The notes under the pieces were generated by a model. The model ran no database searches. It saw only the letters and a list, made by a program, of their open reading frames with translations, and was not told the DNA's origin. From positions 1 through 64,000 of the forward strand of contig NZ_JATM01000001.1 of NCBI RefSeq assembly GCF_002003665.1: a stretch of DNA of 64,000 nucleotides, given 5' to 3'. Every line of letters begins with the position of its first letter. Position 1 is the first letter of the stretch. A program made the position numbers and the translations under genes. Source of the stretch: Bombella intestini (GTDB taxonomy: Bacteria; Pseudomonadota; Alphaproteobacteria; Acetobacterales; Acetobacteraceae). Positions 1 through 64,000 of this stretch are shown piece after piece.

Positions 1-2
1 TG

Positions 3-215
3 GCGGGGAACGCCCCCGCCGTTCTGGCGGCACTGACCAACCTTGCTACACGACACGAGGCCAGCGTGATCAATCTACGGATCGTAAACCGGCAATTGGA
101 CTTTATGGAGATTCTGGTGGACCTTGAGGTTCGTAGCAAGGGACATCTGGCGACTGTTCTGGCGGGTTTCCGTGCCGAGAAGGGCGTGTTGCAGGCTGAG
201 CGGACGAAGGGATGA
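3..215 (+). CDS. rsh: (p)ppGpp synthetase/hydrolase (RelA/SpoT homolog), C-terminal fragment
   Basis: The gene begins before the window; only the last 70 residues are present, in frame 3, ending in TGA. They read as the C-terminal ACT domain of a long RelA/SpoT protein: the segments NRQLDFMEILVDLEV, then HLATVLAGFRAEKGVLQAER, have the usual spacing of that domain. In the family this regulatory domain senses amino-acid or uncharged-tRNA status and adjusts (p)ppGpp synthesis and hydrolysis by catalytic domains that lie upstream of this window. acpS starts 4 bp after the stop. Synthetase and hydrolase activity cannot be judged from this fragment, but rsh beside acpS and lepB is a common arrangement in acetic acid bacteria, which supports the call. 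Confidence 0.8.
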   Translation, partial: AGNAPAVLAALTNLATRHEASVINLRIVNRQLDFMEILVDLEVRSKGHLATVLAGFRAEKGVLQAERTKG

Positions 216-219
216 CCTC

Positions 220-630
220 ATGATTCTGGGGATCGGGGTTGATCTTTGCTCCATCGAGCGGATCGAGAGGGCTTTGTCCCGTCATGGTGATGCGTTTCTT
301 GAACGTGTGTTCACGCAGGAGGAGCGGGCTTATGTGCAGAGCCTGCGAGGAGTGGCCCGTGCTGGGGCCTGCGCCAAGCGTTGGGCTGCGAAGGAGGCTT
401 GTGCCAAGGCTTTGGGAACAGGCTTTGCCCAAGGGGTCCAACTTCAGGATATTTCCGTAGGGCGGGATGCGCTGGGTGCGCCCGTACTTAGCCTTTCAGG
501 CGTTGCAGCGGACCTGTTGGAGAAACGCTTGCCAGTAGGGCATGAGGCGGTTCTTCTGCTCAGCATGAGTGACGAGCCACCGATGGCTATGGCGCAGGTA
601 CTGATACAGGCTGTTGCTCAATCAGAGTGA
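220..630 (+). CDS. acpS: Holo-[acyl-carrier-protein] synthase
   Basis: Transfers 4'-phosphopantetheine from CoA to a serine of apo-ACP in the cytoplasm, activating ACP for fatty-acid and lipid A synthesis. The 136-residue product opens with the family N-terminus MILGIGVDLCSIERIE; Asp8 and Glu59 (in RWAAKEACAKALG) are the expected magnesium ligands. The length is slightly above the usual 120-130. A longer reading frame extends 96 bases upstream, but it would overlap the rsh tail and add residues foreign to the family, so ATG 220 is preferred. It probably forms one transcription unit with rsh and lepB. Confidence 0.93.
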   Translation: MILGIGVDLCSIERIERALSRHGDAFLERVFTQEERAYVQSLRGVARAGACAKRWAAKEACAKALGTGFAQGVQLQDISVGRDALGAPVLSLSGVAADLLEKRLPVGHEAVLLLSMSDEPPMAMAQVLIQAVAQSE

Positions 631-751
631 CAACTTAAAATATCTATAGAATGTGGAATTAACGCATGACCCGGCGGGCTAGGCGGGTTATGGCAAGGGC
701 TGGAGGCGGGGCATGCCTGCCAAAAGGCGCCATAATAGGATGACAGGGACC

Positions 752-1591
752 ATGAGCGAAGACAGACAGGCGGAACAGACAGAGCAGCCGGAAAGCCTCT
801 GGGCCTCCGCAAGGCAGATCCTTTTGTGGGTTATTCTGGTTGTTGCCGTGCGCTCATTGCTAGTGGAGCCTTTCAATATTCCGTCTGCCTCTATGATTCC
901 TACCCTTCAGGTTGGGGATTTTGTGGCGGTTTCCAAAATGAGTTACGGCTATTCCCGTTATTCATTTCCGTTCTCGCCGTCATTTATTCCGGGGCGTTTT
1001 TTCGCTGCTATGCCGCATCGTGGGGATGTGGCGGTCTTCCGTTTCACTAAGGATACTTCGGTCGATTACATCAAGCGGATTGTTGGTCTGCCGGGTGACC
1101 GCATTCGTATGGAACAGGGGCGTCTTTTCATTAATGGTCGGGAAGTGCCACGAAATGATCAGGGGCCTTATAGCGTGGTTGATGAGCGTGGGTATGTGCT
1201 GTCTGGCACTCGTTACCGGGAGATGCTGCCCCGGGAGGATGGAAAGACCGTAGCTCATGACATTTTGAAAATGCGGGATGATGATCTCGCCAACAACACG
1301 CCTGAATATACCGTGCCAGAGGGTTGTTTGTTCGCTATGGGGGATGACCGGGACGATAGTTCAGATAGTCGCTTCCAAGGGGGGCATGAGAGCGGAGCTT
1401 GTGCCGTTCCAGCAGGGAATGATTATCTGACGGATAGCGGAGGGCATGATCTGGGGTTTGTCCCTGTGAATAACTTAGTAGGACGGGCTAAGATCATCCT
1501 GTTTTCTGTTGATATGCGCCATCCAGCTTGGCAGTTCTGGTACTGGCCAATGGAAATACGCTGGGGCCGTTTTCTGCATGGTGTTGATTGA
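752..1591 (+). CDS. lepB: Signal peptidase I
   Basis: Inner-membrane serine protease that removes signal peptides from exported proteins at the periplasmic face. One N-terminal membrane segment (about residues 22-38) is followed by the catalytic Ser-Lys dyad: Ser47 in PSASMIPTLQVGD and Lys108 in DYIKRIVGLPGDR. The late family motif MGDDRDDSSDSR is also present. The 279-residue length is typical for alphaproteobacteria. ATG 752 is chosen over in-frame ATGs at 713 and 740 because the added residues are basic and unlike the family and 752 has an AGGGA element just upstream. The stop touches the start of rnc, suggesting translational coupling. Confidence 0.93.
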   Translation: MSEDRQAEQTEQPESLWASARQILLWVILVVAVRSLLVEPFNIPSASMIPTLQVGDFVAVSKMSYGYSRYSFPFSPSFIPGRFFAAMPHRGDVAVFRFTKDTSVDYIKRIVGLPGDRIRMEQGRLFINGREVPRNDQGPYSVVDERGYVLSGTRYREMLPREDGKTVAHDILKMRDDDLANNTPEYTVPEGCLFAMGDDRDDSSDSRFQGGHESGACAVPAGNDYLTDSGGHDLGFVPVNNLVGRAKIILFSVDMRHPAWQFWYWPMEIRWGRFLHGVD

Positions 1592-2343
1592 TGATGACGC
1601 GTGATGAAGCCGTTCGCCATGTTGAGGCGAAGCTGGAACACCATTTTTCCGACCCAGCCCTTTTGCACGAAGCCCTGACACATCGCTCTGCAGTGCCTAG
1701 GCGGCAGGGGCGCAGTCGGGGGAACCAGAGGGGGCGTCAGGGCGCAAAAACCCCACGGGGGCAGGGCTCGAATGAACGTTTGGAGTTCGTGGGCGACCGG
1801 GTGCTTGGCCTGCTGATGGCTGAATGGCTCTTTGAGCGTTACCCGGAGGAGCAGGAAGGTGCCTTGGGGGCACGTCATGCTCATCTGGTATCTCGTCCAG
1901 TTTTGGCCCGCATTGCAGAAGGGATCGGGCTATCCGGGGCGATACAGATTGCCCAGCATGAGGAAAGTGCAGGCATACGCGTTCTGGCAAGTGTCATGGC
2001 GGATGCGATGGAGGCCCTGTTGGGAGCACTCTACCTAGATGCAGGGTTGGACCCAGCCCGCCATGTGGTACGCCGTTTCTGGGATCGTGACATCGAAAGA
2101 AGTGGCCAGCCCCATAAGGAACCGAAGACATTGCTTCAGGAGTTTCTTTTGGGGCGGGGCGAGGCGTTGCCTCATTATGAGCTGACCTCTGCTGAAGGGC
2201 CTTCCCATGCGCCGGTTTTCTGCGTGGAAGTGCGAGCTTTAGGGAAGACGGGGCTTGGGCGTGCTGGCAGCAAGAGGCTGGCGGAAAGTGCAGCCGCAAC
2301 GGATTTATTAAAGAAGATAGGGCAGGAGGCAGAACGTGCCTGA
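1591..2343 (+). CDS. rnc: Ribonuclease III with a basic Arg/Gly-rich insertion
   Basis: Cleaves double-stranded RNA, for example in rRNA precursor processing. The catalytic domain carries ALTHRSA, then NERLEFVGDRVLGLLMAEWL with the metal-binding Glu/Asp, and later MADAMEALLGALYLDAG; a double-stranded RNA-binding domain follows from about residue 160 to the end (250 residues). Between HRSA and SNERLEF lie about 25 residues of Arg, Gly, Gln and Lys where E. coli RNase III has about four, so the loop beside the active site is enlarged and strongly positive. ATG 1591 overlaps the lepB stop by one base; ATG 1594 or an upstream TTG are alternatives, and none has a good ribosome-binding site, consistent with coupled translation. 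Confidence 0.92.
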   Translation: MMTRDEAVRHVEAKLEHHFSDPALLHEALTHRSAVPRRQGRSRGNQRGRQGAKTPRGQGSNERLEFVGDRVLGLLMAEWLFERYPEEQEGALGARHAHLVSRPVLARIAEGIGLSGAIQIAQHEESAGIRVLASVMADAMEALLGALYLDAGLDPARHVVRRFWDRDIERSGQPHKEPKTLLQEFLLGRGEALPHYELTSAEGPSHAPVFCVEVRALGKTGLGRAGSKRLAESAAATDLLKKIGQEAERA

Positions 2344-3271
2344 AGAGATCACCTCTCCAATGGAGAGCATGGCAGTGGGCCAGACACGTTGCGGCTTTGT
2401 CGCTCTTGTTGGGGCTCCTAATGCGGGTAAATCTACCTTGCTGAACCGCATGGCCGGAGCCAAACTTTCCATTGTTAGCCCTAAGGCGCAGACAACACGG
2501 TTCCGCACGCTTGGCATTGTTATGCAGGGCGCAGCGCAGCTCATCTTCGTGGACCTGCCGGGTATTTTTAAGCCTCGCCGGAGGCTGGATCAGGCGATGG
2601 TCAATGCCGCTTGGAGCGGCTCGCAAGATGCTGATTTGACACTTCTGCTGATCGATAGTCGTATTGGTCTGACGGATGAAATCAAAGACATCATCGCAAA
2701 GCTGAAGGATAGCAAGCGTCCTGTTTGGCTTGTGCTGAACAAGACAGACCTCATTCAGCGTGACCAGCTTCTACCTCTGACGAAAGCCATCACCGACCTT
2801 CTACCTGTAGAAGAGGTTTATATGGTGAGCGCTCGGTCTGGTGAAGGTGTGGATGGCCTGCTGGCAGGGCTGGCTAAGGCCGTGCCCGCTGGGCCTTATC
2901 ACTACCCAGAAGATGACCTGACAGACCTGCCAGACCGTCTTCTGGCTGCGGAAATTGTACGGGAACAGGTTTTTCTTCAGACGCATGAGGAAATTCCCTA
3001 TCACGCCACGGTGGAGACCGAATCCTTTAAGACACGCAAGGATGGGTCCATCCGCATTGATGTGACGATTTATGTCTCACGGGCGGGGCATAAGGCTATT
3101 CTCATCGGGGAGCGTGGGCAGCGCATCCGGGAGATCGGAATGAGAGCGCGTAAGCAGCTAGAAGGGCTTCTGGATGCCCCTTGCCACCTTTTCATCAATG
3201 TGAAGGAGAGGGCTGCGTGGGATAAGGAGACGGCCCGTTTGCGGGCTCTTGGCCTTGCAGATTATGGCTAA
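2336..3271 (+). CDS. era: GTPase Era
   Basis: GTPase that binds 16S rRNA and assists 30S subunit assembly. The 311-residue product has the G1 loop GAPNAGKSTLLNR, the G3 element DLPG, the G4 element NKTD and a C-terminal KH RNA-binding domain around GERGQRIREIGMRARKQLEGLL. The start is a GTG at 2336, eight bases inside rnc; a clear AGGAGG sequence lies about six bases upstream of it and decides against the downstream ATG. rnc-era is a conserved pair. No recO follows, unlike in many relatives; pyrH comes next. Confidence 0.95.
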   Translation: MPEEITSPMESMAVGQTRCGFVALVGAPNAGKSTLLNRMAGAKLSIVSPKAQTTRFRTLGIVMQGAAQLIFVDLPGIFKPRRRLDQAMVNAAWSGSQDADLTLLLIDSRIGLTDEIKDIIAKLKDSKRPVWLVLNKTDLIQRDQLLPLTKAITDLLPVEEVYMVSARSGEGVDGLLAGLAKAVPAGPYHYPEDDLTDLPDRLLAAEIVREQVFLQTHEEIPYHATVETESFKTRKDGSIRIDVTIYVSRAGHKAILIGERGQRIREIGMRARKQLEGLLDAPCHLFINVKERAAWDKETARLRALGLADYG

Positions 3272-3364
3272 GCCGTACGAGTTTCGCTTGTTCATGCGGG
3301 GATGGCTCTGTATGAGGGAGCAGACAGATTTCAGGACATTATCAACCAGAGAGCCGGTACGACC

Positions 3365-4102
3365 ATGAGCACCGCCCCACAAGCGCCGAATTTCCCTTAT
3401 AAACGGGTCCTTCTCAAAGTGTCTGGCGAGGCACTGATGGGTAAGGGAGCCGCCGGTGTGGACCCGGAAATGGTGGATATGGTGGCCGCTGATATTGCAG
3501 ATGTCGCCGCTATGGGCGGGCAAGTCTGCCTCGTCGTGGGCGGAGGGAATATCTTCCGTGGTCTGGCCGCCGCCGCCAAAGGGATGGACCGGGTGCAGGG
3601 TGATTATGCCGGGATGCTGGCAACGGTCATCAATGCGTTGATGCTTCAGAACGCACTGGAGAAGCGCAATGTCGAGACCCGTGTGATGACGGCCATCCAT
3701 ATGGCTTCCATTGCCGAGCCTTATATCCGCCGCCGTGCCGTCCGGCATATGGAAAAAGGCCGTGTGGTCATCTTTGCCGCAGGTACGGGCAACCCCTTCT
3801 TCACTACCGATACAGCTGCTGCTCTGCGTGCGAACGAGATGGAGTGCGATGCGCTCTTCAAGGGGACTCAGGTTGATGGTGTCTATTCTGAAGACCCCCG
3901 TGTGAACCCCAATGCCGAGCGGTACGAGCAGCTGACTTACATGGATGCTTTGGCCCGTAACCTGAAGGTTATGGACGCAGCCGCCATCAGTCTCGCCCGG
4001 GAAAATGCCCTGCCGATCATCGTGTTCAACATGCATGCACCGGGTGCATTTGCAGCGGCGATGAAGGGTGAGGGACGTTTCACCCGGATCATTGAGGACT
4101 GA
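3365..4102 (+). CDS. pyrH: Uridylate kinase
   Basis: Phosphorylates UMP to UDP in pyrimidine nucleotide synthesis as a cytoplasmic hexamer of the amino-acid kinase fold. The 245-residue protein opens with the nucleotide-binding strand [23 protein letters not shown] and [17 protein letters not shown] are the phosphate- and UMP-binding elements. A longer in-frame ORF starts at ATG 3302, but its 21 extra residues are not like the family, so ATG 3365 is used. It is followed by frr after about 70 bp, the common bacterial pyrH-frr order. Confidence 0.95.
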
Positions 4103-4173
4103 GGACCACCAGATTATCATGTCAGCCTGCTCAGGCTGATGAGCGGAACCGATTATTGAGGAAGTGATTTGCC

Positions 4174-4740
4174 ATGAGCATAGAACTGAACGACCTGCTT
4201 GATGACCTCAAACGCCGTATGGAGGGCGCACTGGAGAGCCTGCGCCGTGACCTGTCCGGCCTGCGCTCTGGTCGTGCCAGCCCGAACCTGCTGGAGCCGG
4301 TGCGTGTGGAGGCTTATGGCTCCGTAGTGCCGCTGTCTCAGGTTGGTTCTGTTGCCGTGCCGGAAGCGCGCATGCTGACAGTGTCCGTTTGGGATGCCAG
4401 CGTTGTCTCCTCCGTGGAGAAGGCTATCCGTGATAGTGGACTGGGCCTTAACCCGGCAGCCGAGGGACAGACCATCCGTGTGCCCATTCCGCAGTTAACA
4501 GAAGAACGCCGTAACGAGATGGCCAAGGCAGCAGCTCGTTATGCTGAGGGCGGCCGTGTGGCCGTGCGTGGTGTCCGCCGGGATGGTATGGATAAGACCA
4601 AGGCTCTGGAAAAGAACGGCGACATTAGCCAGGATGACATGAAAGTCTGGACGGCCGCCATTCAAAAGCTGACGGATGATTATATCGCCCGTGTCGATGG
4701 TCTGCTGGCTGATAAAGAGCGGGACATCAAACAGGTCTGA
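4174..4740 (+). CDS. frr: Ribosome recycling factor
   Basis: With EF-G, splits post-termination 70S ribosomes. The 188-residue product shows the family pattern throughout: an N-terminal helix with [29 protein letters not shown], the middle domain with [18 protein letters not shown], and the C-terminal helices with VRRDGMDK and IQKLTDDYI. The length is standard (about 185). ATG 4174 has a GAGGAAGTG ribosome-binding site about eight bases upstream. It lies between pyrH and uppS in the expected order. Confidence 0.96.
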
Positions 4741-4751
4741 TCGTCAGAACA

Positions 4752-5489
4752 TTGTCGGACACTCACCCTTCCTCCTATCCGGCTGGCGCACTTCCACGCC
4801 ATGTTGCCGTCATCATGGATGGTAATGGGCGCTGGGCTAGAGCCCGTGGTGTGCCAGTTGCCCATGGCCATCGTGAAGGTGGCGAGGCCGTACAGCGTTG
4901 CGTTCGTGCGGCGATGGAGCATGGGGTGCCTTATTTGACGCTCTATGCTTTCTCATCGGAGAACTGGCGCCGGTCTGGTGAGGAAATTAGTGAACTGACG
5001 GGGCTGATGCGGTTTTATCTGCGGCACCGTTTCAGGGAGCTGGATGAGCAGGGCGTTCAATTGCGCATCATTGGTGATCCTCAACGTTTTGGGGAAAATT
5101 TTTGTCAAGAATTGCGCCGGGCGGAGGAGAAGACACGCCATAACACGCGTCTGACCCTCTCCCTTGCTCTTTCCTATGGTAGCCGTGCCGAGATTGCCGG
5201 GGCGGCTCGTCATCTGGCCGAACAGGTGCGGGCGGGGACGCTGGACCCGGGGGCTATTAATGAGACCCTGTTTGCTGGTGCTCTTCAGACTCATGATGTG
5301 CCCGACCCCGATCTCGTGATGCGGACAAGCGGGGAGAGCCGTCTTTCCAATTTTTTGCTCTGGCAGTCTGCCTATGCCGAGCTTCTGTTTCTTGATGTGC
5401 TGTGGCCGGATTTCGGTGAAAAAGATTTTGCCGAGGCCATGAAGCGTTACATGCGCCGCCAGCGGCGTTTTGGTGGGCGGCCAGAATGA
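4752..5489 (+). CDS. uppS: Isoprenyl transferase (undecaprenyl diphosphate synthase)
   Basis: Condenses isopentenyl diphosphate units onto farnesyl diphosphate to make the C55 lipid carrier for peptidoglycan and LPS. Motifs: VIMDGNGRWAR with catalytic Asp23, FSSENWRR, and the C-terminal RTSGESRLSNFLLWQSAYAEL. The usual RTGGE is RTSGE here, a conservative change. Length 245. The start is uncertain: the reading frame opens with TTG at 4752, 11 bp after frr, without a strong ribosome-binding site; there is no ATG upstream of the conserved DGNGRW segment other than the one inside it. cdsA overlaps by 4 bp. Confidence 0.92.
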   Translation: MSDTHPSSYPAGALPRHVAVIMDGNGRWARARGVPVAHGHREGGEAVQRCVRAAMEHGVPYLTLYAFSSENWRRSGEEISELTGLMRFYLRHRFRELDEQGVQLRIIGDPQRFGENFCQELRRAEEKTRHNTRLTLSLALSYGSRAEIAGAARHLAEQVRAGTLDPGAINETLFAGALQTHDVPDPDLVMRTSGESRLSNFLLWQSAYAELLFLDVLWPDFGEKDFAEAMKRYMRRQRRFGGRPE

Positions 5490-6256
5490 CAGAGTTGCAG
5501 AAACGTATCCTTTCCAGTCTGGTCATTGTTCCGGTGGTCGTGCTGTGCCTGTGGTGTGGCGGTTGGGCCTACCGGGTACTTGTTCTGCTTGTTATGGTCG
5601 GAATCGTCTGGGAAGGGGAGACACTGCTAGGTCAGCCGGTGAAGAGCCTTCGGGGTGTTCTCCTTCTGCTCTGGCCTTTCTGTGGAGGACTGATTGCCAT
5701 CAAAGGGCAATGGTTCGCTGCTTTGTATCTTTTGGCGTCCAGTGTCCTATTTGGTAGGCGGGCTTGCGGTCCTATTCTTGTAGCCATGTTGGGCGGTTTC
5801 TCCCTGCTTTGGCTACGAGGACGGCCAGAAGGACTTTATGAGACCTTCTTTGTCATTTTCGCTGTCATCGCCAGTGACAGTTGTGCTTATGCGACAGGGC
5901 GTCTTATCGGGGGGGCTAAATTGGCACCGGCCATTTCTCCGGGCAAGACCATTTCCGGCTCTCTCGGGGGGATCGTAGGGGCGGTCATTCTTGGCGGGGT
6001 AGTCGGATATTGGTCTGGGCAGGGCTGGTCAATGTCTGCGTGTCTGACGGGCGGGATTATTGCCGTGGCAGCGCAGGCGGGTGATTTGATGGAAAGTGCC
6101 TTCAAACGGTGGTTAGGCGTCAAGGATTCCGGGCGGCTTATTCCCGGTCATGGAGGGCTGCTGGATAGGCTGGATGCCCTCCTACTGGCTGCGCCTGTGG
6201 CCGCTATTCTGGCCCTGCTGGCTGGAGAAGGGCCGTTCTGGCAGCTCTTCCGCTAA
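5486..6256 (+). CDS. cdsA: Phosphatidate cytidylyltransferase
   Basis: Makes CDP-diacylglycerol from phosphatidic acid and CTP in the inner membrane, the branch point for phospholipids. The 256-residue product is largely hydrophobic with about seven membrane segments and ends in the CDP-diglyceride synthetase signature KDSGRLIPGHGGLLDRLDALLL. The ATG overlaps the uppS stop in an ATGA junction, indicating coupled translation. The order uppS-cdsA-dxr-rseP is the conserved proteobacterial arrangement. Confidence 0.94.
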   Translation: MTELQKRILSSLVIVPVVVLCLWCGGWAYRVLVLLVMVGIVWEGETLLGQPVKSLRGVLLLLWPFCGGLIAIKGQWFAALYLLASSVLFGRRACGPILVAMLGGFSLLWLRGRPEGLYETFFVIFAVIASDSCAYATGRLIGGAKLAPAISPGKTISGSLGGIVGAVILGGVVGYWSGQGWSMSACLTGGIIAVAAQAGDLMESAFKRWLGVKDSGRLIPGHGGLLDRLDALLLAAPVAAILALLAGEGPFWQLFR

Positions 6257-6351
6257 GTGTTATTCTGGAGCAGCAGTCTCTGCTATAGGTCTGTCATACG
6301 GCAGCTCTGCCATTATGTATCATGTTGAAATCATCAAGGGAGAGGTATTCC

Positions 6352-7536
6352 ATGGGGGGAGGTTCTGGGCGTCGGCGCATCAGTGTACTCGGCAGTACGG
6401 GTAGTATCGGGGTTTCGACAGTCGATCTTCTGAAGCAGCAGGCAGACTCCATCCAGGTGCGTGCCCTTGTGGGCGGGAAGAATGCCGCCCTTCTGGCCGA
6501 ACAGGCCAAGGCGCTGAAAGCTGAACTGGCTGTCCTGAATGATGAACAACATTATGACGAGCTGAAAGAGCGTCTTGCTGGCACCGATGTGAAGGTTGCG
6601 GCTGGTCGGCAGGCCGTTATCGAGGCTGGTGCGTTGGAAGCTGACTGGACGATGGCAGCCATTACCGGGGCGGCCGGTCTAGCGCCAACTTTGGAGGCCG
6701 TACGCAACGGTCATCAGGTGGCTCTGGCTAACAAGGAAGCCCTCGTTTGTGCTGGTAATGTCATGCTGGACGCTGTGCGCCATGCCGGTGCCGAGTTGTT
6801 GCCCGTGGATTCCGAGCATAATGCCATTGTGCAATCACTTGGCGGGGCGGATATGTCCCTTGTCGAGAAGATTGTGCTGACAGCTTCTGGCGGTCCGTTC
6901 CGTTGCTCCACCAAGGAGGAAATGGCCAAGGCGACCCCTGAGCAGGCTTTGAAGCATCCCACATGGTCCATGGGGGCTAAGATCACGATTGATTCCGCTT
7001 CCATGGCGAATAAGGGGCTGGAAGTGATCGAGGCTGCCCGCTTGTTCGATCTGCCAGAGCATCAGATTGACGTGCTGGTGCATCCGCAGTCCGTTGTGCA
7101 TGGCATGGTATGCTTCCGTGATGGTAGTTTCGTGGCTCAGATGGGAACGGCAGATATGCGGATTCCTATTGCCCACACACTGGCCTCTCCAACCCGGATG
7201 CAGACGAAGTGTGAGCGCCTGGATTTCGTAAAGCTGGGGCAGATGAATTTTGAAGCAGTAGACGAGGAACGCTTCATTCCGTTGCGTCTGGCTCGTCAGG
7301 TTCTGCGGGCTGGAGGTGTGGCTCCGACTGTCTTCTCCGCCGCCAATGAGATTGCCGTGGAAGCCTTCCTCGCCGGGAAAATCCGCTTCCTTGGTATTGG
7401 TGAGCTGATTGATGCCAGCCTTCAGGCCATGCCGGAAAACCCCGTGCCGACCTCGCTAGAGGACGTTTATCATTGGGATGAAATGGGCCGTGAACTAGCC
7501 CGGGCACAGATAAAGCGGATGGCGGCCCATGCATAG
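6352..7536 (+). CDS. dxr: 1-deoxy-D-xylulose 5-phosphate reductoisomerase
   Basis: Second step of the non-mevalonate isoprenoid pathway: DXP to 2-C-methyl-D-erythritol 4-phosphate with NADPH. The N-terminus has the nucleotide-binding ISVLGSTGSIGVSTVDLL; ALANKEALVCAG, VDSEHNAI, and ILTASGGPF (here VLTASGGPF) carry substrate and metal ligands; the C-terminal helical domain is intact. 394 residues. ATG 6352 is preferred over 6322 because GGGAGAGG lies six bases upstream and the ten extra residues look unrelated. rseP overlaps its end by 8 bp. Confidence 0.95.
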   Translation: MGGGSGRRRISVLGSTGSIGVSTVDLLKQQADSIQVRALVGGKNAALLAEQAKALKAELAVLNDEQHYDELKERLAGTDVKVAAGRQAVIEAGALEADWTMAAITGAAGLAPTLEAVRNGHQVALANKEALVCAGNVMLDAVRHAGAELLPVDSEHNAIVQSLGGADMSLVEKIVLTASGGPFRCSTKEEMAKATPEQALKHPTWSMGAKITIDSASMANKGLEVIEAARLFDLPEHQIDVLVHPQSVVHGMVCFRDGSFVAQMGTADMRIPIAHTLASPTRMQTKCERLDFVKLGQMNFEAVDEERFIPLRLARQVLRAGGVAPTVFSAANEIAVEAFLAGKIRFLGIGELIDASLQAMPENPVPTSLEDVYHWDEMGRELARAQIKRMAAHA

Positions 7537-8614
7537 TCTTCAGAGCATCATTGCCGGTCTGGTCGTTTTCGGGATCGTTGTCTTCATTCACGAGCTGGGC
7601 CATTATCTGGCCGCACGGTGGCGTGGCGTGCAGGTGACTGTTTTTTCCATCGGGTTCGGCCCCGCCCTGACATCATGGAAGGACCGGGTGGGAACACGCT
7701 GGCAGATTAGCCTTCTACCGCTTGGGGGCTATGTAAAGCTGCACGGTTTTGAGAACCGGCCCGATGCCCCACGGGAGGAAGGTGACGAGAATGCCTTCAA
7801 TCGGAAATCTGTTCTGTCACGGGCTATCGTGACGGTTGCGGGGCCGGTCTTCAATTTCCTTCTGACAATTCTTCTTTTTGTGATCCTGCTTTCCTGTTTT
7901 GGTAAGCCGGAGGCACGGCCCGATATCGGCACGCTGGCACCCGATGGTGCCGCCATGAAAGCCGGATTGCAGGTTGGTGATGAGATCCAGCGTCTGAACG
8001 GGCATCATATTCTTAGCATCGGCGATATTCAGGCACAGGTTGCTGCTCATCCCGGTGAGGTTATGAAGGTCGGCTTCTTGCGGAAGGGACAGACTGAAGA
8101 ACTGCCTGTCACGCTTGATCGCATCCAGCAAAACGGCCATGATGTAGGCCGTCTGGGTGTTGGGTTTGCGGTAAGTCATAGTGCGCCATTGCCGGTTTAT
8201 AAGGCGGTGCCGGCAGCCATCGGCCAGACATGGGATATGTGTGGCAATATGCTGGAAGGCATCTGGCAGATCATCAGTGGTCAGAGAAGCGCCCAGCAGC
8301 TTTCTGGGACCATTGGCATTATTCATATGTCTGGTCAGGCCGTGGATTATGGCATTGCCAGTGCGATAGGCTTTATCGCTCTGCTCTCTCTGAATCTTGG
8401 ACTGCTGAATCTTTTCCCTGTCCCTATGCTGGATGGTGGGCATTTGCTTTTTTATGCCTTTGAGGCCGTGTTGGGGCGTCCATTATCGGAGCGAACACAG
8501 GGGTACGCTCTGCAGTTTGGTCTGCTGCTTGTGGCCGCACTTTTCATTTTCTCAACAGTGAATGATCTCAGAGGGTTGGGAGTTTTTCACTGGTTGTTTG
8601 CTCATGGGGGTTGA
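7529..8614 (+). CDS. rseP: RIP metalloprotease RseP
   Basis: Site-2 zinc protease of the inner membrane that cleaves transmembrane substrates such as anti-sigma factors and remnant signal peptides. The zinc motif HELGH (His21, Glu22, His25) lies in the first membrane segment; a PDZ domain follows around residues 125-200 (GAAMKAGLQVGDEIQRLNG); the third zinc ligand lies in the late motif NLFPVPMLDGGHLLF. 361 residues, a usual length for a single-PDZ member. It overlaps dxr by 8 bp and precedes bamA, as in most proteobacteria. Confidence 0.94.
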   Translation: MHSLQSIIAGLVVFGIVVFIHELGHYLAARWRGVQVTVFSIGFGPALTSWKDRVGTRWQISLLPLGGYVKLHGFENRPDAPREEGDENAFNRKSVLSRAIVTVAGPVFNFLLTILLFVILLSCFGKPEARPDIGTLAPDGAAMKAGLQVGDEIQRLNGHHILSIGDIQAQVAAHPGEVMKVGFLRKGQTEELPVTLDRIQQNGHDVGRLGVGFAVSHSAPLPVYKAVPAAIGQTWDMCGNMLEGIWQIISGQRSAQQLSGTIGIIHMSGQAVDYGIASAIGFIALLSLNLGLLNLFPVPMLDGGHLLFYAFEAVLGRPLSERTQGYALQFGLLLVAALFIFSTVNDLRGLGVFHWLFAHGG

Positions 8615-8766
8615 TCTTTCCCCCTGCAATGATGGAAAAGACCATCTAGGGTAGAGTATATAACTGAAACAGGCAGCTCCCTTCATCACGATGGTGTAGG
8701 GGAGTCCGCTTGGTGCGGTTGTGCGTATGGGACTGTCTGGACGTTCTGCATCAGGGTGTTGGTGGG

Positions 8767-11334
8767 ATGGCCGTTCGTAGAAATTTGGGACGAGGAATAC
8801 CGGTTTTGTCAGGATTGCGTACGAAAAGGTTCCGGCCAATGGCCGTTCGACTGGCTCTGCTGGCTTCTGTCTGTACGGCACCGGCCTTGCTTTGTGCTGC
8901 AGAGGCAGCTCCGCAGCAGGGGCGTGGTACTCATCATGACCGGCGGTCAGCAGGTGACGGCTATGTGCCTGCAGGCAGCATGATCCAGGCTATCGAAGTC
9001 CACGGTAATACTCGGATCGAGACCAGCACTGTTCTCTCCTATATGGTCGTGCAGCCGGGTGATAGCTTTGACCGTGACGCTCTGAACCGCTCGCTGAAGA
9101 CGCTTTACGCTACCGGCCTGTTCCGGGATGTGACGCTGAAGCGTCAGGGCAGCACCCTTGTTGTAGACCTGACAGAAAACCCAGTGGTGAACCGTATCGT
9201 CTTTGAGGGAAACCACGCCCTCAAGGATAAGGACCTGATGAAAGAAATCAGCATGCGGACCCGTGCCGTATTTTCGGCGCAGACCGTGGCTGTAGATCGT
9301 CAGAAGATTCTGAATATGTATGCAGCCCGTGCCCGTTATGGGGCTACGGTGGTGCCGCAGGTCATTCGTCTTTCCCATAACCGTGTTGATGTGATCTTCA
9401 ACATCAATGAATCGCAACAGACACTGGTTCGTAAAATTGCCTTTGTTGGTAATGAAAGCTTCAGCGAAGCGGCTTTGTCCCATGTTGTATCGTCCAAGGA
9501 ACATGCCTGGTACCGCTTCTTTTCTTCCTCGGATGAATATAACCCAGAGCGCATCCGTTACGATGCCGAGTTGCTGAGACGTTTCTACCTGCATAGCGGT
9601 TTTGTGGACTTCCACATGATCGATGCGACTGGTGAGCTGTCTCCGGATCATAAGAGTTTCTACGTCACCTATACCCTCCATGAGGGGCCACGGTACCGCT
9701 TGGGCAAGATTGGTGTGCGCTCCAATGTTCATCATGTCACGGCGGACACGATGAAGAATCATATCGAGGTCTATAAGAACCAGTATTACGATGGCACTGC
9801 GGTGCAGGATAATGCAACGGATATGCAGGAGTGGCTTCAGGCTAACGGTCATCCCTTTGCGATGGTCCGGCCTGAAATTGCCCGTAATCCGGAAAAGAAG
9901 GTCGTTGACCTGCTGTTCGATATTGTCGAAGGGCCCCATGCCTATGTGGAGCGCATCGACATTAACGGTAATACGGTGACACGGGATCATGTGATCCGCC
10001 GTAACCTGCCCATGGTCGAAGGCGATGCTTATACGCCGTTTAACCGCAAATATTCCAAGCTGGCTCTTCAGGATATGGGGTATTTCAGCAGTACCAATGT
10101 GGAACAGTCCCAGGGGTCTGCACCAGATAAGGTCAACGTTAGTGCTAACGTTGTGGAGAAACCGACCGGTGAGTTCTCCCTGGGTGGTGGTTACTCGACG
10201 GATGCCGGTATCATGGGGAATGTCGGTCTGAAGCAGCATAACCTGCTGGGGACTGGGATTGATGCCGGGTTCTCCGGTACGGTCGCTTATTATGAAAAGC
10301 AGGCTGACCTGTCTGTGACGGACCCGTACTTCCTCGGGCGTAACTTTGTTGCTGGCTTCGACCTTTATACGATTCAGAACAATTACCAGACCTATCAGAG
10401 CTATAACGAGGGGCAGTACGGTGCGTCTGTTCGTCTTGGTTATGCCTATAACCGGTACCTGTCCCAGTCTTGGACCTATACCGTTGTAGACCGTCATGTC
10501 GGTAATGGTGTGCCTAATTCGCAGTATCCGGGTTGGGAAGATGATACGCCATCTGTCTATGTGCGTGATGCGGCTGGCTGGTCTCTCCTGTCACAGATCG
10601 GGACGAACATTACCTACGATCGCCGTGATAACCGCATGAATCCCCGGTCGGGCTATGTTCTCAGTGCTGGTGGTGATTTTGCTGGTCTCGGTGGTAATGA
10701 GAAATATTATCGTGTCAAAGCCAATGGTAGCTACTATCTGCCGTTGGATGATCTGACAGGCAGCCATAGCTGGGGTTTCCAGTTCAAAGGCGGTGTCGGC
10801 TATATGCACGACTGGAGTTCCAGCGGCGATCGCAACATCGTTGATAACTTCTATCTCGGTGGGCAGAACCTGCGAGGCTTCCTGCAGGGTGGTGTCGGAC
10901 CACGAAGCAGCCATTACAAGGGGGCTTGTCATAGTGGGGCTGCTAACACCCCATTGGGGCAGGCGCGTAATGGCTATTGCCCAGGTGCCGGACAGGAAGA
11001 CCTGTTGGGTGGTACCTTCATGTATACGGCGTCTATCCAGTTGAATTTCCCGCTTCCGATGGGTGATAGTCTGGGCATTTCAGGTCGTGGCTTTATTGAT
11101 GCCGGTAGTCTGTCTGGTAAGCGTGTGAAGGACCGGAACCATTATCGGAACTGGAACGACCCGTACTATACGCCGATTGGGGGTAGTACTATGACCCCCC
11201 GTGTTTCCGGTGGTCTTGGTATCTCCTGGAAGAGTCCCTTCGGCCTTGTCAATATCGATGGTGCTGTTCCGATTCATCGTGAGCATGGGGACAGGCTGTA
11301 CCCGGTCCGCTTCGGCTTTGGGCAGCAGTTCTAA
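8767..11334 (+). CDS. bamA: Outer membrane protein assembly factor BamA
   Basis: Central component of the BAM complex that folds beta-barrels into the outer membrane. The product has a signal peptide (hydrophobic LALLASVCTAPALLCAAEA), five POTRA repeats over roughly residues 70-430 (the first begins IQAIEVHGNTRIETSTVLSY) and a C-terminal barrel ending RFGFGQQF with the terminal Phe signature. VNIDGAVPI is the usual last-strand region. About 855 residues, longer than E. coli BamA (810). The start is uncertain: ATG 8767 and ATG 8839 both precede the signal peptide, and a TTG at 8710 gives a longer form; none has a clear ribosome-binding site. Confidence 0.93.
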   Translation: MAVRRNLGRGIPVLSGLRTKRFRPMAVRLALLASVCTAPALLCAAEAAPQQGRGTHHDRRSAGDGYVPAGSMIQAIEVHGNTRIETSTVLSYMVVQPGDSFDRDALNRSLKTLYATGLFRDVTLKRQGSTLVVDLTENPVVNRIVFEGNHALKDKDLMKEISMRTRAVFSAQTVAVDRQKILNMYAARARYGATVVPQVIRLSHNRVDVIFNINESQQTLVRKIAFVGNESFSEAALSHVVSSKEHAWYRFFSSSDEYNPERIRYDAELLRRFYLHSGFVDFHMIDATGELSPDHKSFYVTYTLHEGPRYRLGKIGVRSNVHHVTADTMKNHIEVYKNQYYDGTAVQDNATDMQEWLQANGHPFAMVRPEIARNPEKKVVDLLFDIVEGPHAYVERIDINGNTVTRDHVIRRNLPMVEGDAYTPFNRKYSKLALQDMGYFSSTNVEQSQGSAPDKVNVSANVVEKPTGEFSLGGGYSTDAGIMGNVGLKQHNLLGTGIDAGFSGTVAYYEKQADLSVTDPYFLGRNFVAGFDLYTIQNNYQTYQSYNEGQYGASVRLGYAYNRYLSQSWTYTVVDRHVGNGVPNSQYPGWEDDTPSVYVRDAAGWSLLSQIGTNITYDRRDNRMNPRSGYVLSAGGDFAGLGGNEKYYRVKANGSYYLPLDDLTGSHSWGFQFKGGVGYMHDWSSSGDRNIVDNFYLGGQNLRGFLQGGVGPRSSHYKGACHSGAANTPLGQARNGYCPGAGQEDLLGGTFMYTASIQLNFPLPMGDSLGISGRGFIDAGSLSGKRVKDRNHYRNWNDPYYTPIGGSTMTPRVSGGLGISWKSPFGLVNIDGAVPIHREHGDRLYPVRFGFGQQF

Positions 11335-11342
11335 GCAAGATA

Positions 11343-11388
11343 CAGGCCGACATGCTCTGTTCCTTTTCGGGAGTGGCATGGCGGCCTG
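11343..11388 (+). terminator. Stem-loop between bamA and ompH
   Basis: The arms CAGGCCG (11343-11349) with CATGC, and GCATG with CGGCCTG (11382-11388), form a 12-bp stem with one A/G mismatch and a 20-base loop. No run of T follows, so it is not a clean intrinsic terminator. It lies in the short gap between bamA and ompH and may partly attenuate transcription or protect the bamA mRNA end. Confidence 0.45.
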
Positions 11389-11417
11389 AAGTGTTCTGAT
11401 TTTACAAAGAGGTTTTC

Positions 11418-12341
11418 ATGTCACGCTTAACACTGCCTTTGACCTTGATGACCGTAACGGCCCTGACGTTTATGCCAGTCAGACAGTCTATTGCTGCTGA
11501 TGCTAGTGAGGGTAACGGGGCATGGTTCGTGCCGAAAACTGCCCAGCCATCAGCTCCGGCTGCGGCGCACCATCATGCTGCACCGGCTCCGGCTGCCGTG
11601 CCGGATACGACTGGTATGGATGAAGCTGATGATGCTGGGGCGCAGGAAGGGGAAGGGCAGCAGGCTGCACCGATACTTCCTTTGCCGCCGGTGCCAGCGT
11701 CACCGGCTGTGCCAAAGGAAGATGCTCCGCCGCCGGTGACGGTCGGGCTGATTAGCGTGCAGGGTGTGATGCAGCTCTCCACTGCAGCGCAGGAAATGCA
11801 GCAGGTGCTGGGTGAGCGCCGTGATCGTCTCGCCCGTGCTGTGCAGAAGGAAGAAGGTGACTGGCGGGAAGAGCAGCAGAAACTGCAAGTTCAGGCCCGC
11901 ACTTTGACGTCTGATCAGCTTCAGCTGCGTGTCCGTCATTTGCAGGAACGTCGTGCCAAAGATCAGCGTGATTTCAGCAATAAGGCTCGTATCATTCAGG
12001 AGGCCTATCAGGTGGCTTTCCATCAGATCGAGCGTGTGCTGGAACAGCGTGATGGAATCATCGCCAAGGTGGCAGCAGCTCATGGCATGAACCTTGTACT
12101 GCATGCCGAGCAGGCTGTGCTGCATGTTGATGGTCAGGACATCACTGAGGAGGTGGCAGATCGCCTTAACAAGGTTCTGCCGCATGTCTTCATTCCCGGC
12201 GATGGGGTAGACCCAGAGGTTTTGGCAAAGTCTGGCAAGATGCCGACTACGGCAGATGAAGAGAGGCTGATGAATCAGGCAGCTCAGCAGCAGCCTGCCG
12301 AGGCCCCGGCCAAGGGTTCGATTCTGCGCCGCCAGCAGTAA
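11418..12341 (+). CDS. OmpH/Skp-family periplasmic chaperone with Pro/Ala-rich extension
   Basis: Skp-like periplasmic chaperone expected to hold unfolded outer-membrane proteins on their way to BamA. It has a signal peptide (LPLTLMTVTALTFMPVRQSIAA), a Pro/Ala/His-rich low-complexity stretch over residues 36-110, and then an OmpH domain (about 112-255) that starts GLISVQGVMQLSTAAQEMQQ and contains the long charged coiled-coil typical of Skp tentacles. A Gln/Ala-rich tail follows. At 307 residues it is much longer than E. coli Skp (161). An AGAGG site precedes the ATG. The position between bamA and lpxD is the standard skp/ompH place. Confidence 0.85.
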   Translation: MSRLTLPLTLMTVTALTFMPVRQSIAADASEGNGAWFVPKTAQPSAPAAAHHHAAPAPAAVPDTTGMDEADDAGAQEGEGQQAAPILPLPPVPASPAVPKEDAPPPVTVGLISVQGVMQLSTAAQEMQQVLGERRDRLARAVQKEEGDWREEQQKLQVQARTLTSDQLQLRVRHLQERRAKDQRDFSNKARIIQEAYQVAFHQIERVLEQRDGIIAKVAAAHGMNLVLHAEQAVLHVDGQDITEEVADRLNKVLPHVFIPGDGVDPEVLAKSGKMPTTADEERLMNQAAQQQPAEAPAKGSILRRQQ

Positions 12342-12352
12342 GGGGAGTGACG

Positions 12353-13384
12353 ATGGCAGCGGACCAGCTTCCGGGCGATTCTCGTTTTTTCAGGCGTTCC
12401 GGCCCTTTTACGCTGGAACGAATTCTTGAGGCAACGGGAGCAGAGGCCCCGGGAGAGGTGGTGCTGGGGACGTCTTTCGCAGGTGTTGCTCCGCTCCATG
12501 CAGCCGGTCCGCAGCATGTCTCCTTTCTGGATAATCGCCGTTATCTACCTCTTCTGAAGGAAACAAAGGCGGGAGCTGTCGTACTTGGCCCTGCTTTTGC
12601 TGATAAAGTGCCGGAGGGCTGCACGGCACTGGTTAGCCGTGAGCCGTATCTGGCGTGGTCTCGAGTAGCCCGTCTTTTTCATCCTCTGCCACCTGCACAG
12701 GCAAAACAGCATCCGACAGCTTTTATTGGTGAGAATGTTGTTATTGGTGAACAGGTCGAGATAGGGCCCTTTGCCGTTATTGGCGATGGGGTGCAGATTG
12801 GTAATGGCTGCGTCATTGGTGCCCATGCGACGTTGGGAGACCATGTTGTTCTAGGTGATGGTTGCCGGATCGGAGCGCATGTCACCCTGAGTCATGCCTT
12901 GTTGGGGGAGCGGGTCATTCTGTATCCCGGTGCTCGAATTGGGCAGGATGGTTTCGGCTTTGCTGTAGGGCCGGATGGGTTTGAGTCCGTACCGCAGCTT
13001 GGCCGTGTCATTCTTGAGGATGGGGTGGAGATCGGTGCTAACTCAACGGTGGACCGAGGCTCCATGAGAGATACGGTTATCGGGGCGGGGACCCGGATCG
13101 ATAATCTTGTCCAAATCGGTCATAACGCCCGTTTGGGGCGTTGCTGCATTGTGGTGTCGCAGGCTGGTGTTTCGGGCTCTACCGAGATTGAAGATTTCGT
13201 GACGATTGCCGCCCAGGCTGGCCTGATCGGTCACATCCATATCGGTCGCAAGGCCCGCATAGGGGCGCAGTGCGGTGTGATGAATGATGTGGAGGCAGGG
13301 GCGGATGTCATTGGCAGCCCAGCCATGCCGTTTCGTGAGTTCTTCCGAAATGTGGCAACTTTACGGAAGCTTTCACGCAAGTAA
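12353..13384 (+). CDS. lpxD: UDP-3-O-(3-hydroxyacyl)glucosamine N-acyltransferase
   Basis: Third step of lipid A synthesis: adds a hydroxyacyl chain to the 2-amine of UDP-3-O-acylglucosamine. The N-terminal uridine-binding domain (about 1-110) is followed by a left-handed beta-helix built from hexapeptide repeats such as IGENVVIGEQVEIGPFAVIG. The catalytic histidine is likely the one in LVQIGHNARLG. 343 residues. ATG 12353 has AGGGGAG a few bases upstream and is preferred over GTG 12347. The gene follows ompH by 11 bp and belongs to the same unit. Confidence 0.95.
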   Translation: MAADQLPGDSRFFRRSGPFTLERILEATGAEAPGEVVLGTSFAGVAPLHAAGPQHVSFLDNRRYLPLLKETKAGAVVLGPAFADKVPEGCTALVSREPYLAWSRVARLFHPLPPAQAKQHPTAFIGENVVIGEQVEIGPFAVIGDGVQIGNGCVIGAHATLGDHVVLGDGCRIGAHVTLSHALLGERVILYPGARIGQDGFGFAVGPDGFESVPQLGRVILEDGVEIGANSTVDRGSMRDTVIGAGTRIDNLVQIGHNARLGRCCIVVSQAGVSGSTEIEDFVTIAAQAGLIGHIHIGRKARIGAQCGVMNDVEAGADVIGSPAMPFREFFRNVATLRKLSRK

Positions 13385-13504
13385 GATGAACCGATTGGTA
13401 TTTCGGGATGTTTTTTGGTAAAAGATGCGGACATTGACCGCCTTTCCCTTTCTAGGAGAGGCGGACGGTTGCATTTTGTCAAAGAAAGCCGGGAGATGAG
13501 ATAA

Positions 13505-13975
13505 GTGGGTGATGCTGCTGGGCAGACACATCAGGTGCCTGAGAGCGTAGATGTGATGCAGATTATGAAGGCGATTCCTCATCGCTATCCTTTCCTTCTG
13601 CTCGATCGGATGGAAGAGATCAAGGCGGCGGAATCTGCCGTTGGCATCAAAAACGTGACGGTTAATGAACCGTTCTTCCAAGGGCATTTCCCGGCACGTC
13701 CTGTCATGCCGGGTGTGCTGATTGTGGAAGCCATGGCGCAGACGGCTGCTACGCTTGTCGTGCTGACGCTGGGTGAAGCCTTTGAAGGGAAGCTGGTCTA
13801 CTTCATGACGGTGGAGAACGCCAAATTCCGCCGTCCGGTTGGGCCGGGGGATCAGCTGCGCATTCATGTCAGCAAGGAGCGCGCCCGTGGAACAGTGTGG
13901 CGGTTCCGTGGTGTTGCCAAGGTAGAGGGTGTCACCGTTGCGGAAGCGTCCTTTAGTGCCATGATCGTGGACTGA
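13505..13975 (+). CDS. fabZ: 3-hydroxyacyl-[acyl-carrier-protein] dehydratase FabZ
   Basis: Dehydrates beta-hydroxyacyl-ACP in fatty-acid elongation. The hot-dog fold motif [20 protein letters not shown] contains catalytic His61 and Glu75; [13 protein letters not shown] is the family N-terminus. 156 residues. It appears to start with GTG at 13505 after a GGGAG site; no ATG precedes the conserved core except an internal one at residue 18. A 120-bp gap separates it from lpxD, room for a separate promoter, though I see no convincing one. lpxA follows after 5 bp. Confidence 0.94.
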
Positions 13976-13980
13976 TCCTG

Positions 13981-14835
13981 ATGCCAGAACCGGGACAGGC
14001 CCCCGACAGAACCGGGATCCATCCAACGGCCCTTGTGGACCCACGGGCGTCTCTTGGTCAGGGAGTGCGGATTGGTCCTTGGTGTATTGTCGGCCCAGAT
14101 GTTCAGCTGGGTGATAATGTTCGCCTGCATGCGTCCGTTATGGTGGAGGGGCATACAGTGTTGGAGGATGGGGTGGAGGTCTACCCCTTTTCCACCGTGG
14201 GATACCCCCCGCAGGACCTGAAATACGCTGACGAGCCGACCCGTTGCTACATCGGTGCTGGAACGGTGGTACGGGAAAATGTGACCATCCATCGGGGGAC
14301 GGCACAGGGGACGGGTGAAACCCGCATCGGCCGGAACTGTTTACTCATGGCTAACGCCCATATTGCGCATGATTGCGTACTGGGTGATGGTGTGATCATC
14401 GTTAATAACGTGGTCATGGGGGGGCATGTCATTATTGGTGATTATGCCCGGATTATGGGTTCAGCTGCTTTGCATCAGTTTGTCCGCATTGGGCATGGTG
14501 CTGTGGTTGGCGGGCTGTGCGGGGTGGAGATGGATGTCATCCCCTATGGCAGTGTTCTGGGCAATCGGGCCAGATTGGTCGGGTTGAATTGGATTGGTCT
14601 TAAGCGCTCCGGTGTGGAGGCCAGCGAGATACAGCAGATGCGTCTGGCATTTCGGGAGCTTTACCCCCGTTCTGGTCGTGGTGATGCCCTTTTGGGTGAA
14701 CGCATGGATAAGGTGCGTCAGCGTTACGGCCATATCGGACGAGTGGTCGAGATGCTGCGTTTTATGGAGGCACCCAGCCGAAGGGGGCTTACACGGCCGG
14801 GGCAGGGTGGCCCCGAGAAGGACGTAGAAGGGTGA
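13981..14835 (+). CDS. lpxA: UDP-N-acetylglucosamine acyltransferase
   Basis: First step of lipid A synthesis: transfers a hydroxyacyl group from ACP to UDP-GlcNAc. The N-terminal beta-helix is made of hexapeptide repeats beginning IHPTALVDPRASLGQGVRIG; the catalytic His sits in the segment ANAHIAHDCVLGD; the C-terminal helical domain has NWIGLKRSGVEASEIQQMRLAF. 284 residues, slightly longer than E. coli LpxA because of a tail. It starts 5 bp after fabZ and overlaps lpxI by 4 bp. Confidence 0.95.
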   Translation: MPEPGQAPDRTGIHPTALVDPRASLGQGVRIGPWCIVGPDVQLGDNVRLHASVMVEGHTVLEDGVEVYPFSTVGYPPQDLKYADEPTRCYIGAGTVVRENVTIHRGTAQGTGETRIGRNCLLMANAHIAHDCVLGDGVIIVNNVVMGGHVIIGDYARIMGSAALHQFVRIGHGAVVGGLCGVEMDVIPYGSVLGNRARLVGLNWIGLKRSGVEASEIQQMRLAFRELYPRSGRGDALLGERMDKVRQRYGHIGRVVEMLRFMEAPSRRGLTRPGQGGPEKDVEG

Positions 14836-15671
14836 GCCAGCCCGCTCGGGTTGGGATTCTGGCCGGTGGTGGCCCGCTCCCGGCTCAGGTGGCAGAAGCC
14901 CTTAGGCGCAAAGGGCAAGAGCCTTTCCTTATAGGGTTCGAGGGGTTTGCAGATGAATCCCTCTTGGCCCCTTATCCTCATGAAATAATCCGTCTTGCAG
15001 CAGCGGGGACTATTCTTCAGGCTCTGCGTCGGCATGGCTGTGCTGAGCTTGTATTGATAGGCCCCGTCAAGAGACCTTCATGGCGGTCTTTGAGGCCGGA
15101 TACAGAAGGCGTGCGTCTGCTTGCCAAGTTGGGGCGGGCCTTGTTTGCTGGAGATGATGGCCTTCTGGCAGCGATTGTTAGGCTTCTGGAAGAAGAAGGT
15201 TTCCGTGTGCGGGGCGCCCATGAGTTTCTTGATACAACAAGTAATAGATGCGGCCCTTGGGGGCGGGTCAAACCCGATCGTCAGGCGATGGCCGATATTC
15301 GGCAGGCAGTGCATATATTGTCCGTTATGGGGCCGCTGGACATAGGGCAGGGCTGTGTCGTGCAAAAGGGGCTAACACTGGCTGTTGAGGCTCTGGAGGG
15401 AACAGACGCCATGCTGCTGCGCTGTGGGAGTGTAAGGCAGGAAGGGGCTGGGGGCGTTCTGGTTAAGATGCCTAAGACTGGGCAGGAGCTGCGAGCGGAT
15501 ATGCCCGCTATCGGGCCAGAAACTATCAGAAAGGCGGCAGAGGCAGGATTGCGGGGGGTGGCGTTCCCCTCACGGCTTACCTTGGTGATGGGGGTGGATC
15601 ACTGTATAAAGGAGGCGGATCGTCTGGGACTGTTCCTTTATGGGTTAGGCTCGGACTCCATTTCTGAATAA
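14832..15671 (+). CDS. lpxI: UDP-2,3-diacylglucosamine diphosphatase LpxI
   Basis: Hydrolyses UDP-2,3-diacylglucosamine to lipid X, the step done by LpxH in enterobacteria. The protein matches the LpxI (DUF1009) family: N-terminal GILAGGGPLPAQVAEALR, then GRVKPDRQAMADIRQA, LDIGQGCVVQKGL and AVEALEGTDAMLLRCG. 279 residues is the normal size. GTG 14832 overlaps the lpxA stop as GTGA. In many alphaproteobacteria lpxB follows lpxI; here gloA follows instead, so LpxB must be encoded elsewhere. Confidence 0.92.
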   Translation: MSQPARVGILAGGGPLPAQVAEALRRKGQEPFLIGFEGFADESLLAPYPHEIIRLAAAGTILQALRRHGCAELVLIGPVKRPSWRSLRPDTEGVRLLAKLGRALFAGDDGLLAAIVRLLEEEGFRVRGAHEFLDTTSNRCGPWGRVKPDRQAMADIRQAVHILSVMGPLDIGQGCVVQKGLTLAVEALEGTDAMLLRCGSVRQEGAGGVLVKMPKTGQELRADMPAIGPETIRKAAEAGLRGVAFPSRLTLVMGVDHCIKEADRLGLFLYGLGSDSISE

Positions 15672-15686
15672 AAGGACGTAAGATAT

Positions 15687-16082
15687 ATGAGCATTTATCT
15701 TCATACGATGGTCCGTGTACGAGACCTTGATCGCAGTCTGGCATTTTATCATCTTTTGGGTATGCGTGAACTTCGCCGTCTGGAAGTTCCGGAAGGACGT
15801 TTTACGTTGGTTTATATCGGCTACGAGGGCAATGCCCGTGGTGAGGCTGAAATCGAACTGACCTACAATTGGGATCAGGCCGAGGATTATACGCATGGCA
15901 CGGGTTTCGGGCATTTTGCCGTTGGTGTGCGTGACGTTGCTGCCGCTGTAGATGTCGTCCGCCAAGGGGGCGGGCGTGTTACTCGTGAGGCAGGGCCAAT
16001 GGGCAATACGGGTATTGTCATTGCCTTCGTGCAGGACCCTGATGGATACAAGATCGAGTTGATCGAAAAGAAGGACGCCTGA
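15687..16082 (+). CDS. gloA: Lactoylglutathione lyase (glyoxalase I)
   Basis: Isomerises the hemithioacetal of methylglyoxal and glutathione to S-lactoylglutathione, detoxifying methylglyoxal. The 131-residue protein is the short bacterial type. The four metal ligands expected from the family are all present: His6 (IYLHTMV), Glu57 (AEIELTYNW), His76 (FGHFAVG) and Glu124 (YKIELIE). The AAAGGACG ribosome-binding site precedes the ATG. gshB for glutathione synthesis is also in this window, about 34 kb away. Confidence 0.95.
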   Translation: MSIYLHTMVRVRDLDRSLAFYHLLGMRELRRLEVPEGRFTLVYIGYEGNARGEAEIELTYNWDQAEDYTHGTGFGHFAVGVRDVAAAVDVVRQGGGRVTREAGPMGNTGIVIAFVQDPDGYKIELIEKKDA

Positions 16083-16137
16083 GCCTGAAAGTCGGGTATG
16101 GCTCCGCAGTCTGTGCGCTTCGCATGGAATTGCAGGA

Positions 16138-16166
16138 TTGACAGGGCAGGGCCATCCCCTTAAAAG
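16138..16166 (+). promoter_or_regulatory. Sigma-70-type promoter for rpmH-rnpA
   Basis: A perfect -35 hexamer TTGACA (16138-16143) is followed after 17 bases by TAAAAG (16161-16166). It lies about 92 bp upstream of the rpmH ATG and 56 bp after gloA, the right place to drive the rpmH-rnpA-yidD block. The same -10 sequence and spacing occur upstream of the tRNA-Leu gene in this window. Confidence 0.7.
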
Positions 16167-16212
16167 CCACTCCCTAAGTGGAGGGGCGTTACTGGGTGCG
16201 TCCTGTTCTGAT

Positions 16213-16233
16213 ACATGTCTTTAATCGACATGT
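16213..16233 (+). repeat. Inverted repeat in the rpmH leader
   Basis: ACATGTC (16213-16219) and GACATGT (16227-16233) form a perfect 7-bp palindromic pair separated by seven bases. It lies downstream of the rpmH promoter and about 25 bp before the rpmH start, so it would form a hairpin in the 5' leader or serve as a dyad protein-binding site. I do not recognise the binder. Confidence 0.45.
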
Positions 16234-16257
16234 TGTTAAGATTAGAGGATTGAAAAG

Positions 16258-16392
16258 ATGAAGCGCACATATCAGCCTTCCCGTCTGGTTCGTAAGCGTC
16301 GCCACGGCTTCCGCACACGCTCCGCCACAGTGGGTGGCCGTCGTGTTCTGGCTAACCGTCGCGCCAAGGGCCGTAAGAAGCTCTCCGCCTGA
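16258..16392 (+). CDS. rpmH: 50S ribosomal protein L34
   Basis: Small basic protein of the large ribosomal subunit, 44 residues. The sequence starts [20 protein letters not shown] and ends in GRKKLSA, matching L34 almost from end to end. The ribosome-binding region is AGAGGATTGAAAAG just before the ATG. rnpA begins 2 bp after the stop, the conserved bacterial arrangement, and a strong promoter lies upstream. Confidence 0.97.
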
Positions 16393-16394
16393 GC

Positions 16395-16745
16395 ATGAAA
16401 CAGCCTGACCGCCTGCAGAAGCGGTCGCAGTTTCTGCGTGTGGCCCGCAAGGGCCATAAGGTCGTGTCTCCCGGGCTAATCGGCCAAGTTCTGCCGGGGC
16501 AGGGGGACATGACAGTACGGGCCGGTTTTACTGTTACCAAAAAGGTCGGTAATTCCGTCATACGCAATCGTACACGCCGCCGCTTGCGGGAGGCCCTCCG
16601 GCTGGTGGTGAAGGAGGAAGGATGTTCTTCCTCGGGTGATATCGTCCTGATCGGACGCGCCGCAACCAGAATTCGGCCTTTCCCTCTTCTGAAACATGAT
16701 GTACGGCGGGTCTTGCAGGCTCTTGAGAAGGCGGGAAGAGAGTGA
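16395..16745 (+). CDS. rnpA: Ribonuclease P protein component
   Basis: Protein subunit of RNase P, which with the M1-type RNA matures tRNA 5' ends. The 116-residue basic product shows [15 protein letters not shown], the RNR box in [15 protein letters not shown], and a C-terminal strand-helix ending [16 protein letters not shown]. Translation likely couples to rpmH, two bases upstream, and yidD overlaps the end by 4 bp (GTGA). Confidence 0.94.
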
Positions 16746-16978
16746 AGGCGGCCAGTTGGCTGCTTTCTGTCCTTCTACTGGGGCTGATAAAGCTCTACCG
16801 TCTTTTTTTCAGCCCACTCATGGGTAGGCAGTGCCGTTTCCATCCCAGTTGTAGCGCCTATGGTGAGGAAGCTATCCGCCGCCACGGCCCTATCCGAGGG
16901 GGATGGTTGACACTCTGTCGTATTTGTAGATGCCACCCTTTTCATCCGGGTGGCGTGGATTATCCCCCTGATGGCTAG
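16742..16978 (+). CDS. yidD: Membrane protein insertion efficiency factor YidD
   Basis: Small protein associated with the cytoplasmic face of the inner membrane that helps YidC-dependent insertion. The family core is clear: [26 protein letters not shown], followed by [23 protein letters not shown]. 78 residues. It starts with GTG 16742, overlapping the rnpA stop. yidC follows after 118 bp. Confidence 0.95.
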
Positions 16979-17096
16979 TCGTTCCTTGAGAAGAAAACGC
17001 AAAAAAAATGGCGTAGCTATTGTTTTGGGGACGATTTTGAGCCAGTGAATGAGGCAACCTACCCTTCCAGCATAACGAGAGAGCGGCTCCTGCCCG

Positions 17097-18875
17097 ATGG
17101 AAAGTAGCAAACGTATTATTCTGGCCGTCGCCCTGTCGGCCCTGATCCTGATTGGTTTCAATTTTTTCCTGTCGCCGGACAGGCATAAGGCGGTGGAGGC
17201 ACAGAATACTGCTCCAGCCCCTGCGGCTGTTGTGCCCCCTGCACCGCCAGTGTCTGCTAGCCCAGTGGAAGAGGCGGACGATCATCAGGAACATCGGCTG
17301 AAGGTTGTATCATCAGATGTTCAGGGCTCCTTCAATTTGCGAGGAGCACGGTTTGATGACCTAGAGCTGATCCGTTACCGGGAGACAATCGCCAAGGATA
17401 GTCCTCTGGTTCGTCTGTTAGACAAGGCTGGCAGTGAGAAGGCGAATTATCTGGTCATTGGCTGGGAGAATGCTGCTGGCTTTACGACCCGTCTGCCGAA
17501 TGAGCAGTCCCTTTGGAAGGTGGATGGTACTCAAACCAGTCTGACCCCCGAAACACCCGTTACCTTGTATTGGGATAATGGGGCCGGTGTGCGCTTTATC
17601 ATTCATCTGGCGCAGGATCGTCATTATATGATGAGCGTGCAGCAGGAGGTGGAGAACCATTCCGGGCAGCCTGTTTCGGTTTATCCCTTCCAGCGTGTGC
17701 AGCGTGATTACCTCCCGGAGGAAACGGGGTCTTTCGTGGCTTACGAAGGGCCTATCGCTGTCATGAATGGCAAACTGGCTGACGAAGGCTATAAGTCCCT
17801 GCGGACAGACGGTAACGGGCCGGGGCATGTGTCATGGACGGATTCCGGTAAAGGTGGCTGGGGCGGTATTACGGATAAATACTGGCTGACAGCTATTGGC
17901 GCTGATGCGTCCTCCAATGTGCGGGCCCAGTATAGCTATCTGCCGGAAGGTCACGGGGCTTATCGTGTCACCTTCACCTCGCAGGAGCCGCAAGTTATTC
18001 AGGATGGTGCTCGCCTTGGGCAGGGGAGCCATCTTTTTGCAGGTGCTAAGGAACCGGGGTTGCTGCGTTACTATGGACGTAAGCTCAATCTGCCTCGTTT
18101 TGATGATAGTATCGACTTTGGCTGGTTCAGTTTCCTGACGAAGCCGATCCTCTTCCTGCTGCACTGGCTTTATGCGCATATCGGCAATTTCGGTCTTGCG
18201 CTGATGGTCATGACGCTGATGGTCAAGATCGTGCTGTTCCCGCTGGCTTCCAAAGCGGCCCAGTCTGCTGCCCGTATGCGCCTGATTGCACCGAAGGTGA
18301 CTGAGATTCGGGAGAAGTACAAAAGCGACCCGATGACCATGAATCAGAAGGTCATGGCGCTGTATAAGGAAGAGAAGATCAACCCAGCAGGGGGCTGTCT
18401 GCCCATGCTGATTCAGGCTCCAATCTTCTTCTGCCTGTATAAGATGCTCAATCTGAGCATTGACGAGCGTCATGCGCCTTTCTTCGGCTGGATCAAAGAC
18501 CTTTCCGTGCCGGACCCGACCAACCTGTTCAACCTGTTCGGGCTGCTACCGTTCGATCCCACGCATATTTTTTCGTTCCTGCACCTCAGTGTCTGGGGCG
18601 CAGCGCTGGGTATTACCTTCTGGCTACTGCAGAAACACAGCATGGTTAGCATGGACCCCGCACAGGCTCGCATCATGCAGTTCATGCCCATCGTGTATGT
18701 TTTTGTGATGTCCAGTTTCCCGGCGGGTCTTCTGGTTTATTATACTTGGAACAACGTGCTGACATTCCTTCAGCAACATTACATCGAGCGCAGGACGAGC
18801 CTGCCCGTGCCGCTGGGTAGCCGTAAAGGTAAAGCACCGCGTAAGGGCGGTGCTGCAAAGAAGAAAGGTCCGTGA
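17097..18875 (+). CDS. yidC: Membrane protein insertase YidC
   Basis: Inserts and folds inner-membrane proteins, alone or with SecYEG. The 592-residue protein has an N-terminal membrane anchor (IILAVALSALILIGFNFFL), a Pro/Ala-rich linker, a large periplasmic P1 domain (about residues 70-350), and the conserved five-segment core from about 365 to 570, including the LHWLYAHIGNFGLALMVMTL region and GGCLPMLIQAPIFFCLYKML. The C-terminal tail is rich in Lys and Arg (GKAPRKGGAAKKK), which in the family can contact the ribosome. The stop is shared with the start region of engB. Confidence 0.96.
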   Translation: MESSKRIILAVALSALILIGFNFFLSPDRHKAVEAQNTAPAPAAVVPPAPPVSASPVEEADDHQEHRLKVVSSDVQGSFNLRGARFDDLELIRYRETIAKDSPLVRLLDKAGSEKANYLVIGWENAAGFTTRLPNEQSLWKVDGTQTSLTPETPVTLYWDNGAGVRFIIHLAQDRHYMMSVQQEVENHSGQPVSVYPFQRVQRDYLPEETGSFVAYEGPIAVMNGKLADEGYKSLRTDGNGPGHVSWTDSGKGGWGGITDKYWLTAIGADASSNVRAQYSYLPEGHGAYRVTFTSQEPQVIQDGARLGQGSHLFAGAKEPGLLRYYGRKLNLPRFDDSIDFGWFSFLTKPILFLLHWLYAHIGNFGLALMVMTLMVKIVLFPLASKAAQSAARMRLIAPKVTEIREKYKSDPMTMNQKVMALYKEEKINPAGGCLPMLIQAPIFFCLYKMLNLSIDERHAPFFGWIKDLSVPDPTNLFNLFGLLPFDPTHIFSFLHLSVWGAALGITFWLLQKHSMVSMDPAQARIMQFMPIVYVFVMSSFPAGLLVYYTWNNVLTFLQQHYIERRTSLPVPLGSRKGKAPRKGGAAKKKGP

Positions 18876-19528
18876 TGGAGCAGATGCAGACGGTTCTGCC
18901 CAGCGAGGAAGAGCTGGAGGAAGGGCGCAGACTTTTTGCTGGCCCCTGTGATTTCTTCTTTGGAGCGCAGACAATCGAGCAGCTACCTCCCCCTGACCGG
19001 GCGGAGGTGGCATTTGCGGGACGGTCCAATGTTGGTAAGTCCAGCCTCATTAATGCGCTGACAGGCCGCAAGGCTCTGGCCCGTGCCTCTTCCGAACCGG
19101 GACGGACTAAGCAGCTCAATTTCTTCAATCTGGGTGGGCGGCTGTCCCTTGTAGATATGCCGGGTTATGGCTTCGCTAAGGCGTCAAAGGCCGTGAAAGA
19201 AGATTGGCAGCGGACAATGTTTGCCTATCTGCGGGGGCGGCCCAATCTGGCCCGTGTGATCTTGCTGATTGATGGCCGGGTTGGTCTCAAGGCTTCTGAT
19301 AAGGAAGTGTGCGACTTGCTGGATAAAGCTGCGGTCGTGTTTCAGATCGTTCTGACTAAATGTGATGCCCTGTCGGCTTCCGCACTGGCGGGGCGGCAAA
19401 AGGAAGTGGAAGCATTGGCTAAAACACATGCGGCTGCTTTCCCTCATATTGTGGCAACAAGCAGTGCGACGTCATTGGGTGTTGCGGAGCTGCGTGGCAT
19501 AATGGCCCGCTTCGCCGAACAGCCCTGA
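18875..19528 (+). CDS. engB: Ribosome biogenesis GTPase EngB (YsxC/YihA)
   Basis: Small GTPase needed for 50S subunit assembly. G motifs: G1 AGRSNVGKSSLINALTG, G3 DMPGYGFAKA, G4 TKCD. 217 residues. The ATG at 18875 overlaps the last base of yidC (TGATG); a GTG three bases upstream would give one extra residue. An N-terminal Glu-rich extension precedes the conserved FAGPCDFFFGAQTIEQLP segment. Confidence 0.94.
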   Translation: MEQMQTVLPSEEELEEGRRLFAGPCDFFFGAQTIEQLPPPDRAEVAFAGRSNVGKSSLINALTGRKALARASSEPGRTKQLNFFNLGGRLSLVDMPGYGFAKASKAVKEDWQRTMFAYLRGRPNLARVILLIDGRVGLKASDKEVCDLLDKAAVVFQIVLTKCDALSASALAGRQKEVEALAKTHAAAFPHIVATSSATSLGVAELRGIMARFAEQP

Positions 19529-19548
19529 AAAGTTTTTCTGTAGAGTGA

Positions 19549-20493
19549 ATGGTCATGTCCTCTTCCAATTCTTTCCCCGCCTCTCTCCCAGAAGACTTTC
19601 TGGCCCCTGATAGTCTGAGCGATCAGCAGCAGGCGGCTGTTCTGGCGGGAGCTCTGCCTTATCTGCGCCGCTATGCGGGTGATACCATCGTTGTGAAGTA
19701 TGGTGGTCATGCGATGGTTGAGAACAACCTTGCGGCCACCTTCGGACGCGACATTGCCTTGCTCAAGCTGGTCGGCATTAACCCGATTGTGGTGCATGGT
19801 GGCGGACCGCAGATTAACAGCATGATGAAGCGTCTAGGTGTTGAGTCCCGCTTCATTGATGGCCTCCGTGTCACGGATCGTGAAATGATCGATGTGATCG
19901 AGATGGTCCTGTCCGGTACGGTGAACAAACAGGTGGCGGATCTCATTAGCCATGCTGGTGCTTTGGCCGTGGGGATTTCTGGCCGTGATGGGCGTTTGAT
20001 TCAGGCAAGTCGTCTTGTTCATTATCACCGGACGGATGAGAACGAGAATGAGGCTGTGGATCTCGGCTTTGTTGGTAAGCCGGAGCGTGTAGACCCCCGT
20101 GTGCTTTATGCCCTTTTGGGGGCAGGTCTGATCCCGGTCGTGGCTCCGCTGGGTGCCGGGGAAGAGGGTGAAATCTACAACATCAATGCAGATACTGCCG
20201 CTGGTGCTGTTGCCGGTGCCGTGCGGGCGTCCCGCCTGCTGATGCTGACAGATGTTCCCGGTGTGCTGGATGAGAACGGACAGCGCATTGAAGAACTCAC
20301 GGCAGAAGAAGCCCGCCGCCTTATCCGGGAAGGGCACATCACCGGCGGTATGATCCCCAAGGTGGAAACCTGCCTCAAGGCCGTGCAGGCTGGTGCTAAG
20401 GCGGCCGTTATTCTGGATGGCCGGGTGCCGCATACCTGCCTGCTGGAGCTTTTCACCAAGGCCGGGCAGGGCACGCTTATCAAGGCGGATTGA
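19549..20493 (+). CDS. argB: Acetylglutamate kinase
   Basis: Phosphorylates N-acetylglutamate, the second step of arginine synthesis. Amino-acid kinase family motifs: [30 protein letters not shown], and late [26 protein letters not shown]. 314 residues including a roughly 25-residue N-terminal extension. ATG 19549 or ATG 19555 may be the start. A frequent neighbour of engB in alphaproteobacteria. Confidence 0.94.
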
Positions 20494-20551
20494 GTTATGG
20501 GGTGGGTCGCAGACCTGCCCGGGTTATGGTTTTATAATTAAGGAGCGTTTT

Positions 20552-21382
20552 ATGGATCACGCAGAGCTTCGCAAGCAGATTGAAACCCTTTGGGAAGATC
20601 GTGCCAGCCTGTCTTCACAGACACAGGGTCAGGCCCGTGATGTCGTGGAAGCCGCTCTTGCTGGGTTGGATAATGGCACGTTCCGCGTTGCTGAGCAGAA
20701 GGAAGATGGACGTGTCGTGCATGAATGGCTGAAAAAGGCCGTTCTGATGTCCTTCCGTCTGTATGATTCCGAGCCAATGGCCAATGCCTGCGGTGGGGCG
20801 CCGGGTTTTGATAAGGTGCCGCTGAAATTCGCTGGTTGGGGCAAGGAAGAGTTCGATAAGGCTGGTTTCCGGGCTGTTCCGGGTGCTGTTGTCCGCCGTT
20901 CTGCTTACATTGCACCGGGTGTCGTGTTGATGCCGAGTTTCGTCAATCTGGGTGCCCGTGTCGAGAGCGGCACCATGATTGATACATGGGCCACGGTTGG
21001 CTCTTGTGCGCAGATTGGTAAGAACTGCCACATCAGCGGTGGTGCCGGTATTGGTGGTGTGCTGGAGCCGCTGCAGGCTGCTCCTGTCATAATCGGGGAT
21101 GATTGCTTCATTGGTGCCCGTTCCGAAGTGGCCGAGGGCGTGGTTGTGGAGCGTGGTTCTGTCCTGTCCATGGGTGTGTTCCTTGGGGCTTCCACCAAGA
21201 TTGTGGACCGTACAACGGGTGAGATCCATATGGGCCGTGTCCCGGCTTATTCCGTGGTTGTTCCGGGGACCCTCCCGCCGAAAACACCGGGCGGGCCGTC
21301 TCTGGCTTGTGCTGTGATCGTCAAGCGGGTTGATGAGCGCACACGCTCCAAGACATCCATTAACGAGCTGCTGCGTGACTGA
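20552..21382 (+). CDS. dapD: 2,3,4,5-tetrahydropyridine-2,6-dicarboxylate N-succinyltransferase
   Basis: Succinylates tetrahydrodipicolinate in the lysine/diaminopimelate pathway. The N-terminal helical domain ([13 protein letters not shown]) precedes a left-handed beta-helix ([20 protein letters not shown] and following repeats), with [21 protein letters not shown] and NELLRD at the end. 276 residues. ATG 20552 has an AAGGAG site seven bases upstream; the reading frame stays open far upstream through the argB end, but that extension is not coding. dapE follows after 8 bp. Confidence 0.96.
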
Positions 21383-21390
21383 GTAATCCC

Positions 21391-22536
21391 ATGAGCCATC
21401 CATCATTTACATCCGACCCCGTTGCACTTCTGCAGGACCTGCTGCGGTGCCGCTCCGTAACACCAGCAGATGACGGGGCATTGAGCGTTGTTGCTCATGC
21501 GTTGGAAATGATGGGCTTTGAGGTTACACGTCTCGCCTTTGGCCCGGAGGGGGAGCAAACGCCTAATCTTTATGCTCGGCTAGGGACGGGGAAACCCTGT
21601 CTCTGTTTTGCAGGGCATACGGATGTTGTTCCCCCTGGTGAGGGCTGGAGCTGCGACCCCTTCGCCGGCGATATTAAAGATGGACATATCTACGGGCGTG
21701 GCACTGCGGACATGAAGGGCGGCGTAGCGGCCGCTCTGGCCGCTGTGGCACGTAGGTTGGAAGCCGGACCGTTAAAAGGTAGTCTGGCTTTTCTCATCAC
21801 AGGTGATGAGGAAGGGCCTGCCCGTTATGGTACGAAGTCTGTGCTGGAATGGATGAAGGAACGGGGAGAAGCACCCGACTTTTGCGTGCTGGGTGAGCCA
21901 ACCAATCCAGCTGAGATGGGTGATGTCATCAAAATTGGTCGCCGTGGCAGCATGAATGTGGTGATTACGGTCAAAGGTGTGCAGGGGCATGTCGCCTATC
22001 CTCATTTGGCCGATAACCCCATCCATCGTCTGGTGCCTATCCTGAGCGATCTAACGTCACGCACTCTGGATCAGGGGAGTGAGTGGTTTGCCCCTTCTTC
22101 ATTGCAGATTACGAGTGTAGATGTTGGCAACCCGGCCACTAATGTGATTCCGGCCACGGCACAGGCACGGGTGAATATTCGTTTTAATGACCTGCACACC
22201 AGCGAGAGCTTGCGGAATTGGATAGGAGATGTCGTTTCCTACCATGCGCCAGAGGCTACGATGGAGGTGGCCGTCAGCGGGGAGTCCTTCCTGACAGACC
22301 CGGGAGCTGAGGTAGAGCAGCTTTCAGAAGCTGTTCAGGTGGTAACGGGCCGGAAACCGAAGTTGGATACAGGCGGGGGCACATCCGATGCCCGCTTTAT
22401 TACGCATTGCTGTCCGGTAGCTGAGTTCGGGTTGGTGGGAGCAACTATGCATAAGCGTGATGAGCATGTTTCTCTGGCTTCCGTAGAACAGTTGACGCAG
22501 GTTTATCTGGAATTCATGCACCGTTTTGGTGTCTGA
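21391..22536 (+). CDS. dapE: Succinyl-diaminopimelate desuccinylase
   Basis: Zinc hydrolase (M20 family) removing succinate from N-succinyl-LL-diaminopimelate on the way to lysine and peptidoglycan. Motifs: AGHTDVVPPGEGW (first zinc His), YGRGTADMKGG (bridging Asp), TGDEEGPA (catalytic and zinc Glu pair), and GGGTSDARF near the end. The dimerisation domain sits at about residues 180-290. 381 residues. It forms a pair with dapD and is followed by a strong intrinsic terminator. Confidence 0.95.
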   Translation: MSHPSFTSDPVALLQDLLRCRSVTPADDGALSVVAHALEMMGFEVTRLAFGPEGEQTPNLYARLGTGKPCLCFAGHTDVVPPGEGWSCDPFAGDIKDGHIYGRGTADMKGGVAAALAAVARRLEAGPLKGSLAFLITGDEEGPARYGTKSVLEWMKERGEAPDFCVLGEPTNPAEMGDVIKIGRRGSMNVVITVKGVQGHVAYPHLADNPIHRLVPILSDLTSRTLDQGSEWFAPSSLQITSVDVGNPATNVIPATAQARVNIRFNDLHTSESLRNWIGDVVSYHAPEATMEVAVSGESFLTDPGAEVEQLSEAVQVVTGRKPKLDTGGGTSDARFITHCCPVAEFGLVGATMHKRDEHVSLASVEQLTQVYLEFMHRFGV

Positions 22537-22563
22537 ATGAGTTCAGACGGATGAACTGTTGGG

Positions 22564-22595
22564 AAAACCCGCCGGGATGAGGCGGGTTTTTTTGT
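22564..22595 (+). terminator. Intrinsic terminator after dapE
   Basis: AAAACCCGCC (22564-22573) and GGCGGGTTTT (22581-22590) form a perfect 10-bp stem around a seven-base loop, followed by a run of T. It ends the long plus-strand block that begins upstream with rpmH or earlier. Confidence 0.9.
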
Positions 22596-22642
22596 TATAG
22601 GGATGTAACTCCCCCATTGCTGACCAGAGGAGATTATCCTTC

Positions 22643-24421
22643 ATGCCCAGACGGAACGGGCCATCACATACGATGCCGCTTGCACCTGCCATTTTGCGGT
22701 CATTCGTGCGGCGTGACGGATTTGGGCTGTTCCTGTTGGCATTACTGACGGGAGGGCTGGCGGGCGGCTGTGTTGTGGTGATCAACACGGTGACCCTCGG
22801 TATGCATGTTGTCTTGTATGGCCTGCATAATGGGGGTCGCCTGTCGGAACTGCCCGCCTTGCCTCTCTGGCGGTGTCTCATGGTTCTGGGCTTTGGCGGG
22901 TTAGTCGTGGGGCTGGTGGGGGCAGTCTTGCGTAGGCGGATGGTGCGCCGGCCCGTGGACCCAGTAGAGGCTAACGCTCTGCGTGGAGGGCGTATGTCTG
23001 TGCGGGATAGTATCAGCCTTGCAGTACAGACGGTCCTTTCTAATGGCGTAGGGGCATCCATCGGGCTGGAAGCTGGCTATGTGCAGATATCGGCGGCATT
23101 TGGTTCGTGGCTGGGGCGTTTGTTTCGTGTCCGGCGGGAAGAGCTGCGTATCCTTGTAGGGGCTGGGGCGGCTGGGGCTGTGAGTGCCGGATTTGATGCA
23201 CCCATCGCCGGGGCTTTCTACGCATTCGAGATTGTGTTGGGGACTTACAGCCTCGTCAATTTGTTCCCTATTGCGCTGGCGGCGATGGCCGGGCTGGGTG
23301 TACGGCATCTTGTGCGTGTGGAGGGCGGTGTGCCCCCCTTGATGATGAGCTGGCATATGGGTTGGAGTGCTGTACCCGGTGTCAGTTTGCTGGCAATCCT
23401 GTGTGCACTTACAGCAATTGTCATCATGTATTGTGTGACGCAAACGCAGTGGGTGTTCCAGAAATTACCGGTCCCTATCTGGTTACGGCCTGTTGTGGGT
23501 GGGATACCCGTAGCCTGTCTGGCGGCGTCTTTTCCGTCCGTCCTATCGGCAGGGCATGGCGGGGTTGGGTTGGTGCTAGCGGGGAAGATTGTGCCCTCTC
23601 TGGCGTTGTTGCTCTTGTTGCTTAAGGCTGTGGCATCGTGCCTTTCCATTGGCTCGGGGTTCCGGGGCGGGTTGTTCTTCGCTTCGTTGTTTTTGGGTGT
23701 TCTGGCAGGCGAGGGGTTTGGTGATCTGCTGGCTCATTATGGGTTGGCCCCGGCAGATGGACAGGTATGTGCAGTGTTGGGTATGGCGGCTATGGCAACG
23801 GCCATCATTGGCGGCCCCATGACCATGATTTGTCTAGTGCTGGAGATGACAGGCAACATGACGATCAGCAGTGCGGTGGTTCTGGCAGCTGTTCTGTCCT
23901 TACTGACGGTCAGGCGGCTATTTGGCTATAATTTTGCGACATGGCGTTTTCACCTGCGTGGTGAGACAATTCGGTCAGCAGTGGATGTTGGCCGATTGCG
24001 TGCGTTGACTGTGCAGAAGTTAATGCGGGCCCAGGTACGCAGCTTTCCGGCTGCTATGACGATCCAGCAGGCGCAGGCTCAATTGACGCTGGGTATTGAG
24101 GAACGCCTCGTGCTGGTGGATGAGGAGGGGCGGTATCAGGGCATTGTCTTGGTATCCGAGATCACGGCGGCCCCTACGACTGAAAAACCCGTATCTACTC
24201 TGGCCTGTTATCGGGATGTTATGCTGGACCCGAATATGACTATTCGGGAAGCGGCCGATCTGTTCGCTGAGGCAGAAGCTGACGTGCTGGCAGTTGTGGA
24301 AGACCGACAGTCCCGGCAGCTTGTCGGCCAGCTGAGTGAACGGCATACGCTGCGCTGTTATGCTGTGGAGTTAGAGCGCAGCCGCCGTGACCTTGCTGGG
24401 GATGGTCGTTTTTCCGTGTAA
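22643..24421 (+). CDS. ClC-family chloride channel/antiporter with CBS domains
   Basis: Integral membrane protein of the voltage-gated chloride channel (ClC) family: a roughly 430-residue membrane region followed by two CBS domains (about 455-580). Recognisable elements are GLEAGYVQI at residues 141-149 (equivalent to GREGPxVQ, keeping the gating glutamate at 143), GAVSAGFDAPIAGAFYAFEI, and GSGFRGGLFFASLFLG. The usual GSGIP filter element near the start of helix D is not visible, and GP after the glutamate is AG, so ion selectivity is unclear. The gene stands alone after a terminator and converges with the AGE-family gene (8 bp between stops). Confidence 0.85.
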   Translation: MPRRNGPSHTMPLAPAILRSFVRRDGFGLFLLALLTGGLAGGCVVVINTVTLGMHVVLYGLHNGGRLSELPALPLWRCLMVLGFGGLVVGLVGAVLRRRMVRRPVDPVEANALRGGRMSVRDSISLAVQTVLSNGVGASIGLEAGYVQISAAFGSWLGRLFRVRREELRILVGAGAAGAVSAGFDAPIAGAFYAFEIVLGTYSLVNLFPIALAAMAGLGVRHLVRVEGGVPPLMMSWHMGWSAVPGVSLLAILCALTAIVIMYCVTQTQWVFQKLPVPIWLRPVVGGIPVACLAASFPSVLSAGHGGVGLVLAGKIVPSLALLLLLLKAVASCLSIGSGFRGGLFFASLFLGVLAGEGFGDLLAHYGLAPADGQVCAVLGMAAMATAIIGGPMTMICLVLEMTGNMTISSAVVLAAVLSLLTVRRLFGYNFATWRFHLRGETIRSAVDVGRLRALTVQKLMRAQVRSFPAAMTIQQAQAQLTLGIEERLVLVDEEGRYQGIVLVSEITAAPTTEKPVSTLACYRDVMLDPNMTIREAADLFAEAEADVLAVVEDRQSRQLVGQLSERHTLRCYAVELERSRRDLAGDGRFSV

Positions 24422-24429
24422 TGGTCGTT

Positions 24430-25563
24430 TTATGAGGCGTTCTTTATAAGAACCTGCCCTGCACTGTAGATGTGATAGAGGCTGCTAGCGGGCATGTGGT
24501 CTGTGGCCGTGTTTCCCTGTTCATCCAACCGGTCGATCCACCCGCCATTAAGCGAGGCCGGGGCGTAATGGGTGAAGAAAAGCTGGCTCATTTGTGCAAG
24601 CCGTTCGTGCCGGGTCTGAAGATTAGCCGGGGCATGCTGGGCAAGCAGGCGCATCATTTCGGTCTGTGGCCAGATGCGGGTTGAGGCTTCTAGCATTGTG
24701 CCATCATCCAGCAGTGCATCAGGTAGAAGAGGGCCGGGAACAGTTTGCTGAAGGCGGGTATAGAGGGCATGCTGTGCCCTCTGAGCGGCAGCGGCATGTT
24801 CGCCTTCAGGGGCGAGGCGGAGATATTCGCCCAGCAGCCAGCACCATTCCGCTTGATGGCCGGGTTCAACACGGTTTTGTCCTGTAGGCTGCTCCGGCTT
24901 CCAGTCTGGTGTGAAGAATTCCAGTAAGGCATTCGTTCCGGCTGGGATGAAGGAGCGCAGGGCGAGGGCAAGAATAGCCTCGGCGTGCTCAAGGAACACC
25001 TCCCGGCCGGAGACTTCAAAGAGCGTTAGGCAGGCTTCCAGCAGATGCATGTGCGGGTTTTGGGAGTGTCGGTCTGATGTAGCGGGGATGGCATCCCGGT
25101 AGCCACCATGTGTAGAAGGGAAAATGGTGTCGATCTCGGCAAGGCTGTCCTCGGCTCTATGCAGTAAAGCCGGATCACTGGACAAACGGTAGGCCCATCC
25201 ATGTGCAAAAAGGATGAAGGCATGGCCGTACAGGTCCCGTTTTGTGTCGGAAGGCGTTTGGTTTGGCCCAAGGGCGAAAACCCAGCCGGGAGAGCCATCC
25301 ACCCGATAGTAGAGCCGTGCAACCCGGTTTAGCACCGCCAGAGCCTGTTCCCCAGCATTGTAGTGGCCATTCAGGGCAGCTTGACAGTAAGTGGCAATCT
25401 GCCGTGCCTGCACCATCAGGCGGCGGTGAGGCAGGGCGATGGGGGCCGCATCAAAGGTCAGGCGTTCATGATAAAGGCCAGCGTTTCCGTCAAAACCCGC
25501 TCCAGCCCAGAGGGGGAGAGCTTTGTGCAGTAGCCAGTCCTGCCATGTGGCAATGTGTGTCAT
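24430..25563 (-). CDS. AGE-family sugar epimerase/isomerase
   Basis: Member of the N-acylglucosamine 2-epimerase family, an (alpha/alpha)6-barrel fold that includes mannose isomerases and bacterial proteins annotated as mannose-6-phosphate isomerases. Seen: RRLMVQARQIATYCQAA, DLYGHAFILFAHGWAYR, NPHMHLLEACLTLFE, VEPGHQAEWCWLLGEY, STRIWPQTEMMRLL and MPASSLYHIYSA, which carry the usual active-site His, Arg and Glu. 377 residues. It lies 2 bp downstream of hldE, so a role in supplying sugar phosphates for LPS is possible; the actual substrate cannot be read from the sequence. Confidence 0.85.
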   Translation of the reverse strand: MTHIATWQDWLLHKALPLWAGAGFDGNAGLYHERLTFDAAPIALPHRRLMVQARQIATYCQAALNGHYNAGEQALAVLNRVARLYYRVDGSPGWVFALGPNQTPSDTKRDLYGHAFILFAHGWAYRLSSDPALLHRAEDSLAEIDTIFPSTHGGYRDAIPATSDRHSQNPHMHLLEACLTLFEVSGREVFLEHAEAILALALRSFIPAGTNALLEFFTPDWKPEQPTGQNRVEPGHQAEWCWLLGEYLRLAPEGEHAAAAQRAQHALYTRLQQTVPGPLLPDALLDDGTMLEASTRIWPQTEMMRLLAQHAPANLQTRHERLAQMSQLFFTHYAPASLNGGWIDRLDEQGNTATDHMPASSLYHIYSAGQVLIKNAS

Positions 25564-25565
25564 GA

Positions 25566-27050
25566 TCAGGCGTCCTTTGTTGGATGGGTGTCGTCCATGG
25601 TCTGGACGATGCGGCTAGTGGAATGGCCATTCAGAAGTGGGGCAAGGCAAACCCGCCCGCCATGCTTCCTGACGATATCCCCACCAACGACCTCATTCTC
25701 TTTATAGTCTGCCCCTTTGACGAGAACGTCAGGCTTTAGGGCGGTGATGACGTCTAGTGGCGTGTCTTCATCAAATAGAACCACCAGATCGACATGGCGT
25801 AGTGCACGGATGACAGTGGCACGGGCTTGCTCGGTCTGGAGAGGGCGGCGAGGGCCTTTCAGCCGTTTGATGGAGGCATCAGTATTGAGGGCTACGATCA
25901 GCTTGTCTCCCTGACCAGCGGCAAACTGGATGAGCGAGACATGGCCGGGATGGAGGAGATCGAAGCATCCGTTTGTCAGTACGACTGAGGCCCCGTGCCG
26001 CTTCCAGTTTTCAACGATGGTGCAGGCATCAGTCAGGGGAAGGCAGGCCCCATTATCGGCAATCTCTTCTAGCAGTTTCTGATGCAGTTCATCACGGGTG
26101 ACGAAGGCTGTTCCTAGTTTGCTGACAGCAATAGCCGCCGCAGTGGTGGCCATAGTCACGGCACTAGCAAGGGAGCGACCGCTAGCCAGCGCACAGGCGA
26201 TCGTGGCGATGACTGTGTCACCAGCCCCGGAGACATCGTAGACCTCTGAAGGATGCGCTTTGCAGTGTAGGGGGGCTGTGTCCTGCTGCCACAGGGTCAT
26301 GCCCTTCTCGGAACGGGTAAGCAGAATGTCGCTTTCCGTAAGGGGGGCGATGGCGGCGCAGGCTTTTTCCACTTCGGCATCGTCATGGAGTGTCCATGTG
26401 GGGCCTGTGGAATTGGTAATGTTGGCGGCAGCGAGGGCCTTGCTGAGTTCCTGCCGGTTGGGGGTTAGGAGGCTAGCCCCCCGATAAGCGGAAAGATCGG
26501 CCCTTTTAGGGTCCACCAGTACAGGAATATTGCGGGAGCGGGCGGCGTCTATGATGGTTGTTAACACCCGGTCAGACAGGACACCCTTGGCATAATCAGA
26601 ACAGATCAGAATGTGGCTGCTGTCCAATGTGCGTATGGTGGAAGTGATGAGGGCATCTTCGGTCGCACGGGAGAATGGGACGAGTTTTTCATTATCCAAC
26701 CGAACGATCTGTTGCCGACCGCTGAGGACACGGGTTTTTGTTATGGTCGTCCAGCTTGCATCTTCCACCAGCCCATCTAGCTTGATCTCTTTCCAGCTGG
26801 AGAGAGCTTGCCGGAGTGTATCGGCGGCTTGATCGGCCCCCACCACGCCAATCAGATGGACTGGATGACCGAGAGCGGCGACATTCACGGCCACATTGGC
26901 AGCCCCGCCGGGCGTGGAACGGTGATGGCTGCTTAGTAGGACAGGAACGGGGGCTTCTGGTGAAATGCGGGTGACGTCCCCGGTAATGTACTGGTCCAGC
27001 AGTAGATCACCCAGAATGGTAATGGCACCGTCAATCAGCGTATCAGTCAA
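25566..27050 (-). CDS. hldE: Bifunctional heptose 7-phosphate kinase/heptose 1-phosphate adenylyltransferase
   Basis: Makes the ADP-heptose precursor of the LPS inner core: phosphorylates heptose 7-phosphate at C1, then, after dephosphorylation by GmhB, adds AMP. The N-terminal ribokinase-like domain (1-330) has ITILGDLLLDQYITGDV, STPGGAANVAVNVAALG and DVSGAGDTVIATIA; the C-terminal nucleotidyltransferase domain has LTNGCFDLLHPGHVSLIQFA. 494 residues, slightly long. The start appears to be TTG at 27050 with a GAGGGGAGGG ribosome-binding region upstream; the nearby ATG is out of frame. Confidence 0.93.
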   Translation of the reverse strand: MTDTLIDGAITILGDLLLDQYITGDVTRISPEAPVPVLLSSHHRSTPGGAANVAVNVAALGHPVHLIGVVGADQAADTLRQALSSWKEIKLDGLVEDASWTTITKTRVLSGRQQIVRLDNEKLVPFSRATEDALITSTIRTLDSSHILICSDYAKGVLSDRVLTTIIDAARSRNIPVLVDPKRADLSAYRGASLLTPNRQELSKALAAANITNSTGPTWTLHDDAEVEKACAAIAPLTESDILLTRSEKGMTLWQQDTAPLHCKAHPSEVYDVSGAGDTVIATIACALASGRSLASAVTMATTAAAIAVSKLGTAFVTRDELHQKLLEEIADNGACLPLTDACTIVENWKRHGASVVLTNGCFDLLHPGHVSLIQFAAGQGDKLIVALNTDASIKRLKGPRRPLQTEQARATVIRALRHVDLVVLFDEDTPLDVITALKPDVLVKGADYKENEVVGGDIVRKHGGRVCLAPLLNGHSTSRIVQTMDDTHPTKDA

Positions 27051-27175
27051 AAAACATCCCTCCCCTCAGGAGACAGCACTACCTGTAAATGGCGTGTGGC
27101 CTTATGTCTGTAAGGGGAAGTTTAGGATGTTTTTACCGTTCTGTCGTCATAGAAAGGGTTTTATCCAGTCCGTAA

Positions 27176-27183
27176 GGGGGGGG
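27176..27183 (+). repeat. G8 homopolymer upstream of the sulfotransferase
   Basis: A run of eight G about 110 bp upstream of the sulfotransferase start, in an otherwise AT-rich non-coding stretch. Homopolymer tracts of this length can vary by slipped-strand mispairing; whether this one does is unknown. The 243-bp gap between hldE and the sulfotransferase holds this tract and the candidate promoter described separately, and nothing else I recognise. Confidence 0.5.
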
Positions 27184-27220
27184 TGTAGTACAATAAATAA
27201 ATTTTTATCTTTTTTAGAAG

Positions 27221-27250
27221 TTGACAGTGATAATAATGACACATTCTGAT
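27221..27250 (+). promoter_or_regulatory. Candidate promoter with Fur-box-like overlap, sulfotransferase
   Basis: TTGACA (27221-27226) is followed 18 bases later by TCTGAT (27245-27250), a weak -10. The 19 bases at 27223-27241 match the Fur consensus GATAATGATAATCATTATC at 13 positions. The match is modest in such an AT-rich region, so iron control is only a possibility. Confidence 0.3.
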
Positions 27251-27293
27251 GAAATACAAATCGAAACAAAAAAACAAGGCCGGGAAGTACGTA

Positions 27294-28112
27294 ATGTCTC
27301 GTCATGTTCACTTTATATCCGGTCTTCCTCGCTCAGGAAGCACCCTTCTTAGTGTTCTTTTAGGGCAGAATCCTAACATTTACTGTGCAGAATATTCGAC
27401 GCCTGTCTGTTCTCTTATGACGAAGATGCTATCTGTTATTTCAGAAGGTGAATATAAAACTGAATTTAGCGGCGAAAAGGTCATGAATCTTCTTAAGAAG
27501 ACAATGGATACATACCATGACATGCCATCAAAGCCGAATCTGGTCATTGATAATAACCGGGCCTGGTGCAGCAAGCTTCAGCTTCTGGACTATCTCTACC
27601 CTCATGCAAAAGTGATCTGCTGTGTGCGTGATCCTGTCTGGGTGATTAACTCCTTTGAGCGCATCATTGGCAGGGACCCGACGTTTTCATCCTATCTCGT
27701 GCCTGTGGAACATAGGGCTACGCTACATCAGCGGGTGAATTATCTGCTGTCTCCTGCGGGGGCTTTCGGTTTTGCGTATCAGGCCTTGCAGGAGGCATTT
27801 TTCGGACAGTTTTCGTTCAAACTAGTACTGGTTGATTATGACAGCCTGGTGACAAAGCCCCTGTCCGTCATGCGTTTTCTGGAAAAGGAATTGAACGTTC
27901 CTGCCGCTACTTATGACATGGACAACGTCCGCTACACGCCTCCTACGGCATACGATAAGGCTCTGGAAACGCCGGGGCTGCATGACATTGCCCAGAAGGT
28001 GGAGCCTCAGAAGCATCCTCTCATATTGCCACCCGATGTCGTGAATCGTCTGGCTGGGGGTGCATTCTGGAGAGACAGAAGCATGAACCCGAAGTCGGTA
28101 CGGATCATATGA
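27294..28112 (+). CDS. Sulfotransferase family protein
   Basis: Predicted PAPS-dependent sulfotransferase. The 5'-phosphosulfate loop is visible at the N-terminus as HFISGLPRSGSTLLSVLLGQ, and the 3'-phosphate-binding region is likely VICCVRDPVWVINSFERI, with the family Arg/Ser pattern. The acceptor is unknown; sugars, lipids and proteins are all possible. 272 residues from ATG 27294, which has GGGAAG upstream; ATG 27249 gives a Lys-rich N-terminal extension of 15 residues. The first 200-300 bases and the upstream region are clearly AT-richer (one 60-base stretch is about 37% GC) than the neighbouring genes, suggesting acquisition. It sits alone between hldE (-) and truA (-). Confidence 0.8.
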   Translation: MSRHVHFISGLPRSGSTLLSVLLGQNPNIYCAEYSTPVCSLMTKMLSVISEGEYKTEFSGEKVMNLLKKTMDTYHDMPSKPNLVIDNNRAWCSKLQLLDYLYPHAKVICCVRDPVWVINSFERIIGRDPTFSSYLVPVEHRATLHQRVNYLLSPAGAFGFAYQALQEAFFGQFSFKLVLVDYDSLVTKPLSVMRFLEKELNVPAATYDMDNVRYTPPTAYDKALETPGLHDIAQKVEPQKHPLILPPDVVNRLAGGAFWRDRSMNPKSVRII

Positions 28113-28126
28113 AAATCAGCAGAGTT

Positions 28127-28918
28127 TTATGGCTGGAAAGGATTATCCGGGTAGCCGACATCCATCAGGCACAGGCCATCGGGGGGAGCGGTAGGGCCAG
28201 CTTTGCAGCGATCACGAGCTTCTAGTGCTTCTTTTACCCGGTCAGGGTGCCATTGATGATGGCCGACCAATGCCAGCGTCCCGACCATATTACGGACCTG
28301 ATGATGCAGGAAAGACCGGGCCTGCACATCCACATACACATATTCGCCGGAGCGGGTGATGGTGAGTTCATCCAGCGTCCGCAGGGCATCACGGGCTTGG
28401 CAAGCCGCTGCGCGGAAGGAGGTGAAGTCATGCCCACCCAGTAGATGGTTGGCACCTTCCTGCATGGCCTCAATGTCTAGCGGGGCACGGATGTGCCAGA
28501 CGAAGCCCTCTTGCATGGCCGGACGGGCCGGACGGTTGAGGATGGTATAGCGGTATCGCCGCCATGTAGCAGAGAAGCGGGCGTTCCAGCCTTCTGGGGC
28601 GGGGGCAGCTTCCAGAATGGAAATGGGATGGGGTTTCAGATGGTAACCGATGGCATCTCGCACGGCTTTGCGGCTGAGAGGGGCATCGTCCGGGAAGTCC
28701 AGATGCGCCACGAGTCCAGCCGCATGAACGCCTGAATCAGTCCGCCCTGCCGTTACGCTGCTGACCTTGCGGCCCTGCGTGAGATGCTCGGCGGCTTCCT
28801 CAATAAGCTGTTGGACGGAGAGGCCACTTTTCTGGCGTTGCCAGCCAACATAGGGGCGGCCGTCGAACTCAATGCGGATGGCCCAGCGGCTGATGCCGGG
28901 CGGGGCGGCGTCAGTCAA
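28127..28918 (-). CDS. truA: tRNA pseudouridine(38-40) synthase
   Basis: Isomerises uridines 38-40 in tRNA anticodon arms. Catalytic Asp lies in TAGRTDSGVHAAGLVAHLDF; other family segments are IEFDGRPYVGWQRQ, RYRYTILNRP and FLHHQVRNMVGTLALVG. 263 residues. It overlaps the end of fmt by 8 bp and forms the minus-strand unit def-fmt-truA, a common alphaproteobacterial arrangement. It converges with the sulfotransferase gene, 14 bp away. Confidence 0.95.
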   Translation of the reverse strand: MTDAAPPGISRWAIRIEFDGRPYVGWQRQKSGLSVQQLIEEAAEHLTQGRKVSSVTAGRTDSGVHAAGLVAHLDFPDDAPLSRKAVRDAIGYHLKPHPISILEAAPAPEGWNARFSATWRRYRYTILNRPARPAMQEGFVWHIRAPLDIEAMQEGANHLLGGHDFTSFRAAACQARDALRTLDELTITRSGEYVYVDVQARSFLHHQVRNMVGTLALVGHHQWHPDRVKEALEARDRCKAGPTAPPDGLCLMDVGYPDNPFQP

Positions 28919-29843
28919 GGCGCATCCCTTTGGTTAGTTTTGTGCCACGCAGAAAGGCGTCCCGGTCCATCATGGCCCGTCCCGGCTTCTGGATGCGGTC
29001 GATCCGTAGGCAGCCTGTCCCGCAGGCAATGGTCAATCTGTCATCCAGCACAGTACCCGGAGCGGGGGCTGAGGCTATGAGGGCGGCAGTTTCGGCTTCA
29101 TCCGGCAGGGTAACGGCACCGATGCGGTAAGTTTGCCCTTCCAAAAGGGTATAACTTCCCGGCCACGGAATGAAGGCCCGCACTTGACGCTCAATTTCAA
29201 CGGCCGAGCGGTTCCAGTCGATCTGGCCATCTTTACGCTCCAGTCGTGGAGCATAGCAGCTACGGGAATCGTCCTGCGGAATAGGGGTAGGTTGTTCTGT
29301 TAGGGCGTGAACGACCAGACGGGCACCAATCTCTGCTAGTCGGTCATGCAGGCTACCTGCCGTGTCTGTCGCTGTGATGGGTGTGGCCTCGGAGAGGATG
29401 ACCGCACCTGTATCCAGCCCTTTGTCCATTTGCATAATGCAGACGCCACTTTCTGCATCACCGGCTCGGATAGCGGACTGGATAGGTGATGCACCCCTCC
29501 AGCGAGGAAGTAGACTGGCATGAATATTCAGGCAGCCGAGCCGTGGCGCATTCAGGATGGCCTCTGGCAGAATAAGGCCATAAGCTGCCACAATGGCTGC
29601 ATCAGCGTTTAATCCCTGAAAGAAGGCTAGCTCTTCTTCGTTATGGCGCAGTTTTTCCGGCGTGCGGACAGGGATGCTGAGCGCATCGGCGGCCTCATGC
29701 ACGGGCTGTCGCCGCAGAGCCTTACCTCGGCCTGCTGGGCGGGGGGGCTGGGTATAAACGGCAACGACCTCATGGCCTGCCTTAATCAAGCCATGAAGGG
29801 CCGGAACGGAAAAGTCCGGCGAGCCCATGAAGATGAGGCGCAT
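28911..29843 (-). CDS. fmt: Methionyl-tRNA formyltransferase
   Basis: Formylates initiator Met-tRNA with 10-formyltetrahydrofolate. The N-terminal hydrolase domain starts MRLIFMGSPDFSVPALHGL and contains NIHASLLPRWRGASPIQSAI (catalytic Asn and His) and the MQMDKGLDTGAVI segment; the C-terminal domain begins about residue 205. 310 residues. Five bases separate it from def, whose product removes the formyl group later, so the two functionally linked enzymes share a transcript. Confidence 0.96.
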   Translation of the reverse strand: MRLIFMGSPDFSVPALHGLIKAGHEVVAVYTQPPRPAGRGKALRRQPVHEAADALSIPVRTPEKLRHNEEELAFFQGLNADAAIVAAYGLILPEAILNAPRLGCLNIHASLLPRWRGASPIQSAIRAGDAESGVCIMQMDKGLDTGAVILSEATPITATDTAGSLHDRLAEIGARLVVHALTEQPTPIPQDDSRSCYAPRLERKDGQIDWNRSAVEIERQVRAFIPWPGSYTLLEGQTYRIGAVTLPDEAETAALIASAPAPGTVLDDRLTIACGTGCLRIDRIQKPGRAMMDRDAFLRGTKLTKGMRLD

Positions 29844-29848
29844 GGTAC

Positions 29849-30409
29849 TTACCGTCTCCGCTTTTGTTCCTTGGCCAGACGCCGCATAATCATGTTGCGC
29901 TTCAGGGAAGACAGATGATCAACAAACAGGATGCCATCCAGATGGTCGATTTCATGCTGGATGCAGGTTGCCAGTAGGTCGGATGCTTCCTGCTCGATGG
30001 TCTGGCCATCTAGATCACGATAGCGAACCCGGATGGATTCCGGCCGGATGACCTCAGCATACTGGTTAGGCAGGGAGAGACAGCCTTCTTCCCGTGCGGC
30101 AAGTGTCTCGGAGGAATCGATGATCTCCGGGTTGATGAGAACCATCGGGTTGCGGGGTTCATCCTCACGAGCAACATCGACCAGCACGAAACGCTGGCTT
30201 AACCCCACTTGCGGAGCAGCCAGCCCGATGCCGGGGGCCTTGTACATGGCCGAGAACATACCCGGCAGGGCCTCACGGATGGCGGCCATGTCTTCCGGGC
30301 GAACTTCGTGGGCCACCTGGCTCAGCACGGGCTGGGGGGCAACAAGGATTGATGTCGGGGCGATGTCATCAAGCCGATCAAGAAAATCTAAATTCTTCAT
30401 GGCAAGCAT
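29849..30409 (-). CDS. def: Peptide deformylase
   Basis: Metalloenzyme removing the N-formyl group from nascent proteins. All three family motifs are present: GIGLAAPQVG, EEGCLSLP (metal-binding Cys) and QHEIDHLDG (metal-binding His pair and catalytic Glu). 186 residues from ATG 30409, or 183 from ATG 30400; neither has a recognisable ribosome-binding site. First gene of the def-fmt-truA unit. The divergent small heat-shock gene starts 166 bp away, and this gap shows no clear regulatory site to me. Confidence 0.95.
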   Translation of the reverse strand: MLAMKNLDFLDRLDDIAPTSILVAPQPVLSQVAHEVRPEDMAAIREALPGMFSAMYKAPGIGLAAPQVGLSQRFVLVDVAREDEPRNPMVLINPEIIDSSETLAAREEGCLSLPNQYAEVIRPESIRVRYRDLDGQTIEQEASDLLATCIQHEIDHLDGILFVDHLSSLKRNMIMRRLAKEQKRRR

Positions 30410-30575
30410 GTTAGCGGCTGGCGATGGGTAATTCCAGCCTGTTCTTTAATGCGTCAGCGGGTGGATAACCCTTGCATCAGGAGGGGGCTGACCTCATATC
30501 TGCCAGTGTGGGCAATGCCTTGTGAGGGTTGCCTTTCTACTCACGTCTCGCTCCCTGAGGAGGCCTCGTAATACC

Positions 30576-31088
30576 ATGTCATCTGGACGACTTTTCACGT
30601 CCCCCATGTTCCTGGGGTTTGATCATCTGGAACAAATGCTTGAACGGGCATCAAAAACAGCATCGGATGGGTATCCACCCTATAATATCGAACAGCTGAG
30701 CCGTACGGCTCTGCGGATTACTCTGGCTGTAGCCGGGTTTGTCATGGATGACCTTCAGATTACTCAGGAAGATAATCAGCTGGTCATCCGTGGTCGGCAG
30801 GCGGACGATACGCAGGGGCGTGTCTTCTTACACCGGGGGATTGCTGCCCGACAGTTTCATAAAGCGTTTGTGCTGGCGGAAGGGATCGAAATCGCCGGGG
30901 CTTGGTTGGATAATGGCTTGCTGCATATCGACCTTCATCGCCCGGAGCCGGAAGTACGTGTGAAGCATATTACCATCAAGCAGGGTAGCTCTGATGGGGC
31001 TGTGCAGCCGTCCTCACCAGCTCGTGATGTAGAGTTGGCCCGTGATCTTTCTCCCATAACGGAGGATGAGCCTTTTGGCCGGGAATGA
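30576..31088 (+). CDS. Hsp20-family small heat-shock protein
   Basis: IbpA-like ATP-independent holdase chaperone. The 170-residue protein has the alphaproteobacterial N-terminus (LFTSPMFLGFDHLEQMLERA), then an alpha-crystallin domain around residues 45-135 including YNIEQLSRTALRITLAVAGF, RTADDTQG-like loop (RQADDTQGRVFLHRGIAARQF) and GAWLDNGLLHIDLHRPEPE. ATG 30576 has a GAGGAGG site upstream and is chosen over an earlier in-frame ATG at 30522. A DUF1150 gene overlaps its end, a pairing common in alphaproteobacteria. I saw no ROSE-type thermometer, but did not fold the leader. Confidence 0.9.
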   Translation: MSSGRLFTSPMFLGFDHLEQMLERASKTASDGYPPYNIEQLSRTALRITLAVAGFVMDDLQITQEDNQLVIRGRQADDTQGRVFLHRGIAARQFHKAFVLAEGIEIAGAWLDNGLLHIDLHRPEPEVRVKHITIKQGSSDGAVQPSSPARDVELARDLSPITEDEPFGRE

Positions 31089-31338
31089 TGAGAGAAAAAG
31101 CTCCGCCAGTGATAGGCTGGCGGAGGATGTATACGAGCGTGCCCGTACTATGACAGGGGCAGAGTTGCGGAACTGGGGCATGAAAGAGGTTGCCTATTTC
31201 CGGCCCATTACGCATGAGGGCACTACACTGATTGCTATCCATGCGGCGGATGGGACGCCCGTGTGCCTCGCCGAGGATGAGGATAGTGCGGTGGATGCCA
31301 TCCTTGAGCAGGATATGGTGCCGACCTTTCTGCAATGA
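31066..31338 (+). CDS. DUF1150 family protein
   Basis: Short protein of unknown function in the DUF1150 family, recognised from WGMKEVAYFRPITHEGTTLIAIHAADGTPV, with the AIHAADGTP core. 90 residues from ATG 31066, which would overlap the small heat-shock gene by 23 bp. That ATG directly abuts a GGAGG, too close for use; the same GGAGG would be well placed for an in-frame TTG at 31075, so the true start may be there. Genes of this family commonly follow hsp20 in alphaproteobacteria. Confidence 0.8.
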   Translation: MSLLAGNDERKSSASDRLAEDVYERARTMTGAELRNWGMKEVAYFRPITHEGTTLIAIHAADGTPVCLAEDEDSAVDAILEQDMVPTFLQ

Positions 31339-31347
31339 AGGCGGGGG

Positions 31348-31554
31348 TTACGGCTTATGATTTCGCTTGTAGCGTTGGATAACCCAGTAAACGCCTCCAT
31401 AGGCGAGGCTTGCTGCAAGGCCTGCAATGATTGATGGGTCAATTCTGTCTGCGATGTGCAGCTGGGATGCCAGCCTTGCGGTGAGGAGGTCTGTCAACCG
31501 CATGAAGGTGTAATACAGACAGAATAATGATAGTCCATACAGACAAGTCTTCAC
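31348..31554 (-). CDS. Small membrane protein, unknown function
   Basis: A 68-residue product that I do not recognise. Two hydrophobic stretches are visible: LYGLSLFCLYYTFM near the N-terminus and IIAGLAASLAYGGVYWVI near the C-terminus, ending in a basic tail QRYKRNHKP. It starts with GTG at 31554 preceded by GGAGGTGAC, an excellent ribosome-binding site, which is the main evidence that it is a gene. It lies between the convergent DUF1150 gene and lptB. Confidence 0.6.
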   Translation of the reverse strand: MKTCLYGLSLFCLYYTFMRLTDLLTARLASQLHIADRIDPSIIAGLAASLAYGGVYWVIQRYKRNHKP

Positions 31555-31661
31555 GTCACCTCCGCTGGGAAGGGTTGTAGTAGAAGATGGTTACGCTTCT
31601 GTCCTTCCCTAGAGAGAGGAGCGTGCCTACGCAATGTGGCAAATATGGGGATTTTGCTTTC

Positions 31662-32408
31662 TTATAGGGAGAAGTTTTCTCCCAGATAGACCCGGCGGAC
31701 ATCTTCATTGGCTACGATGGCCTCTGGCGTACCCTCCATGAGAACACGCCCGCTATGCAGGATGTAGGCCCGGTCGATAACTTCTAGTGTCTCACGCACG
31801 TTATGGTCTGTAATCAGCACGCCGATGCCACGATCCTTTAGGTGGGATACAAGAGCACGGATTTCACTAACGGCGATGGGGTCGATCCCTGCCAGAGGTT
31901 CATCAAGAAGGATATAGTTTGGCTGGCTTGCCAGCGCACGGGCGATCTCAAGGCGGCGGCGCTCACCACCAGAAAGGGCCAGAGCCGGGGAGTGCCGCAG
32001 GCGGGTAATGCCGAATTCTGCCAGAAGGCCATCCAGCATGGCTTGTCGTTTATCCCGGTTTTTTTCAACTGCTTCCAGCGCAACAAGAATGTTCTGTTCG
32101 ACATTCAGCCCCCGGAAGATGCTAGCTTCTTGTGGTAAGTAGCCAACTCCCAGCCGTGCCCGCCGATACATGGGCAGGGGGGTGATGTCCGCACCATCCA
32201 ATGTGATGCTGCCCATGTCTGTCTGCACCAATCCAACAATCATGTAGAAGCTGGTTGTTTTTCCGGCACCATTCGGGCCAAGCAGACCGACAGCCTCGCC
32301 ACGCTGCACATGGAGCGACACGTCATGAACGACAGTGCGTTTTTTGTAGCTTTTCCCGATGCCTTTGGCTGCCAGTCCCGGCTTACCCTGATTTTCCTGC
32401 ATGGTCAT
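31662..32408 (-). CDS. lptB: LPS export ABC transporter ATP-binding protein LptB
   Basis: ATPase of the LptB2FGC complex that extracts LPS from the inner membrane. Walker A GLLGPNGAGKTTSFYMIVGL, signature LSGGERRRLEIARAL, Walker B YILLDEPLAGIDP and the switch His in ITDHNVRETL are present. 248 residues. ATG 32408 overlaps lptA by 4 bp. The lptC-lptA-lptB order is conserved; the permease genes lptF/G are not in this window. Confidence 0.96.
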   Translation of the reverse strand: MTMQENQGKPGLAAKGIGKSYKKRTVVHDVSLHVQRGEAVGLLGPNGAGKTTSFYMIVGLVQTDMGSITLDGADITPLPMYRRARLGVGYLPQEASIFRGLNVEQNILVALEAVEKNRDKRQAMLDGLLAEFGITRLRHSPALALSGGERRRLEIARALASQPNYILLDEPLAGIDPIAVSEIRALVSHLKDRGIGVLITDHNVRETLEVIDRAYILHSGRVLMEGTPEAIVANEDVRRVYLGENFSL

Positions 32409-33334
32409 TTACCTGCCTCATTGGGAACGATCAGCCCCTGTACAGGGTCGCTGGAGCCGGACAGCATATGGGAGATGCCAGTTCTGAGATTCACAATGGC
32501 TTGAGACCCATTATTCTGATTCTGCCCCTGCGTGACACGCACATGACCGATTAGACGTGCGAGTTCAGGCCCGGCCAGATAGACGCCACGATCCCCGGTA
32601 GCTGTTTGGCGATCCGTGCGGATCATGACATGGCCCCAGCCATAGGCCCGGTCCAGATTCCCACTTTTCGACTTTTTACCATCAGTTGTCTGGCTAGCCT
32701 TGTTGGCGGCTTTTTGGGCATCGGAAAGTTCCACGGCCTGCATGACATCAGCCGTAATTCTTTTACCATCGCTGGTTGTGACAGTCGCATCACCCCATCC
32801 GATAGAGACATGGGTCTGCGGGTGATACTCCACGAGGTCCCGGGCCGTCATAAGCTGGCGGGGCGTGGTGAATTTCATGGCCTTGCCCGTCATCATCAAG
32901 ACGCTTTTATCAACGTCATATAGCCCGTGATCACCCCAGCCCTGGTCTTCTAGATTATAGATATGGACATGGCCGAAAGCCTCGACACGATATAGCTCCA
33001 TATCATCACTACCGCCGGTTTTCTGGCTATCATTAGTGGCGGCATGGGAGGTGCCGGTTTGTTTTTTCGGGCGGAGATACCCGACCAGTGTATCGGCATC
33101 GACTGTCATATCGCCCCGCTGGGCACGAGCCCCGCCGGTGAGGGTGACGGTCTGGCGATTATGGTCGTAGATTTCTTCTTTCTTCCAGAAGAGATGAACG
33201 ACCTGCCCATGTGCCTGGTCATGGGGAGCAGTGTCGGCGGCTAGGGCAATGGCGGACGGTGCCAGAGTCTCGGCCAAAAGGAGACCAGCAGCCGCAAGAA
33301 ACGCATGAGGGCGGGAGAAAACAGGGAGACGCAT
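32405..33334 (-). CDS. lptA: LPS transport periplasmic protein LptA
   Basis: Forms the periplasmic bridge that carries LPS to LptDE. After a signal peptide (AFLAAAGLLLAETLAPSAIALA) comes an OstA-like domain beginning HLFWKKEEIYDHNRQTVTLTG and including GDMTVDADTLVGYL and MTGKAMKFTTPRQLMTARDLV. 309 residues, longer than E. coli LptA (185), with a Gln/Asn-rich C-terminus. ATG 33334 fits an AAGGA site; ATG 33337 is three bases upstream. A longer reading frame continues into lptC and is not used. Confidence 0.88.
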   Translation of the reverse strand: MRLPVFSRPHAFLAAAGLLLAETLAPSAIALAADTAPHDQAHGQVVHLFWKKEEIYDHNRQTVTLTGGARAQRGDMTVDADTLVGYLRPKKQTGTSHAATNDSQKTGGSDDMELYRVEAFGHVHIYNLEDQGWGDHGLYDVDKSVLMMTGKAMKFTTPRQLMTARDLVEYHPQTHVSIGWGDATVTTSDGKRITADVMQAVELSDAQKAANKASQTTDGKKSKSGNLDRAYGWGHVMIRTDRQTATGDRGVYLAGPELARLIGHVRVTQGQNQNNGSQAIVNLRTGISHMLSGSSDPVQGLIVPNEAGK

Positions 33335-33344
33335 CATGCTTCCT

Positions 33345-34085
33345 TTATGGGCTGTTCGGTGTGGCGGGAGAAGAGGGGGCAGAGGATAAATCCTCAAAAT
33401 GATCTGTTCGCCCCGGGCCGAGGAACTGGAGAGTGTTCGTCCGTTGATCCATAAAGGCGCCTTCGGCATCCTGTTTACCAAAGGGGCCTTCAGCATGAAC
33501 CCAATCATGCGTGGCGATAACCTCCTGCGGCAGGTCAACATCGGCAGAGGGGCTGTTCAGCAGAACACCGTCACTGCGGTAGATCACGACATGGCCGTTC
33601 AGTGTCAGTGTCTGTTCATGCTGGAGATACATGCCATTATCTGCCCGTGCATGAACCCATTGCCGGTTATGCAGCATGATGTCGGCTTCAGGCTCGGTCA
33701 TATCAATACGGTTAGGCTCGCTCTGTCGAGCGATGCGGGCCGTGATGGTATAGGGGTGGCCGTGCGAATCAAGGTCGTGATAAGCGGCATGTTCCATCAT
33801 GCCACTATCCGTATGGGCATGGCGCATGCTGGCTAGAATAGCACTGTTCTGATGGATCAGATGGTTGATTTCCGGCCATATGCCCACTGAAATGAGCAGG
33901 AAAACCGCAAGACCGGGAAGCCCCCATTTGGCCCGCTTTAGGAGCAAACTCCGTTTGGCCATAGCTTCAGCCGAAGGAGGGGTGCGCCTTCTGGCCATAG
34001 CTTCTTGCCGTAGGGCGTCCAGCTGACGGGTTTTTTCCAAGCGGTCCGGGTCAAAATCATCCCGGTTTGGGGGGAATGTACTCAT
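33345..34085 (-). CDS. lptC: LPS export system protein LptC
   Basis: Single-span inner-membrane protein linking LptB2FG to LptA. The cytoplasmic N-terminus (about 60 charged residues) precedes one membrane segment (WGLPGLAVFLLISVGIWPEI); the periplasmic LptC domain follows with YTITARIARQSEPN, MTEPEADIMLHNRQW and LTLNGHVVIYRSDG. 246 residues with a Pro/Ser tail. It overlaps kdsD by 4 bp and is followed by lptA after about 10 bp. Confidence 0.88.
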   Translation of the reverse strand: MSTFPPNRDDFDPDRLEKTRQLDALRQEAMARRRTPPSAEAMAKRSLLLKRAKWGLPGLAVFLLISVGIWPEINHLIHQNSAILASMRHAHTDSGMMEHAAYHDLDSHGHPYTITARIARQSEPNRIDMTEPEADIMLHNRQWVHARADNGMYLQHEQTLTLNGHVVIYRSDGVLLNSPSADVDLPQEVIATHDWVHAEGPFGKQDAEGAFMDQRTNTLQFLGPGRTDHFEDLSSAPSSPATPNSP

Positions 34086-35059
34086 GGGCAGCCCCCCCGC
34101 AAAAGATCATGAAGATGGATAATCCCAATAGGGCGGCGTTCATCATCCACGATAAAGAGACTGGTCACCGGGACAGGTCGGTCATTCATGAGACGCCGGA
34201 TATCCTGCGCCCGCATGGTGGCTGTTCCTGTCAGAGGGGTGCGATTCATGATCTCTCGGGCCGTGGTTGTGTCGAGGTCCCGACCTAGGGCAGGGCGGAG
34301 GTCTCCATCTGTTATGAGACCGGCAAGCTGGCCATTACCATCTAGAATCCCAACACAGCCGAAACTTTTACGGGTGATTTCAAGGATGACGGCCCGGAGG
34401 GACATATCTTCACGCCCTAGTGGCATCGCCTTGCCTGTATGCATGAAGTCGCCAACAGGGCGGAGCTGTGCGCCCAGCGTTCCCGCCGGATGCAGGAGGC
34501 CAAAGTCATGGGCGTTGAAGCCGCGTTGCTCCAGCAAGGCAATGGCCAGAGCATCACCGAGAGCCAGTTGAAGCAGACATGATGTTGTCGGGGCCAGTCC
34601 CATCGGGCAGGCCTCGGGTGCGGCCGGTATGATAAGGGGAATCTGGACAGACTGTGCCAGTGTAGAGGTCGCCTTTGTTGTAAAGGCGATCTGCGTGAGA
34701 TTTAAGCGGGCCGCATGGAGGAGAATGGCAGCGAGCTCGCTGGTCTCGCCAGAATTGGAAAGATAGAGGACGACATCCCCCGGCCCCACCATGCCGAGAT
34801 CACCATGAGCGGCTTCGGCAGGATGAAGGAAGAGTGAGGGCGTCCCCGTGGACGCTAGCGTGGCGTTGATTTTACGCCCAATATGGCCAGATTTACCCAT
34901 CCCCGTGAGGATAAGGCGGCCTTTCATTGCCAGGATGGCATCCAGTGCAGCTTCAAAGCCTTCTTGCATGGGGCCATGCAGAGCACCCTCAAGCTGTTCC
35001 AACCCCTGACGTTCTGTCTGGAGAGCACGGCAGGCTGTCAGGAGAGGGGATGCGGTCAT
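34082..35059 (-). CDS. kdsD: Arabinose-5-phosphate isomerase (KpsF/GutQ family)
   Basis: Converts ribulose 5-phosphate to arabinose 5-phosphate, precursor of Kdo for the LPS core. SIS domain (about 30-180) with RLILTGMGKSGHIGRKINATLASTGTPS in two parts, HPAEAAHGDLGMV, and YLSNSGETSELAAI; two CBS domains follow (about 205-325). 325 residues. The position directly upstream of lptC-lptA-lptB supports a Kdo/LPS role over gut-sugar alternatives. Confidence 0.92.
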   Translation of the reverse strand: MTASPLLTACRALQTERQGLEQLEGALHGPMQEGFEAALDAILAMKGRLILTGMGKSGHIGRKINATLASTGTPSLFLHPAEAAHGDLGMVGPGDVVLYLSNSGETSELAAILLHAARLNLTQIAFTTKATSTLAQSVQIPLIIPAAPEACPMGLAPTTSCLLQLALGDALAIALLEQRGFNAHDFGLLHPAGTLGAQLRPVGDFMHTGKAMPLGREDMSLRAVILEITRKSFGCVGILDGNGQLAGLITDGDLRPALGRDLDTTTAREIMNRTPLTGTATMRAQDIRRLMNDRPVPVTSLFIVDDERRPIGIIHLHDLLRGGCP

Positions 35060-35071
35060 GGAGCAACTTTA

Positions 35072-35722
35072 TCAGGCACGATGGGCGAAAATATCCGATA
35101 CATCATAGCCCAGAAGGTCCAGCTTTGCACGGGCTGGAAGGAAATCATAACAGCTCTGGGCGAGATCGCGCCGCCCTTCCCGGATGAGCATAGCCTCCAG
35201 CTTATTCCAAAGGGCGTGAAGGTGCAGCACATCAGACGCTGCATAGTGGAGCTGCTCTTCTGTCAAATTCGGGCTGCCCCAGTCAGAGCTTTGCTGCTGT
35301 TTGGACATATCAATGCCCAGCAGTTCCCGGCTGAGATAGGCGAGGCCGTGCTTATCTGTAAATGTATAGACGAGGCGCGCCGCAATCTTCGTGCAGATAA
35401 CGGAGTTAAGCGTAATGCCCAGATAATGCTGGAGAACCGCCACATCAAACCGGGCAAAATGCATTAGCTTGGTGACAGAACTATCTTGCAGCAGTGCCTT
35501 GAGGTTGGGGCAGTGTCCATAACCACGGCCACCCAGATGCTCCGGTACGAATTGTACAAGATGAGCCTGACCATCTCCGGCAGAAATCTGCACGAGGCAG
35601 AGTCGGTCCCGATGCGGGTTGAGACCCATGGTCTCGGTATCAATGGCGATGGAAGAACCCAGCTCAATATCGTCCGGGAGGTCGCCCTCATAAAGATGAA
35701 TGGCGTTGCGCGGAGTGCTCAT
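35072..35722 (-). CDS. rnd: Ribonuclease D, short form
   Basis: 3'-5' exoribonuclease involved in tRNA and small RNA 3' processing. DEDDy exonuclease motifs: IAIDTETMGLN, the middle LMHFARFDVAVLQHYLG, and YAASDVLHLHALW. At 216 residues it has only the exonuclease domain and lacks the HRDC domains of E. coli RNase D (375), as is common in alphaproteobacteria. It heads the rnd-kdsD-lptC-lptA-lptB minus-strand block, 61 bp downstream of the tRNA-Leu gene. Confidence 0.9.
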   Translation of the reverse strand: MSTPRNAIHLYEGDLPDDIELGSSIAIDTETMGLNPHRDRLCLVQISAGDGQAHLVQFVPEHLGGRGYGHCPNLKALLQDSSVTKLMHFARFDVAVLQHYLGITLNSVICTKIAARLVYTFTDKHGLAYLSRELLGIDMSKQQQSSDWGSPNLTEEQLHYAASDVLHLHALWNKLEAMLIREGRRDLAQSCYDFLPARAKLDLLGYDVSDIFAHRA

Positions 35723-35783
35723 ATAGTCACCGGATTTTTCTGAGTGCGTACTTTTCTACCCTGCATATCAGGGGAGAAAGCCT

Positions 35784-35870
35784 TGGTGCCCAGAAGAAGA
35801 CTCGAACTTCCACGTCCTTGCGGACACAGGCACCTGAAGCCTGCGCGTCTACCAATTCCGCCATCTGGGC
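35784..35870 (-). tRNA. tRNA-Leu (anticodon CAG)
   Basis: Reading the minus strand gives an 87-nt tRNA with a seven-pair acceptor stem (GCCCAGA with TCTGGGC), D arm with GGTAGACGC, anticodon stem CAGGC/GCCTG around the loop TTCAGGT (anticodon CAG), a long class II variable arm GTCCGCAAGGAC, the T arm with GTTCGAGTC, discriminator A, and an encoded CCA end. The long variable arm and A73 are leucine features; it reads CUG codons. Confidence 0.95.
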
Positions 35871-35929
35871 ATAAAGCTGTAAGAGGAAGCCGTTTCCGTG
35901 AGGAGGCTGCTTCAGCTCTGTTGAAAGTG

Positions 35930-35958
35930 CTTTTACGGGGCAGAGGGGGGATCGTCAA
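35930..35958 (-). promoter_or_regulatory. Promoter of tRNA-Leu
   Basis: On the minus strand TTGACG (35958-35953) is followed after 17 bases by TAAAAG (35935-35930), about 60 bp before the mature tRNA 5' end. The -10 hexamer and spacing are identical to the rpmH promoter in this window. Confidence 0.65.
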
Positions 35959-36043
35959 TAAGGAAAATGCATCTTCTCGAAAAAAAGAGGTGGGGATTAT
36001 GGCCTTATGATAAATGGTCCGTTTTGGACCTAAATTGGAAAAT

Positions 36044-36062
36044 GAAAATGATAATCATATGC
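36044..36062 (+). promoter_or_regulatory. Fur-box-like site upstream of gltDB
   Basis: GAAAATGATAATCATATGC matches the 19-base Fur consensus GATAATGATAATCATTATC at 15 positions, including the uninterrupted core TGATAATCAT. It lies 173 bp upstream of the gltD ATG and about 50 bp upstream of a candidate -35 element. Fur binding is inferred from the sequence only. Confidence 0.5.
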
Positions 36063-36112
36063 ATTTTCAAGGTGTTCTGAAATATATTTGGTAAGTAATG
36101 CTGTCTATTTTT

Positions 36113-36140
36113 TTGTAGTGGGGCTGTTTAATCCTATAAA
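36113..36140 (+). promoter_or_regulatory. Candidate promoter of gltDB
   Basis: TTGTAG (36113-36118), 16-base spacer, TATAAA (36135-36140), about 95 bp before the gltD ATG. The hexamers are reasonable but the surrounding AT-rich sequence raises the chance of a false match. Confidence 0.4.
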
Positions 36141-36234
36141 AACTGTAAGGAATATCCTGCCATATGGTTGCCGATGTCTGTCCGGGTGGCAGGTGCAGAA
36201 GCATGATGCAGGTAAAACAGGGATTGATGTCACG

Positions 36235-37665
36235 ATGGCTGAAGAGATGCTGCGGTTCGTAAACCGCTCCCAGAAACTTCCGGATAAACGCTCGGCTGCT
36301 GAAAGACGGAAGGATTTCGGAGAGATTTACGCCGGCTTCAGCTCGCAGCGGGCGCAGGAGCAGGCGTCCCGTTGTTCACAATGTGGGATCCCTTACTGCA
36401 CGGTTCATTGTCCGTTGGGGAATGTCATTCCCGAATGGTTGCGTTTGACAACAGAAGGGCGGCTGAAGGAAGCCTATGAGCTGTCTTCCAGCACCAATAG
36501 TTTTCCTGAAATCTGTGGTCGCATCTGCCCGCAGGACCGCCTTTGTGAAGGTAACTGCGTCATTCGCCCGGGTTTCAAAAGTGTGACTATCGGAGCGGTG
36601 GAACGTTACATTACCGAGACTGCTTTTGCTGAAGGCTGGGTTCTGCCTCGCTTGCCAATTGAGGAAACAGGGCAGAGTGTCGGTATTGTCGGGGCCGGTC
36701 CTGCCGGTCTCGCCTGTGCCGAACGACTGCGGGCTGCAGGACATGAGGTGCATGTTTATGAGCGGCAGGAAAAACCCGGCGGCTTGTTGATGTACGGGAT
36801 TCCGGGCTTCAAGTTGGATAAGAGCGTTGTGGAACGCCGCTGGAAACTGCTGGAAGAGCAGGGGATTATCTTCCATCTGGGGCAGTCTGTTGGGCATGGT
36901 GAGGGTGCTCTGCCGTTGGAAGAGCTGCGTCAGCGGCATGATGCCGTGTTTCTGGCTACGGGTGTGTATCGTGCCCGGCAGGTGAAGGGGCCCGGGGCTG
37001 GGCTGGCCAATGTGGTGGAGGCTTTGTCTTACCTTAAGGCCTCCCAGACAGAGGATGCAGCCGCCGACCTGACAGCGAAAGGCAAGCAAGTTGTGGTGCT
37101 GGGTGGTGGTGATACCGCCATGGATTGCGTCCGCACAGCCATCCGGCAAGGTGCAAAGGATGTGGTCTGCGCCTATCGTCGGGACCGGAACAATATGCCC
37201 GGTTCTCGTCAAGAGGTTCTCAATGCTGAGGAAGAAGGTGCTCGGTTCGAGTGGATGCTGACACCGGAGGCCTTCCTTGGGGATGATGTTGTGAAGGCCG
37301 TTCGCCTGCGAGAGATGCGTCTCGGTGCAGCTGACGGAGAAGGCCGCCGTGCTGTGGAGCCAACTGACAATATTCGTGACCTGAAGGCTGATCTAGTCAT
37401 CTGTGCGTTGGGTTTTGAACCCGAAAACCTGCCGGAACTTTGGCAGCAGCCGGACCTCTCCGTGACACGGTGGGGCACGCTGGATGTCTCCGGGAAGGGG
37501 CATGAAACCAGCCTGCCGGGTGTATTTGCCGGTGGGGACATTGTCCGGGGGGCGAGCCTTGTCGTCTGGGCTATCCGTGATGGACGCGATGCTGCTGATG
37601 CCATCATGAATTATTTGTCGGCCGGGGCTGCCCGTGCTGCAACATCTGTCGAGGAGTGCGTCTGA
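36235..37665 (+). CDS. gltD: Glutamate synthase (NADPH) small subunit
   Basis: Electron-input subunit of GOGAT: passes electrons from NADPH through FAD and two 4Fe-4S clusters to GltB. The N-terminal cysteine clusters are in CSQCGIPYCTVHCPLGN and EICGRICPQDRLCEGNC; FAD binding is in VGIVGAGPAGLACAERLRAA; NADPH binding is in VVVLGGGDTAMDCVRTA; GVFAGGDIVRG lies near the end. 476 residues from ATG 36235, the usual GltD length. gltD precedes gltB here, with a one-base overlap. Confidence 0.95.
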   Translation: MAEEMLRFVNRSQKLPDKRSAAERRKDFGEIYAGFSSQRAQEQASRCSQCGIPYCTVHCPLGNVIPEWLRLTTEGRLKEAYELSSSTNSFPEICGRICPQDRLCEGNCVIRPGFKSVTIGAVERYITETAFAEGWVLPRLPIEETGQSVGIVGAGPAGLACAERLRAAGHEVHVYERQEKPGGLLMYGIPGFKLDKSVVERRWKLLEEQGIIFHLGQSVGHGEGALPLEELRQRHDAVFLATGVYRARQVKGPGAGLANVVEALSYLKASQTEDAAADLTAKGKQVVVLGGGDTAMDCVRTAIRQGAKDVVCAYRRDRNNMPGSRQEVLNAEEEGARFEWMLTPEAFLGDDVVKAVRLREMRLGAADGEGRRAVEPTDNIRDLKADLVICALGFEPENLPELWQQPDLSVTRWGTLDVSGKGHETSLPGVFAGGDIVRGASLVVWAIRDGRDAADAIMNYLSAGAARAATSVEECV

Positions 37666-40600
37666 TGTCCACCCTGAATGAAACCACCCATGTGACATCC
37701 GCCCCAGAAACGGCACAGGATTTTGTGAAAGCCTATCAGGCGAATGTTGAGCGGCTGGAGGGCTTGTATGATCCAGCGCAAGAGCATGACGCCTGCGGTG
37801 TGGGGCTTGTGGCGGCCATGGACGGCAAACCCAGCCGTGCCGTGGTGCGGGCGGGCATCGAGGCTCTAGGCAATATTTGGCACCGCGGTGCTGTTGATGC
37901 CGATGGTAAAACGGGGGATGGAGCGGGTATCCATGTGGAAATCCCGCAGAATTTCTTCGAGGATGCCATCCATAATGCGGGCGATTTGAGGATCGAAGGA
38001 CGCATTTCTGTCGGGATGGTCTTCCTGCCTCGTACGGACCTCGGGGCACAGGAACGTTGCCGCCAGATCATCGAGACAGAAATTCTACGTTTCGGCTATG
38101 GCATCTATGGCTGGCGTCAGGTGCCGATTGATACGGCCTGCATTGGTGAGAAAGCCAATGAGACCCGCCCTGAGATTGAACAGATCATGATCCGCAACAC
38201 GCTGGGGCGTGATGAGGAAACGTTGGAGCGTGATCTTTACGTCATCCGGCGGCGTATCGAGCAGGAGGCGACACGGGCACAGGTGGACTTGTACATCTGC
38301 TCCCTGTCCTGCCGCTCCCTCATCTATAAAGGCATGTTTCTGGCAGAAAATCTGACAGACTTTTACCCAGACTTGCTGGATGAACGGTTTGTTTCCCGTT
38401 TTGCTATCTATCACCAGCGTTATTCCACCAATACCTTTCCAAAATGGAAGCTCGCCCAGCCTTTCCGTAAGATTGCTCATAACGGTGAGATCAACACGCT
38501 GTCCGGTAACGTCAACTGGATGCGGGCGCATGAGACACGGCTAAGCAGCCCTGCTTTGGATGCGCATATGGAGTCCCTTAAGCCAGTCGTGCAGGTGGCG
38601 GGGTCCGATACGGCGGCACTGGATAATGTTTTTGAACTTCTGACCTTCGCTGGGCGGAATGCTCCCTTTGCCAAGGCTCTGCTGATTCCGGCCTCAGCCG
38701 GGGCGAACTCGTCTTTGTCCGATCGGGCAAAAGCATTTTACCGTTATTGCAATGCGGTTATCGAGCCGTGGGATGGTCCGGCAGCTCTCTGCGGGACGGA
38801 TGGTCGCTGGGTCATCGCCGGTTTGGACCGTGCCGGTCTGCGCCCCTTGCGCTACAGCCTGACCAAGGATGGGCTGCTGATCGTTGGTTCTGAGACGGGC
38901 ATGGTGCGTGTACCGGATGAGGCCATCGCTTTGCGTGGGCGGCTCGGGCCGGGGCAAACCCTTGCGCTGGACCTTGATGAAGGCCGCTTCTACACGCCGG
39001 ATGACGTGCTGGATATGCTGATTAACCGGCAGGATTATGAAAGCTGGATCAAGGATGGCATCGAGGATGTCGGTCCACTGATGGATCAGGTACACGAGCC
39101 AGAGGAGATTGACGCTGAATCTCTGCGCCGTCGTCAGCTAGCCGTTAATCTGACGTATGAGGACATGGAAGCTACGCTCCAGCCGATGGTGCAGAATGGT
39201 AGCGAAGCTCTGGCGTCCATGGGGGATGATACGCCGCTTCAGGTGCTGTCTCGTCATTATCGGGGGCTGTCTCATTATTTCCGGCAGGGGTTCAGTCAGG
39301 TGACGAACCCGCCGATTGACAGCCTGCGTGAGACACGGGCCATGAGCCTTGTGACGAGATTAGGAAATCTGGGTAATATTCTTGCCGAGGAAGCCAGCCA
39401 GTGCCAGCTTCTCCAGCTTGCTAGCCCCATCCTAACCAGTGGTGAATTTGGCCGCCTTCAGAAGATGTGTGGCGGACAGGGAGAAACCATTGACTGTACC
39501 TTCCCGCTGGCTGATGGCGATGAGGGTATGCGGGTAGCCCTGACGCAGATATGCCAGAAGGCGGAGGATGCCGTACGAGGTGGCTGTGCTCATTTGTTCC
39601 TAACGGACGAACACAGCACGGCGGATCGTGTGGCTGTCCCTATGGTGCTGGCTGTGGCGGCCGTGCATGTTCACCTCATCAATCATAGCCTACGGACCTT
39701 CACTTCCGTGAATGTCCGGGCCTCGGACGTGCTGGATGTGCACAGTCTGGCCGTCATGGTGGGTGTGGGGGCCTCTACGGTCAACCCGTGGTTGGCGCAG
39801 CAGAGCATTGCTGATCGTCTTCGCCGGGGGCTGTTCGGCAAGATGACCCTGCGGCAGGCCATGCAGCAATATCGTAAGGCCGTGGACAAGGGGCTGCTTA
39901 AGATCATGTCCAAGGCCGGTATTTCGGTCGTGTCGGCCTATCGTGGGGGCTATAACTTCGAGGCGATCGGCCTTTCTCGTGCGCTCGTGGCTGAGTTCTT
40001 CCCTGGTATGGCCTCCCGTATTTCTGGGATCGGTCTGCCCGGTATCGCTCGGAATGTCATCAAGGCGCATAAGCAGGCATGGCAGCCGGTGAATGTATCG
40101 CCACTGCCGATTGGGGGGCGGTATAAAATCCGCCCGGGTGGAGAGGCTCATTCCTTCTCGGCTAGCACGGTGCATATGTTGCAGACGGCGGTGCAGGCCA
40201 ATAGTTACAAGCTGTTCCGCCGCTATGCCGATGCTTTGGAAGCGCAAGAGCCAGTTGCCCTGCGTGACCTGCTAGACTTCCGCTCCAGCGCACGGTCTAT
40301 TGATGTGGATGATGTGGAAGGCATCACCCAGATTCGCCGCCGTTTGGTTGCGCCGGGTATTTCCCTTGGGGCACTAAGCCCGGAAGCGCATGAGACGCTG
40401 GCCATCGCCATGAACCGTATTGGGGCAAAGTCCGATTCCGGTGAGGGTGGTGAAGACCCGGCTCGTGCCACGCCACGGCCCAATGGGGATAATGCCTCCT
40501 CGGCCATTAAGCAGGTGGCGTCTGGCCGTTTCGGTGTGACGGCGGAATATCTCAATAACTGTCGTGAGTTAGAGATTAAGGTCGCACAGGGAGCTAAACC

Positions 40601-42224
40601 GGGTGAGGGAGGTCAGCTTCCGGGCTTTAAGGTTACGGAGCTTATCGCCCGTCTCCGTCATGCCACGCCGGGTGTCACGCTGATCTCGCCACCGCCGCAT
40701 CATGATATCTATTCTATCGAAGACCTTGCCCAGTTGATTTACGACCTTAAGCAGATCAACCCGGAAGCCACCGTGACGGTGAAGCTCGTAGCTCGTACAG
40801 GCATCGGGACCATCGCTGCCGGTGTAGCCAAGGCGAAGGCTGATGCTATCTTGATTTCCGGTCATTCTGGCGGGACGGGGGCGAGTGCTCAGTCTTCCAT
40901 TTATTATGCTGGTCTGCCGTGGGAAATGGGGCTGAGTGAGACCCATCAGGTACTGATGCTTAACCGTCTTCGTCACCGGCTGAAGTTGCGTGTTGATGGT
41001 GGCATTAAGACCGGGCGTGATGTGGTGATCGCGGCCATGCTGGGGGCCGAAGAGTTCGGCATCGGTACGGCGGCTCTTGTGGCGATGGGCTGTATCATGG
41101 TGCGGCAGTGCCATACCAATACCTGCCCTGTCGGTGTCTGCGTACAGGATGAGGAGCTGCGGAAGAAGTTTGAGGGCACGCCGGAGAAGGTGATCAATCT
41201 TTTCACGCTGATTGCCGAGGATGTCCGCAATATTCTGGCTCGTCTGGGATACCGCTCCCTTGAGGAGATCATCGGCCGGACGGATCTGCTCCATCAGGTT
41301 TATCGTGGCTCGGATTATCTGGATGATCTGGACCTTAATGCCCTGCTAGTGCAGGCCGATACGGGTGGCTTTGCCCGTCATTGCACGCTGGAAGGCCGCA
41401 ATGAAGTGCCGGATACGCTGGATGCGCAGATCATTGCTGATGCGCAGCCATTGTTCGAGCGGCGAGAGAAGCTGCATCTGCATTACATCGTTCGTAATAC
41501 GCATCGTGCGGTGGGGACGAGGCTTTCCTCGCTTATCACCCGTCGTTTTGGCATGGCCAGCCTGCCGGAAGGGCATCTGACACTCTCTCTGCGTGGGTCT
41601 GCTGGTCAGTCCCTTGGGGCTTTTGCCGTGCAGGGGCTGCGTATTGAGGTGGAAGGCGATGCTAACGACTATGTTGGCAAGGGCCTCTCCGGGGCCACTC
41701 TAGTGCTGCGGCCCAGCAGTGCCACACCTTGCGCTACGGAGAAGAACTCCATCATCGGCAACACGGTGCTTTATGGTGCAACGGCAGGGGCACTCTTTGC
41801 CGCCGGGCAGGCCGGCGAACGGTTCGCCGTGCGGAACTCCGGTGCTGTGGCCGTGGTCGAAGGCTGCGGCTCCAATGGCTGCGAATATATGACTGGCGGT
41901 ACGGTTGTCGTTCTGGGTAAGGCCGGAGACAATTTTGGGGCAGGCTTTACGGGCGGTACGGCCTATGTGCTGGATCGTGACGGTGATTTCCCGAAACGGG
42001 TGAATCACGACACAGTCATGTGCCAGCCTGTAACGGCCCAACGCTGGCAGGATGAGCTGCGTAGCCTTGTGGAGCGGCATGTGCGTGAAACGGGCAGTAC
42101 CTATGCGGCGGATATTCTGCACCATTGGGAGGATGTTTTGCCGAAATTCTGGCACGTTGTGCCTAAGGATTATGCCCGCATCATTGGCTATGAGGAAGCT
42201 GATCTGAGAAGCCTTTCTGCCTGA
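37665..42224 (+). CDS. gltB: Glutamate synthase (NADPH) large subunit
   Basis: Makes two glutamates from glutamine and 2-oxoglutarate, central to ammonium assimilation with glutamine synthetase. The N-terminal class II glutaminase domain would be exposed by cleavage before the Cys in EHDACGVGLVAAMDG; the FMN-binding synthase domain holds SGEGGEDPARA and ISGHSGGTGAS; the 3Fe-4S ligands lie in MVRQCHTNTCPVGVC; the C-terminal beta-helix (GXXGXXXG repeats) includes CGSNGCEYMTGG. 1519 residues, full length. ATG 37665 follows GAGGAG by eight bases. Confidence 0.97.
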   Translation: MSTLNETTHVTSAPETAQDFVKAYQANVERLEGLYDPAQEHDACGVGLVAAMDGKPSRAVVRAGIEALGNIWHRGAVDADGKTGDGAGIHVEIPQNFFEDAIHNAGDLRIEGRISVGMVFLPRTDLGAQERCRQIIETEILRFGYGIYGWRQVPIDTACIGEKANETRPEIEQIMIRNTLGRDEETLERDLYVIRRRIEQEATRAQVDLYICSLSCRSLIYKGMFLAENLTDFYPDLLDERFVSRFAIYHQRYSTNTFPKWKLAQPFRKIAHNGEINTLSGNVNWMRAHETRLSSPALDAHMESLKPVVQVAGSDTAALDNVFELLTFAGRNAPFAKALLIPASAGANSSLSDRAKAFYRYCNAVIEPWDGPAALCGTDGRWVIAGLDRAGLRPLRYSLTKDGLLIVGSETGMVRVPDEAIALRGRLGPGQTLALDLDEGRFYTPDDVLDMLINRQDYESWIKDGIEDVGPLMDQVHEPEEIDAESLRRRQLAVNLTYEDMEATLQPMVQNGSEALASMGDDTPLQVLSRHYRGLSHYFRQGFSQVTNPPIDSLRETRAMSLVTRLGNLGNILAEEASQCQLLQLASPILTSGEFGRLQKMCGGQGETIDCTFPLADGDEGMRVALTQICQKAEDAVRGGCAHLFLTDEHSTADRVAVPMVLAVAAVHVHLINHSLRTFTSVNVRASDVLDVHSLAVMVGVGASTVNPWLAQQSIADRLRRGLFGKMTLRQAMQQYRKAVDKGLLKIMSKAGISVVSAYRGGYNFEAIGLSRALVAEFFPGMASRISGIGLPGIARNVIKAHKQAWQPVNVSPLPIGGRYKIRPGGEAHSFSASTVHMLQTAVQANSYKLFRRYADALEAQEPVALRDLLDFRSSARSIDVDDVEGITQIRRRLVAPGISLGALSPEAHETLAIAMNRIGAKSDSGEGGEDPARATPRPNGDNASSAIKQVASGRFGVTAEYLNNCRELEIKVAQGAKPGEGGQLPGFKVTELIARLRHATPGVTLISPPPHHDIYSIEDLAQLIYDLKQINPEATVTVKLVARTGIGTIAAGVAKAKADAILISGHSGGTGASAQSSIYYAGLPWEMGLSETHQVLMLNRLRHRLKLRVDGGIKTGRDVVIAAMLGAEEFGIGTAALVAMGCIMVRQCHTNTCPVGVCVQDEELRKKFEGTPEKVINLFTLIAEDVRNILARLGYRSLEEIIGRTDLLHQVYRGSDYLDDLDLNALLVQADTGGFARHCTLEGRNEVPDTLDAQIIADAQPLFERREKLHLHYIVRNTHRAVGTRLSSLITRRFGMASLPEGHLTLSLRGSAGQSLGAFAVQGLRIEVEGDANDYVGKGLSGATLVLRPSSATPCATEKNSIIGNTVLYGATAGALFAAGQAGERFAVRNSGAVAVVEGCGSNGCEYMTGGTVVVLGKAGDNFGAGFTGGTAYVLDRDGDFPKRVNHDTVMCQPVTAQRWQDELRSLVERHVRETGSTYAADILHHWEDVLPKFWHVVPKDYARIIGYEEADLRSLSA

Positions 42225-42263
42225 TAACGGACTGTTATCGGTTGATGGGGCGGGCTAGGTGAT

Positions 42264-42298
42264 AAGGCTGTGAAGGAAAAGGGAGTTTTCACAGCCTT
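42264..42298 (+). terminator. Stem-loop after gltB
   Basis: AAGGCTGTGAA (42264-42274) and TTCACAGCCTT (42288-42298) form a perfect 11-bp stem with a 13-base loop, 40 bp after the gltB stop. No T run follows, so termination efficiency is uncertain; it may mark the 3' end of the gltDB transcript. Confidence 0.55.
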
Positions 42299-42320
42299 CC
42301 GGCTTGGCTAGTCTGAAAGG

Positions 42321-44180
42321 ATGATGACATCTTTTCTCACGACACGTTCCTTTGCCCGTCTGCCAGAAGGCGGGCAGGTTTTTGCTCCTGAAGGGGAGGC
42401 TGCTGCACCGGTAGCCGCACCCCGCTGGGATCTTTCCGACCTCTACGGCTCACCTGAAGACCCGACCATTGAGTCGGACTTCGTTCGGCTGGAGACTGAG
42501 GCCAAAACTTTTGAAACCCGCTGGAAGGGCACGCTAGGCAAGGCTTCCCCGGCCGAGCTGGTTCATGCTCTCCGGGGCTATGAGGTGATTGAGGAAGGGC
42601 TGGGAAAGATCGGCTCTTATTCTCAGCTGCTCTTTGCTGCTCATACGACTGACCCCGCCTGTGGCCGTTTTGCCCAGAGCGTGCGGGAGCGTCTGACGGC
42701 CATTTCCGCCTATTTGTTGTTTTTCCCGCTAGAATTAAATCGGCTGGAAGATGCTGCCCTTGAGAAAGGCTTCAGCGAAAATGAAGAGCTAGCCTCTTGG
42801 AAGCCCTATCTGAGAGACTTGCGGGTGTTCCGCCCCTATCAGCTCTCTGATGAGATTGAGCGTGTGTTGATGGACATGGCGGTCTCTGGTCGGAATGCGT
42901 GGGTCCGCCTGTTTGATGAGACCATGGCTGGGCTGATGGTGTCCTTTGAAGGGAAAGAGCAGCCGCTGGGCGATGTCTTTAATTATATGACAGACAGCAA
43001 CCGGGCGAAGCGGGAAGAGGCAGCCAAGGCGATCAGTGCCACTCTGGCGGCCAATAATAAGCTGCTGGTGGGCATTACCAACACGCTAGCCAAGGATAAG
43101 GCAACGACCGACACCATGCGGGGTTATCCTCGCCCCGTCAGTAGCCGTAACCGGGCGAACATGGTGGAAGATGAGGTTGTGGATGCGCTGGTCGGTGCCG
43201 TACAGTCATCTTTCCCCCGTCTGTCCCATCGTTATTACAGCATGAAGGCCCGTTGGTTGGGGCTAGAAAAGCTGGAACATTGGGACCGTAACGCTCCGTT
43301 GCCTGATGTGCAGGATAAGCGGCTGAGCTGGGATGAGGGTACAGCCATCGTCCAGCGTGCCTATCAGGGGTTTGATGAGGAGATGGGGCGCCACGCTAGC
43401 ACCTTCCTCAATAATCCGTGGATTGATGCAGCGGCCGTTCCGGGTAAGTCCTCCGGGGCGTTTGCTCATCCGGTTGTGCCTTCTGCACATCCCTACCTGC
43501 TGATGAACTATCATGGCCGCCCTCGTGACGTCATGACGCTGGCCCATGAGATGGGGCATGGTATTCATCAGATGCTGGCCGGGAAGAAGCAGGGTTATCT
43601 TCGTTCCGATACGCCGCTTACTCTGGCTGAGACGGCTTCTGTCTTTGGTGAGATGTTGACGTTCCAGTCCCTGCTGGATGCGGAGAGTGACCCGAAACGC
43701 CGTCATCATCTGCTGGCCTCCAAGGTGGAGGACATGCTGAATACGGTCGTGCGGCAGGTCGCCTTCTATCAGTTTGAAGTGCAGGTGCATGATGAACGCC
43801 GCAAGGGTGAAATCTCAGCCGAGCGTCTTGGTGAAATCTGGCGGGACGTGCAGACACGTAGCCTTGGTCCAGCTTTCAATTTCACGCCGGATTATGACCT
43901 GTATTGGTCATATATTCCGCATTTCATCCATTCGCCCTTCTATGTGTATGCCTACGCCTTTGGTGACTGTCTGGTGAATGCGCTTTATGGCGTGTATCAG
44001 GACAGCCCGGCAGGTTTTGCCGGTAAATACAAGGAGATGCTTGCCGCTGGCGGTACATTGCGCCATCAGGAGCTGCTCGCACCGTTCGGGCTGAATGCTG
44101 GTGATCCCTTATTCTGGAATCGTGGTCTGGATGTTATTTCCGGGCTGATTGATCAGCTTGAGGCTGAACCAGCAGCATGA
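42321..44180 (+). CDS. pepF: M3-family oligoendopeptidase F
   Basis: Cytoplasmic zinc oligopeptidase. The thermolysin-type motif HEMGH (His409, Glu410, His413) sits in VMTLAHEMGHGIHQMLAGK, with a downstream Glu in TLAETASVFGEML. The N-terminal half is the long helical PepF domain starting RWDLSDLYGSPEDPTIESDF. 619 residues, typical for the M3B subfamily. Two adjacent ATGs at 42321 and 42324 follow AAAGG; either may be used. Confidence 0.93.
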   Translation: MMTSFLTTRSFARLPEGGQVFAPEGEAAAPVAAPRWDLSDLYGSPEDPTIESDFVRLETEAKTFETRWKGTLGKASPAELVHALRGYEVIEEGLGKIGSYSQLLFAAHTTDPACGRFAQSVRERLTAISAYLLFFPLELNRLEDAALEKGFSENEELASWKPYLRDLRVFRPYQLSDEIERVLMDMAVSGRNAWVRLFDETMAGLMVSFEGKEQPLGDVFNYMTDSNRAKREEAAKAISATLAANNKLLVGITNTLAKDKATTDTMRGYPRPVSSRNRANMVEDEVVDALVGAVQSSFPRLSHRYYSMKARWLGLEKLEHWDRNAPLPDVQDKRLSWDEGTAIVQRAYQGFDEEMGRHASTFLNNPWIDAAAVPGKSSGAFAHPVVPSAHPYLLMNYHGRPRDVMTLAHEMGHGIHQMLAGKKQGYLRSDTPLTLAETASVFGEMLTFQSLLDAESDPKRRHHLLASKVEDMLNTVVRQVAFYQFEVQVHDERRKGEISAERLGEIWRDVQTRSLGPAFNFTPDYDLYWSYIPHFIHSPFYVYAYAFGDCLVNALYGVYQDSPAGFAGKYKEMLAAGGTLRHQELLAPFGLNAGDPLFWNRGLDVISGLIDQLEAEPAA

Positions 44181-44250
44181 AGATGAAAGCTAGCCTGCAC
44201 TTTGCAGGCCGGCATATTGCCTAACAGGGCAACAGGTAAGGGTTGAGATT

Positions 44251-45609
44251 ATGGCGCGTGAACGTGACATCGACAGGACGGGCTTTGTCGATAACATGCA
44301 GCGTATGTTCCGGGCCTCCAGCATGGTCGGGGGCGTGGCGGCACGTATGGCGGGCCATAAACTGGGATTGCGTAGCAATGCGAACAGCCACGCTGAGGAG
44401 TTGCGCCACGTTCTGGGCAATTTAAAAGGCCCAATGATGAAGGCTGCTCAGCTTCTCTCAACCATTCCCGGTGCCTTGCCGGATGAATATGCCGAGGAAC
44501 TGGCCCATCTTCAGGCCAATGCGCCGCCTATGGGTTGGAACTTCGTCCAGCGGCGCATGAGGGCCGAGTTAGGGCCGGGGTGGGAAGCCCGCTTCCGCTC
44601 ATTCAGTCACGAGGCTGTAGCGGCGGCGTCATTGGGGCAGGTGCATCGTGCTGCTTTGGCTGACGGGCGGGAGGTGGCCTGCAAGCTGCAATATCCCGGT
44701 ATGGTTGGGGCTATGGAGCAGGATCTCAAGCAGTTAAAACGAGGGCTGGGTGTGTTCAGCCTCGTTGGTAATGCTATCCGGCAGGATGAGGTCTATGCCG
44801 AACTTGCCGAACGGATGCGGGAAGAGCTGGATTACACACGGGAAGCCAGCCACCTGAGGCTCTACAGGCTCATGCTAGCGGATGTGCCGGAGGTCACCGT
44901 GCCCGCTCCTGTATCGGGGCTGGTCACAGGGCGGCTATTGACGATGGACTGGGTGGACGGACGGTCCATGAAGTCTGTTCTGGAAGAGCAGCTACCGCAG
45001 GAGGAGCGTAACGCTATTGCGATTGCGCTTTTCAAAGCGTGGTATAAGCCCGTTTATCATTATGGGGTTGTACATGGTGACCCGCATATGGGTAATTTCA
45101 CCGTGCGGCAGGATGGTGGTTTGAACCTGCTTGATTTTGGGTCGGTGCGTATTTTCTCGCCCCGTTTTGTTGGGGGTGTCCTCTCTCTCTTCGCTGCCTT
45201 GCGCGATGGTGATGAGGAGCGCGCTTATGAGGCTTATCATGATTGGGGCTTTAAGGATATTTCACGGGAGCGGGCGGCTGTTCTCAATGAGTGGGCACGC
45301 TTCTTTTACCGTCCACTCATGACGGATGAAGTCTGCAATGTGGAAGAGAGCAACAATCCGCAGGAAGCTCGCAAGGTGCTGGAAAATGTTTATGAAGGGC
45401 TGAAGCGCACCGGTGGCATCACGTTACCGCGGGAATTCGTCATGCTAGATCGCTCGGCCATTGGGCTGGGTAGTGCCTTCCTGCGGCTGGGGGCACGGGT
45501 GAACTGGCACCGGCTCTTCATGGAACTGACGCAGGATTTCAATGTGGAGGTGCTGGCCGCCCGGCAGAAGGAAGCCTTGCAGAAAGCGCAGGTACAGCCT
45601 GCCCGATAA
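44251..45609 (+). CDS. ABC1/AarF (UbiB-type) atypical kinase
   Basis: Protein-kinase-like family connected with ubiquinone synthesis and lipid-soluble electron carriers. The family N-terminal motif appears as GPMMKAAQLLSTIPGALPDEYAEELAHLQ; AAASLGQVHRA is the Ala-rich nucleotide-binding loop; VHGDPHMGNF is the catalytic-loop equivalent and LLDFGSVR the DFG motif. 452 residues. No ubiE or other ubi genes are adjacent, so a role in quinone synthesis is from family knowledge only. Confidence 0.87.
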   Translation: MARERDIDRTGFVDNMQRMFRASSMVGGVAARMAGHKLGLRSNANSHAEELRHVLGNLKGPMMKAAQLLSTIPGALPDEYAEELAHLQANAPPMGWNFVQRRMRAELGPGWEARFRSFSHEAVAAASLGQVHRAALADGREVACKLQYPGMVGAMEQDLKQLKRGLGVFSLVGNAIRQDEVYAELAERMREELDYTREASHLRLYRLMLADVPEVTVPAPVSGLVTGRLLTMDWVDGRSMKSVLEEQLPQEERNAIAIALFKAWYKPVYHYGVVHGDPHMGNFTVRQDGGLNLLDFGSVRIFSPRFVGGVLSLFAALRDGDEERAYEAYHDWGFKDISRERAAVLNEWARFFYRPLMTDEVCNVEESNNPQEARKVLENVYEGLKRTGGITLPREFVMLDRSAIGLGSAFLRLGARVNWHRLFMELTQDFNVEVLAARQKEALQKAQVQPAR

Positions 45610-45613
45610 AAGA

Positions 45614-45648
45614 AAGGCCGGACGGGGCATCCTGTCCGGCCTTATTCT
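45614..45648. terminator. Bidirectional terminator
   Basis: AAGGCCGGAC (45614-45623) and GTCCGGCCTT (45634-45643) form a perfect 10-bp stem between the convergent ABC1 kinase gene and the 118-residue protein gene. On the minus strand it is followed by TTTCTTTTATC; on the plus strand by ATTCTCT, so it probably serves both genes, better for the minus strand. Confidence 0.75.
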
Positions 45649-45667
45649 CTATTAGAGCGCAAGGAAC

Positions 45668-46024
45668 TTAGCGGAAGAATTTGCTCAGCAGCCCGCTGCC
45701 GATTTCCTGAATAACGTCCTGCTGAAGTGTTTTGCCAAAGTTGGCAAAGCCGCCACTCTGTTCAGAGGAACCTTCACCGCCGGATTTCTCACCGAGGTGA
45801 CTAACAAGCCCAGCCAGCTGGCCAACGAGGTCTCCCGCATGGCCCTGACCATTCTGGAAGATGGAGGCTATTCTCTGGAGGCTTTCCGCCCATTCACCAG
45901 CCTGTGTATCCCCATTCTGGGAAGCGTCCTGCATCTGGCCGATCAGCCGGTCAATCAGCTGGAAGGCTTCCTGCGCTGTGTTGCGGAACTGCGTGTAGCT
46001 CTGCTCGATCTTTTCGATATCCAT
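45668..46024 (-). CDS. Small helical protein, unknown function
   Basis: I do not recognise this 118-residue protein. It has no signal peptide or membrane span. The first 80 residues look helical with heptad-like spacing (IEQSYTQFRNTAQEAFQLID), followed by a Gly/Ser-rich linker and a short C-terminal segment QDVIQEIGSGLLSKFFR. The Gln-rich helix resembles the small granule- or surface-associated phasin-like type only superficially. ATG 46024 lies about ten bases after AAAGG. A good terminator downstream supports expression. Confidence 0.6.
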   Translation of the reverse strand: MDIEKIEQSYTQFRNTAQEAFQLIDRLIGQMQDASQNGDTQAGEWAESLQRIASIFQNGQGHAGDLVGQLAGLVSHLGEKSGGEGSSEQSGGFANFGKTLQQDVIQEIGSGLLSKFFR

Positions 46025-46204
46025 AAGGGTCTAACCTTTTCGAGGCGTGGGGCCTTTATAGGCCGTCAAGAGGTAGGCCAATGGTAAACGACCTCTCAAA
46101 AACTGTCAGTCTTTTTATGTAGAATAGGTCGTCAAAAGACGTGGTATCACTTTTCCCGGCACTGGCATCTTGTGGTAGCAGGAAAATGGTTCCATTTAGG
46201 GCCC

Positions 46205-48325
46205 ATGGCAGTCTCTTCGTCGTCTCGCAAAAAGAAAAAACCGGTTGCACCTCGCCAGACGGATTTTTTCCCTGAAAAACAGCCCGCCAAACCGAAGATC
46301 AACCGGTTTGTCGTGAAGTCCGATTACGAACCTTCCGGGGATCAGCCGCAGGCAATTGCCGCCTTGCTGGATGGGTTGAAGGCTGGGGAGCGGGACCAGG
46401 TGCTGATGGGCGTAACAGGGTCTGGCAAGACCTTCACCATGGCCAAGGTGATCGAGGCGGCGCAGCGTCCCACGCTCATCATGGCCCCCAACAAGACACT
46501 GGCAGCCCAGCTCTATAGTGAGATGAAACAGTTCTTCCCCGATAATGCGGTGGAATATTTTGTTTCCTACTATGATTATTATCAACCGGAAGCCTATGTG
46601 CCCCGCTCGGATACCTTTATTGAGAAGGATAGCCAGCGTAACGAGCGCATAGACCGGATGCGCCATGCCGCTACACAGGCCCTGCTGGAGCGTAACGATG
46701 TTATCATCGTGGCGTCTGTGTCCTGCATTTATGGTATTGGCTCGCCGGAATCTTACGCCCGTATGAAGATACGTCTCGTACCGGGGGAGATCATCGACCG
46801 GGACGATCTGATCCGCCACCTAGTGGAGCTGCAGTATCAGCGGAATGATCTGGCTTTCGAGCGTGGGTCATTCCGGGTGCGAGGGGAGCAGGTGGATATT
46901 TTCCCCATCCAAAACGAGGATAGGGCATGGCGTATCATGCTCTTTGGGGATGAGGTGGAAAGCATCACCGAGTTCGACCCGCTAACAGGCGAGAAGACGG
47001 CTGATCTGGAAGAGGTTAGCCTCTATGCCAGCTCCCACTATGTGACGCCCCGGCCTACGCTTAATCAGGCGATGGTCAGCATCAAGGATGAGCTGCAGGA
47101 GCGAATTCGTTATTTCAAGGATAAAGGCAAGCCGCTGGAGGAGGAGCGTATTCTCCAGAGGACTAACTTTGATCTTGAGATGCTGGAAACGACAGGCGTC
47201 TGTAAGGGGATTGAGAACTACTCCCGTTATCTTTCTGGCCGCCGCCCCGGTGATCCGCCGCCAACCTTGTTTGAATATTTGCCAGAAGATGCCCTGCTGA
47301 TCGTGGATGAAAGCCATGTCGGTGTGCCGCAGATTGGTGGGATGGAGCGGGGTGACCGTGCCCGTAAGGAAACGCTGGCGGATTTCGGGTTCCGTCTTCC
47401 CTCCTGTCTGGATAACCGGCCGCTGTCTTTTGCGGAGTGGGATGCCTTCCGGCCGCAGAGCATCTTCGTGTCCGCCACGCCGGGGGCGTGGGAGATGGAA
47501 CAGACGGAGGGCGTTTTCGCCGAGCAGATCATCCGTCCGACCGGCTTGATAGACCCCATCACCGTCATCCGGCCTGTAGAAGGGCAGGTGGATGACCTGC
47601 TGCATGAGGCCAAGGCGACCATTGCCGAGAATGGCCGTGTGCTCGTCACGACCCTGACCAAGCGCATGGCCGAGGACCTAACAGAATATCTCTCCGAGCA
47701 TGGCGTGAAGGTCCGGTACCTCCATTCCGACATTGATACGCTGGAGCGCATGGAGATTATCCGGGACCTGCGTCTGGGTGCCTTTGATGTTCTCGTGGGC
47801 ATCAACCTGCTGCGTGAGGGGCTGGACATTCCTGAATGTGCCCTTGTGGCGATTCTTGATGCGGATAAGGAAGGCTTCCTGCGCTCCCGTACCTCTCTGG
47901 TGCAGACGATTGGCCGTGCGGCCCGTAACGTGAATGGCCGTGTCTTGCTCTATGCGGACAAGGAGACGGACAGCCTGCGTTACGCCATCGAAGAAACGGC
48001 TCGCCGTCGGGAAAAGCAGATGGCTTGGAACGAGGCACACGGCATCACGCCGCAGACGGTTCGCAGCCGCATTAGCGACACGCTCTTTCAGGAAGAGCTG
48101 GCAGGCAAGGAAGCCCCGCCAGAAACCGACCCGCAACTCACTATTGACGATTTGCGTAAGAAAATGCGTGAAGCAGCGGCTGAGTTGGACTTTGAACAGG
48201 CCGCAGCCTTGCGGGATGAGATTCACCGGCGGGAGGCCAGCGACATTGGCCTTATCGCTCCGGCCCCGGCGGCGGCTCCGCAGACTAAGACACGCAAGAC
48301 GACCAGACGAAAAAAGAAGGACTGA
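46205..48325 (+). CDS. uvrB: Excinuclease ABC subunit UvrB
   Basis: Helicase-like damage-recognition subunit of nucleotide excision repair. Walker A in [18 protein letters not shown], the beta-hairpin region [22 protein letters not shown]-like motif in [13 protein letters not shown], motif VI with [13 protein letters not shown], and a C-terminal UVR domain [20 protein letters not shown]. 706 residues with a Lys/Arg-rich N-terminal extension and a Lys/Arg tail. ATG 46205 follows AGGG; a GTG at 46172 gives a longer frame. Confidence 0.96.
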
Positions 48326-48327
48326 CC

Positions 48328-49233
48328 ATGTTGGAACTCACAAGAGACGGGCAGCGCCTGACCATTCTGCCAGAGACGGGGGCCGCCCTTGGCCAGTGGC
48401 AGGTGCATGGTCATGATATGCTCCGTCCGGTCGCTAATCCTGCTCTGCGGAACCAGAAGGGGGTTGCCGTAGGAGCTTATCCGCTCCTGCCTTACGTCAA
48501 CCGTATTGCCGAAGGGCATTTCTCTTTTGGAGGAGAGGAATACAGGCTTACCCCTAATATGGAGGGCTGCCCGCACCCCATTCATGGTAATGGCTGGGAG
48601 CACGAATGGCAGATAGCGCATAAGACGGACAGCCATGCCATCCTGACATTTGATCATGTCCCTTCTGATGAGGCAGGCCGTGGAGAGTGGCCCTACGCCT
48701 ATCGGGCTGTCATGTCCTACGAGTTGCGGGCCGATGGGCTGTATGTTTCCATCGTGATTAGAAATAGCGACAAGGTCGATCAGCCGGTCGGATTGGGGTT
48801 TCATCCTTTCTTTCATTCGGAGGCCGGTTCTAACTTGAAGTTCGCAGCGGACTCGGTCTGGCTGACGGACGATAACGGCCTGCCGATTGAAAAGAAGGCT
48901 TGTGAAGGCGAGTGGGATTTCTCCAAGGGGCAAGCCCTTGAGGGGCGAGTACTGGATAACGGTTTTACAGGCTTTGGGGGACATACCCGGCTGGAGCAGC
49001 CCGGTGGCGTGCCGACCTTGACGGTGGAAGCAGATTCCATTTTCTCGCATCTGGTTGTCTTCTCCCAGCCGCAAGAGGGCTATGTAGCTATTGAGCCTGT
49101 CACGAGCATGACGGATGCTATCAACCGGCCGGAGATCGCTGGACGTGGTGTGCATGTGTTGGCACCGGGGCAGAGTTTTGGCGGGATGATTCGCTTTCAT
49201 GCGGAGGCAGCACGCCGTCCGGCAGAAGGCTGA
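48328..49233 (+). CDS. Aldose 1-epimerase-like protein
   Basis: Galactose-mutarotase fold protein (GalM superfamily), predicted to interconvert sugar anomers in the cytoplasm. Seen: LPYVNRIAEGHFSFGG, HPIHGNGWEHEW (active-site His), GLGFHPFFHSE (second His) and the late Glu region YVAIEPVTSMTDAINRPEI. 301 residues. It begins 2 bp after uvrB and is followed by greB after 5 bp, but no functional link is evident. Substrate unknown. Confidence 0.85.
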   Translation: MLELTRDGQRLTILPETGAALGQWQVHGHDMLRPVANPALRNQKGVAVGAYPLLPYVNRIAEGHFSFGGEEYRLTPNMEGCPHPIHGNGWEHEWQIAHKTDSHAILTFDHVPSDEAGRGEWPYAYRAVMSYELRADGLYVSIVIRNSDKVDQPVGLGFHPFFHSEAGSNLKFAADSVWLTDDNGLPIEKKACEGEWDFSKGQALEGRVLDNGFTGFGGHTRLEQPGGVPTLTVEADSIFSHLVVFSQPQEGYVAIEPVTSMTDAINRPEIAGRGVHVLAPGQSFGGMIRFHAEAARRPAEG

Positions 49234-49238
49234 GCTTT

Positions 49239-49739
49239 ATGGCGACAGAGAAAATTGCCCTGCACCGTTATCTATCGCCGCAGGGTGCGGCTCGGATGCG
49301 GGCAGAGTTGAAAGAACTGACCCAGAAGGAACGCCCGCAGGTTGTGGAGATCGTCTCATGGGCGGCGAGTAATGGGGATCGCTCGGAGAATGCGGATTAT
49401 CAGTACGGCAAACGCCGCCTGCGGGAGATCGACCGGCGCATCCGTTTTCTGACAAAACGGCTGGATCAGGCTGTGATTGTGGACCCGGCAGGCCAGACTA
49501 ATCGGAAACGTGTCTTCTTCGGTGCTACCGTCTGCTATGCAGATGAAGAAGATCGGCATTATACCGTGACGATCCTTGGTGTGGATGAGGCCCGGTTGGA
49601 GCATGGAGAGGTTAGTCTTCAAGCTCCGGTAGCCCGTGCCCTTATGAAGGCCGCTGTGCATGATGAGGTCACCATGCAGACACCATCTGGACCCGTGCTT
49701 GTGGAAGTGCTGTCCATCGCCTATCCAGAACCGGCCTGA
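49239..49739 (+). CDS. greB: Transcription elongation factor GreB
   Basis: Enters the RNA polymerase secondary channel and stimulates transcript cleavage to rescue arrested complexes. The N-terminal coiled coil carries SENADYQYGKRRLREIDRRIRFL in two parts, where the acidic tip and the YGKRRLREIDRRI pattern are the GreB rather than GreA version; the C-terminal FKBP-like domain has FFGATVCYADEEDRHYTV. 166 residues. Confidence 0.9.
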   Translation: MATEKIALHRYLSPQGAARMRAELKELTQKERPQVVEIVSWAASNGDRSENADYQYGKRRLREIDRRIRFLTKRLDQAVIVDPAGQTNRKRVFFGATVCYADEEDRHYTVTILGVDEARLEHGEVSLQAPVARALMKAAVHDEVTMQTPSGPVLVEVLSIAYPEPA

Positions 49740-49797
49740 TATGGTGGTGTATTAAAAAACCCCTGCGGTCCTGAACTGCTTTTGCGGAGTTATTTTC

Positions 49798-50784
49798 ATG
49801 GTTCAATCATCTCCCTCCCGGCGTCGTGTTGCAGTGCAGATGGACCCGTTGGAGGATATCAATATTGATGGTGATTCCACGTTCGCCTTGATGCTGGAAG
49901 CACAGCGTCGTGGGCACGAGCTGTATGTGTATCATCCCACCACCCTCTCCTTGCTGGAAGGGAAGGGCACGGCGGGCCGTCTTCAGGCACGGGGCCGCAA
50001 GGTGAGCGTGCAGCGGAAGAAGGGCGATCATGCCGCTTTTGGCCCGGAAGAGGTGCTGGACCTTGGATCATTTGATGTCGTGCTGATGCGGCAGGATCCG
50101 CCTTTCGATATGGGCTACATCACGGCTACTCACCTGCTGGAGCATATTCATGGTACGGGTGAGGGGCAGGCCCTCGTGGTGAATGATCCGGTTTCAGTAC
50201 GCAACGCCCCGGAGAAGCTGCTCGTTACGCATTTTCCTCAGTTGATGCCGCCTACTTTGGTCACATGGGATAGAGAGGCGATTGTTGCTTTCCGGCGGAA
50301 GCATAAGGACATCATCCTGAAACCGCTTTACGGCAATGGTGGAGCGGGCATCTTTCGGGTGAAGGAGGATGATGAGAATTTCTCCTCCCTGCTGGAGATG
50401 CATTTCTCCCAATCTCGTGAACCGCTGATGGTCCAGCGTTATGAGCCTGCCGTGCGACTAGGGGATAAGCGCATTATTCTTGTGGATGGCGAGCCGATCG
50501 GGGCGATCAACCGCATTCCAGCGCAGGGTGATGCCCGCTCCAACATGCATGTTGGCGGCCGTGCCGAGCGTGTGGAGCTGACGCAACGGGATAAGGAAAT
50601 CTGCAAAGCGATCGGCCCTTATCTTAAGGAGCATGGCCTGATCTTTACGGGTATTGATGTGATCGGGGATTGGCTGACCGAAATTAATGTCACATCCCCA
50701 ACGGGCCTTCAGGAGCTGGATCGCTTCGATGGCATTAATAGTGCTGGGATGATCTGGGATAGCATCGAAGGTCGGCTTGCCTGA
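49798..50784 (+). CDS. gshB: Glutathione synthetase
   Basis: Second step of glutathione synthesis: joins gamma-glutamylcysteine and glycine with ATP. The N-terminal domain starts [22 protein letters not shown]; the ATP-grasp region contains [25 protein letters not shown]-like [16 protein letters not shown], and the metal-binding [12 protein letters not shown]. 328 residues. gshA is not in this window. A strong terminator follows. Confidence 0.95.
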
Positions 50785-50813
50785 TACGGTTCGATAGTTA
50801 TGGAAGAGTGGGG

Positions 50814-50844
50814 AGCCCGGCATTGCCGGGCTTTCCGTTTTTTA
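50814..50844. terminator. Intrinsic terminator after gshB
   Basis: AGCCCGGCA and TGCCGGGCT form a 9-bp stem (50814-50832) with a one-base loop centre, followed by TTCCGTTTTTT. It lies between gshB and the convergent 95-residue protein gene. Confidence 0.85.
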
Positions 50845-50860
50845 GGGGAACGTGGCTCCT

Positions 50861-51148
50861 TCAGTCGTGGCGTTTATCGTCCGGTTTTGTGGTCTCATCG
50901 TGAGGCTGTTGCGTTGTCTCGGTGGGGTGACTGTCTGTTTCCCCTGATGAGGGATAAAGATTGTCTCTGAATGGAATTGGCACGCCATCGGAGAAGTAGC
51001 CATTCTCTACTTTTGCCCCTTTGGGGAGCTTGTCCCGGGTAAAACGGTTTACAAGCCAGGGAAGCAGTTTCTCATGATAATAGACGACATAAAGGGCTAT
51101 CCAGAAGAACAGACAGAGAAGGGCTAGTATGAGGTTAAGGTGCTTCAT
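50861..51148 (-). CDS. Small single-span membrane protein, unknown function
   Basis: Not recognised. The 95-residue product has an N-terminal membrane segment (LNLILALLCLFFWIALYVVYY) followed by a basic stretch and a hydrophilic C-terminal tail rich in Asp, Glu, Thr and Pro. ATG 51148; a GGAT element lies about nine bases upstream. The 184-bp gap to pmtA shows no further feature I can support. Confidence 0.55.
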   Translation of the reverse strand: MKHLNLILALLCLFFWIALYVVYYHEKLLPWLVNRFTRDKLPKGAKVENGYFSDGVPIPFRDNLYPSSGETDSHPTETTQQPHDETTKPDDKRHD

Positions 51149-51332
51149 TATGTAATCCAGCTATGAGGTCTGGTCCTGCATATGGCAGGTAAACCAAATT
51201 TTTTCGCATAATATCGTCTGTATGCCTTGTCAGCAAAGGGCGTTGGGGGGCAAGAAAGGGGCGGACTGATTGGTATCAGTAGCGATAAGGCTCCCCGCTT
51301 TGTTGGGGGCAGACTGTTGAGGCTGCATTTTC

Positions 51333-51989
51333 ATGGTGTCTTCCCTTAAACCCCGTTCTTCTCTTGATGCGGATAGCGTGCGTGACGCCTATCGCCGCTG
51401 GGCCCGTATGTATGACAAGGTTTTTGGTGGTGTATCTGCCTTCGGGCGTCGGCGGGCTGTGGAGGCTGTCAATGCTCTCCCGGGAACGCGTGTGCTAGAG
51501 GTCGGGGTCGGGACAGGGTTGGCATTACCCTCCTATAAGCCAGAAAAACACATTACGGGAATCGACCTTTCGGAAGACATGCTCGCTCTCGCACGGGAGC
51601 GAGTGAAGCGGGAAGGTTTGCGTAATGTAGATGAACTTATGGTGATGGACGCCGAGAATACCAGCTTTGCCGATAACAGTTTCGATATTGCTGTCGGTAT
51701 GTTTGTGGCCTCTGTTGTGCCTCATCCAGACCTGCTGCTGGCGGAGTTGAAACGGGTCGTCAAACCCGGCGGACACATCCTTTTCGTCAATCATTTCCTT
51801 GCCCGTGGTGGTGTCCGCCTGAAGGTGGAGAAGATCATGGCTCGTGCCTCTCGTGCATTGGGCTGGCACCCTGACTTTGCCATTGAATCTCTCCTTCCAC
51901 CGGAAGATATGGCCCGTGCGACCATTACCCCCGTACCACCTGCCGGACTTTTCACCCTCGTGACATTGCCTCCTGAGGAGACTAAGTAA
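51333..51989 (+). CDS. pmtA: Phosphatidylethanolamine N-methyltransferase, PmtA type
   Basis: SAM-dependent methyltransferase expected to methylate phosphatidylethanolamine toward phosphatidylcholine at the inner membrane. The protein shows the soluble Rhodobacter/Acetobacter type: YRRWARMYDKVFGGVSAFGRR, SAM-binding VLEVGVGTGLALP, GIDLSEDMLALAR, and FVNHFLARGG. 218 residues. Acetic acid bacteria are known to make phosphatidylcholine, which fits. A ubiquinone/menaquinone methyltransferase (UbiE-like) is the main alternative. Confidence 0.82.
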   Translation: MVSSLKPRSSLDADSVRDAYRRWARMYDKVFGGVSAFGRRRAVEAVNALPGTRVLEVGVGTGLALPSYKPEKHITGIDLSEDMLALARERVKREGLRNVDELMVMDAENTSFADNSFDIAVGMFVASVVPHPDLLLAELKRVVKPGGHILFVNHFLARGGVRLKVEKIMARASRALGWHPDFAIESLLPPEDMARATITPVPPAGLFTLVTLPPEETK

Positions 51990-52026
51990 GGTAAATCATC
52001 GCCCTGTTGATGAAGGGCGGTATCCC

Positions 52027-53298
52027 ATGAATGTAACAGGCTGGCAGAATAGAGTGACTTCAGGGCCGTTATTCCAGAGAGCATCTTCATTCCATCGTGG
52101 CGGGAGTGGCGGGGCATTTTTCCTGCTGGCACTCTTTGCCGGTATGTTAGGCGGCGTTATGGGGTTGCCTTTCTTACATGTGCATCCTTCGGCGGGTGTT
52201 GTTGTCTCCCATGCCGTGTTGATGACATTTTATGTTGTCGCTCCTGTTTTTCTTGGTGGTATGGCCCAGTGGTTTTTGCCTGACCTGCTGAAGGGTGAGG
52301 GTATGGCCCTGCCTTCTGCTACTCGCATCGGTTTCGGTGTGCTGGCAGTAGGGGCGTTTCTGCTGCCTGTTATGCCGTATGGAGGGCTGGCACTGTGGAG
52401 TATCGGCGTGTTGGCTCTGGCCTTCAATGTGGTGGCCACCGTGCTGGAAATGCGCTCCATTCCTTTCCGTAGCTTCCCGCCGCTGGTTTGGGCCTTTCTG
52501 GCTAATGCCCTTTCCATGCTCGTGATTGCTCCTGTTCTGCTGGCTTTCCTGCTACGGGGCGGCTTAGCCGGTGCTGGGCCTGATGCTCTGCTGAGTGTCC
52601 TGCGTGGCACTGTGGAAATGACCCTGTTAAGCGTGCCTTCACTCGGTATCATCATAGCTGCTCTCTTGCCGAAACAGACGGAGCAGGGCTGGGTGCCCCG
52701 GTGCGCTCCTTATGCTTTTGGTATCATGGGATTGGTGCCTGTCTTGTTCTGGGCAGATCATTTGTTCGGTGAACTCCCATCTTCTGCTTACAAGGCAAGC
52801 CTAACGGTAGGTCTGGTTCTTCCTTGTCTGGCTCTGTTAGTGGCGTTTGCCCGAGACCTCTGGCGTGTAGCGTTGCCTTCCGGTCCTGCTGCGGGCTGGG
52901 CCTCTGGTGGGTTGGTTCTACTGCTTGCCGGCTGGGCAGCCATGCTGACGGAGCCGCTTTGGGCAGGGGGGAGTGTACAGCCCGGTGCTTTCATGTTGGG
53001 TGCAGCAGGGCATCAGTTGGTCATGTTCGGTAGTTTGTTGGCCTTGAGTGCCGCATTCTATGGCTGGTGCGGGGTGAGGCTGGCTTCTCATGGACGGTTT
53101 TTTGCCGTCTTTGGCATGGCTCATGCGCTGGTCACGTTTGCCGGCGCACTTTGCTCGGTCCTGCCGCAGTTGGTTTTGCCCGCCACCCTGTTGATGGGGG
53201 GGAGTCTCCTCATGTTTGCTTTGCCCGCCGGGATGGTGTGGTATGGTATGCTCGTTGAGCGGGCCCAAGAGGTAACGGGACTTCTTCGTAAACAGTAA
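52027..53298 (+). CDS. Cytochrome oxidase subunit I-like membrane protein lacking copper-site residues
   Basis: 423-residue protein with about twelve membrane segments that aligns by eye along its length with heme-copper oxidase subunit I. VSHAVLMTFYVVAPVFLGGMAQWFLP corresponds to the AHGLIM helix II region, and His62 keeps the position of the first heme ligand. The GHPEVY motif reads GTVEMT (residues 194-199), so the first copper-site His and the cross-linked Tyr are absent; the next His pair reads WADH (Asp244, His245); and of HFHYV only one His (329, in GHQLVM) remains. Electron transfer to oxygen is therefore doubtful. ctaB follows by 11 bp; no subunit II or III gene is beside it. NnrS-like proteins are an alternative. 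Confidence 0.65.
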   Translation: MNVTGWQNRVTSGPLFQRASSFHRGGSGGAFFLLALFAGMLGGVMGLPFLHVHPSAGVVVSHAVLMTFYVVAPVFLGGMAQWFLPDLLKGEGMALPSATRIGFGVLAVGAFLLPVMPYGGLALWSIGVLALAFNVVATVLEMRSIPFRSFPPLVWAFLANALSMLVIAPVLLAFLLRGGLAGAGPDALLSVLRGTVEMTLLSVPSLGIIIAALLPKQTEQGWVPRCAPYAFGIMGLVPVLFWADHLFGELPSSAYKASLTVGLVLPCLALLVAFARDLWRVALPSGPAAGWASGGLVLLLAGWAAMLTEPLWAGGSVQPGAFMLGAAGHQLVMFGSLLALSAAFYGWCGVRLASHGRFFAVFGMAHALVTFAGALCSVLPQLVLPATLLMGGSLLMFALPAGMVWYGMLVERAQEVTGLLRKQ

Positions 53299-53309
53299 GG
53301 CGTTTTTCC

Positions 53310-54275
53310 ATGCAGGCATCATCTAGCCTTTTGGCATCTCCACTGGCCCGTTTTCTGGGAGTGCTGCGTGTGGAGGGGCATGATGGTGATGCTGCTTTGC
53401 AGGATTGGGTAGCTTTGCTCAAGCCACGGGTGATCTCGCTCGTGGTCTTCACTGGGCTGGCTGGTATGGCCGTAGCCCCGAAATGGCCGTCCGTACCGGT
53501 TGGATTAGTCATTATCGCTTGTATCTGTATCGGTGCTGGTGCCGCTGGTGCCATCAATATGTGGTATGATCGCGATATTGATGCGATTATGAAGCGTACT
53601 CGTGTCCGCCCCGTGCCCGGTGGGCGGGTGGAGCCAACCAGTGCGCTGGTTTATGCAGTTGTGTTGTCCGTAGCCTCGGTCGTGCTGCTCTGGCTGGCGA
53701 CTAATCTGTTAGCAGCGGGTATTCTGGCCTTTTCCATCTTCTTTTATGGTGTGATCTACACCATGTGGCTCAAGCGCAGTACGCCGCAGAATATCGTGAT
53801 TGGCGGTGCCGCCGGGGCCTTTCCTCCCATGATCGGCTGGGCCGCTACGATGGGGTCGCTGGATGTGTTGCCGGTTGTGATGTTCGCCATCGTCTTTTTA
53901 TGGACGCCTCCGCATTTCTGGTCGCTCTCGCTCTATGCCTGTAAGGATTATGAGAGCGCAGGTATTCCTATGCTGCCAGTCGTGAAGGGGGCTCGGCATA
54001 CACGTTGGCAGATCGTTATCTATACCTTTATTCTCGGGGCAGTGTCCCTTGTGCCTAGTGTGGTTGGGCAATGCGGTTGGTTTTACACGGTATGCGCTAG
54101 CCTGCTGGACCTCGGCTTTATTTATTATGGTTTGCGGGTTCTGTTCGATAAGCAGGATGATAAGGGGAATAGCCTGACGAAAGATAAGCCAGCTCGGTAT
54201 GCATTTCGCTATTCGCTTGCTTATTTGTTTTTTCTTTTCTGTGGCCTTCTGATTGATCGGGTTCTTCTAGCATGA
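53310..54275 (+). CDS. ctaB: Protoheme IX farnesyltransferase (heme O synthase)
   Basis: UbiA-superfamily prenyltransferase that converts heme B to heme O, cofactor of bo-type ubiquinol oxidases, and precursor of heme A. Motifs: KPRVISLVVFTGLAG, the Asp-rich NMWYDRDIDAIMKRT, YTMWLKRSTPQNIVIGG and IVFLWTPPHFWSLSLY. 321 residues with about nine membrane segments. It lies between the degenerate oxidase-like gene and a 36-residue membrane protein gene overlapping it by 4 bp. Confidence 0.95.
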   Translation: MQASSSLLASPLARFLGVLRVEGHDGDAALQDWVALLKPRVISLVVFTGLAGMAVAPKWPSVPVGLVIIACICIGAGAAGAINMWYDRDIDAIMKRTRVRPVPGGRVEPTSALVYAVVLSVASVVLLWLATNLLAAGILAFSIFFYGVIYTMWLKRSTPQNIVIGGAAGAFPPMIGWAATMGSLDVLPVVMFAIVFLWTPPHFWSLSLYACKDYESAGIPMLPVVKGARHTRWQIVIYTFILGAVSLVPSVVGQCGWFYTVCASLLDLGFIYYGLRVLFDKQDDKGNSLTKDKPARYAFRYSLAYLFFLFCGLLIDRVLLA

Positions 54276-54382
54276 GCGATCACAACATTCCTTCCCGCCG
54301 TCAGGGACGTCTCTTTGGTATTGTTCTAGGGCTTTCCTTCTTTACGCTGGCTCTGTTCGTAGTGGCGTTGTATCGGCTGTAA
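54272..54382 (+). CDS. Small membrane protein downstream of ctaB
   Basis: A 36-residue reading frame beginning with ATG 54272, which overlaps the ctaB stop in an ATGA junction. It reads MSDHNIPSRRQGRLFGIVLG, then a hydrophobic segment to VALYRL. The basic N-terminus, single membrane span and place after ctaB resemble the very small proteins found beside ctaB/ctaG in alphaproteobacteria (CoxF-like), but the family cannot be fixed from so short a sequence. Confidence 0.6.
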   Translation: MSDHNIPSRRQGRLFGIVLGLSFFTLALFVVALYRL

Positions 54383-54404
54383 CATTGGTCTGGTGACCAC
54401 AAAA

Positions 54405-54449
54405 AAAACCGCCTCCTACTCCGATATGGACGTAGGAAGCGGGGTTTTT
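54405..54449. terminator. Bidirectional terminator between ctaB unit and Tim44-like gene
   Basis: An imperfect stem with CCTAC paired to GTAGG and flanking GC pairs, extended by TCC/GGA near the loop. On the minus strand it ends in eight T (ideal for the Tim44-like gene); on the plus strand in GGGGTTTTTG. It should serve both converging transcripts. Confidence 0.8.
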
Positions 54450-54450
54450 G

Positions 54451-54480
54451 TTATCGGGAGAGGCAAACCCCTCCCGATAA
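54451..54480. repeat. Perfect 10-bp inverted repeat
   Basis: TTATCGGGAG (54451-54460) and CTCCCGATAA (54471-54480) flank a ten-base loop, directly next to the bidirectional terminator and 10 bp beyond the end of the Tim44-like gene. No T run follows on either strand, so its role may be mRNA 3' end stability or a second stem. Confidence 0.6.
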
Positions 54481-54489
54481 GGGTACTGA

Positions 54490-55479
54490 TTACCCAGCCT
54501 GCTGAATAGCGGAGAGGATCCAGTTGCCCCGGCCATCAGCACGGAGGAACGTCCAGAGTTCCGTTACCGTCTGGCGTTCGGTCTTGCTGCCATCCAGAAC
54601 ATTGCCCATGCTGTCAGTGGTGACATCAATAGCAGAGTATTGCAGAGCGACCGTGGCATAAGTGACGGTGCCTTCCCGCCATGCTTCGGAGAGGTCGCCA
54701 CGCAGGAACTGAACATCAGAGACGATGTTGCGGGCACCACGGCTTGTCAGCTCGGAAAGCTGGTTGTTGAAGTAGCTGACCATTTCTGGCGTAGCCATGC
54801 GCTGGAGGGACATCATGTCCTGTGCGCTCCATGCGGCCTGAATGTTGATCAGGAGCTGCTGGAAGGCACTGTAATCGTCAGGTGTCAGGGTCACCTCCTG
54901 TGAAGGAGCCTGCTGTGGCTGGTTGGAGAAAGGAGAAGCCCCACCAGCAGCACCAAACATGCCGGAGCTACCAGTGCCGCCGGATGAAGTGTTGTTAGCA
55001 GACCGCTTCCGCCAGAATTTGATGATCAGATTGATGATGAAAGCGACAACTAGCACCTGAATGATGAAGCCGAAGAAGGAGCCGCCCCCTCCACCAGCAC
55101 CGCTAAAGCCGCTGAAGAAGCCATGCCCGCTGAGCATTCCGAACAGGCCGGCACCAAGGAAGCCGCCAGCCAGTCCCGTCAGGAAGGGATGACGCATGGC
55201 AAAGGGAGGACGTGCGCTGCTGCCGAAAGCGGGAGCCGAACGGCCAAAGCTGCTTTCTGGTGCGGGAGAGGAATAGGACGGCGTCCGGGGCGTCATGCTG
55301 CGGTCCATTGGGCGGGTCCAGTTGGGTGCAACACTGGTGCGGGGTGGTGGCGTATAGGTACGGGAACCACGGCTACCCATGGAGGACCCCATGCCTGCTC
55401 TGGCATCGGCCGCCGGGGCGAGGGCAAAGAGCGGCAGACAGAATGCTGCCGTTGCAAGAGGAAGAAGACGAATACGCAT
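54490..55479 (-). CDS. Tim44-like domain protein
   Basis: Bacterial relative of the mitochondrial import protein Tim44, of unclear function. Signal peptide or anchor at the N-terminus (LLPLATAAFCLPLFALAPAADA), a Ser/Pro/Arg-rich low-complexity stretch, then Gly-rich membrane segments (FLTGLAGGFLGAGLFGML and FFGFIIQVLVVAFIINLIIKFW), and a C-terminal Tim44 domain from about residue 195 (FQQLLINIQAAWSAQD, TVTELWTFLRADGRGNWILSAIQQ). 329 residues. ATG 55479 follows GGAG by 12 bases and lies 7 bp after the pmbA stop; a longer TTG form is less likely. Confidence 0.8.
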   Translation of the reverse strand: MRIRLLPLATAAFCLPLFALAPAADARAGMGSSMGSRGSRTYTPPPRTSVAPNWTRPMDRSMTPRTPSYSSPAPESSFGRSAPAFGSSARPPFAMRHPFLTGLAGGFLGAGLFGMLSGHGFFSGFSGAGGGGGSFFGFIIQVLVVAFIINLIIKFWRKRSANNTSSGGTGSSGMFGAAGGASPFSNQPQQAPSQEVTLTPDDYSAFQQLLINIQAAWSAQDMMSLQRMATPEMVSYFNNQLSELTSRGARNIVSDVQFLRGDLSEAWREGTVTYATVALQYSAIDVTTDSMGNVLDGSKTERQTVTELWTFLRADGRGNWILSAIQQAG

Positions 55480-55486
55480 AATCTGG

Positions 55487-56836
55487 TCAATCTCCAGCAA
55501 GACTCATCTGGTCAATACGGATGGTCGGGGCATGATGGCCCATCATCAGGTTGATGTCATTGGCGGGAATGAGCCGCGCAAACATGTCAAGTAGATTGCC
55601 GGCCACTGTAATGCCTGAAACAGGTTCGGCAATCTCACCATTGCGGATCATGAAGCCTGATCCACCCCGGCTGTAATCCCCTGTTAACATGTTGATGGCA
55701 CTGCCCATCAGTTCAGTGATGAGCACGCCCTCTTTGATATCATGTCTTAGTTCTTCAGGGGAGTGCTGGCCTGCATGAAGGAGGAGGTTGGACGTGCCGG
55801 GATGAACACTTCCCCCGCCGCTACGGTTGGCCCGGCCATTACTGGCGGGTAAGCCCAGCTTGCGGGCGCAGCGGCTGTCCAGCAGCCAGTGATGGAGCTG
55901 CCCATCCTCCACAAGGTTGAGAGGCCGGCCGGCTGTACCTTCTCCATCAAAGGGGCGGGAGCCGGCAAGACGTGGCAAGGTCGGGTCATCAGTAATGGTG
56001 ATGCCCCGGCTGAAGACAGCGTGGTTCAGCTTGTCCTTGAGGAAAGAAGCCTCCTGTACGATGGCAGACCCGTTAATTGCCCCGGCAAGATGGGCCAATA
56101 GGGAGCCAGCCACACGGGGGTCGAATAAAACAGGATAAAGGCCTGTTTTCGGTCGTGTGGGGTTTAGTCGGGCGAGGGCACGGCGGGCCGCTTCGTGACC
56201 CAGTTGGGCGGGATTTTCAAGGTCCGCCTGATGCACGGCACTATGGAAGGCATAGTCACGTTGCATCTGTGCGCCTGTCCCGGCCAGAACGCTGATGCCA
56301 TAACCGTGGCCACTGCGCTGATACTGCCCGGTAAAGCCCGCACTGGTAGCAAGAGCAACATCGTGCAGACTTGTGCTGGCGGAGGCCCCGCTGCTGTTGG
56401 TAATGCCATCATGCGAGAGGGCGGCTTCTTCCATGTCCTGCGCCTTGCTCAGCAGGGTCTCCATACTGGGCGGAGTGGCCGGGTCAAGGAGATCAAGCGT
56501 TGCAATAGCGTTGGCCGGAACGGGAATGAGGGGCTGGGCAGCTAGACCATCATCCGGTGAAGGGGGCACGACCTTTGCCATGGCGCAAGCCCGTTCTGCC
56601 AGTTGGGAAAGGGCTTCTGGGGTTAGGTCGTTGCCTGCAACCGTAGCCACACGGCCTTCATGGAAGACCCGCAGCCCGAGGGATAGGCTTTCAGCATGGC
56701 GGATGCCTTCGGCCTTGCCTTGCCGTATCATGGCGGAACGGCTCTGCCCACGAATGACCACCGCATCAGCCTGATCGGCCCCATGCTGGCGGGCGAGTTT
56801 TAGGGCATCATCAAGGTGGGAAAGAAGGCTGGTCAT
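55487..56836 (-). CDS. pmbA: TldD/PmbA family metalloprotease subunit (TldE)
   Basis: PmbA/TldE is the non-catalytic partner of the TldD zinc protease, which processes small peptides. The protein has the N-terminal RQHGADQADAVVIRG and the C-terminal region GGSGFMIRNGEIAEPVSGITVAGNLLDMF, typical of PmbA. 449 residues. TldD itself, with its HExxxH motif, is not in the window. It overlaps the M16 peptidase gene by 4 bp. Confidence 0.9.
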   Translation of the reverse strand: MTSLLSHLDDALKLARQHGADQADAVVIRGQSRSAMIRQGKAEGIRHAESLSLGLRVFHEGRVATVAGNDLTPEALSQLAERACAMAKVVPPSPDDGLAAQPLIPVPANAIATLDLLDPATPPSMETLLSKAQDMEEAALSHDGITNSSGASASTSLHDVALATSAGFTGQYQRSGHGYGISVLAGTGAQMQRDYAFHSAVHQADLENPAQLGHEAARRALARLNPTRPKTGLYPVLFDPRVAGSLLAHLAGAINGSAIVQEASFLKDKLNHAVFSRGITITDDPTLPRLAGSRPFDGEGTAGRPLNLVEDGQLHHWLLDSRCARKLGLPASNGRANRSGGGSVHPGTSNLLLHAGQHSPEELRHDIKEGVLITELMGSAINMLTGDYSRGGSGFMIRNGEIAEPVSGITVAGNLLDMFARLIPANDINLMMGHHAPTIRIDQMSLAGD

Positions 56837-58101
56837 GCGGATTTCAGTGCGGCATGAATGGCATCCGGCCCGGGAATGTTACGGGCTGGCCCCATTGTTG
56901 TCAGGGTCGGTGCGCCATTGAAGATGGTTCGGGCGGTGGCGAGCACATCTTTTTCGGTGACGGCATCAATCTTGCGGATCATATCCCCTGTGGAGATGAT
57001 GCGGTCATGCACCTGAATTTGGCGGGCAATCTGGGCGCAGCGGCTGCCCGTGCTTTCCAGCGACATGAGGAGAGATGCTTTGAGCTGGGTGCGAGCACGA
57101 TCCAGCTCCTCCTTGCTGATGCCATTCTGAAGGTTGCGGAGTTCGTTCAGGGCAGCGGGGATAAGCTCATCCGTTTTGTCTGGCCCTGTACCGGCATAGA
57201 TGCCGAACATGCCGCTATCTGCGAACGGGCTGGCAAAGCTGTAAACGCTATAGACCAATCCCCGCCGTTCCCGGATTTCCTGAAACAGGCGAGATGACAT
57301 GCCGCCACCCAGCAGGGTGGAGAGGATCATCGCACTGTAATAGCTCTTTTCCCGATAGCCGGGGGCTGGAAAACCCATGAGGATATGGACCTGATCCAGC
57401 TTGCGCTCTGTCTGCTTTAGTCCGCCGACATAGCGACCCGGTACGGCTTGTGGGGGCGTATGTGTGGGTAGGTCTGCAAAATGGGTACGGACGAGCTCGA
57501 CCACATCATCATGATGCAGATTACCTGCCGCAGCGATGACCATGTTCTGCGTGCTGTAATGCTCGTGCATATAGGCCATCAGTGTTTCTCGGCTCATGCT
57601 GGCAATGCCATTTTCTGTGCCGAGAATGGGGCGGCCCATGGGCTGGTCGGGATAGGCACATTCCTGAAAATGGTCAAAGACGATGTCATCCGGCGTATCA
57701 TTGGCCTGACCAATTTCTTGAAGAATGACACCACGTTCCCGCTCCACTTCCTCCGGCAGGAAGGTGCTGTGGGTGAGGATATCGCCGATCAGGTCCACAC
57801 CGAGGGGCAGGTCATTTTTTAGAAGTTTGACGTAATAGGCCGTGTTTTCTCGTGCTGTATAGGCATTGAGATAACCGCCCACATTTTCGACTTCCTCGGC
57901 AATGCGGATGGCAGAGCGGCGTTTTGTTCCCTTGAAGGCCATATGCTCAAGAAAATGGGCAGCCCCGTTGGTAGCTTCGCTTTCATGACGGGTACCAGCT
58001 GCAACATAGGCCCCGAAAGAGACGGTTTCGACACGCTCCATCCGTTCCGTCACGATGTTGAGGCCATTTTCAAGAGTCGTACGTCTGATCTGTTCGCTCA
58101 T
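56833..58101 (-). CDS. M16-family metallopeptidase
   Basis: Inverzincin peptidase of the mitochondrial processing peptidase-like group. The zinc motif HFLEH (His49, Glu52, His53) is in NGAAHFLEHMAFKG, and the family continues YLNAYTARENTAYYVKLL; RERRGLVYSVYSFASPF lies in the C-terminal domain. 422 residues from ATG 58101; ATG 58119 adds six residues and neither has a good ribosome-binding site. Following thrC on the same strand is a common alphaproteobacterial order. Confidence 0.92.
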   Translation of the reverse strand: MSEQIRRTTLENGLNIVTERMERVETVSFGAYVAAGTRHESEATNGAAHFLEHMAFKGTKRRSAIRIAEEVENVGGYLNAYTARENTAYYVKLLKNDLPLGVDLIGDILTHSTFLPEEVERERGVILQEIGQANDTPDDIVFDHFQECAYPDQPMGRPILGTENGIASMSRETLMAYMHEHYSTQNMVIAAAGNLHHDDVVELVRTHFADLPTHTPPQAVPGRYVGGLKQTERKLDQVHILMGFPAPGYREKSYYSAMILSTLLGGGMSSRLFQEIRERRGLVYSVYSFASPFADSGMFGIYAGTGPDKTDELIPAALNELRNLQNGISKEELDRARTQLKASLLMSLESTGSRCAQIARQIQVHDRIISTGDMIRKIDAVTEKDVLATARTIFNGAPTLTTMGPARNIPGPDAIHAALKSA

Positions 58102-58264
58102 GCAGTTCTGTGTGTCCATTCTGAAAGAAGAGGCTGAGGTGCCTGCAATATGGTGTGTCGGGGGTCTTTTTCCAGCCCCTGTTGCCCAGAGGGAGGAGGT
58201 AGGGATGGAAAAGGGGGACAGCCCGGCAAGGCTACCCCCCTTTATGGTGCCTGATCCGTCAGGC

Positions 58265-59671
58265 CTATGTGGTCTGGCTGTCCCGATGTTTGCGAACAGC
58301 CGCCTTGACCTTTTCGAGGTTGTTGGGGAGGACCTCATAACGCTCCTTGCGGGAGAAGAGGTCTGCTAGATGGGGTGGCAATTCTGGATGAATGCCTGTG
58401 GCCTTCTTCACGGCATCGGGGAATTTGGCTGGATGCGCCGTAGCTGCGGCAACCATCGGTGTACCCGCCTCACGGAAGCGGTGCCCTGCCGCCAGCCCGA
58501 TCGCTGAATGAGGATCGGCCAGATAGTGGCTCTCGGCGAAAAGCTGCTTCATCGTGGCGGTTGTCTGCTCGTCGCTCAGAGCAATACCGTGGAAGGTCTC
58601 ACGGATTTGCTCCCAAGCATCGTGCGGTACGGCCATGCAGCCTGTCTGACGGAACTCCTCCATGATGGCCCGGCACCGGTTGGGGTCACGGCCCAGCATT
58701 TCGAACAAGAGACGTTCAAAATTGGAGGATACTTGAATATCCATGGAGGGCGACAGGCTGGGTTCGACCTTCCGCTTGGTCATGTCGTTATTGAGCAGGA
58801 AGCGGGTAAGGATGTCATTCCTGTTGGAACCGACACAGAGATGGTCGATGGGCAAGCCCATTTGGCTGGCAGCCCAAGCGGCGAGGATGTTACCAAAGTT
58901 CCCGGTCGGTACGGCAAAGGAGACCGGGCGGTCCGGCCCACCAAGGGCAAGGGCAGAGCGCACATAGTAGGGGATTTGCGCAGCAATACGGGCCCAATTG
59001 ATGGAGTTAACGGCGGAGAGGGAACAGTCCGTACGGAATTTTTCATCAGCGAACATGGCTTTGACCATGTCCTGACAGTCGTCAAAGTCACCTTCTACGG
59101 CGATGTTGAGGACGTTATCCTCTAGCACGGTGGTCATCTGACGCCGTTGGACGTCCGATGTCCGGCCATAGGGATGGAGGATGACGATGGAGACATGTTC
59201 CCGCCCACGGAAGGCTTCGATGGCGGCGGACCCTGTGTCGCCCGATGTTGCGCCGACAATGGTAACGTGGCGGTTACGCTGTTTCAGTACATATTCGAAG
59301 AGGCGGCCAAGCATCTGCATGGCCATATCTTTGAAGGCCAGTGTCGGGCCGTGGAACAGTTCCAGCGAGAAGAGGCCGTCTTCCACTTCCACCAGAGGCG
59401 CTACAGCAGCGTGGTCGAACTTGCCGTATACATCCCGTGCCATGGTGCGGAGCGTTTCACGGTCTATGCTGCCCTCGGTGAAGAGGCCAATAACTTCCGC
59501 CGCTAGGTCGGCATAGGAGAGGCTACGCCAGCTAGTCAGGGTCTCACGAGGGATGTGTGGCCAGTGGTCGGGCATGTAAAGCCCGCCATCGTCAGCCAGA
59601 CCGCTGAGCAGGATATCGGAAAAGTCGGGGGCAGCGGCATCCAGTGTGCCGCGGGTAGATCGATAACGCAT
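58265..59671 (-). CDS. thrC: Threonine synthase
   Basis: PLP enzyme converting O-phosphohomoserine to threonine. The PLP lysine lies in HGPTLAFKDMAMQMLG; the phosphate-binding region is VGATSGDTGSAAIEAF; PTGNFGNILAAW is a further conserved motif. 468 residues, the long class found in many proteobacteria and yeast. ATG 59671 is used; a GTG nine bases upstream is also in frame. It starts 28 bp after the end of the royal-jelly-protein-like gene on the same strand, so it may be read from the same transcript. Confidence 0.94.
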   Translation of the reverse strand: MRYRSTRGTLDAAAPDFSDILLSGLADDGGLYMPDHWPHIPRETLTSWRSLSYADLAAEVIGLFTEGSIDRETLRTMARDVYGKFDHAAVAPLVEVEDGLFSLELFHGPTLAFKDMAMQMLGRLFEYVLKQRNRHVTIVGATSGDTGSAAIEAFRGREHVSIVILHPYGRTSDVQRRQMTTVLEDNVLNIAVEGDFDDCQDMVKAMFADEKFRTDCSLSAVNSINWARIAAQIPYYVRSALALGGPDRPVSFAVPTGNFGNILAAWAASQMGLPIDHLCVGSNRNDILTRFLLNNDMTKRKVEPSLSPSMDIQVSSNFERLLFEMLGRDPNRCRAIMEEFRQTGCMAVPHDAWEQIRETFHGIALSDEQTTATMKQLFAESHYLADPHSAIGLAAGHRFREAGTPMVAAATAHPAKFPDAVKKATGIHPELPPHLADLFSRKERYEVLPNNLEKVKAAVRKHRDSQTT

Positions 59672-59698
59672 AGGCCTCACTATAACACCGAAATGTCA

Positions 59699-61057
59699 TC
59701 AGGGCAGGGTAATTTCCAGTAGATGCTGGTGATTGGTTGCGGAAGCAGGATTTGCACCGTTTGTTGGTGCTGTAGGCTCTGTCAGAATAGCCAGCTTCTC
59801 TTGTGCGCCTGTGCGGCCTTTGAGTAGGGAAATGGCCTGCGCATCGTAGAGTCTGTCATCATGAAGAAGACGCCAGGGCAAACGGTCGGCACCGAAGGCT
59901 AAGAGGTCTCCGTGGTCAATATCGACCATATAGAGTGTGTCATCCCGGGTGATGGCCATACCACCTAGGCTAGGGGTCCGCCGCCAGTTCGTCATAGCCT
60001 CTATGCGCTCAGCCGGACCGAGGCTAGAATCGGTCAGGATAGTGGTGCCGATTCGGTAAAGTGGTCCTGTCGGTGTCTGATAGAACAGCCAGTTCTTGCT
60101 ATGGTCCAACAGAAGAAAATGCACGTTGCCGCCCGTTCTGGACTGTCCCTGTGCGGTGGTGACAGGCTGCCCGTGGCGTATGAGGGGGGCGTGACTGCTT
60201 AGAGAAGGAGCTCCCTCTAGCAGGCGTTCCGCATGTCCGCTTTGCAGGTCGATGACGACAAAAGCTGGGGCGCCATCATCCACCAGAAAGGCCTTATTGT
60301 CCGTTACCTGAAGGGCTGAAATATGGCTACCAACCGCCAGAGCGGAGCCAAAACCGATATGGTTGAGGATGACCCCTGTATCTGGTGCGATATTCAACAA
60401 AGCAGGTTTGGGGGCTTGCGTTACGGCCCAGAGACCTTGGGCTGTAGCTGTCAACGCTGTGATGGGGGGCAATTCATCCATCAGGATGGTGAGGTGCCCA
60501 TCCACGGGGTCTAGCCTGTAGAGCTTACCAGTCACGCCTAAGGCAAAGGGGGAGCCATCTGGGAGTGAGCTGAGCGAGGCAGCTAGAGGTAGGCTTAGCT
60601 CATGCTCGGCAGTGATCTGAGCCTGCACATGGGCATCCTGCCATGGGCGGTCCGCTCTGGCGGCAGGGCTGAGCCCCAGAAAAGCGGCCGATACGATGAA
60701 GGCTGAAGTCAGCAATGAGGACAGACGTATTTGCATGGCAGGTATCTGGGGACTTTGGGAGCGTTTTGCAAGTTCCCTTCGGTGGGGACGGTTTGGATGC
60801 TGGGGGTATGGAAGAATCAGGGCCAGCAGAAAACCCGTAAGTGGTGCTGTGAAAGCCCATAGGAACAACCCATCCAACCCATTTAGTAGATAGGCTGCTG
60901 TCAGACCGCAGGGGGGTAGAAGTAAGCGAAGGTATTTTTGTAGCGCATTAGCAGGGGGAAGGTGGCAGGGATTCCGCCGCCTGTGAGCCGGAAGCTGGTT
61001 GAGATAGAGAAGCCAGATAATGGTCCATAGGCTCATGAGAATGAGGGAAAGGATCAT
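59699..61057 (-). CDS. DUF3325-like membrane module fused to a periplasmic MRJP/yellow-like beta-propeller
   Basis: One open frame of 452 residues with two parts. Residues 1-90 hold three hydrophobic segments (MILSLILMSLWTIIWLLYL; RLLLPPCGLTAAYLL; LFLWAFTAPLTGFLLALILPY) separated by a basic loop, as in the small DUF3325 proteins that accompany PepSY proteins in iron-uptake loci. Residue 108 begins a signal-peptide-like segment (MQIRLSSLLTSAFIVSAAFL, A-R-A before Asp136). From about 140 on, the sequence resembles the major royal jelly protein/yellow family: DDGAPAFVVIDLQSGHAERL, NWLFYQTPTGPLYRI, GGMAITRDDTLYMVDIDHGD. ATG 61057 overlaps the PepSY stop and has AGAGGT upstream. A separate start at ATG 60736 is possible but has no ribosome-binding site. 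Function unknown. Confidence 0.7.
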   Translation of the reverse strand: MILSLILMSLWTIIWLLYLNQLPAHRRRNPCHLPPANALQKYLRLLLPPCGLTAAYLLNGLDGLFLWAFTAPLTGFLLALILPYPQHPNRPHRRELAKRSQSPQIPAMQIRLSSLLTSAFIVSAAFLGLSPAARADRPWQDAHVQAQITAEHELSLPLAASLSSLPDGSPFALGVTGKLYRLDPVDGHLTILMDELPPITALTATAQGLWAVTQAPKPALLNIAPDTGVILNHIGFGSALAVGSHISALQVTDNKAFLVDDGAPAFVVIDLQSGHAERLLEGAPSLSSHAPLIRHGQPVTTAQGQSRTGGNVHFLLLDHSKNWLFYQTPTGPLYRIGTTILTDSSLGPAERIEAMTNWRRTPSLGGMAITRDDTLYMVDIDHGDLLAFGADRLPWRLLHDDRLYDAQAISLLKGRTGAQEKLAILTEPTAPTNGANPASATNHQHLLEITLP

Positions 61058-62508
61058 GTTGACCTCTTGTAAATAGGCCGGAGAAGAACAGACAGACAGG
61101 CTATCCCGATGCCAGTTGCTAGGGCATCCACAGCACTGAAGAGGAGGGGACGGCCTGTGTGAAAGGGGCGTGTCAGCAGGTCTAGGCCTGTGGTGCCTAC
61201 CCCCAGTATAGCCAAGAGGGCAAGTTGCCATGTAGCAGCGCAGCGGGACACGCAGGCATGGAGTAGGGAGAGGCCCCAGAGGCCAAAGAACAGACTTTCT
61301 TCCCATAAGAGAGAGGGAAGATCAGAAGGTGCCGGCAGGCGTGTACTCCAGAACAAGGCCAGCGTTGCTAGAGGCAGCCCCACAATGGTGGCGGTGGTGA
61401 GGGCGGAATAGCCCTGCTGAAGACTTCGTTGGGCTAGGGAAATCGTGGAAAGATGGATGATGCTGTTTTGTTCCGATTGAAGAAAAAGGATCATACCGGA
61501 ACCGATGATGATGCAGCCTAGTAGGCCGCTGAAACAGTAGAACCATCGTGTCGCCAGCCCCGCCCAGCGCAGATTATGCAGCCCTAGGACAACACTGTGG
61601 AGGGTGGGGCAAAGGGAGCGGGCGGGTATGGTGGTATGTGTGGCGGTTAGAGCCTGACGCTGGAGGCAGAAATGTAAGTTGTCCGGCGCATAAAGGCTGA
61701 GGTCGTGGCCTGTTTGCATAAAGAAGCCCTCGGCCACGGTGCCCCATTGCTGCTGTCCGGCTCTAGCCAATGTGGGCAGGGTGTCCGCAGGGATGGAGAG
61801 AGGAGCGGCACTCTGGGCCTGATGACGGCTGGCATGGCCGGGTGGATGATGTGGGGGGCTGGCAAGCTGAAAAAGCTTTTGTGCCTGTAGAACTGTACCT
61901 GACAACCCAATGACAAACAGGATGGGCAAGCTAAGTGTTCCACCCAGTAGGTGGAGGTCTAACCAGCGACGCTGACGGGCAGCGTGGGGGCGGAAGAGCA
62001 GCAGGTCCGGCAGAAAACGGCGGAGCTGGAGCCAGAGGCCAGTGAGCAATGTGGCGAGCAACGCAGTGCCAGCGACTACTATCACGACCTGCCCCCACGG
62101 GGTGGGTAAGTAGAGGTGGCTATGCAGAGTAACGAAAAAAGTACCACCGGGAACGTCTCTGCTGGGCAGAGGGAGGCCGGTATCGGGCGCAAGGGCAGGG
62201 CCAAGGAATATATGGCCGTCATAATGCCAGAGACGGAAAACGGGGTCTCGGGGAGAGGGCAGCCTTAGAAAGGTAAAATGGCCTGCGTTAAGCTGTTCTT
62301 TTAGCCTCCGTCCGGCTTCGGTTAGGCCGGATGAGGTCATGGAAGGTAAGGGGGCGTGTAGAGTCGTGCTAGGTTGCATCCAGTCCTGTATTTCGGGTGA
62401 AAAACAGGCCAGAGAGCCGGTGAAGCAGAGGATGAAGAGGAAGACTCCAGCCGGGAAGCCAATCCAGCGATGGAAAAGACGCAGGATGGAACGGAGGCTG
62501 GGGGACAT
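61054..62508 (-). CDS. PepSY-associated transmembrane protein, probable iron-uptake reductase
   Basis: Membrane protein of the PepSY_TM family, whose members sit beside siderophore receptors and are thought to reduce ferric siderophores in the periplasm. Seen: the first membrane segment FHRWIGFPAGVFLFILCFTGSL, the periplasmic region with the motif LHSHLYLPTPWG, then VVAGTALLATLLTGLWL, and LDLHLLGGTLSLPILFVIGLSG, with paired histidines suitable for heme. 484 residues with several further C-terminal spans. It faces the TonB receptor gene across a 202-bp region with Fur-box-like sites. Confidence 0.87.
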   Translation of the reverse strand: MSPSLRSILRLFHRWIGFPAGVFLFILCFTGSLACFSPEIQDWMQPSTTLHAPLPSMTSSGLTEAGRRLKEQLNAGHFTFLRLPSPRDPVFRLWHYDGHIFLGPALAPDTGLPLPSRDVPGGTFFVTLHSHLYLPTPWGQVVIVVAGTALLATLLTGLWLQLRRFLPDLLLFRPHAARQRRWLDLHLLGGTLSLPILFVIGLSGTVLQAQKLFQLASPPHHPPGHASRHQAQSAAPLSIPADTLPTLARAGQQQWGTVAEGFFMQTGHDLSLYAPDNLHFCLQRQALTATHTTIPARSLCPTLHSVVLGLHNLRWAGLATRWFYCFSGLLGCIIIGSGMILFLQSEQNSIIHLSTISLAQRSLQQGYSALTTATIVGLPLATLALFWSTRLPAPSDLPSLLWEESLFFGLWGLSLLHACVSRCAATWQLALLAILGVGTTGLDLLTRPFHTGRPLLFSAVDALATGIGIACLSVLLRPIYKRST

Positions 62509-62524
62509 ACGGGTACGGCATCTT

Positions 62525-62543
62525 AATATTAATAATTATTCTC
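62525..62543 (-). promoter_or_regulatory. Fur-box-like site upstream of the PepSY gene
   Basis: On the minus strand GAGAATAATTATTAATATT matches the Fur consensus at 13 of 19 positions, about 17 bp upstream of the PepSY start. The match is moderate in an AT-rich region, but the neighbouring genes make iron control plausible. Confidence 0.45.
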
Positions 62544-62643
62544 ATTTCCTACTGTTCGTTGAGGCGGCTGTAAATGGGAAAGCTGCGAAATGGGGAAAAA
62601 TGCAATAAAGATAAAAATATTACGTCTTTTTTATGGAAAGTTA

Positions 62644-62671
62644 TTGAGAATAATTTTCATTAACATATAAG
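62644..62671 (+). promoter_or_regulatory. Promoter of the TonB-dependent receptor
   Basis: TTGAGA (62644-62649), 16-base spacer, TATAAG (62666-62671), 39 bp before the receptor ATG. The spacer is covered by a Fur-box-like site, the classic layout for iron-repressed promoters. Confidence 0.6.
62646..62664 (+). promoter_or_regulatory. Fur-box-like site over the receptor promoter
   Basis: GAGAATAATTTTCATTAAC matches the Fur consensus GATAATGATAATCATTATC at 14 of 19 positions and lies between the -35 and -10 hexamers of the receptor promoter. Repression by iron-loaded Fur would block polymerase directly. Confidence 0.6.
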
Positions 62672-62710
62672 ACATCGCTCATTCAGTCTTGCAATTCAGG
62701 ATGGGCATAT

Positions 62711-64000
62711 ATGGCTATCTCTTTTCGTTTTTCTTGCAGAACCGCCGGTCTCTGGTGCCTGCTGGCAGGCAGTACACTGGCCGGGAATCCTGTCTGGGCT
62801 GCCGGAGATGAAGGAGGAGAACACTCTGTAAAAGGTCCAATAAAACTGTCTGATCGGCAGGGCGAGAAGACTGACGCCCGTAAGAAGGCAGAAGCCCCTA
62901 GGGAGACCATACTCGTCAAGGCACGGCGGCGGGAGCGGATGGAAGTGAAGCTAGGGGGGCAAGCTGGTGTCCTCGGCAACAAGAAGGGGTTGGACCTCCC
63001 CTTCAATTTGCGCAGTTACACGTCCAGCATGATCTTGAACCAGCAGTCCCAGACATTGGGGCAGGTGCTTCAGAACGATCCTTCCGTACGGACGACCTAT
63101 GGTTACGGCAATTTCTCAGAGACCTTCATCATCCGTGGATTGCCAGTTTATGGGGATGATGTGGCCATCAATGGGCTGTATGGGATTAGCCCCCGACAGC
63201 TGATTTCTCCCCAGCTTTATGATTCAGTGCAGGTTCTGAATGGGGCTAGTGCTTTTATTAACGGCGCTGCACCGGGGGGAACGTCTGTCGGTGGGAATAT
63301 CAATCTCCAGTTTAAACATGCTGAGAGCGAACCAGTTGCACGACTGACAGGGGATTACACCAGCAAAGGCCAAGGCGGGGGTAGCCTAGATGTAGGGCGT
63401 CGTTTTGGTAAGGATGATCAGTTCGGTATCCGCTTTAATGCGGCTGGGATGGATGGGCAGACATCCATTTCTGGCGAGCGGCGCCATTCCGTTGCGCTGG
63501 GGCTTGATACGGACTGGCATAATGACAATACCCGCATCAGTCTCGACATCAATTATCAGAACCAGAATGTCCAGCAGGGGCGTGGCTCTGTCGTTCTGAA
63601 TTCCGGTCTGACGACTGTTCCCCGCCCCACAAGACCGGGCCATAATTGGAGCCAAGGCTGGAGCTATGAAGACATGCATTATGTCTTCGGCCTGTTGAAT
63701 GTTGAACATGACCTGAACAGCCACGTCACGCTCTACGGCAGTTTCGGTGGCATGACCGGTCATGAGGAAGGAAATTACGATACTGTTTATGTCTCAGACG
63801 GACGGACAGGTGATGGCTTTGGCTACGGGTCATACATTCCGTATCAGCAGACTAACGAAAGTACCCGCGGCGGTGTTCGTGCCCATTTCAGAACAGGCTT
63901 CCTGAAACATGAGGTCAATGCTGGTGGATCGGCCCTTTGGTCAGAGGCTTCTACGGGCTATGCGGGCGGTTACCTCGGCAGTACGAATATTTATAGCCCC
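62711..64000 (+). CDS. TonB-dependent siderophore receptor, N-terminal part
   Basis: Outer-membrane receptor for ferric siderophore uptake, energised by TonB. It runs off the window; 430 residues are present. Signal peptide about 1-30 (ending NPVWAAGD), then a charged linker, then the plug domain with the siderophore-receptor order QTLGQVLQNDPSVRTTYGYG, ETFIIRGLPVYGDDVAINGL, VQVLNGASAFINGAAPGG and VGGNINLQFK. Barrel strands follow (DVGRRFGKDDQFGIRFNAAG onward). Start ATG 62711, preceded by AGGA nine bases upstream. The substrate cannot be told; a ferrichrome- or coprogen-type siderophore is possible. No N-terminal signalling domain, so no sigma/anti-sigma regulation is expected; Fur control is likely. 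Confidence 0.9.
   Translation, partial: MAISFRFSCRTAGLWCLLAGSTLAGNPVWAAGDEGGEHSVKGPIKLSDRQGEKTDARKKAEAPRETILVKARRRERMEVKLGGQAGVLGNKKGLDLPFNLRSYTSSMILNQQSQTLGQVLQNDPSVRTTYGYGNFSETFIIRGLPVYGDDVAINGLYGISPRQLISPQLYDSVQVLNGASAFINGAAPGGTSVGGNINLQFKHAESEPVARLTGDYTSKGQGGGSLDVGRRFGKDDQFGIRFNAAGMDGQTSISGERRHSVALGLDTDWHNDNTRISLDINYQNQNVQQGRGSVVLNSGLTTVPRPTRPGHNWSQGWSYEDMHYVFGLLNVEHDLNSHVTLYGSFGGMTGHEEGNYDTVYVSDGRTGDGFGYGSYIPYQQTNESTRGGVRAHFRTGFLKHEVNAGGSALWSEASTGYAGGYLGSTNIYSP

Follow-up and report, generated by a model that had tools for sequence, protein, structure and literature searches.

The gene that precedes ctaB in the window, by which we mean the whole 64,000-nucleotide stretch of Bombella intestini DNA analyzed here, encodes a descendant of cytochrome c oxidase subunit I (CtaD/COX1); its sequence, its fold, and the order of the neighboring genes all show this descent. 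Such a protein persists in bee-associated acetic acid bacteria and in many of their relatives. The protein, termed pseudo-CtaD, is under purifying selection and has lost the a3/CuB center, and it retains both histidines at the positions of the low-spin heme ligands; it is probably a working membrane protein with a single heme, encoded next to an enzyme of heme synthesis, rather than a dead gene. An earlier note on this DNA had read it as a relative of heme-copper oxidase subunit I without the copper center, kept by selection beside ctaB, and perhaps acting as a heme-binding or assembly protein or as an NO- or heme-sensing relative rather than an oxidase. The kinship, the selection, and the non-oxidase character all stood up; the NO-sensing relation found no support. 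"Heme-binding or assembly protein" is still the kind of explanation that fits best, and the pattern of conservation strengthens it. The present analysis goes beyond that note in recognizing the remaining histidines as the low-spin heme pair and the gene as an in-place remnant of a cytochrome c oxidase (COX) operon across acetic acid bacteria.

Kinship with cytochrome c oxidase subunit I

The intact 423-residue frame described earlier was borne out, with 423 unbroken codons from ATG 52027; since several congeners have no ATG at the equivalent position and only a GTG matching window position 52054, that GTG may be the true start (414 amino acids). The gene stands in a tight row of methyltransferase, pseudo-ctaD, ctaB, and one-helix ORF (Table 1), and ctaB begins 12 bases past its end. 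The ctaB product clears both curated cut-offs for heme O synthase (246 and 210.3 bits) with scores of 335.9 and 329.7, respectively, which confirms the neighbor named in the earlier note. The top NCBIfam match of the methyltransferase is the phospholipid N-methyltransferase PmtA (160 bits, below the cut-off of 390). Adjoining the methyltransferase gene on the minus strand is a 95-codon ORF (50861-51148) whose translation has a single hydrophobic segment, at the N-terminus, and a polar tail; it matches nothing in Pfam or NCBIfam. At ten loci of Bombella, Parasaccharibacter apium, and other Acetobacteraceae, pseudo-CtaD is found at 58-97% identity.

Table 1. Features of the pseudo-CtaD locus and selected codons within the gene (window positions)
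Feature	Position	Strand	Basis
SAM methyltransferase gene, conserved upstream neighbor	51333..51989	+	NCBIfam PmtA match
pseudo-CtaD (COX1-derived membrane protein without a3/CuB center)	52027..53298	+	ORF, homologues, alignment, fold
H62 codon, helix II His, low-spin heme axial ligand position	52210..52212	+	63/63 homologues
GTVEMT codons where GHPEVY stood (CuB His and cross-linked Tyr lost)	52606..52623	+	HMMER, MAFFT
WADH codons where WAHH stood	52750..52761	+	Trp 63/63; first His position D/H/K/R/Q
H329 codon, helix X His, second low-spin axial ligand position	53011..53013	+	62/62 homologues
H366 codon, helix XI His, conserved in COX1 too	53122..53124	+	58/62 homologues, Gln in 4
ctaB, heme O synthase	53310..54275	+	curated profile scores
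36-codon one-helix ORF (RRQGR...ALYRL), overlaps ctaB stop (ATGA)	54272..54382	+	like ORFs 3' of ctaB in relatives

Searched alone against Pfam and NCBIfam, the window protein gave zero matches at E ≤ 1; phmmer with the same protein recovered COX1 chains at 3e-7. Of 26 diverse family members, 22 matched the Pfam COX1 family (PF00115) at E ≤ 0.01; the window protein did not. A profile built from these 26 members found a solved COX1 chain at E 1e-69 over most of the profile length and matched bo3 subunit I less closely (2e-29). An AlphaFold2 model computed from 11 sequences (pLDDT 70.5, pTM 0.75) aligned with COX1 chains over 356 residues at 3.5 Å with a VIA Z of 25.0, and Foldseek matched it to COX1 at E 3e-6. 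Both the sequence relation and the COX1 fold thus place the protein, by descent, in the heme-copper oxidase subunit I superfamily. Assignment to an unrelated transporter family, which the earlier note had named as an outcome that would overturn its reading, is rejected on the COX1 matches from phmmer, profile, and fold; the first transporter appears at Foldseek rank 37, with a TM of 0.15.

Ligand residues, heme pockets, and selection

To count ligands, 63 Acetobacteraceae homologues, one of which ends before helix X at a contig end, were aligned with 12 genuine COX1 sequences; we take the places of H62 and H329 to be those of the two low-spin heme axial ligands of COX1, and the other ligand places to belong to the a3/CuB center. 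Two axial histidines at the low-spin positions are present throughout (63 of 63 and 62 of 62), so the two residues that the earlier note saw remaining in one protein are universal in these homologues. H329 aligns with the second His of HFHY, that is, with the low-spin ligand, and helix X is gap-free from H329 through the FYxW motif, which rules out H329 as the a3 ligand. Nor do the ligands occur at shifted positions, a second outcome held to be fatal in advance, helix X being gap-free and H62 and H329 the only invariant histidines. Among the 26 diverse members (19 to 68% identity to the window protein), eight columns are invariant (H62, W155, G207, W242, W291, H329, Y345, and W347), and no other His is among them. 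Of 15 histidines invariant in genuine COX1, only the low-spin pair and the helix XI His are kept in at least 90% of the homologues.

The oxygen-reducing site has fared differently from this pair. HMMER and MAFFT both reproduce the earlier by-eye placement of GTVEMT under GHPEVY and of WADH under WAHH; the window protein has G, D, and H in the three CuB places, and its a3 ligand position is A, in agreement with the claim that two copper-site histidines and the cross-linked Tyr are missing. Across the homologues, the a3 ligand position, which precedes H329 by two residues, holds His in 2 of 62 sequences, and the CuB positions are His in 0, 24, and 10 of 63, respectively. The cross-linked Tyr and the K-channel Lys are each found in 0/63, and every one of the 63 has a deletion that removes the Arg pair from the helix XI-XII loop. 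Pseudo-CtaD therefore lacks the set of CuB/a3 histidines, Tyr, and K-channel Lys of a working cytochrome c oxidase. In the column of the second CuB His (window 52756-52758), the 63 homologues show D, H, K, R, or Q without exception; the position stays polar though it is mostly no copper ligand.

For the residues surrounding the ligands, we compared pockets from which the ligands themselves were excluded, with residue lists for the a3/CuB and low-spin sites based on the bovine structure. In the a3/CuB pocket the COX1 residue is kept in 13% of cells, compared with 36% for the background (P 0.0001; random sets fall this low about 1 time in 10,000). The corresponding value for the low-spin pocket is 44% against the same 36%, which is not significant (P 0.14; P 0.06 when similar residues are counted). 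In addition, 48 of 62 homologues carry Trp where genuine COX1 has a glycine in the a3 pocket (W303 in the window protein, 52933-52935), as though the vacated cavity had been filled. Because the a3 pocket lies below background, the low-spin pocket does not, and a Gly has given way to Trp, the oxygen site appears to have been emptied and in part filled, and the low-spin site not.

Conservation and dN/dS were also the check proposed for selection, and they upheld it: between the window and six Bombella relatives, dN/dS is 0.077-0.116 for pseudo-CtaD and 0.012-0.023 for ctaB. Purifying selection acts on pseudo-CtaD, whose amino acid sequence changes roughly five times as fast as that of CtaB. Among the short-frame matches listed from 397 genomes, a stop occurs in a single row (G035), where the match overruns a 446-codon frame.

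The locus and the genomes that carry it

The family survey covered these 397 genomes with a few candidates scored in each, and overlooked at least one pseudo-CtaD (G089) and a genuine COX1 (G020); among the matches listed, at least about 90 are short-frame by hand count. Among the matches listed from a class-wide search of 289 genomes, those with a short frame beyond the family came from G440 (477 codons) and G466 (506 codons, at a contig edge). A methyltransferase relative lies upstream at 63 of 63 pseudo-CtaD loci, and ctaB follows at all 62 uncut loci, the 63rd ending at a contig edge. Genuine operons in the family read methyltransferase, a gap of ~1 kb, COX1, ctaB, and small ORF, the gap being about as long as ctaC. 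In eight regions with genuine COX1 and ctaB, the methyltransferase stands at ~1 kb distance in five and the small ORF is present in all eight. A short hydrophobic ORF near the ctaB stop likewise occurs at each of the 22 pseudo-CtaD loci read for it; in G089, the small-ORF profile finds nothing adjoining ctaB.

This shared methyltransferase/ctaB/small-ORF order marks the pseudo-CtaD locus as a reduced form of the ancestral COX operon, still in its original place. The one-helix ORF may be a retained small protein of that operon; we loosely call it CoxF, and a literature search returned no paper joining CoxF, CtaG, and cytochrome c oxidase. A quick tree separated 27 pseudo-CtaD rows from 21 genuine COX1 sequences by a branch with SH-aLRT 100, with long branches; together with the shared gene order it suggests, with caution, a single origin of pseudo-CtaD.

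The Bombella intestini genome contains one Pfam COX1 match, which is CyoB in a cyoABCD cluster. That cluster holds no ctaB, the window copy is the sole ctaB of the genome, and heme A synthase has no match there. In twelve other pseudo-CtaD genomes, heme A synthase is absent from seven and present in five, so heme A is no general requirement. Two small Acetobacteraceae genomes (G063 and G099) have no ctaB match, no pseudo-CtaD among the matches listed, and no CyoB-length match; each has one COX1-family match, whose open frame (785 codons in one genome, 833 in the other) scores far under CyoB and, from its length, perhaps encodes an NO reductase, and these bacteria perhaps respire with bd oxidase only. 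In another genome, G011 (L165, about 6640-8986, minus strand), ctaB comes immediately after the methyltransferase gene, the locus contains neither a COX1-like gene nor the small ORF, and two CyoB-type genes are present, indicating that pseudo-CtaD is not needed everywhere.

Candidate roles and related systems

Our best overall reading, which we hold as nearly an even call, is that pseudo-CtaD, an in-place COX1 descendant, is a bis-His heme b/o membrane protein for heme O handling with CtaB. The operon of an aa3-type cytochrome c oxidase was reduced in acetic acid bacteria to the row of methyltransferase, ctaD, ctaB, and one-helix ORF, with ctaD remodeled by loss of the a3/CuB center, Tyr, K-channel Lys, and arginine-pair loop, and with both low-spin axial histidines held by purifying selection. 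Given the kept pair, the product is most likely a membrane cytochrome whose single heme is six-coordinate; this heme would be of type b or o because no heme A synthase was detected in the genome. We consider it probable that such a heme is bound between H62 and H329, as judged from the residues retained. The arginine pair of COX1 touches the heme propionates, and its loss from 63 of 63 homologues, together with a low-spin pocket not above background, speaks against a bound heme. From operon position and joint loss, the protein may serve to keep heme or pass it along within the CtaB pathway, by which heme O would reach the bo3-type CyoB, the sole genuine heme-copper oxidase detected in the genome; heme handling of this kind beside CtaB is plausible but somewhat short of probable. 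The state of G011, the faster change of pseudo-CtaD relative to CtaB, and the report attributed to Matsutani 2014 that ctaB of A. pasteurianus functions in E. coli count against this reading. A further step, which we regard as doubtful, would make the former oxidase core subunit a dedicated one-heme carrier, with pseudo-CtaD, CtaB, and the one-helix protein forming a heme O supply module that loads bo3 and uses the old low-spin site for transfer. If the protein does bind heme, it would amount to an oxidase cut in two, with the electron-entry heme site retained and the oxygen-reducing site erased, and would offer a native one-heme COX1 scaffold for low-spin spectroscopy free of the a3 signal.

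Several other accounts of the same gene were weighed. It could be a relic on its way out, a ctaD inactivated by accumulated mutations and persisting only by its position before ctaB; Matsutani 2014 reportedly took the view that ctaD lost function in this way. The strong divergence and the loss in G011 fit decay, but intact frames, a dN/dS of about 0.1, and two histidines never lost at divergence down to 19-40% identity do not, so that this already disfavored reading is very improbable. A sensor of NO or heme of the NnrS or NorB kind is scarcely credible: a heme pocket could sense in principle, but NnrS (Pfam, E ≤ 0.01) matched 0 of the 26 family members, a missing match alone compatible with a remote tie, against 22 for COX1, which fills the family profile over nearly the full protein length, and a bis-His heme would leave no free position for gas binding. 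NorB is excluded by its FeB histidines, in whose places at the CuB positions the window protein has G, D, and then H, unconserved in the family.

The remaining two readings keep the protein at work in other ways. The low-spin heme of COX1 is its electron-entry heme, and pseudo-CtaD might accordingly take up electrons, either those of quinol or those of the bc1/cytochrome c branch, where cytochrome c oxidase is missing, and deliver them to some acceptor; PMC10715153 describes bc1 without COX as a known puzzle of acetic acid bacteria. We find this improbable, since the cytochrome c docking subunit is missing from the locus, where the methyltransferase gene directly precedes pseudo-ctaD, the acceptor site is gone, and the partner genes indicate heme O synthesis. 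The main rival to our reading, though itself rather unlikely, is a heme-free structural partner that steadies CtaB in the membrane and has two histidines as structural leftovers. The strict ctaB linkage and the loss of the propionate arginine pair would suit such a role, which PMC10715153 gives as likely, but it leaves unexplained why the low-spin pair, out of 15 COX1-invariant histidines, is never lost, and why the a3 pocket has decayed beyond background without decay of the low-spin pocket; moreover, G011 has ctaB without pseudo-CtaD.

The gene itself is not new, being already in print. By the published descriptions, it corresponds to the Acetobacter "ctaD" APT_01775 of PMC5158111 and to the "deranged COX1-like protein" of PMC10715153, which cites Matsutani 2014; these are alike in being COX1-like, beside ctaB, and in acetic acid bacteria without COX, and the match is one of description. 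The naming there is as a COX subunit or as a protein lacking all conserved metal-binding residues. In every uncut homologue read here, by contrast, the low-spin heme pair is kept, which corrects the published claim that all metal ligands are lost. What is new relative to these texts, as far as our searches show, is that the low-spin ligands are kept throughout and that the other pocket has eroded selectively, along with the dN/dS estimate and the conservation of the small ORF.

Compared with A-type CtaD/COX1, pseudo-CtaD shares the fold, the helix order, the low-spin ligand histidines, the W of WAHH, the helix XI His, and the position 5' of ctaB and a small ORF. It differs in being ~100 residues shorter, with the arginine-pair loop deleted, and in lacking the a3 ligand (60 of 62 homologues), a complete CuB site, the Tyr, and the K-channel Lys. 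With CyoB, subunit I of the bo3 oxidase, it shares the superfamily and the Bombella intestini genome, where CyoB carries GHPEVY and an HFH motif; CyoB differs in being a genuine oxidase.

Follow-up and report, generated by a model that had tools for sequence, protein, structure and literature searches.

Yellow genes have long been reported in bacteria, fungi and insects, and a bacterial origin has been proposed for those of insects (PMC6678240). Since they are already known from bacteria, one more bacterial member is not surprising. The insect proteins of this superfamily include the yellow proteins and the royal-jelly protein MRJP1 (PF03022; PDB 5yyl, 7asd). The closest solved relative of the protein that we will discuss is Ava_4197 of the cyanobacterium Anabaena variabilis (PDB 2qe8). 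The second system of interest is a type of iron operon: in Stenotrophomonas maltophilia a DUF3325 gene follows PepSY genes in the iron (Fur) regulon (PMC6240677). We have analysed a stretch of 64,000 nucleotides of Bombella intestini (assembly GCF_002003665.1, contig NZ_JATM01000001.1, positions 1–64,000), which we will call the window. In it a yellow-like beta-propeller and a membrane module placed next to a PepSY gene are found in a single open frame. Taken as a whole, the best explanation is that they are two independent neighbouring genes and not an evolved fusion; we would give it a probability of about 90%.

The frame has 452 codons without a stop and is found on the minus strand, in positions 59,699–61,057. 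Its ATG at 61,057 overlaps the stop codon of a gene for a PepSY_TM protein (61,054–62,508, minus strand; PF03929, E = 8.8e-44). This gene faces a divergent gene for a TonB-dependent siderophore receptor, which starts at 62,711 on the plus strand and continues beyond the window end at 64,000; it has a plug domain and matches TIGR01783. The receptor has 744 aa in the contig and its full ORF is found in locus L060. The frame itself can be divided into three parts. Residues 1–84 form a short membrane protein (60,806–61,057, minus strand) with strongly hydrophobic stretches at 1–17 and 66–82; B. intestini lacks a separate stop codon for it, unlike eight other Bombella genomes and Saccharibacter. 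A linker of 23 codons follows (60,737–60,805, minus strand), which appears to be in frame by accident, its frame and length not being conserved. The third part is a gene for a putative secreted beta-propeller of 345 aa (59,699–60,736, minus strand), in which an internal ATG at 60,736 leads into a signal-peptide-like segment (hydrophobic at 114–130, then ARA/DRPW) and then into the propeller. Both the open frame and these neighbours had been recognized in a preliminary description of the sequence and are confirmed here. The host genus, Bombella, is a bee-associated group of acetic acid bacteria, a possibility that the same description had raised.

The nearest named genome to the window is that of Bombella favorum (99%). 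The frame is also free of stops in this species (G001, 98% identical) and in strain B3987 (G004, 89%). Since three genomes agree, an assembly or sequencing error at the junction, which had been named as something that would undo the first interpretation, is ruled out. There is no indel in the 1,356 bases of the frame among these three species, with joined proteins up to 11% apart. As they are close relatives, their open frames may correspond to one single event.

We will start with the nature of the propeller. The kinship with MRJP/yellow proteins that had been claimed for it is upheld as a remote homology. A search with Pfam PF03022 gave no match for the sequences P0001 and P0002 or for the orthologue in the basal Bombella G006 (E ≤ 1–10), and the genome search was likewise empty, but four syntenic orthologues (L013, L014, L015 and L016) do match this family above the cut-off, with values up to E = 1.4e-11. 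The orthologue L016, from G023, has a long charged low-complexity insertion within the propeller. Profile comparison with canonical bacterial members gave an hhalign probability of 99.6%. The profile of the propeller family matches 2qe8 (E = 1.7e-41), MRJP1 (3.3e-17) and the dopachrome conversion enzyme of Aedes (6.1e-6). An AlphaFold2 model built with 32 sequences has a pLDDT of 88.8, compared with 72 for a model built with 13 sequences, and its best folds in the PDB are 2qe8, the putative lactonase 2p4o and MRJP1, while the top ten also contain LJM11, a salivary yellow protein, and the dopachrome conversion enzyme. A six-bladed beta-propeller is thus indicated by the pLDDT of the model and its top folds. 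Ava_4197 is the closest relative by profile and by fold (TM 0.69–0.71) and is also a beta-propeller; however, the identity is about 20% and the Bombella protein is short of several motifs found in canonical bacterial members. Alignments show that PYPD..WN and ND.R have been deleted or replaced. These motifs are no formal criterion of PF03022, but their absence cautions against taking the standard activity for granted. Judged by sequence and model, the propeller belongs with the yellow/MRJP superfamily as a divergent homologue, and by threshold it is no member of PF03022.

The propeller could be a dopachrome-converting enzyme like the insect yellow proteins, or could have been acquired from bees. 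The matches of fold and sequence to the Aedes enzyme and to MRJP1 would agree with such a reading, and a pigment pathway assigned to a different acetic acid bacterium includes a protein annotated as L-dopachrome tautomerase-related (PMC12654741). We consider it very unlikely: the loss of the PYPD..WN and ND.R motifs speaks against the activity, and the synteny in acetic acid bacteria, together with the far better match to cyanobacterial 2qe8, against the origin. The insect proteins share the superfamily with the propeller by profile and fold, but they have about 12% identity with it, and the Bombella protein scores nothing in Pfam and appears to have been inherited within acetic acid bacteria, not from bees. 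Homologues of varying closeness are found in 77 of the 249 Acetobacteraceae genomes sampled. The synteny throughout the family, and a profile which fits the cyanobacterial protein far better than MRJP1, argue against a transfer from bee to bacterium. The propeller is, to judge from these sequences, native to acetic acid bacteria.

The junction was compared in the 11 Bombella genomes which have both parts, and in Saccharibacter. The single open frame is found in three of them, B. intestini, B. favorum and strain B3987. In the other eight, module and propeller are separate, due to a different frame, an intervening stop or an ATGA overlap. The latter, in which the stop of the module overlaps the start of the propeller, is present in B. 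apis, B. mellum and B. dulcis. In four other genomes the module stops 23, 23, 31 and 54 bases upstream of the propeller ATG. In the basal G006 about 1.7 kb separate the two parts, and this space holds a TPR gene of 575 aa on the opposite strand; the arrangement recurs in Saccharibacter. An evolved fusion should also be open in relatives, and the preliminary description, which had taken the frame as one fused protein, had itself accepted that two separate genes in relatives would speak against it. With eight Bombella genomes and Saccharibacter in this situation, a fused protein is not supported.

The TPR gene is also found divergently beside the propeller in further genomes (G018, G023, G032, G035, G112, G134, G163 and G248). 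In genus g85 the order is PepSY, TPR, propeller, with a weak match to the module beyond the TPR gene. The order TPR-propeller-thrC-M16-pmbA is kept across genera. In crown Bombella (G000–G005, G007–G010) no TPR orthologue is found by the propeller, just remote TPR paralogues elsewhere. Its loss would have brought the module and propeller genes together. The simplest history is that crown Bombella first lost the TPR gene and that the 3' end of the module then drifted, which left one group without a stop.

The linker has also been studied. Its frame and length vary among Bombella genomes. In codons 85–94, B. intestini (G000) and B3987 (G004) differ by six nonsynonymous and two synonymous codon changes, and six of the ten base changes fall on codon position 2. 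In the mature propeller of the same two genomes there are 25 nonsynonymous against 95 synonymous changes. A gene fusion should have a linker under protein-level selection; no sign of such constraint was found, in a comparison of very few codons which is only suggestive because the linker is short. The probability of finding an open in-frame linker of 23 codons is about 0.17–0.21, as estimated from random stretches of the window and from base composition, so that nothing beyond chance is needed to account for an open linker.

The propeller has its own start. Its ATG and the AxA site are conserved in all 11 Bombella genomes. The predicted signal peptide covers approximately residues 1–28, with cleavage at SPAARA/DRPW, and ADRPW is conserved across Bombella. 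Its real start is, by this conservation of sequence, the internal ATG at 60,736. A promoter-like element lies directly before it (60,737–60,772, minus strand) and is conserved in 11 of 11 genomes: all of them have CTTGCAAAA except one, which has CTTGAAAAA. TTGCAA begins 35 nt upstream of the ATG and is followed, 19 bases later, by an nATA block. The element has no indels and keeps a fixed distance to the ATG in the 11 genomes, whereas the sequence farther upstream is rich in indels. In the form CTTGCA-15-CCCCAGATA it presumably resembles the consensus of RpoH heat-shock promoters. A leaderless and perhaps stress-controlled start of the propeller is conceivable. In G006 the element is intergenic, with the divergent TPR gene upstream of it. 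The pattern (with a gap of 24–30) plus the ATG occurs three times in the genome. There is no Shine-Dalgarno sequence before the ATG of the propeller. A scan with the sigma-70 consensus did not flag the site, because the consensus of acetic acid bacteria is lax: in Gluconobacter oxydans it has ttGnnn at -35 and nAtnnn at -10, with a spacer of 16–23 and a start 3–11 nt further on, and leaderless mRNAs are known in this species (PMC5756330). The element agrees with this lax promoter, so that the sequence makes it likely that the propeller has a promoter of its own and an mRNA with no leader or a very short one.

These observations also bear on the possibility of a recent functional fusion in the group of B. 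intestini, B. favorum and B3987, which would give a membrane-anchored periplasmic protein plus a free form through the internal start. Its best arguments are the frame kept open without indels in three species that differ by up to 11%, and the fact that the module has no other stop in them. It follows from the latter that all ribosomes which start at the ATG of the module will read into the propeller, so that a fused precursor is unavoidable in the three species if the module is translated. However, the linker evolves with no protein constraint, its openness is unsurprising by chance and B. apis, a near relative, shows the ATGA overlap. Furthermore, the AxA site is intact and the anchor should be cut off: to judge from the sequence, the signal peptidase should release the same mature propeller from any fusion. 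This applies whether or not translation begins upstream, and the stable membrane anchor formerly proposed is not sustained. The probability of a functional fusion is thus very small.

We turn now to the genomic partners of the propeller. In the window it is followed, after 18 bases, by thrC (threonine synthase; 58,265–59,680, minus strand), by a gene for an M16-type peptidase (56,833–58,338, minus strand), whose start is over-extended in the ORF list, and by a PmbA/TldD-type gene (55,487–56,836, minus strand), the last of the conserved cluster. The order of these genes is the same in all compared loci. We take these three names from recognition of the sequences. In ten genera (g1, g9, g10, g14, g23, g26, g78, g85, g103 and g125) the propeller immediately precedes thrC in the same orientation, and the M16 peptidase and pmbA/tldD genes come after thrC wherever the stretches are long enough. 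The whole cluster of divergent TPR, propeller, thrC, M16 peptidase and pmbA/tldD can be followed in the window (55,487–60,736) and in loci L057, L059, L061–L064 and L112–L117. The spacing between propeller and thrC is mostly only tens of bases across the Acetobacteraceae loci. In L112 (G168) thrC and the PepSY gene each appear as a pair of ORFs (2,212–3,635 and 6,730–8,144), which suggests frameshifts or sequencing errors.

The position next to the PepSY gene is a different matter. In G032, G035 and G023 a PF11804-type gene lies beside PepSY, hundreds of kb from the propeller. Given this distance and the link with thrC in ten genera, the iron locus is, on the evidence of gene order, a late neighbour of the propeller. 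A role of the propeller in the release or handling of ferric siderophores, fused or not, had been proposed in the preliminary description. In the present arrangement the propeller does lie just downstream of the PepSY gene, which is opposite a TonB siderophore receptor, and it may be partially co-transcribed in crown Bombella. But it is bound to thrC in the ten genera, PepSY and the PF11804-type gene are far away in the three genomes just mentioned and the propeller has what appears to be a conserved promoter of its own. We find such a role extremely unlikely.

The membrane module resembles the protein of the PepSY-DUF3325 operons by its place: a short membrane protein found directly after PepSY is also present in G026, G034, G032, G035 and G023. 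As a membrane protein of about 100 aa right after the PepSY gene it has the features expected of DUF3325, and its orthologues have approximately 84–120 aa, with stops of their own in eight Bombella genomes and in Saccharibacter. However, it is missed both by PF11804 and by profile comparison. PF11804 has no match in the module or in its ten aligned orthologues, and none at the place of the module at E ≤ 1. The hhalign comparison with PF11804 proteins found in this family of bacteria gave a probability below 1% over 25 columns, a test of low power in a short membrane protein. The identification as DUF3325 is thus not borne out beyond gene position and size; by these two features alone the module is DUF3325-like and may be a diverged DUF3325. 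A weak match to fatty-acid desaturases (E 0.006–0.07) was below the cut-off and was judged to be due to chance.

A further reading would be a fusion caught in the act: once the TPR gene was deleted, the loss of a stop in one Bombella group would have linked a membrane protein of the iron operon with the secreted propeller of the thrC cluster, and the internal start would give a fused and a free form with distinct roles. It seems to us very unlikely.

We therefore return to two independent genes. The short membrane protein would close an operon of PepSY type associated with iron, whereas the secreted yellow/MRJP propeller would head the cluster that continues with thrC, the M16 peptidase and pmbA/tldD. 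The ancestral divergent TPR gene would have stood between them until its deletion in crown Bombella, after which the membrane gene would have had its 3' end right next to the propeller promoter. In most crown species the membrane gene would then end just before the propeller ATG or exactly at it; a small frame shift would have deprived it of its stop in B. intestini, B. favorum and B3987, so that the frame continues into the propeller. Most of the propeller probably comes from its own promoter and start codon, possibly without a leader. It would be exported by Sec, cut at the AxA site and freed as a periplasmic propeller, which, by analogy with related propellers, might bind or convert a small molecule. 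A read-through product started at the upstream ATG would be inserted into the membrane and cut at this AxA site as well, which would yield an identical mature propeller.

The case illustrates how annotation can be misled by an open frame that is real: if it were called as one gene, the start of the propeller and its signal peptide would be hidden. The result also opposes the idea of a bee symbiont carrying a royal-jelly protein taken from its host. The conserved association of the propeller with threonine synthase, found in ten genera among the acetic acid bacteria, gives a testable clue to what yellow proteins do in bacteria.
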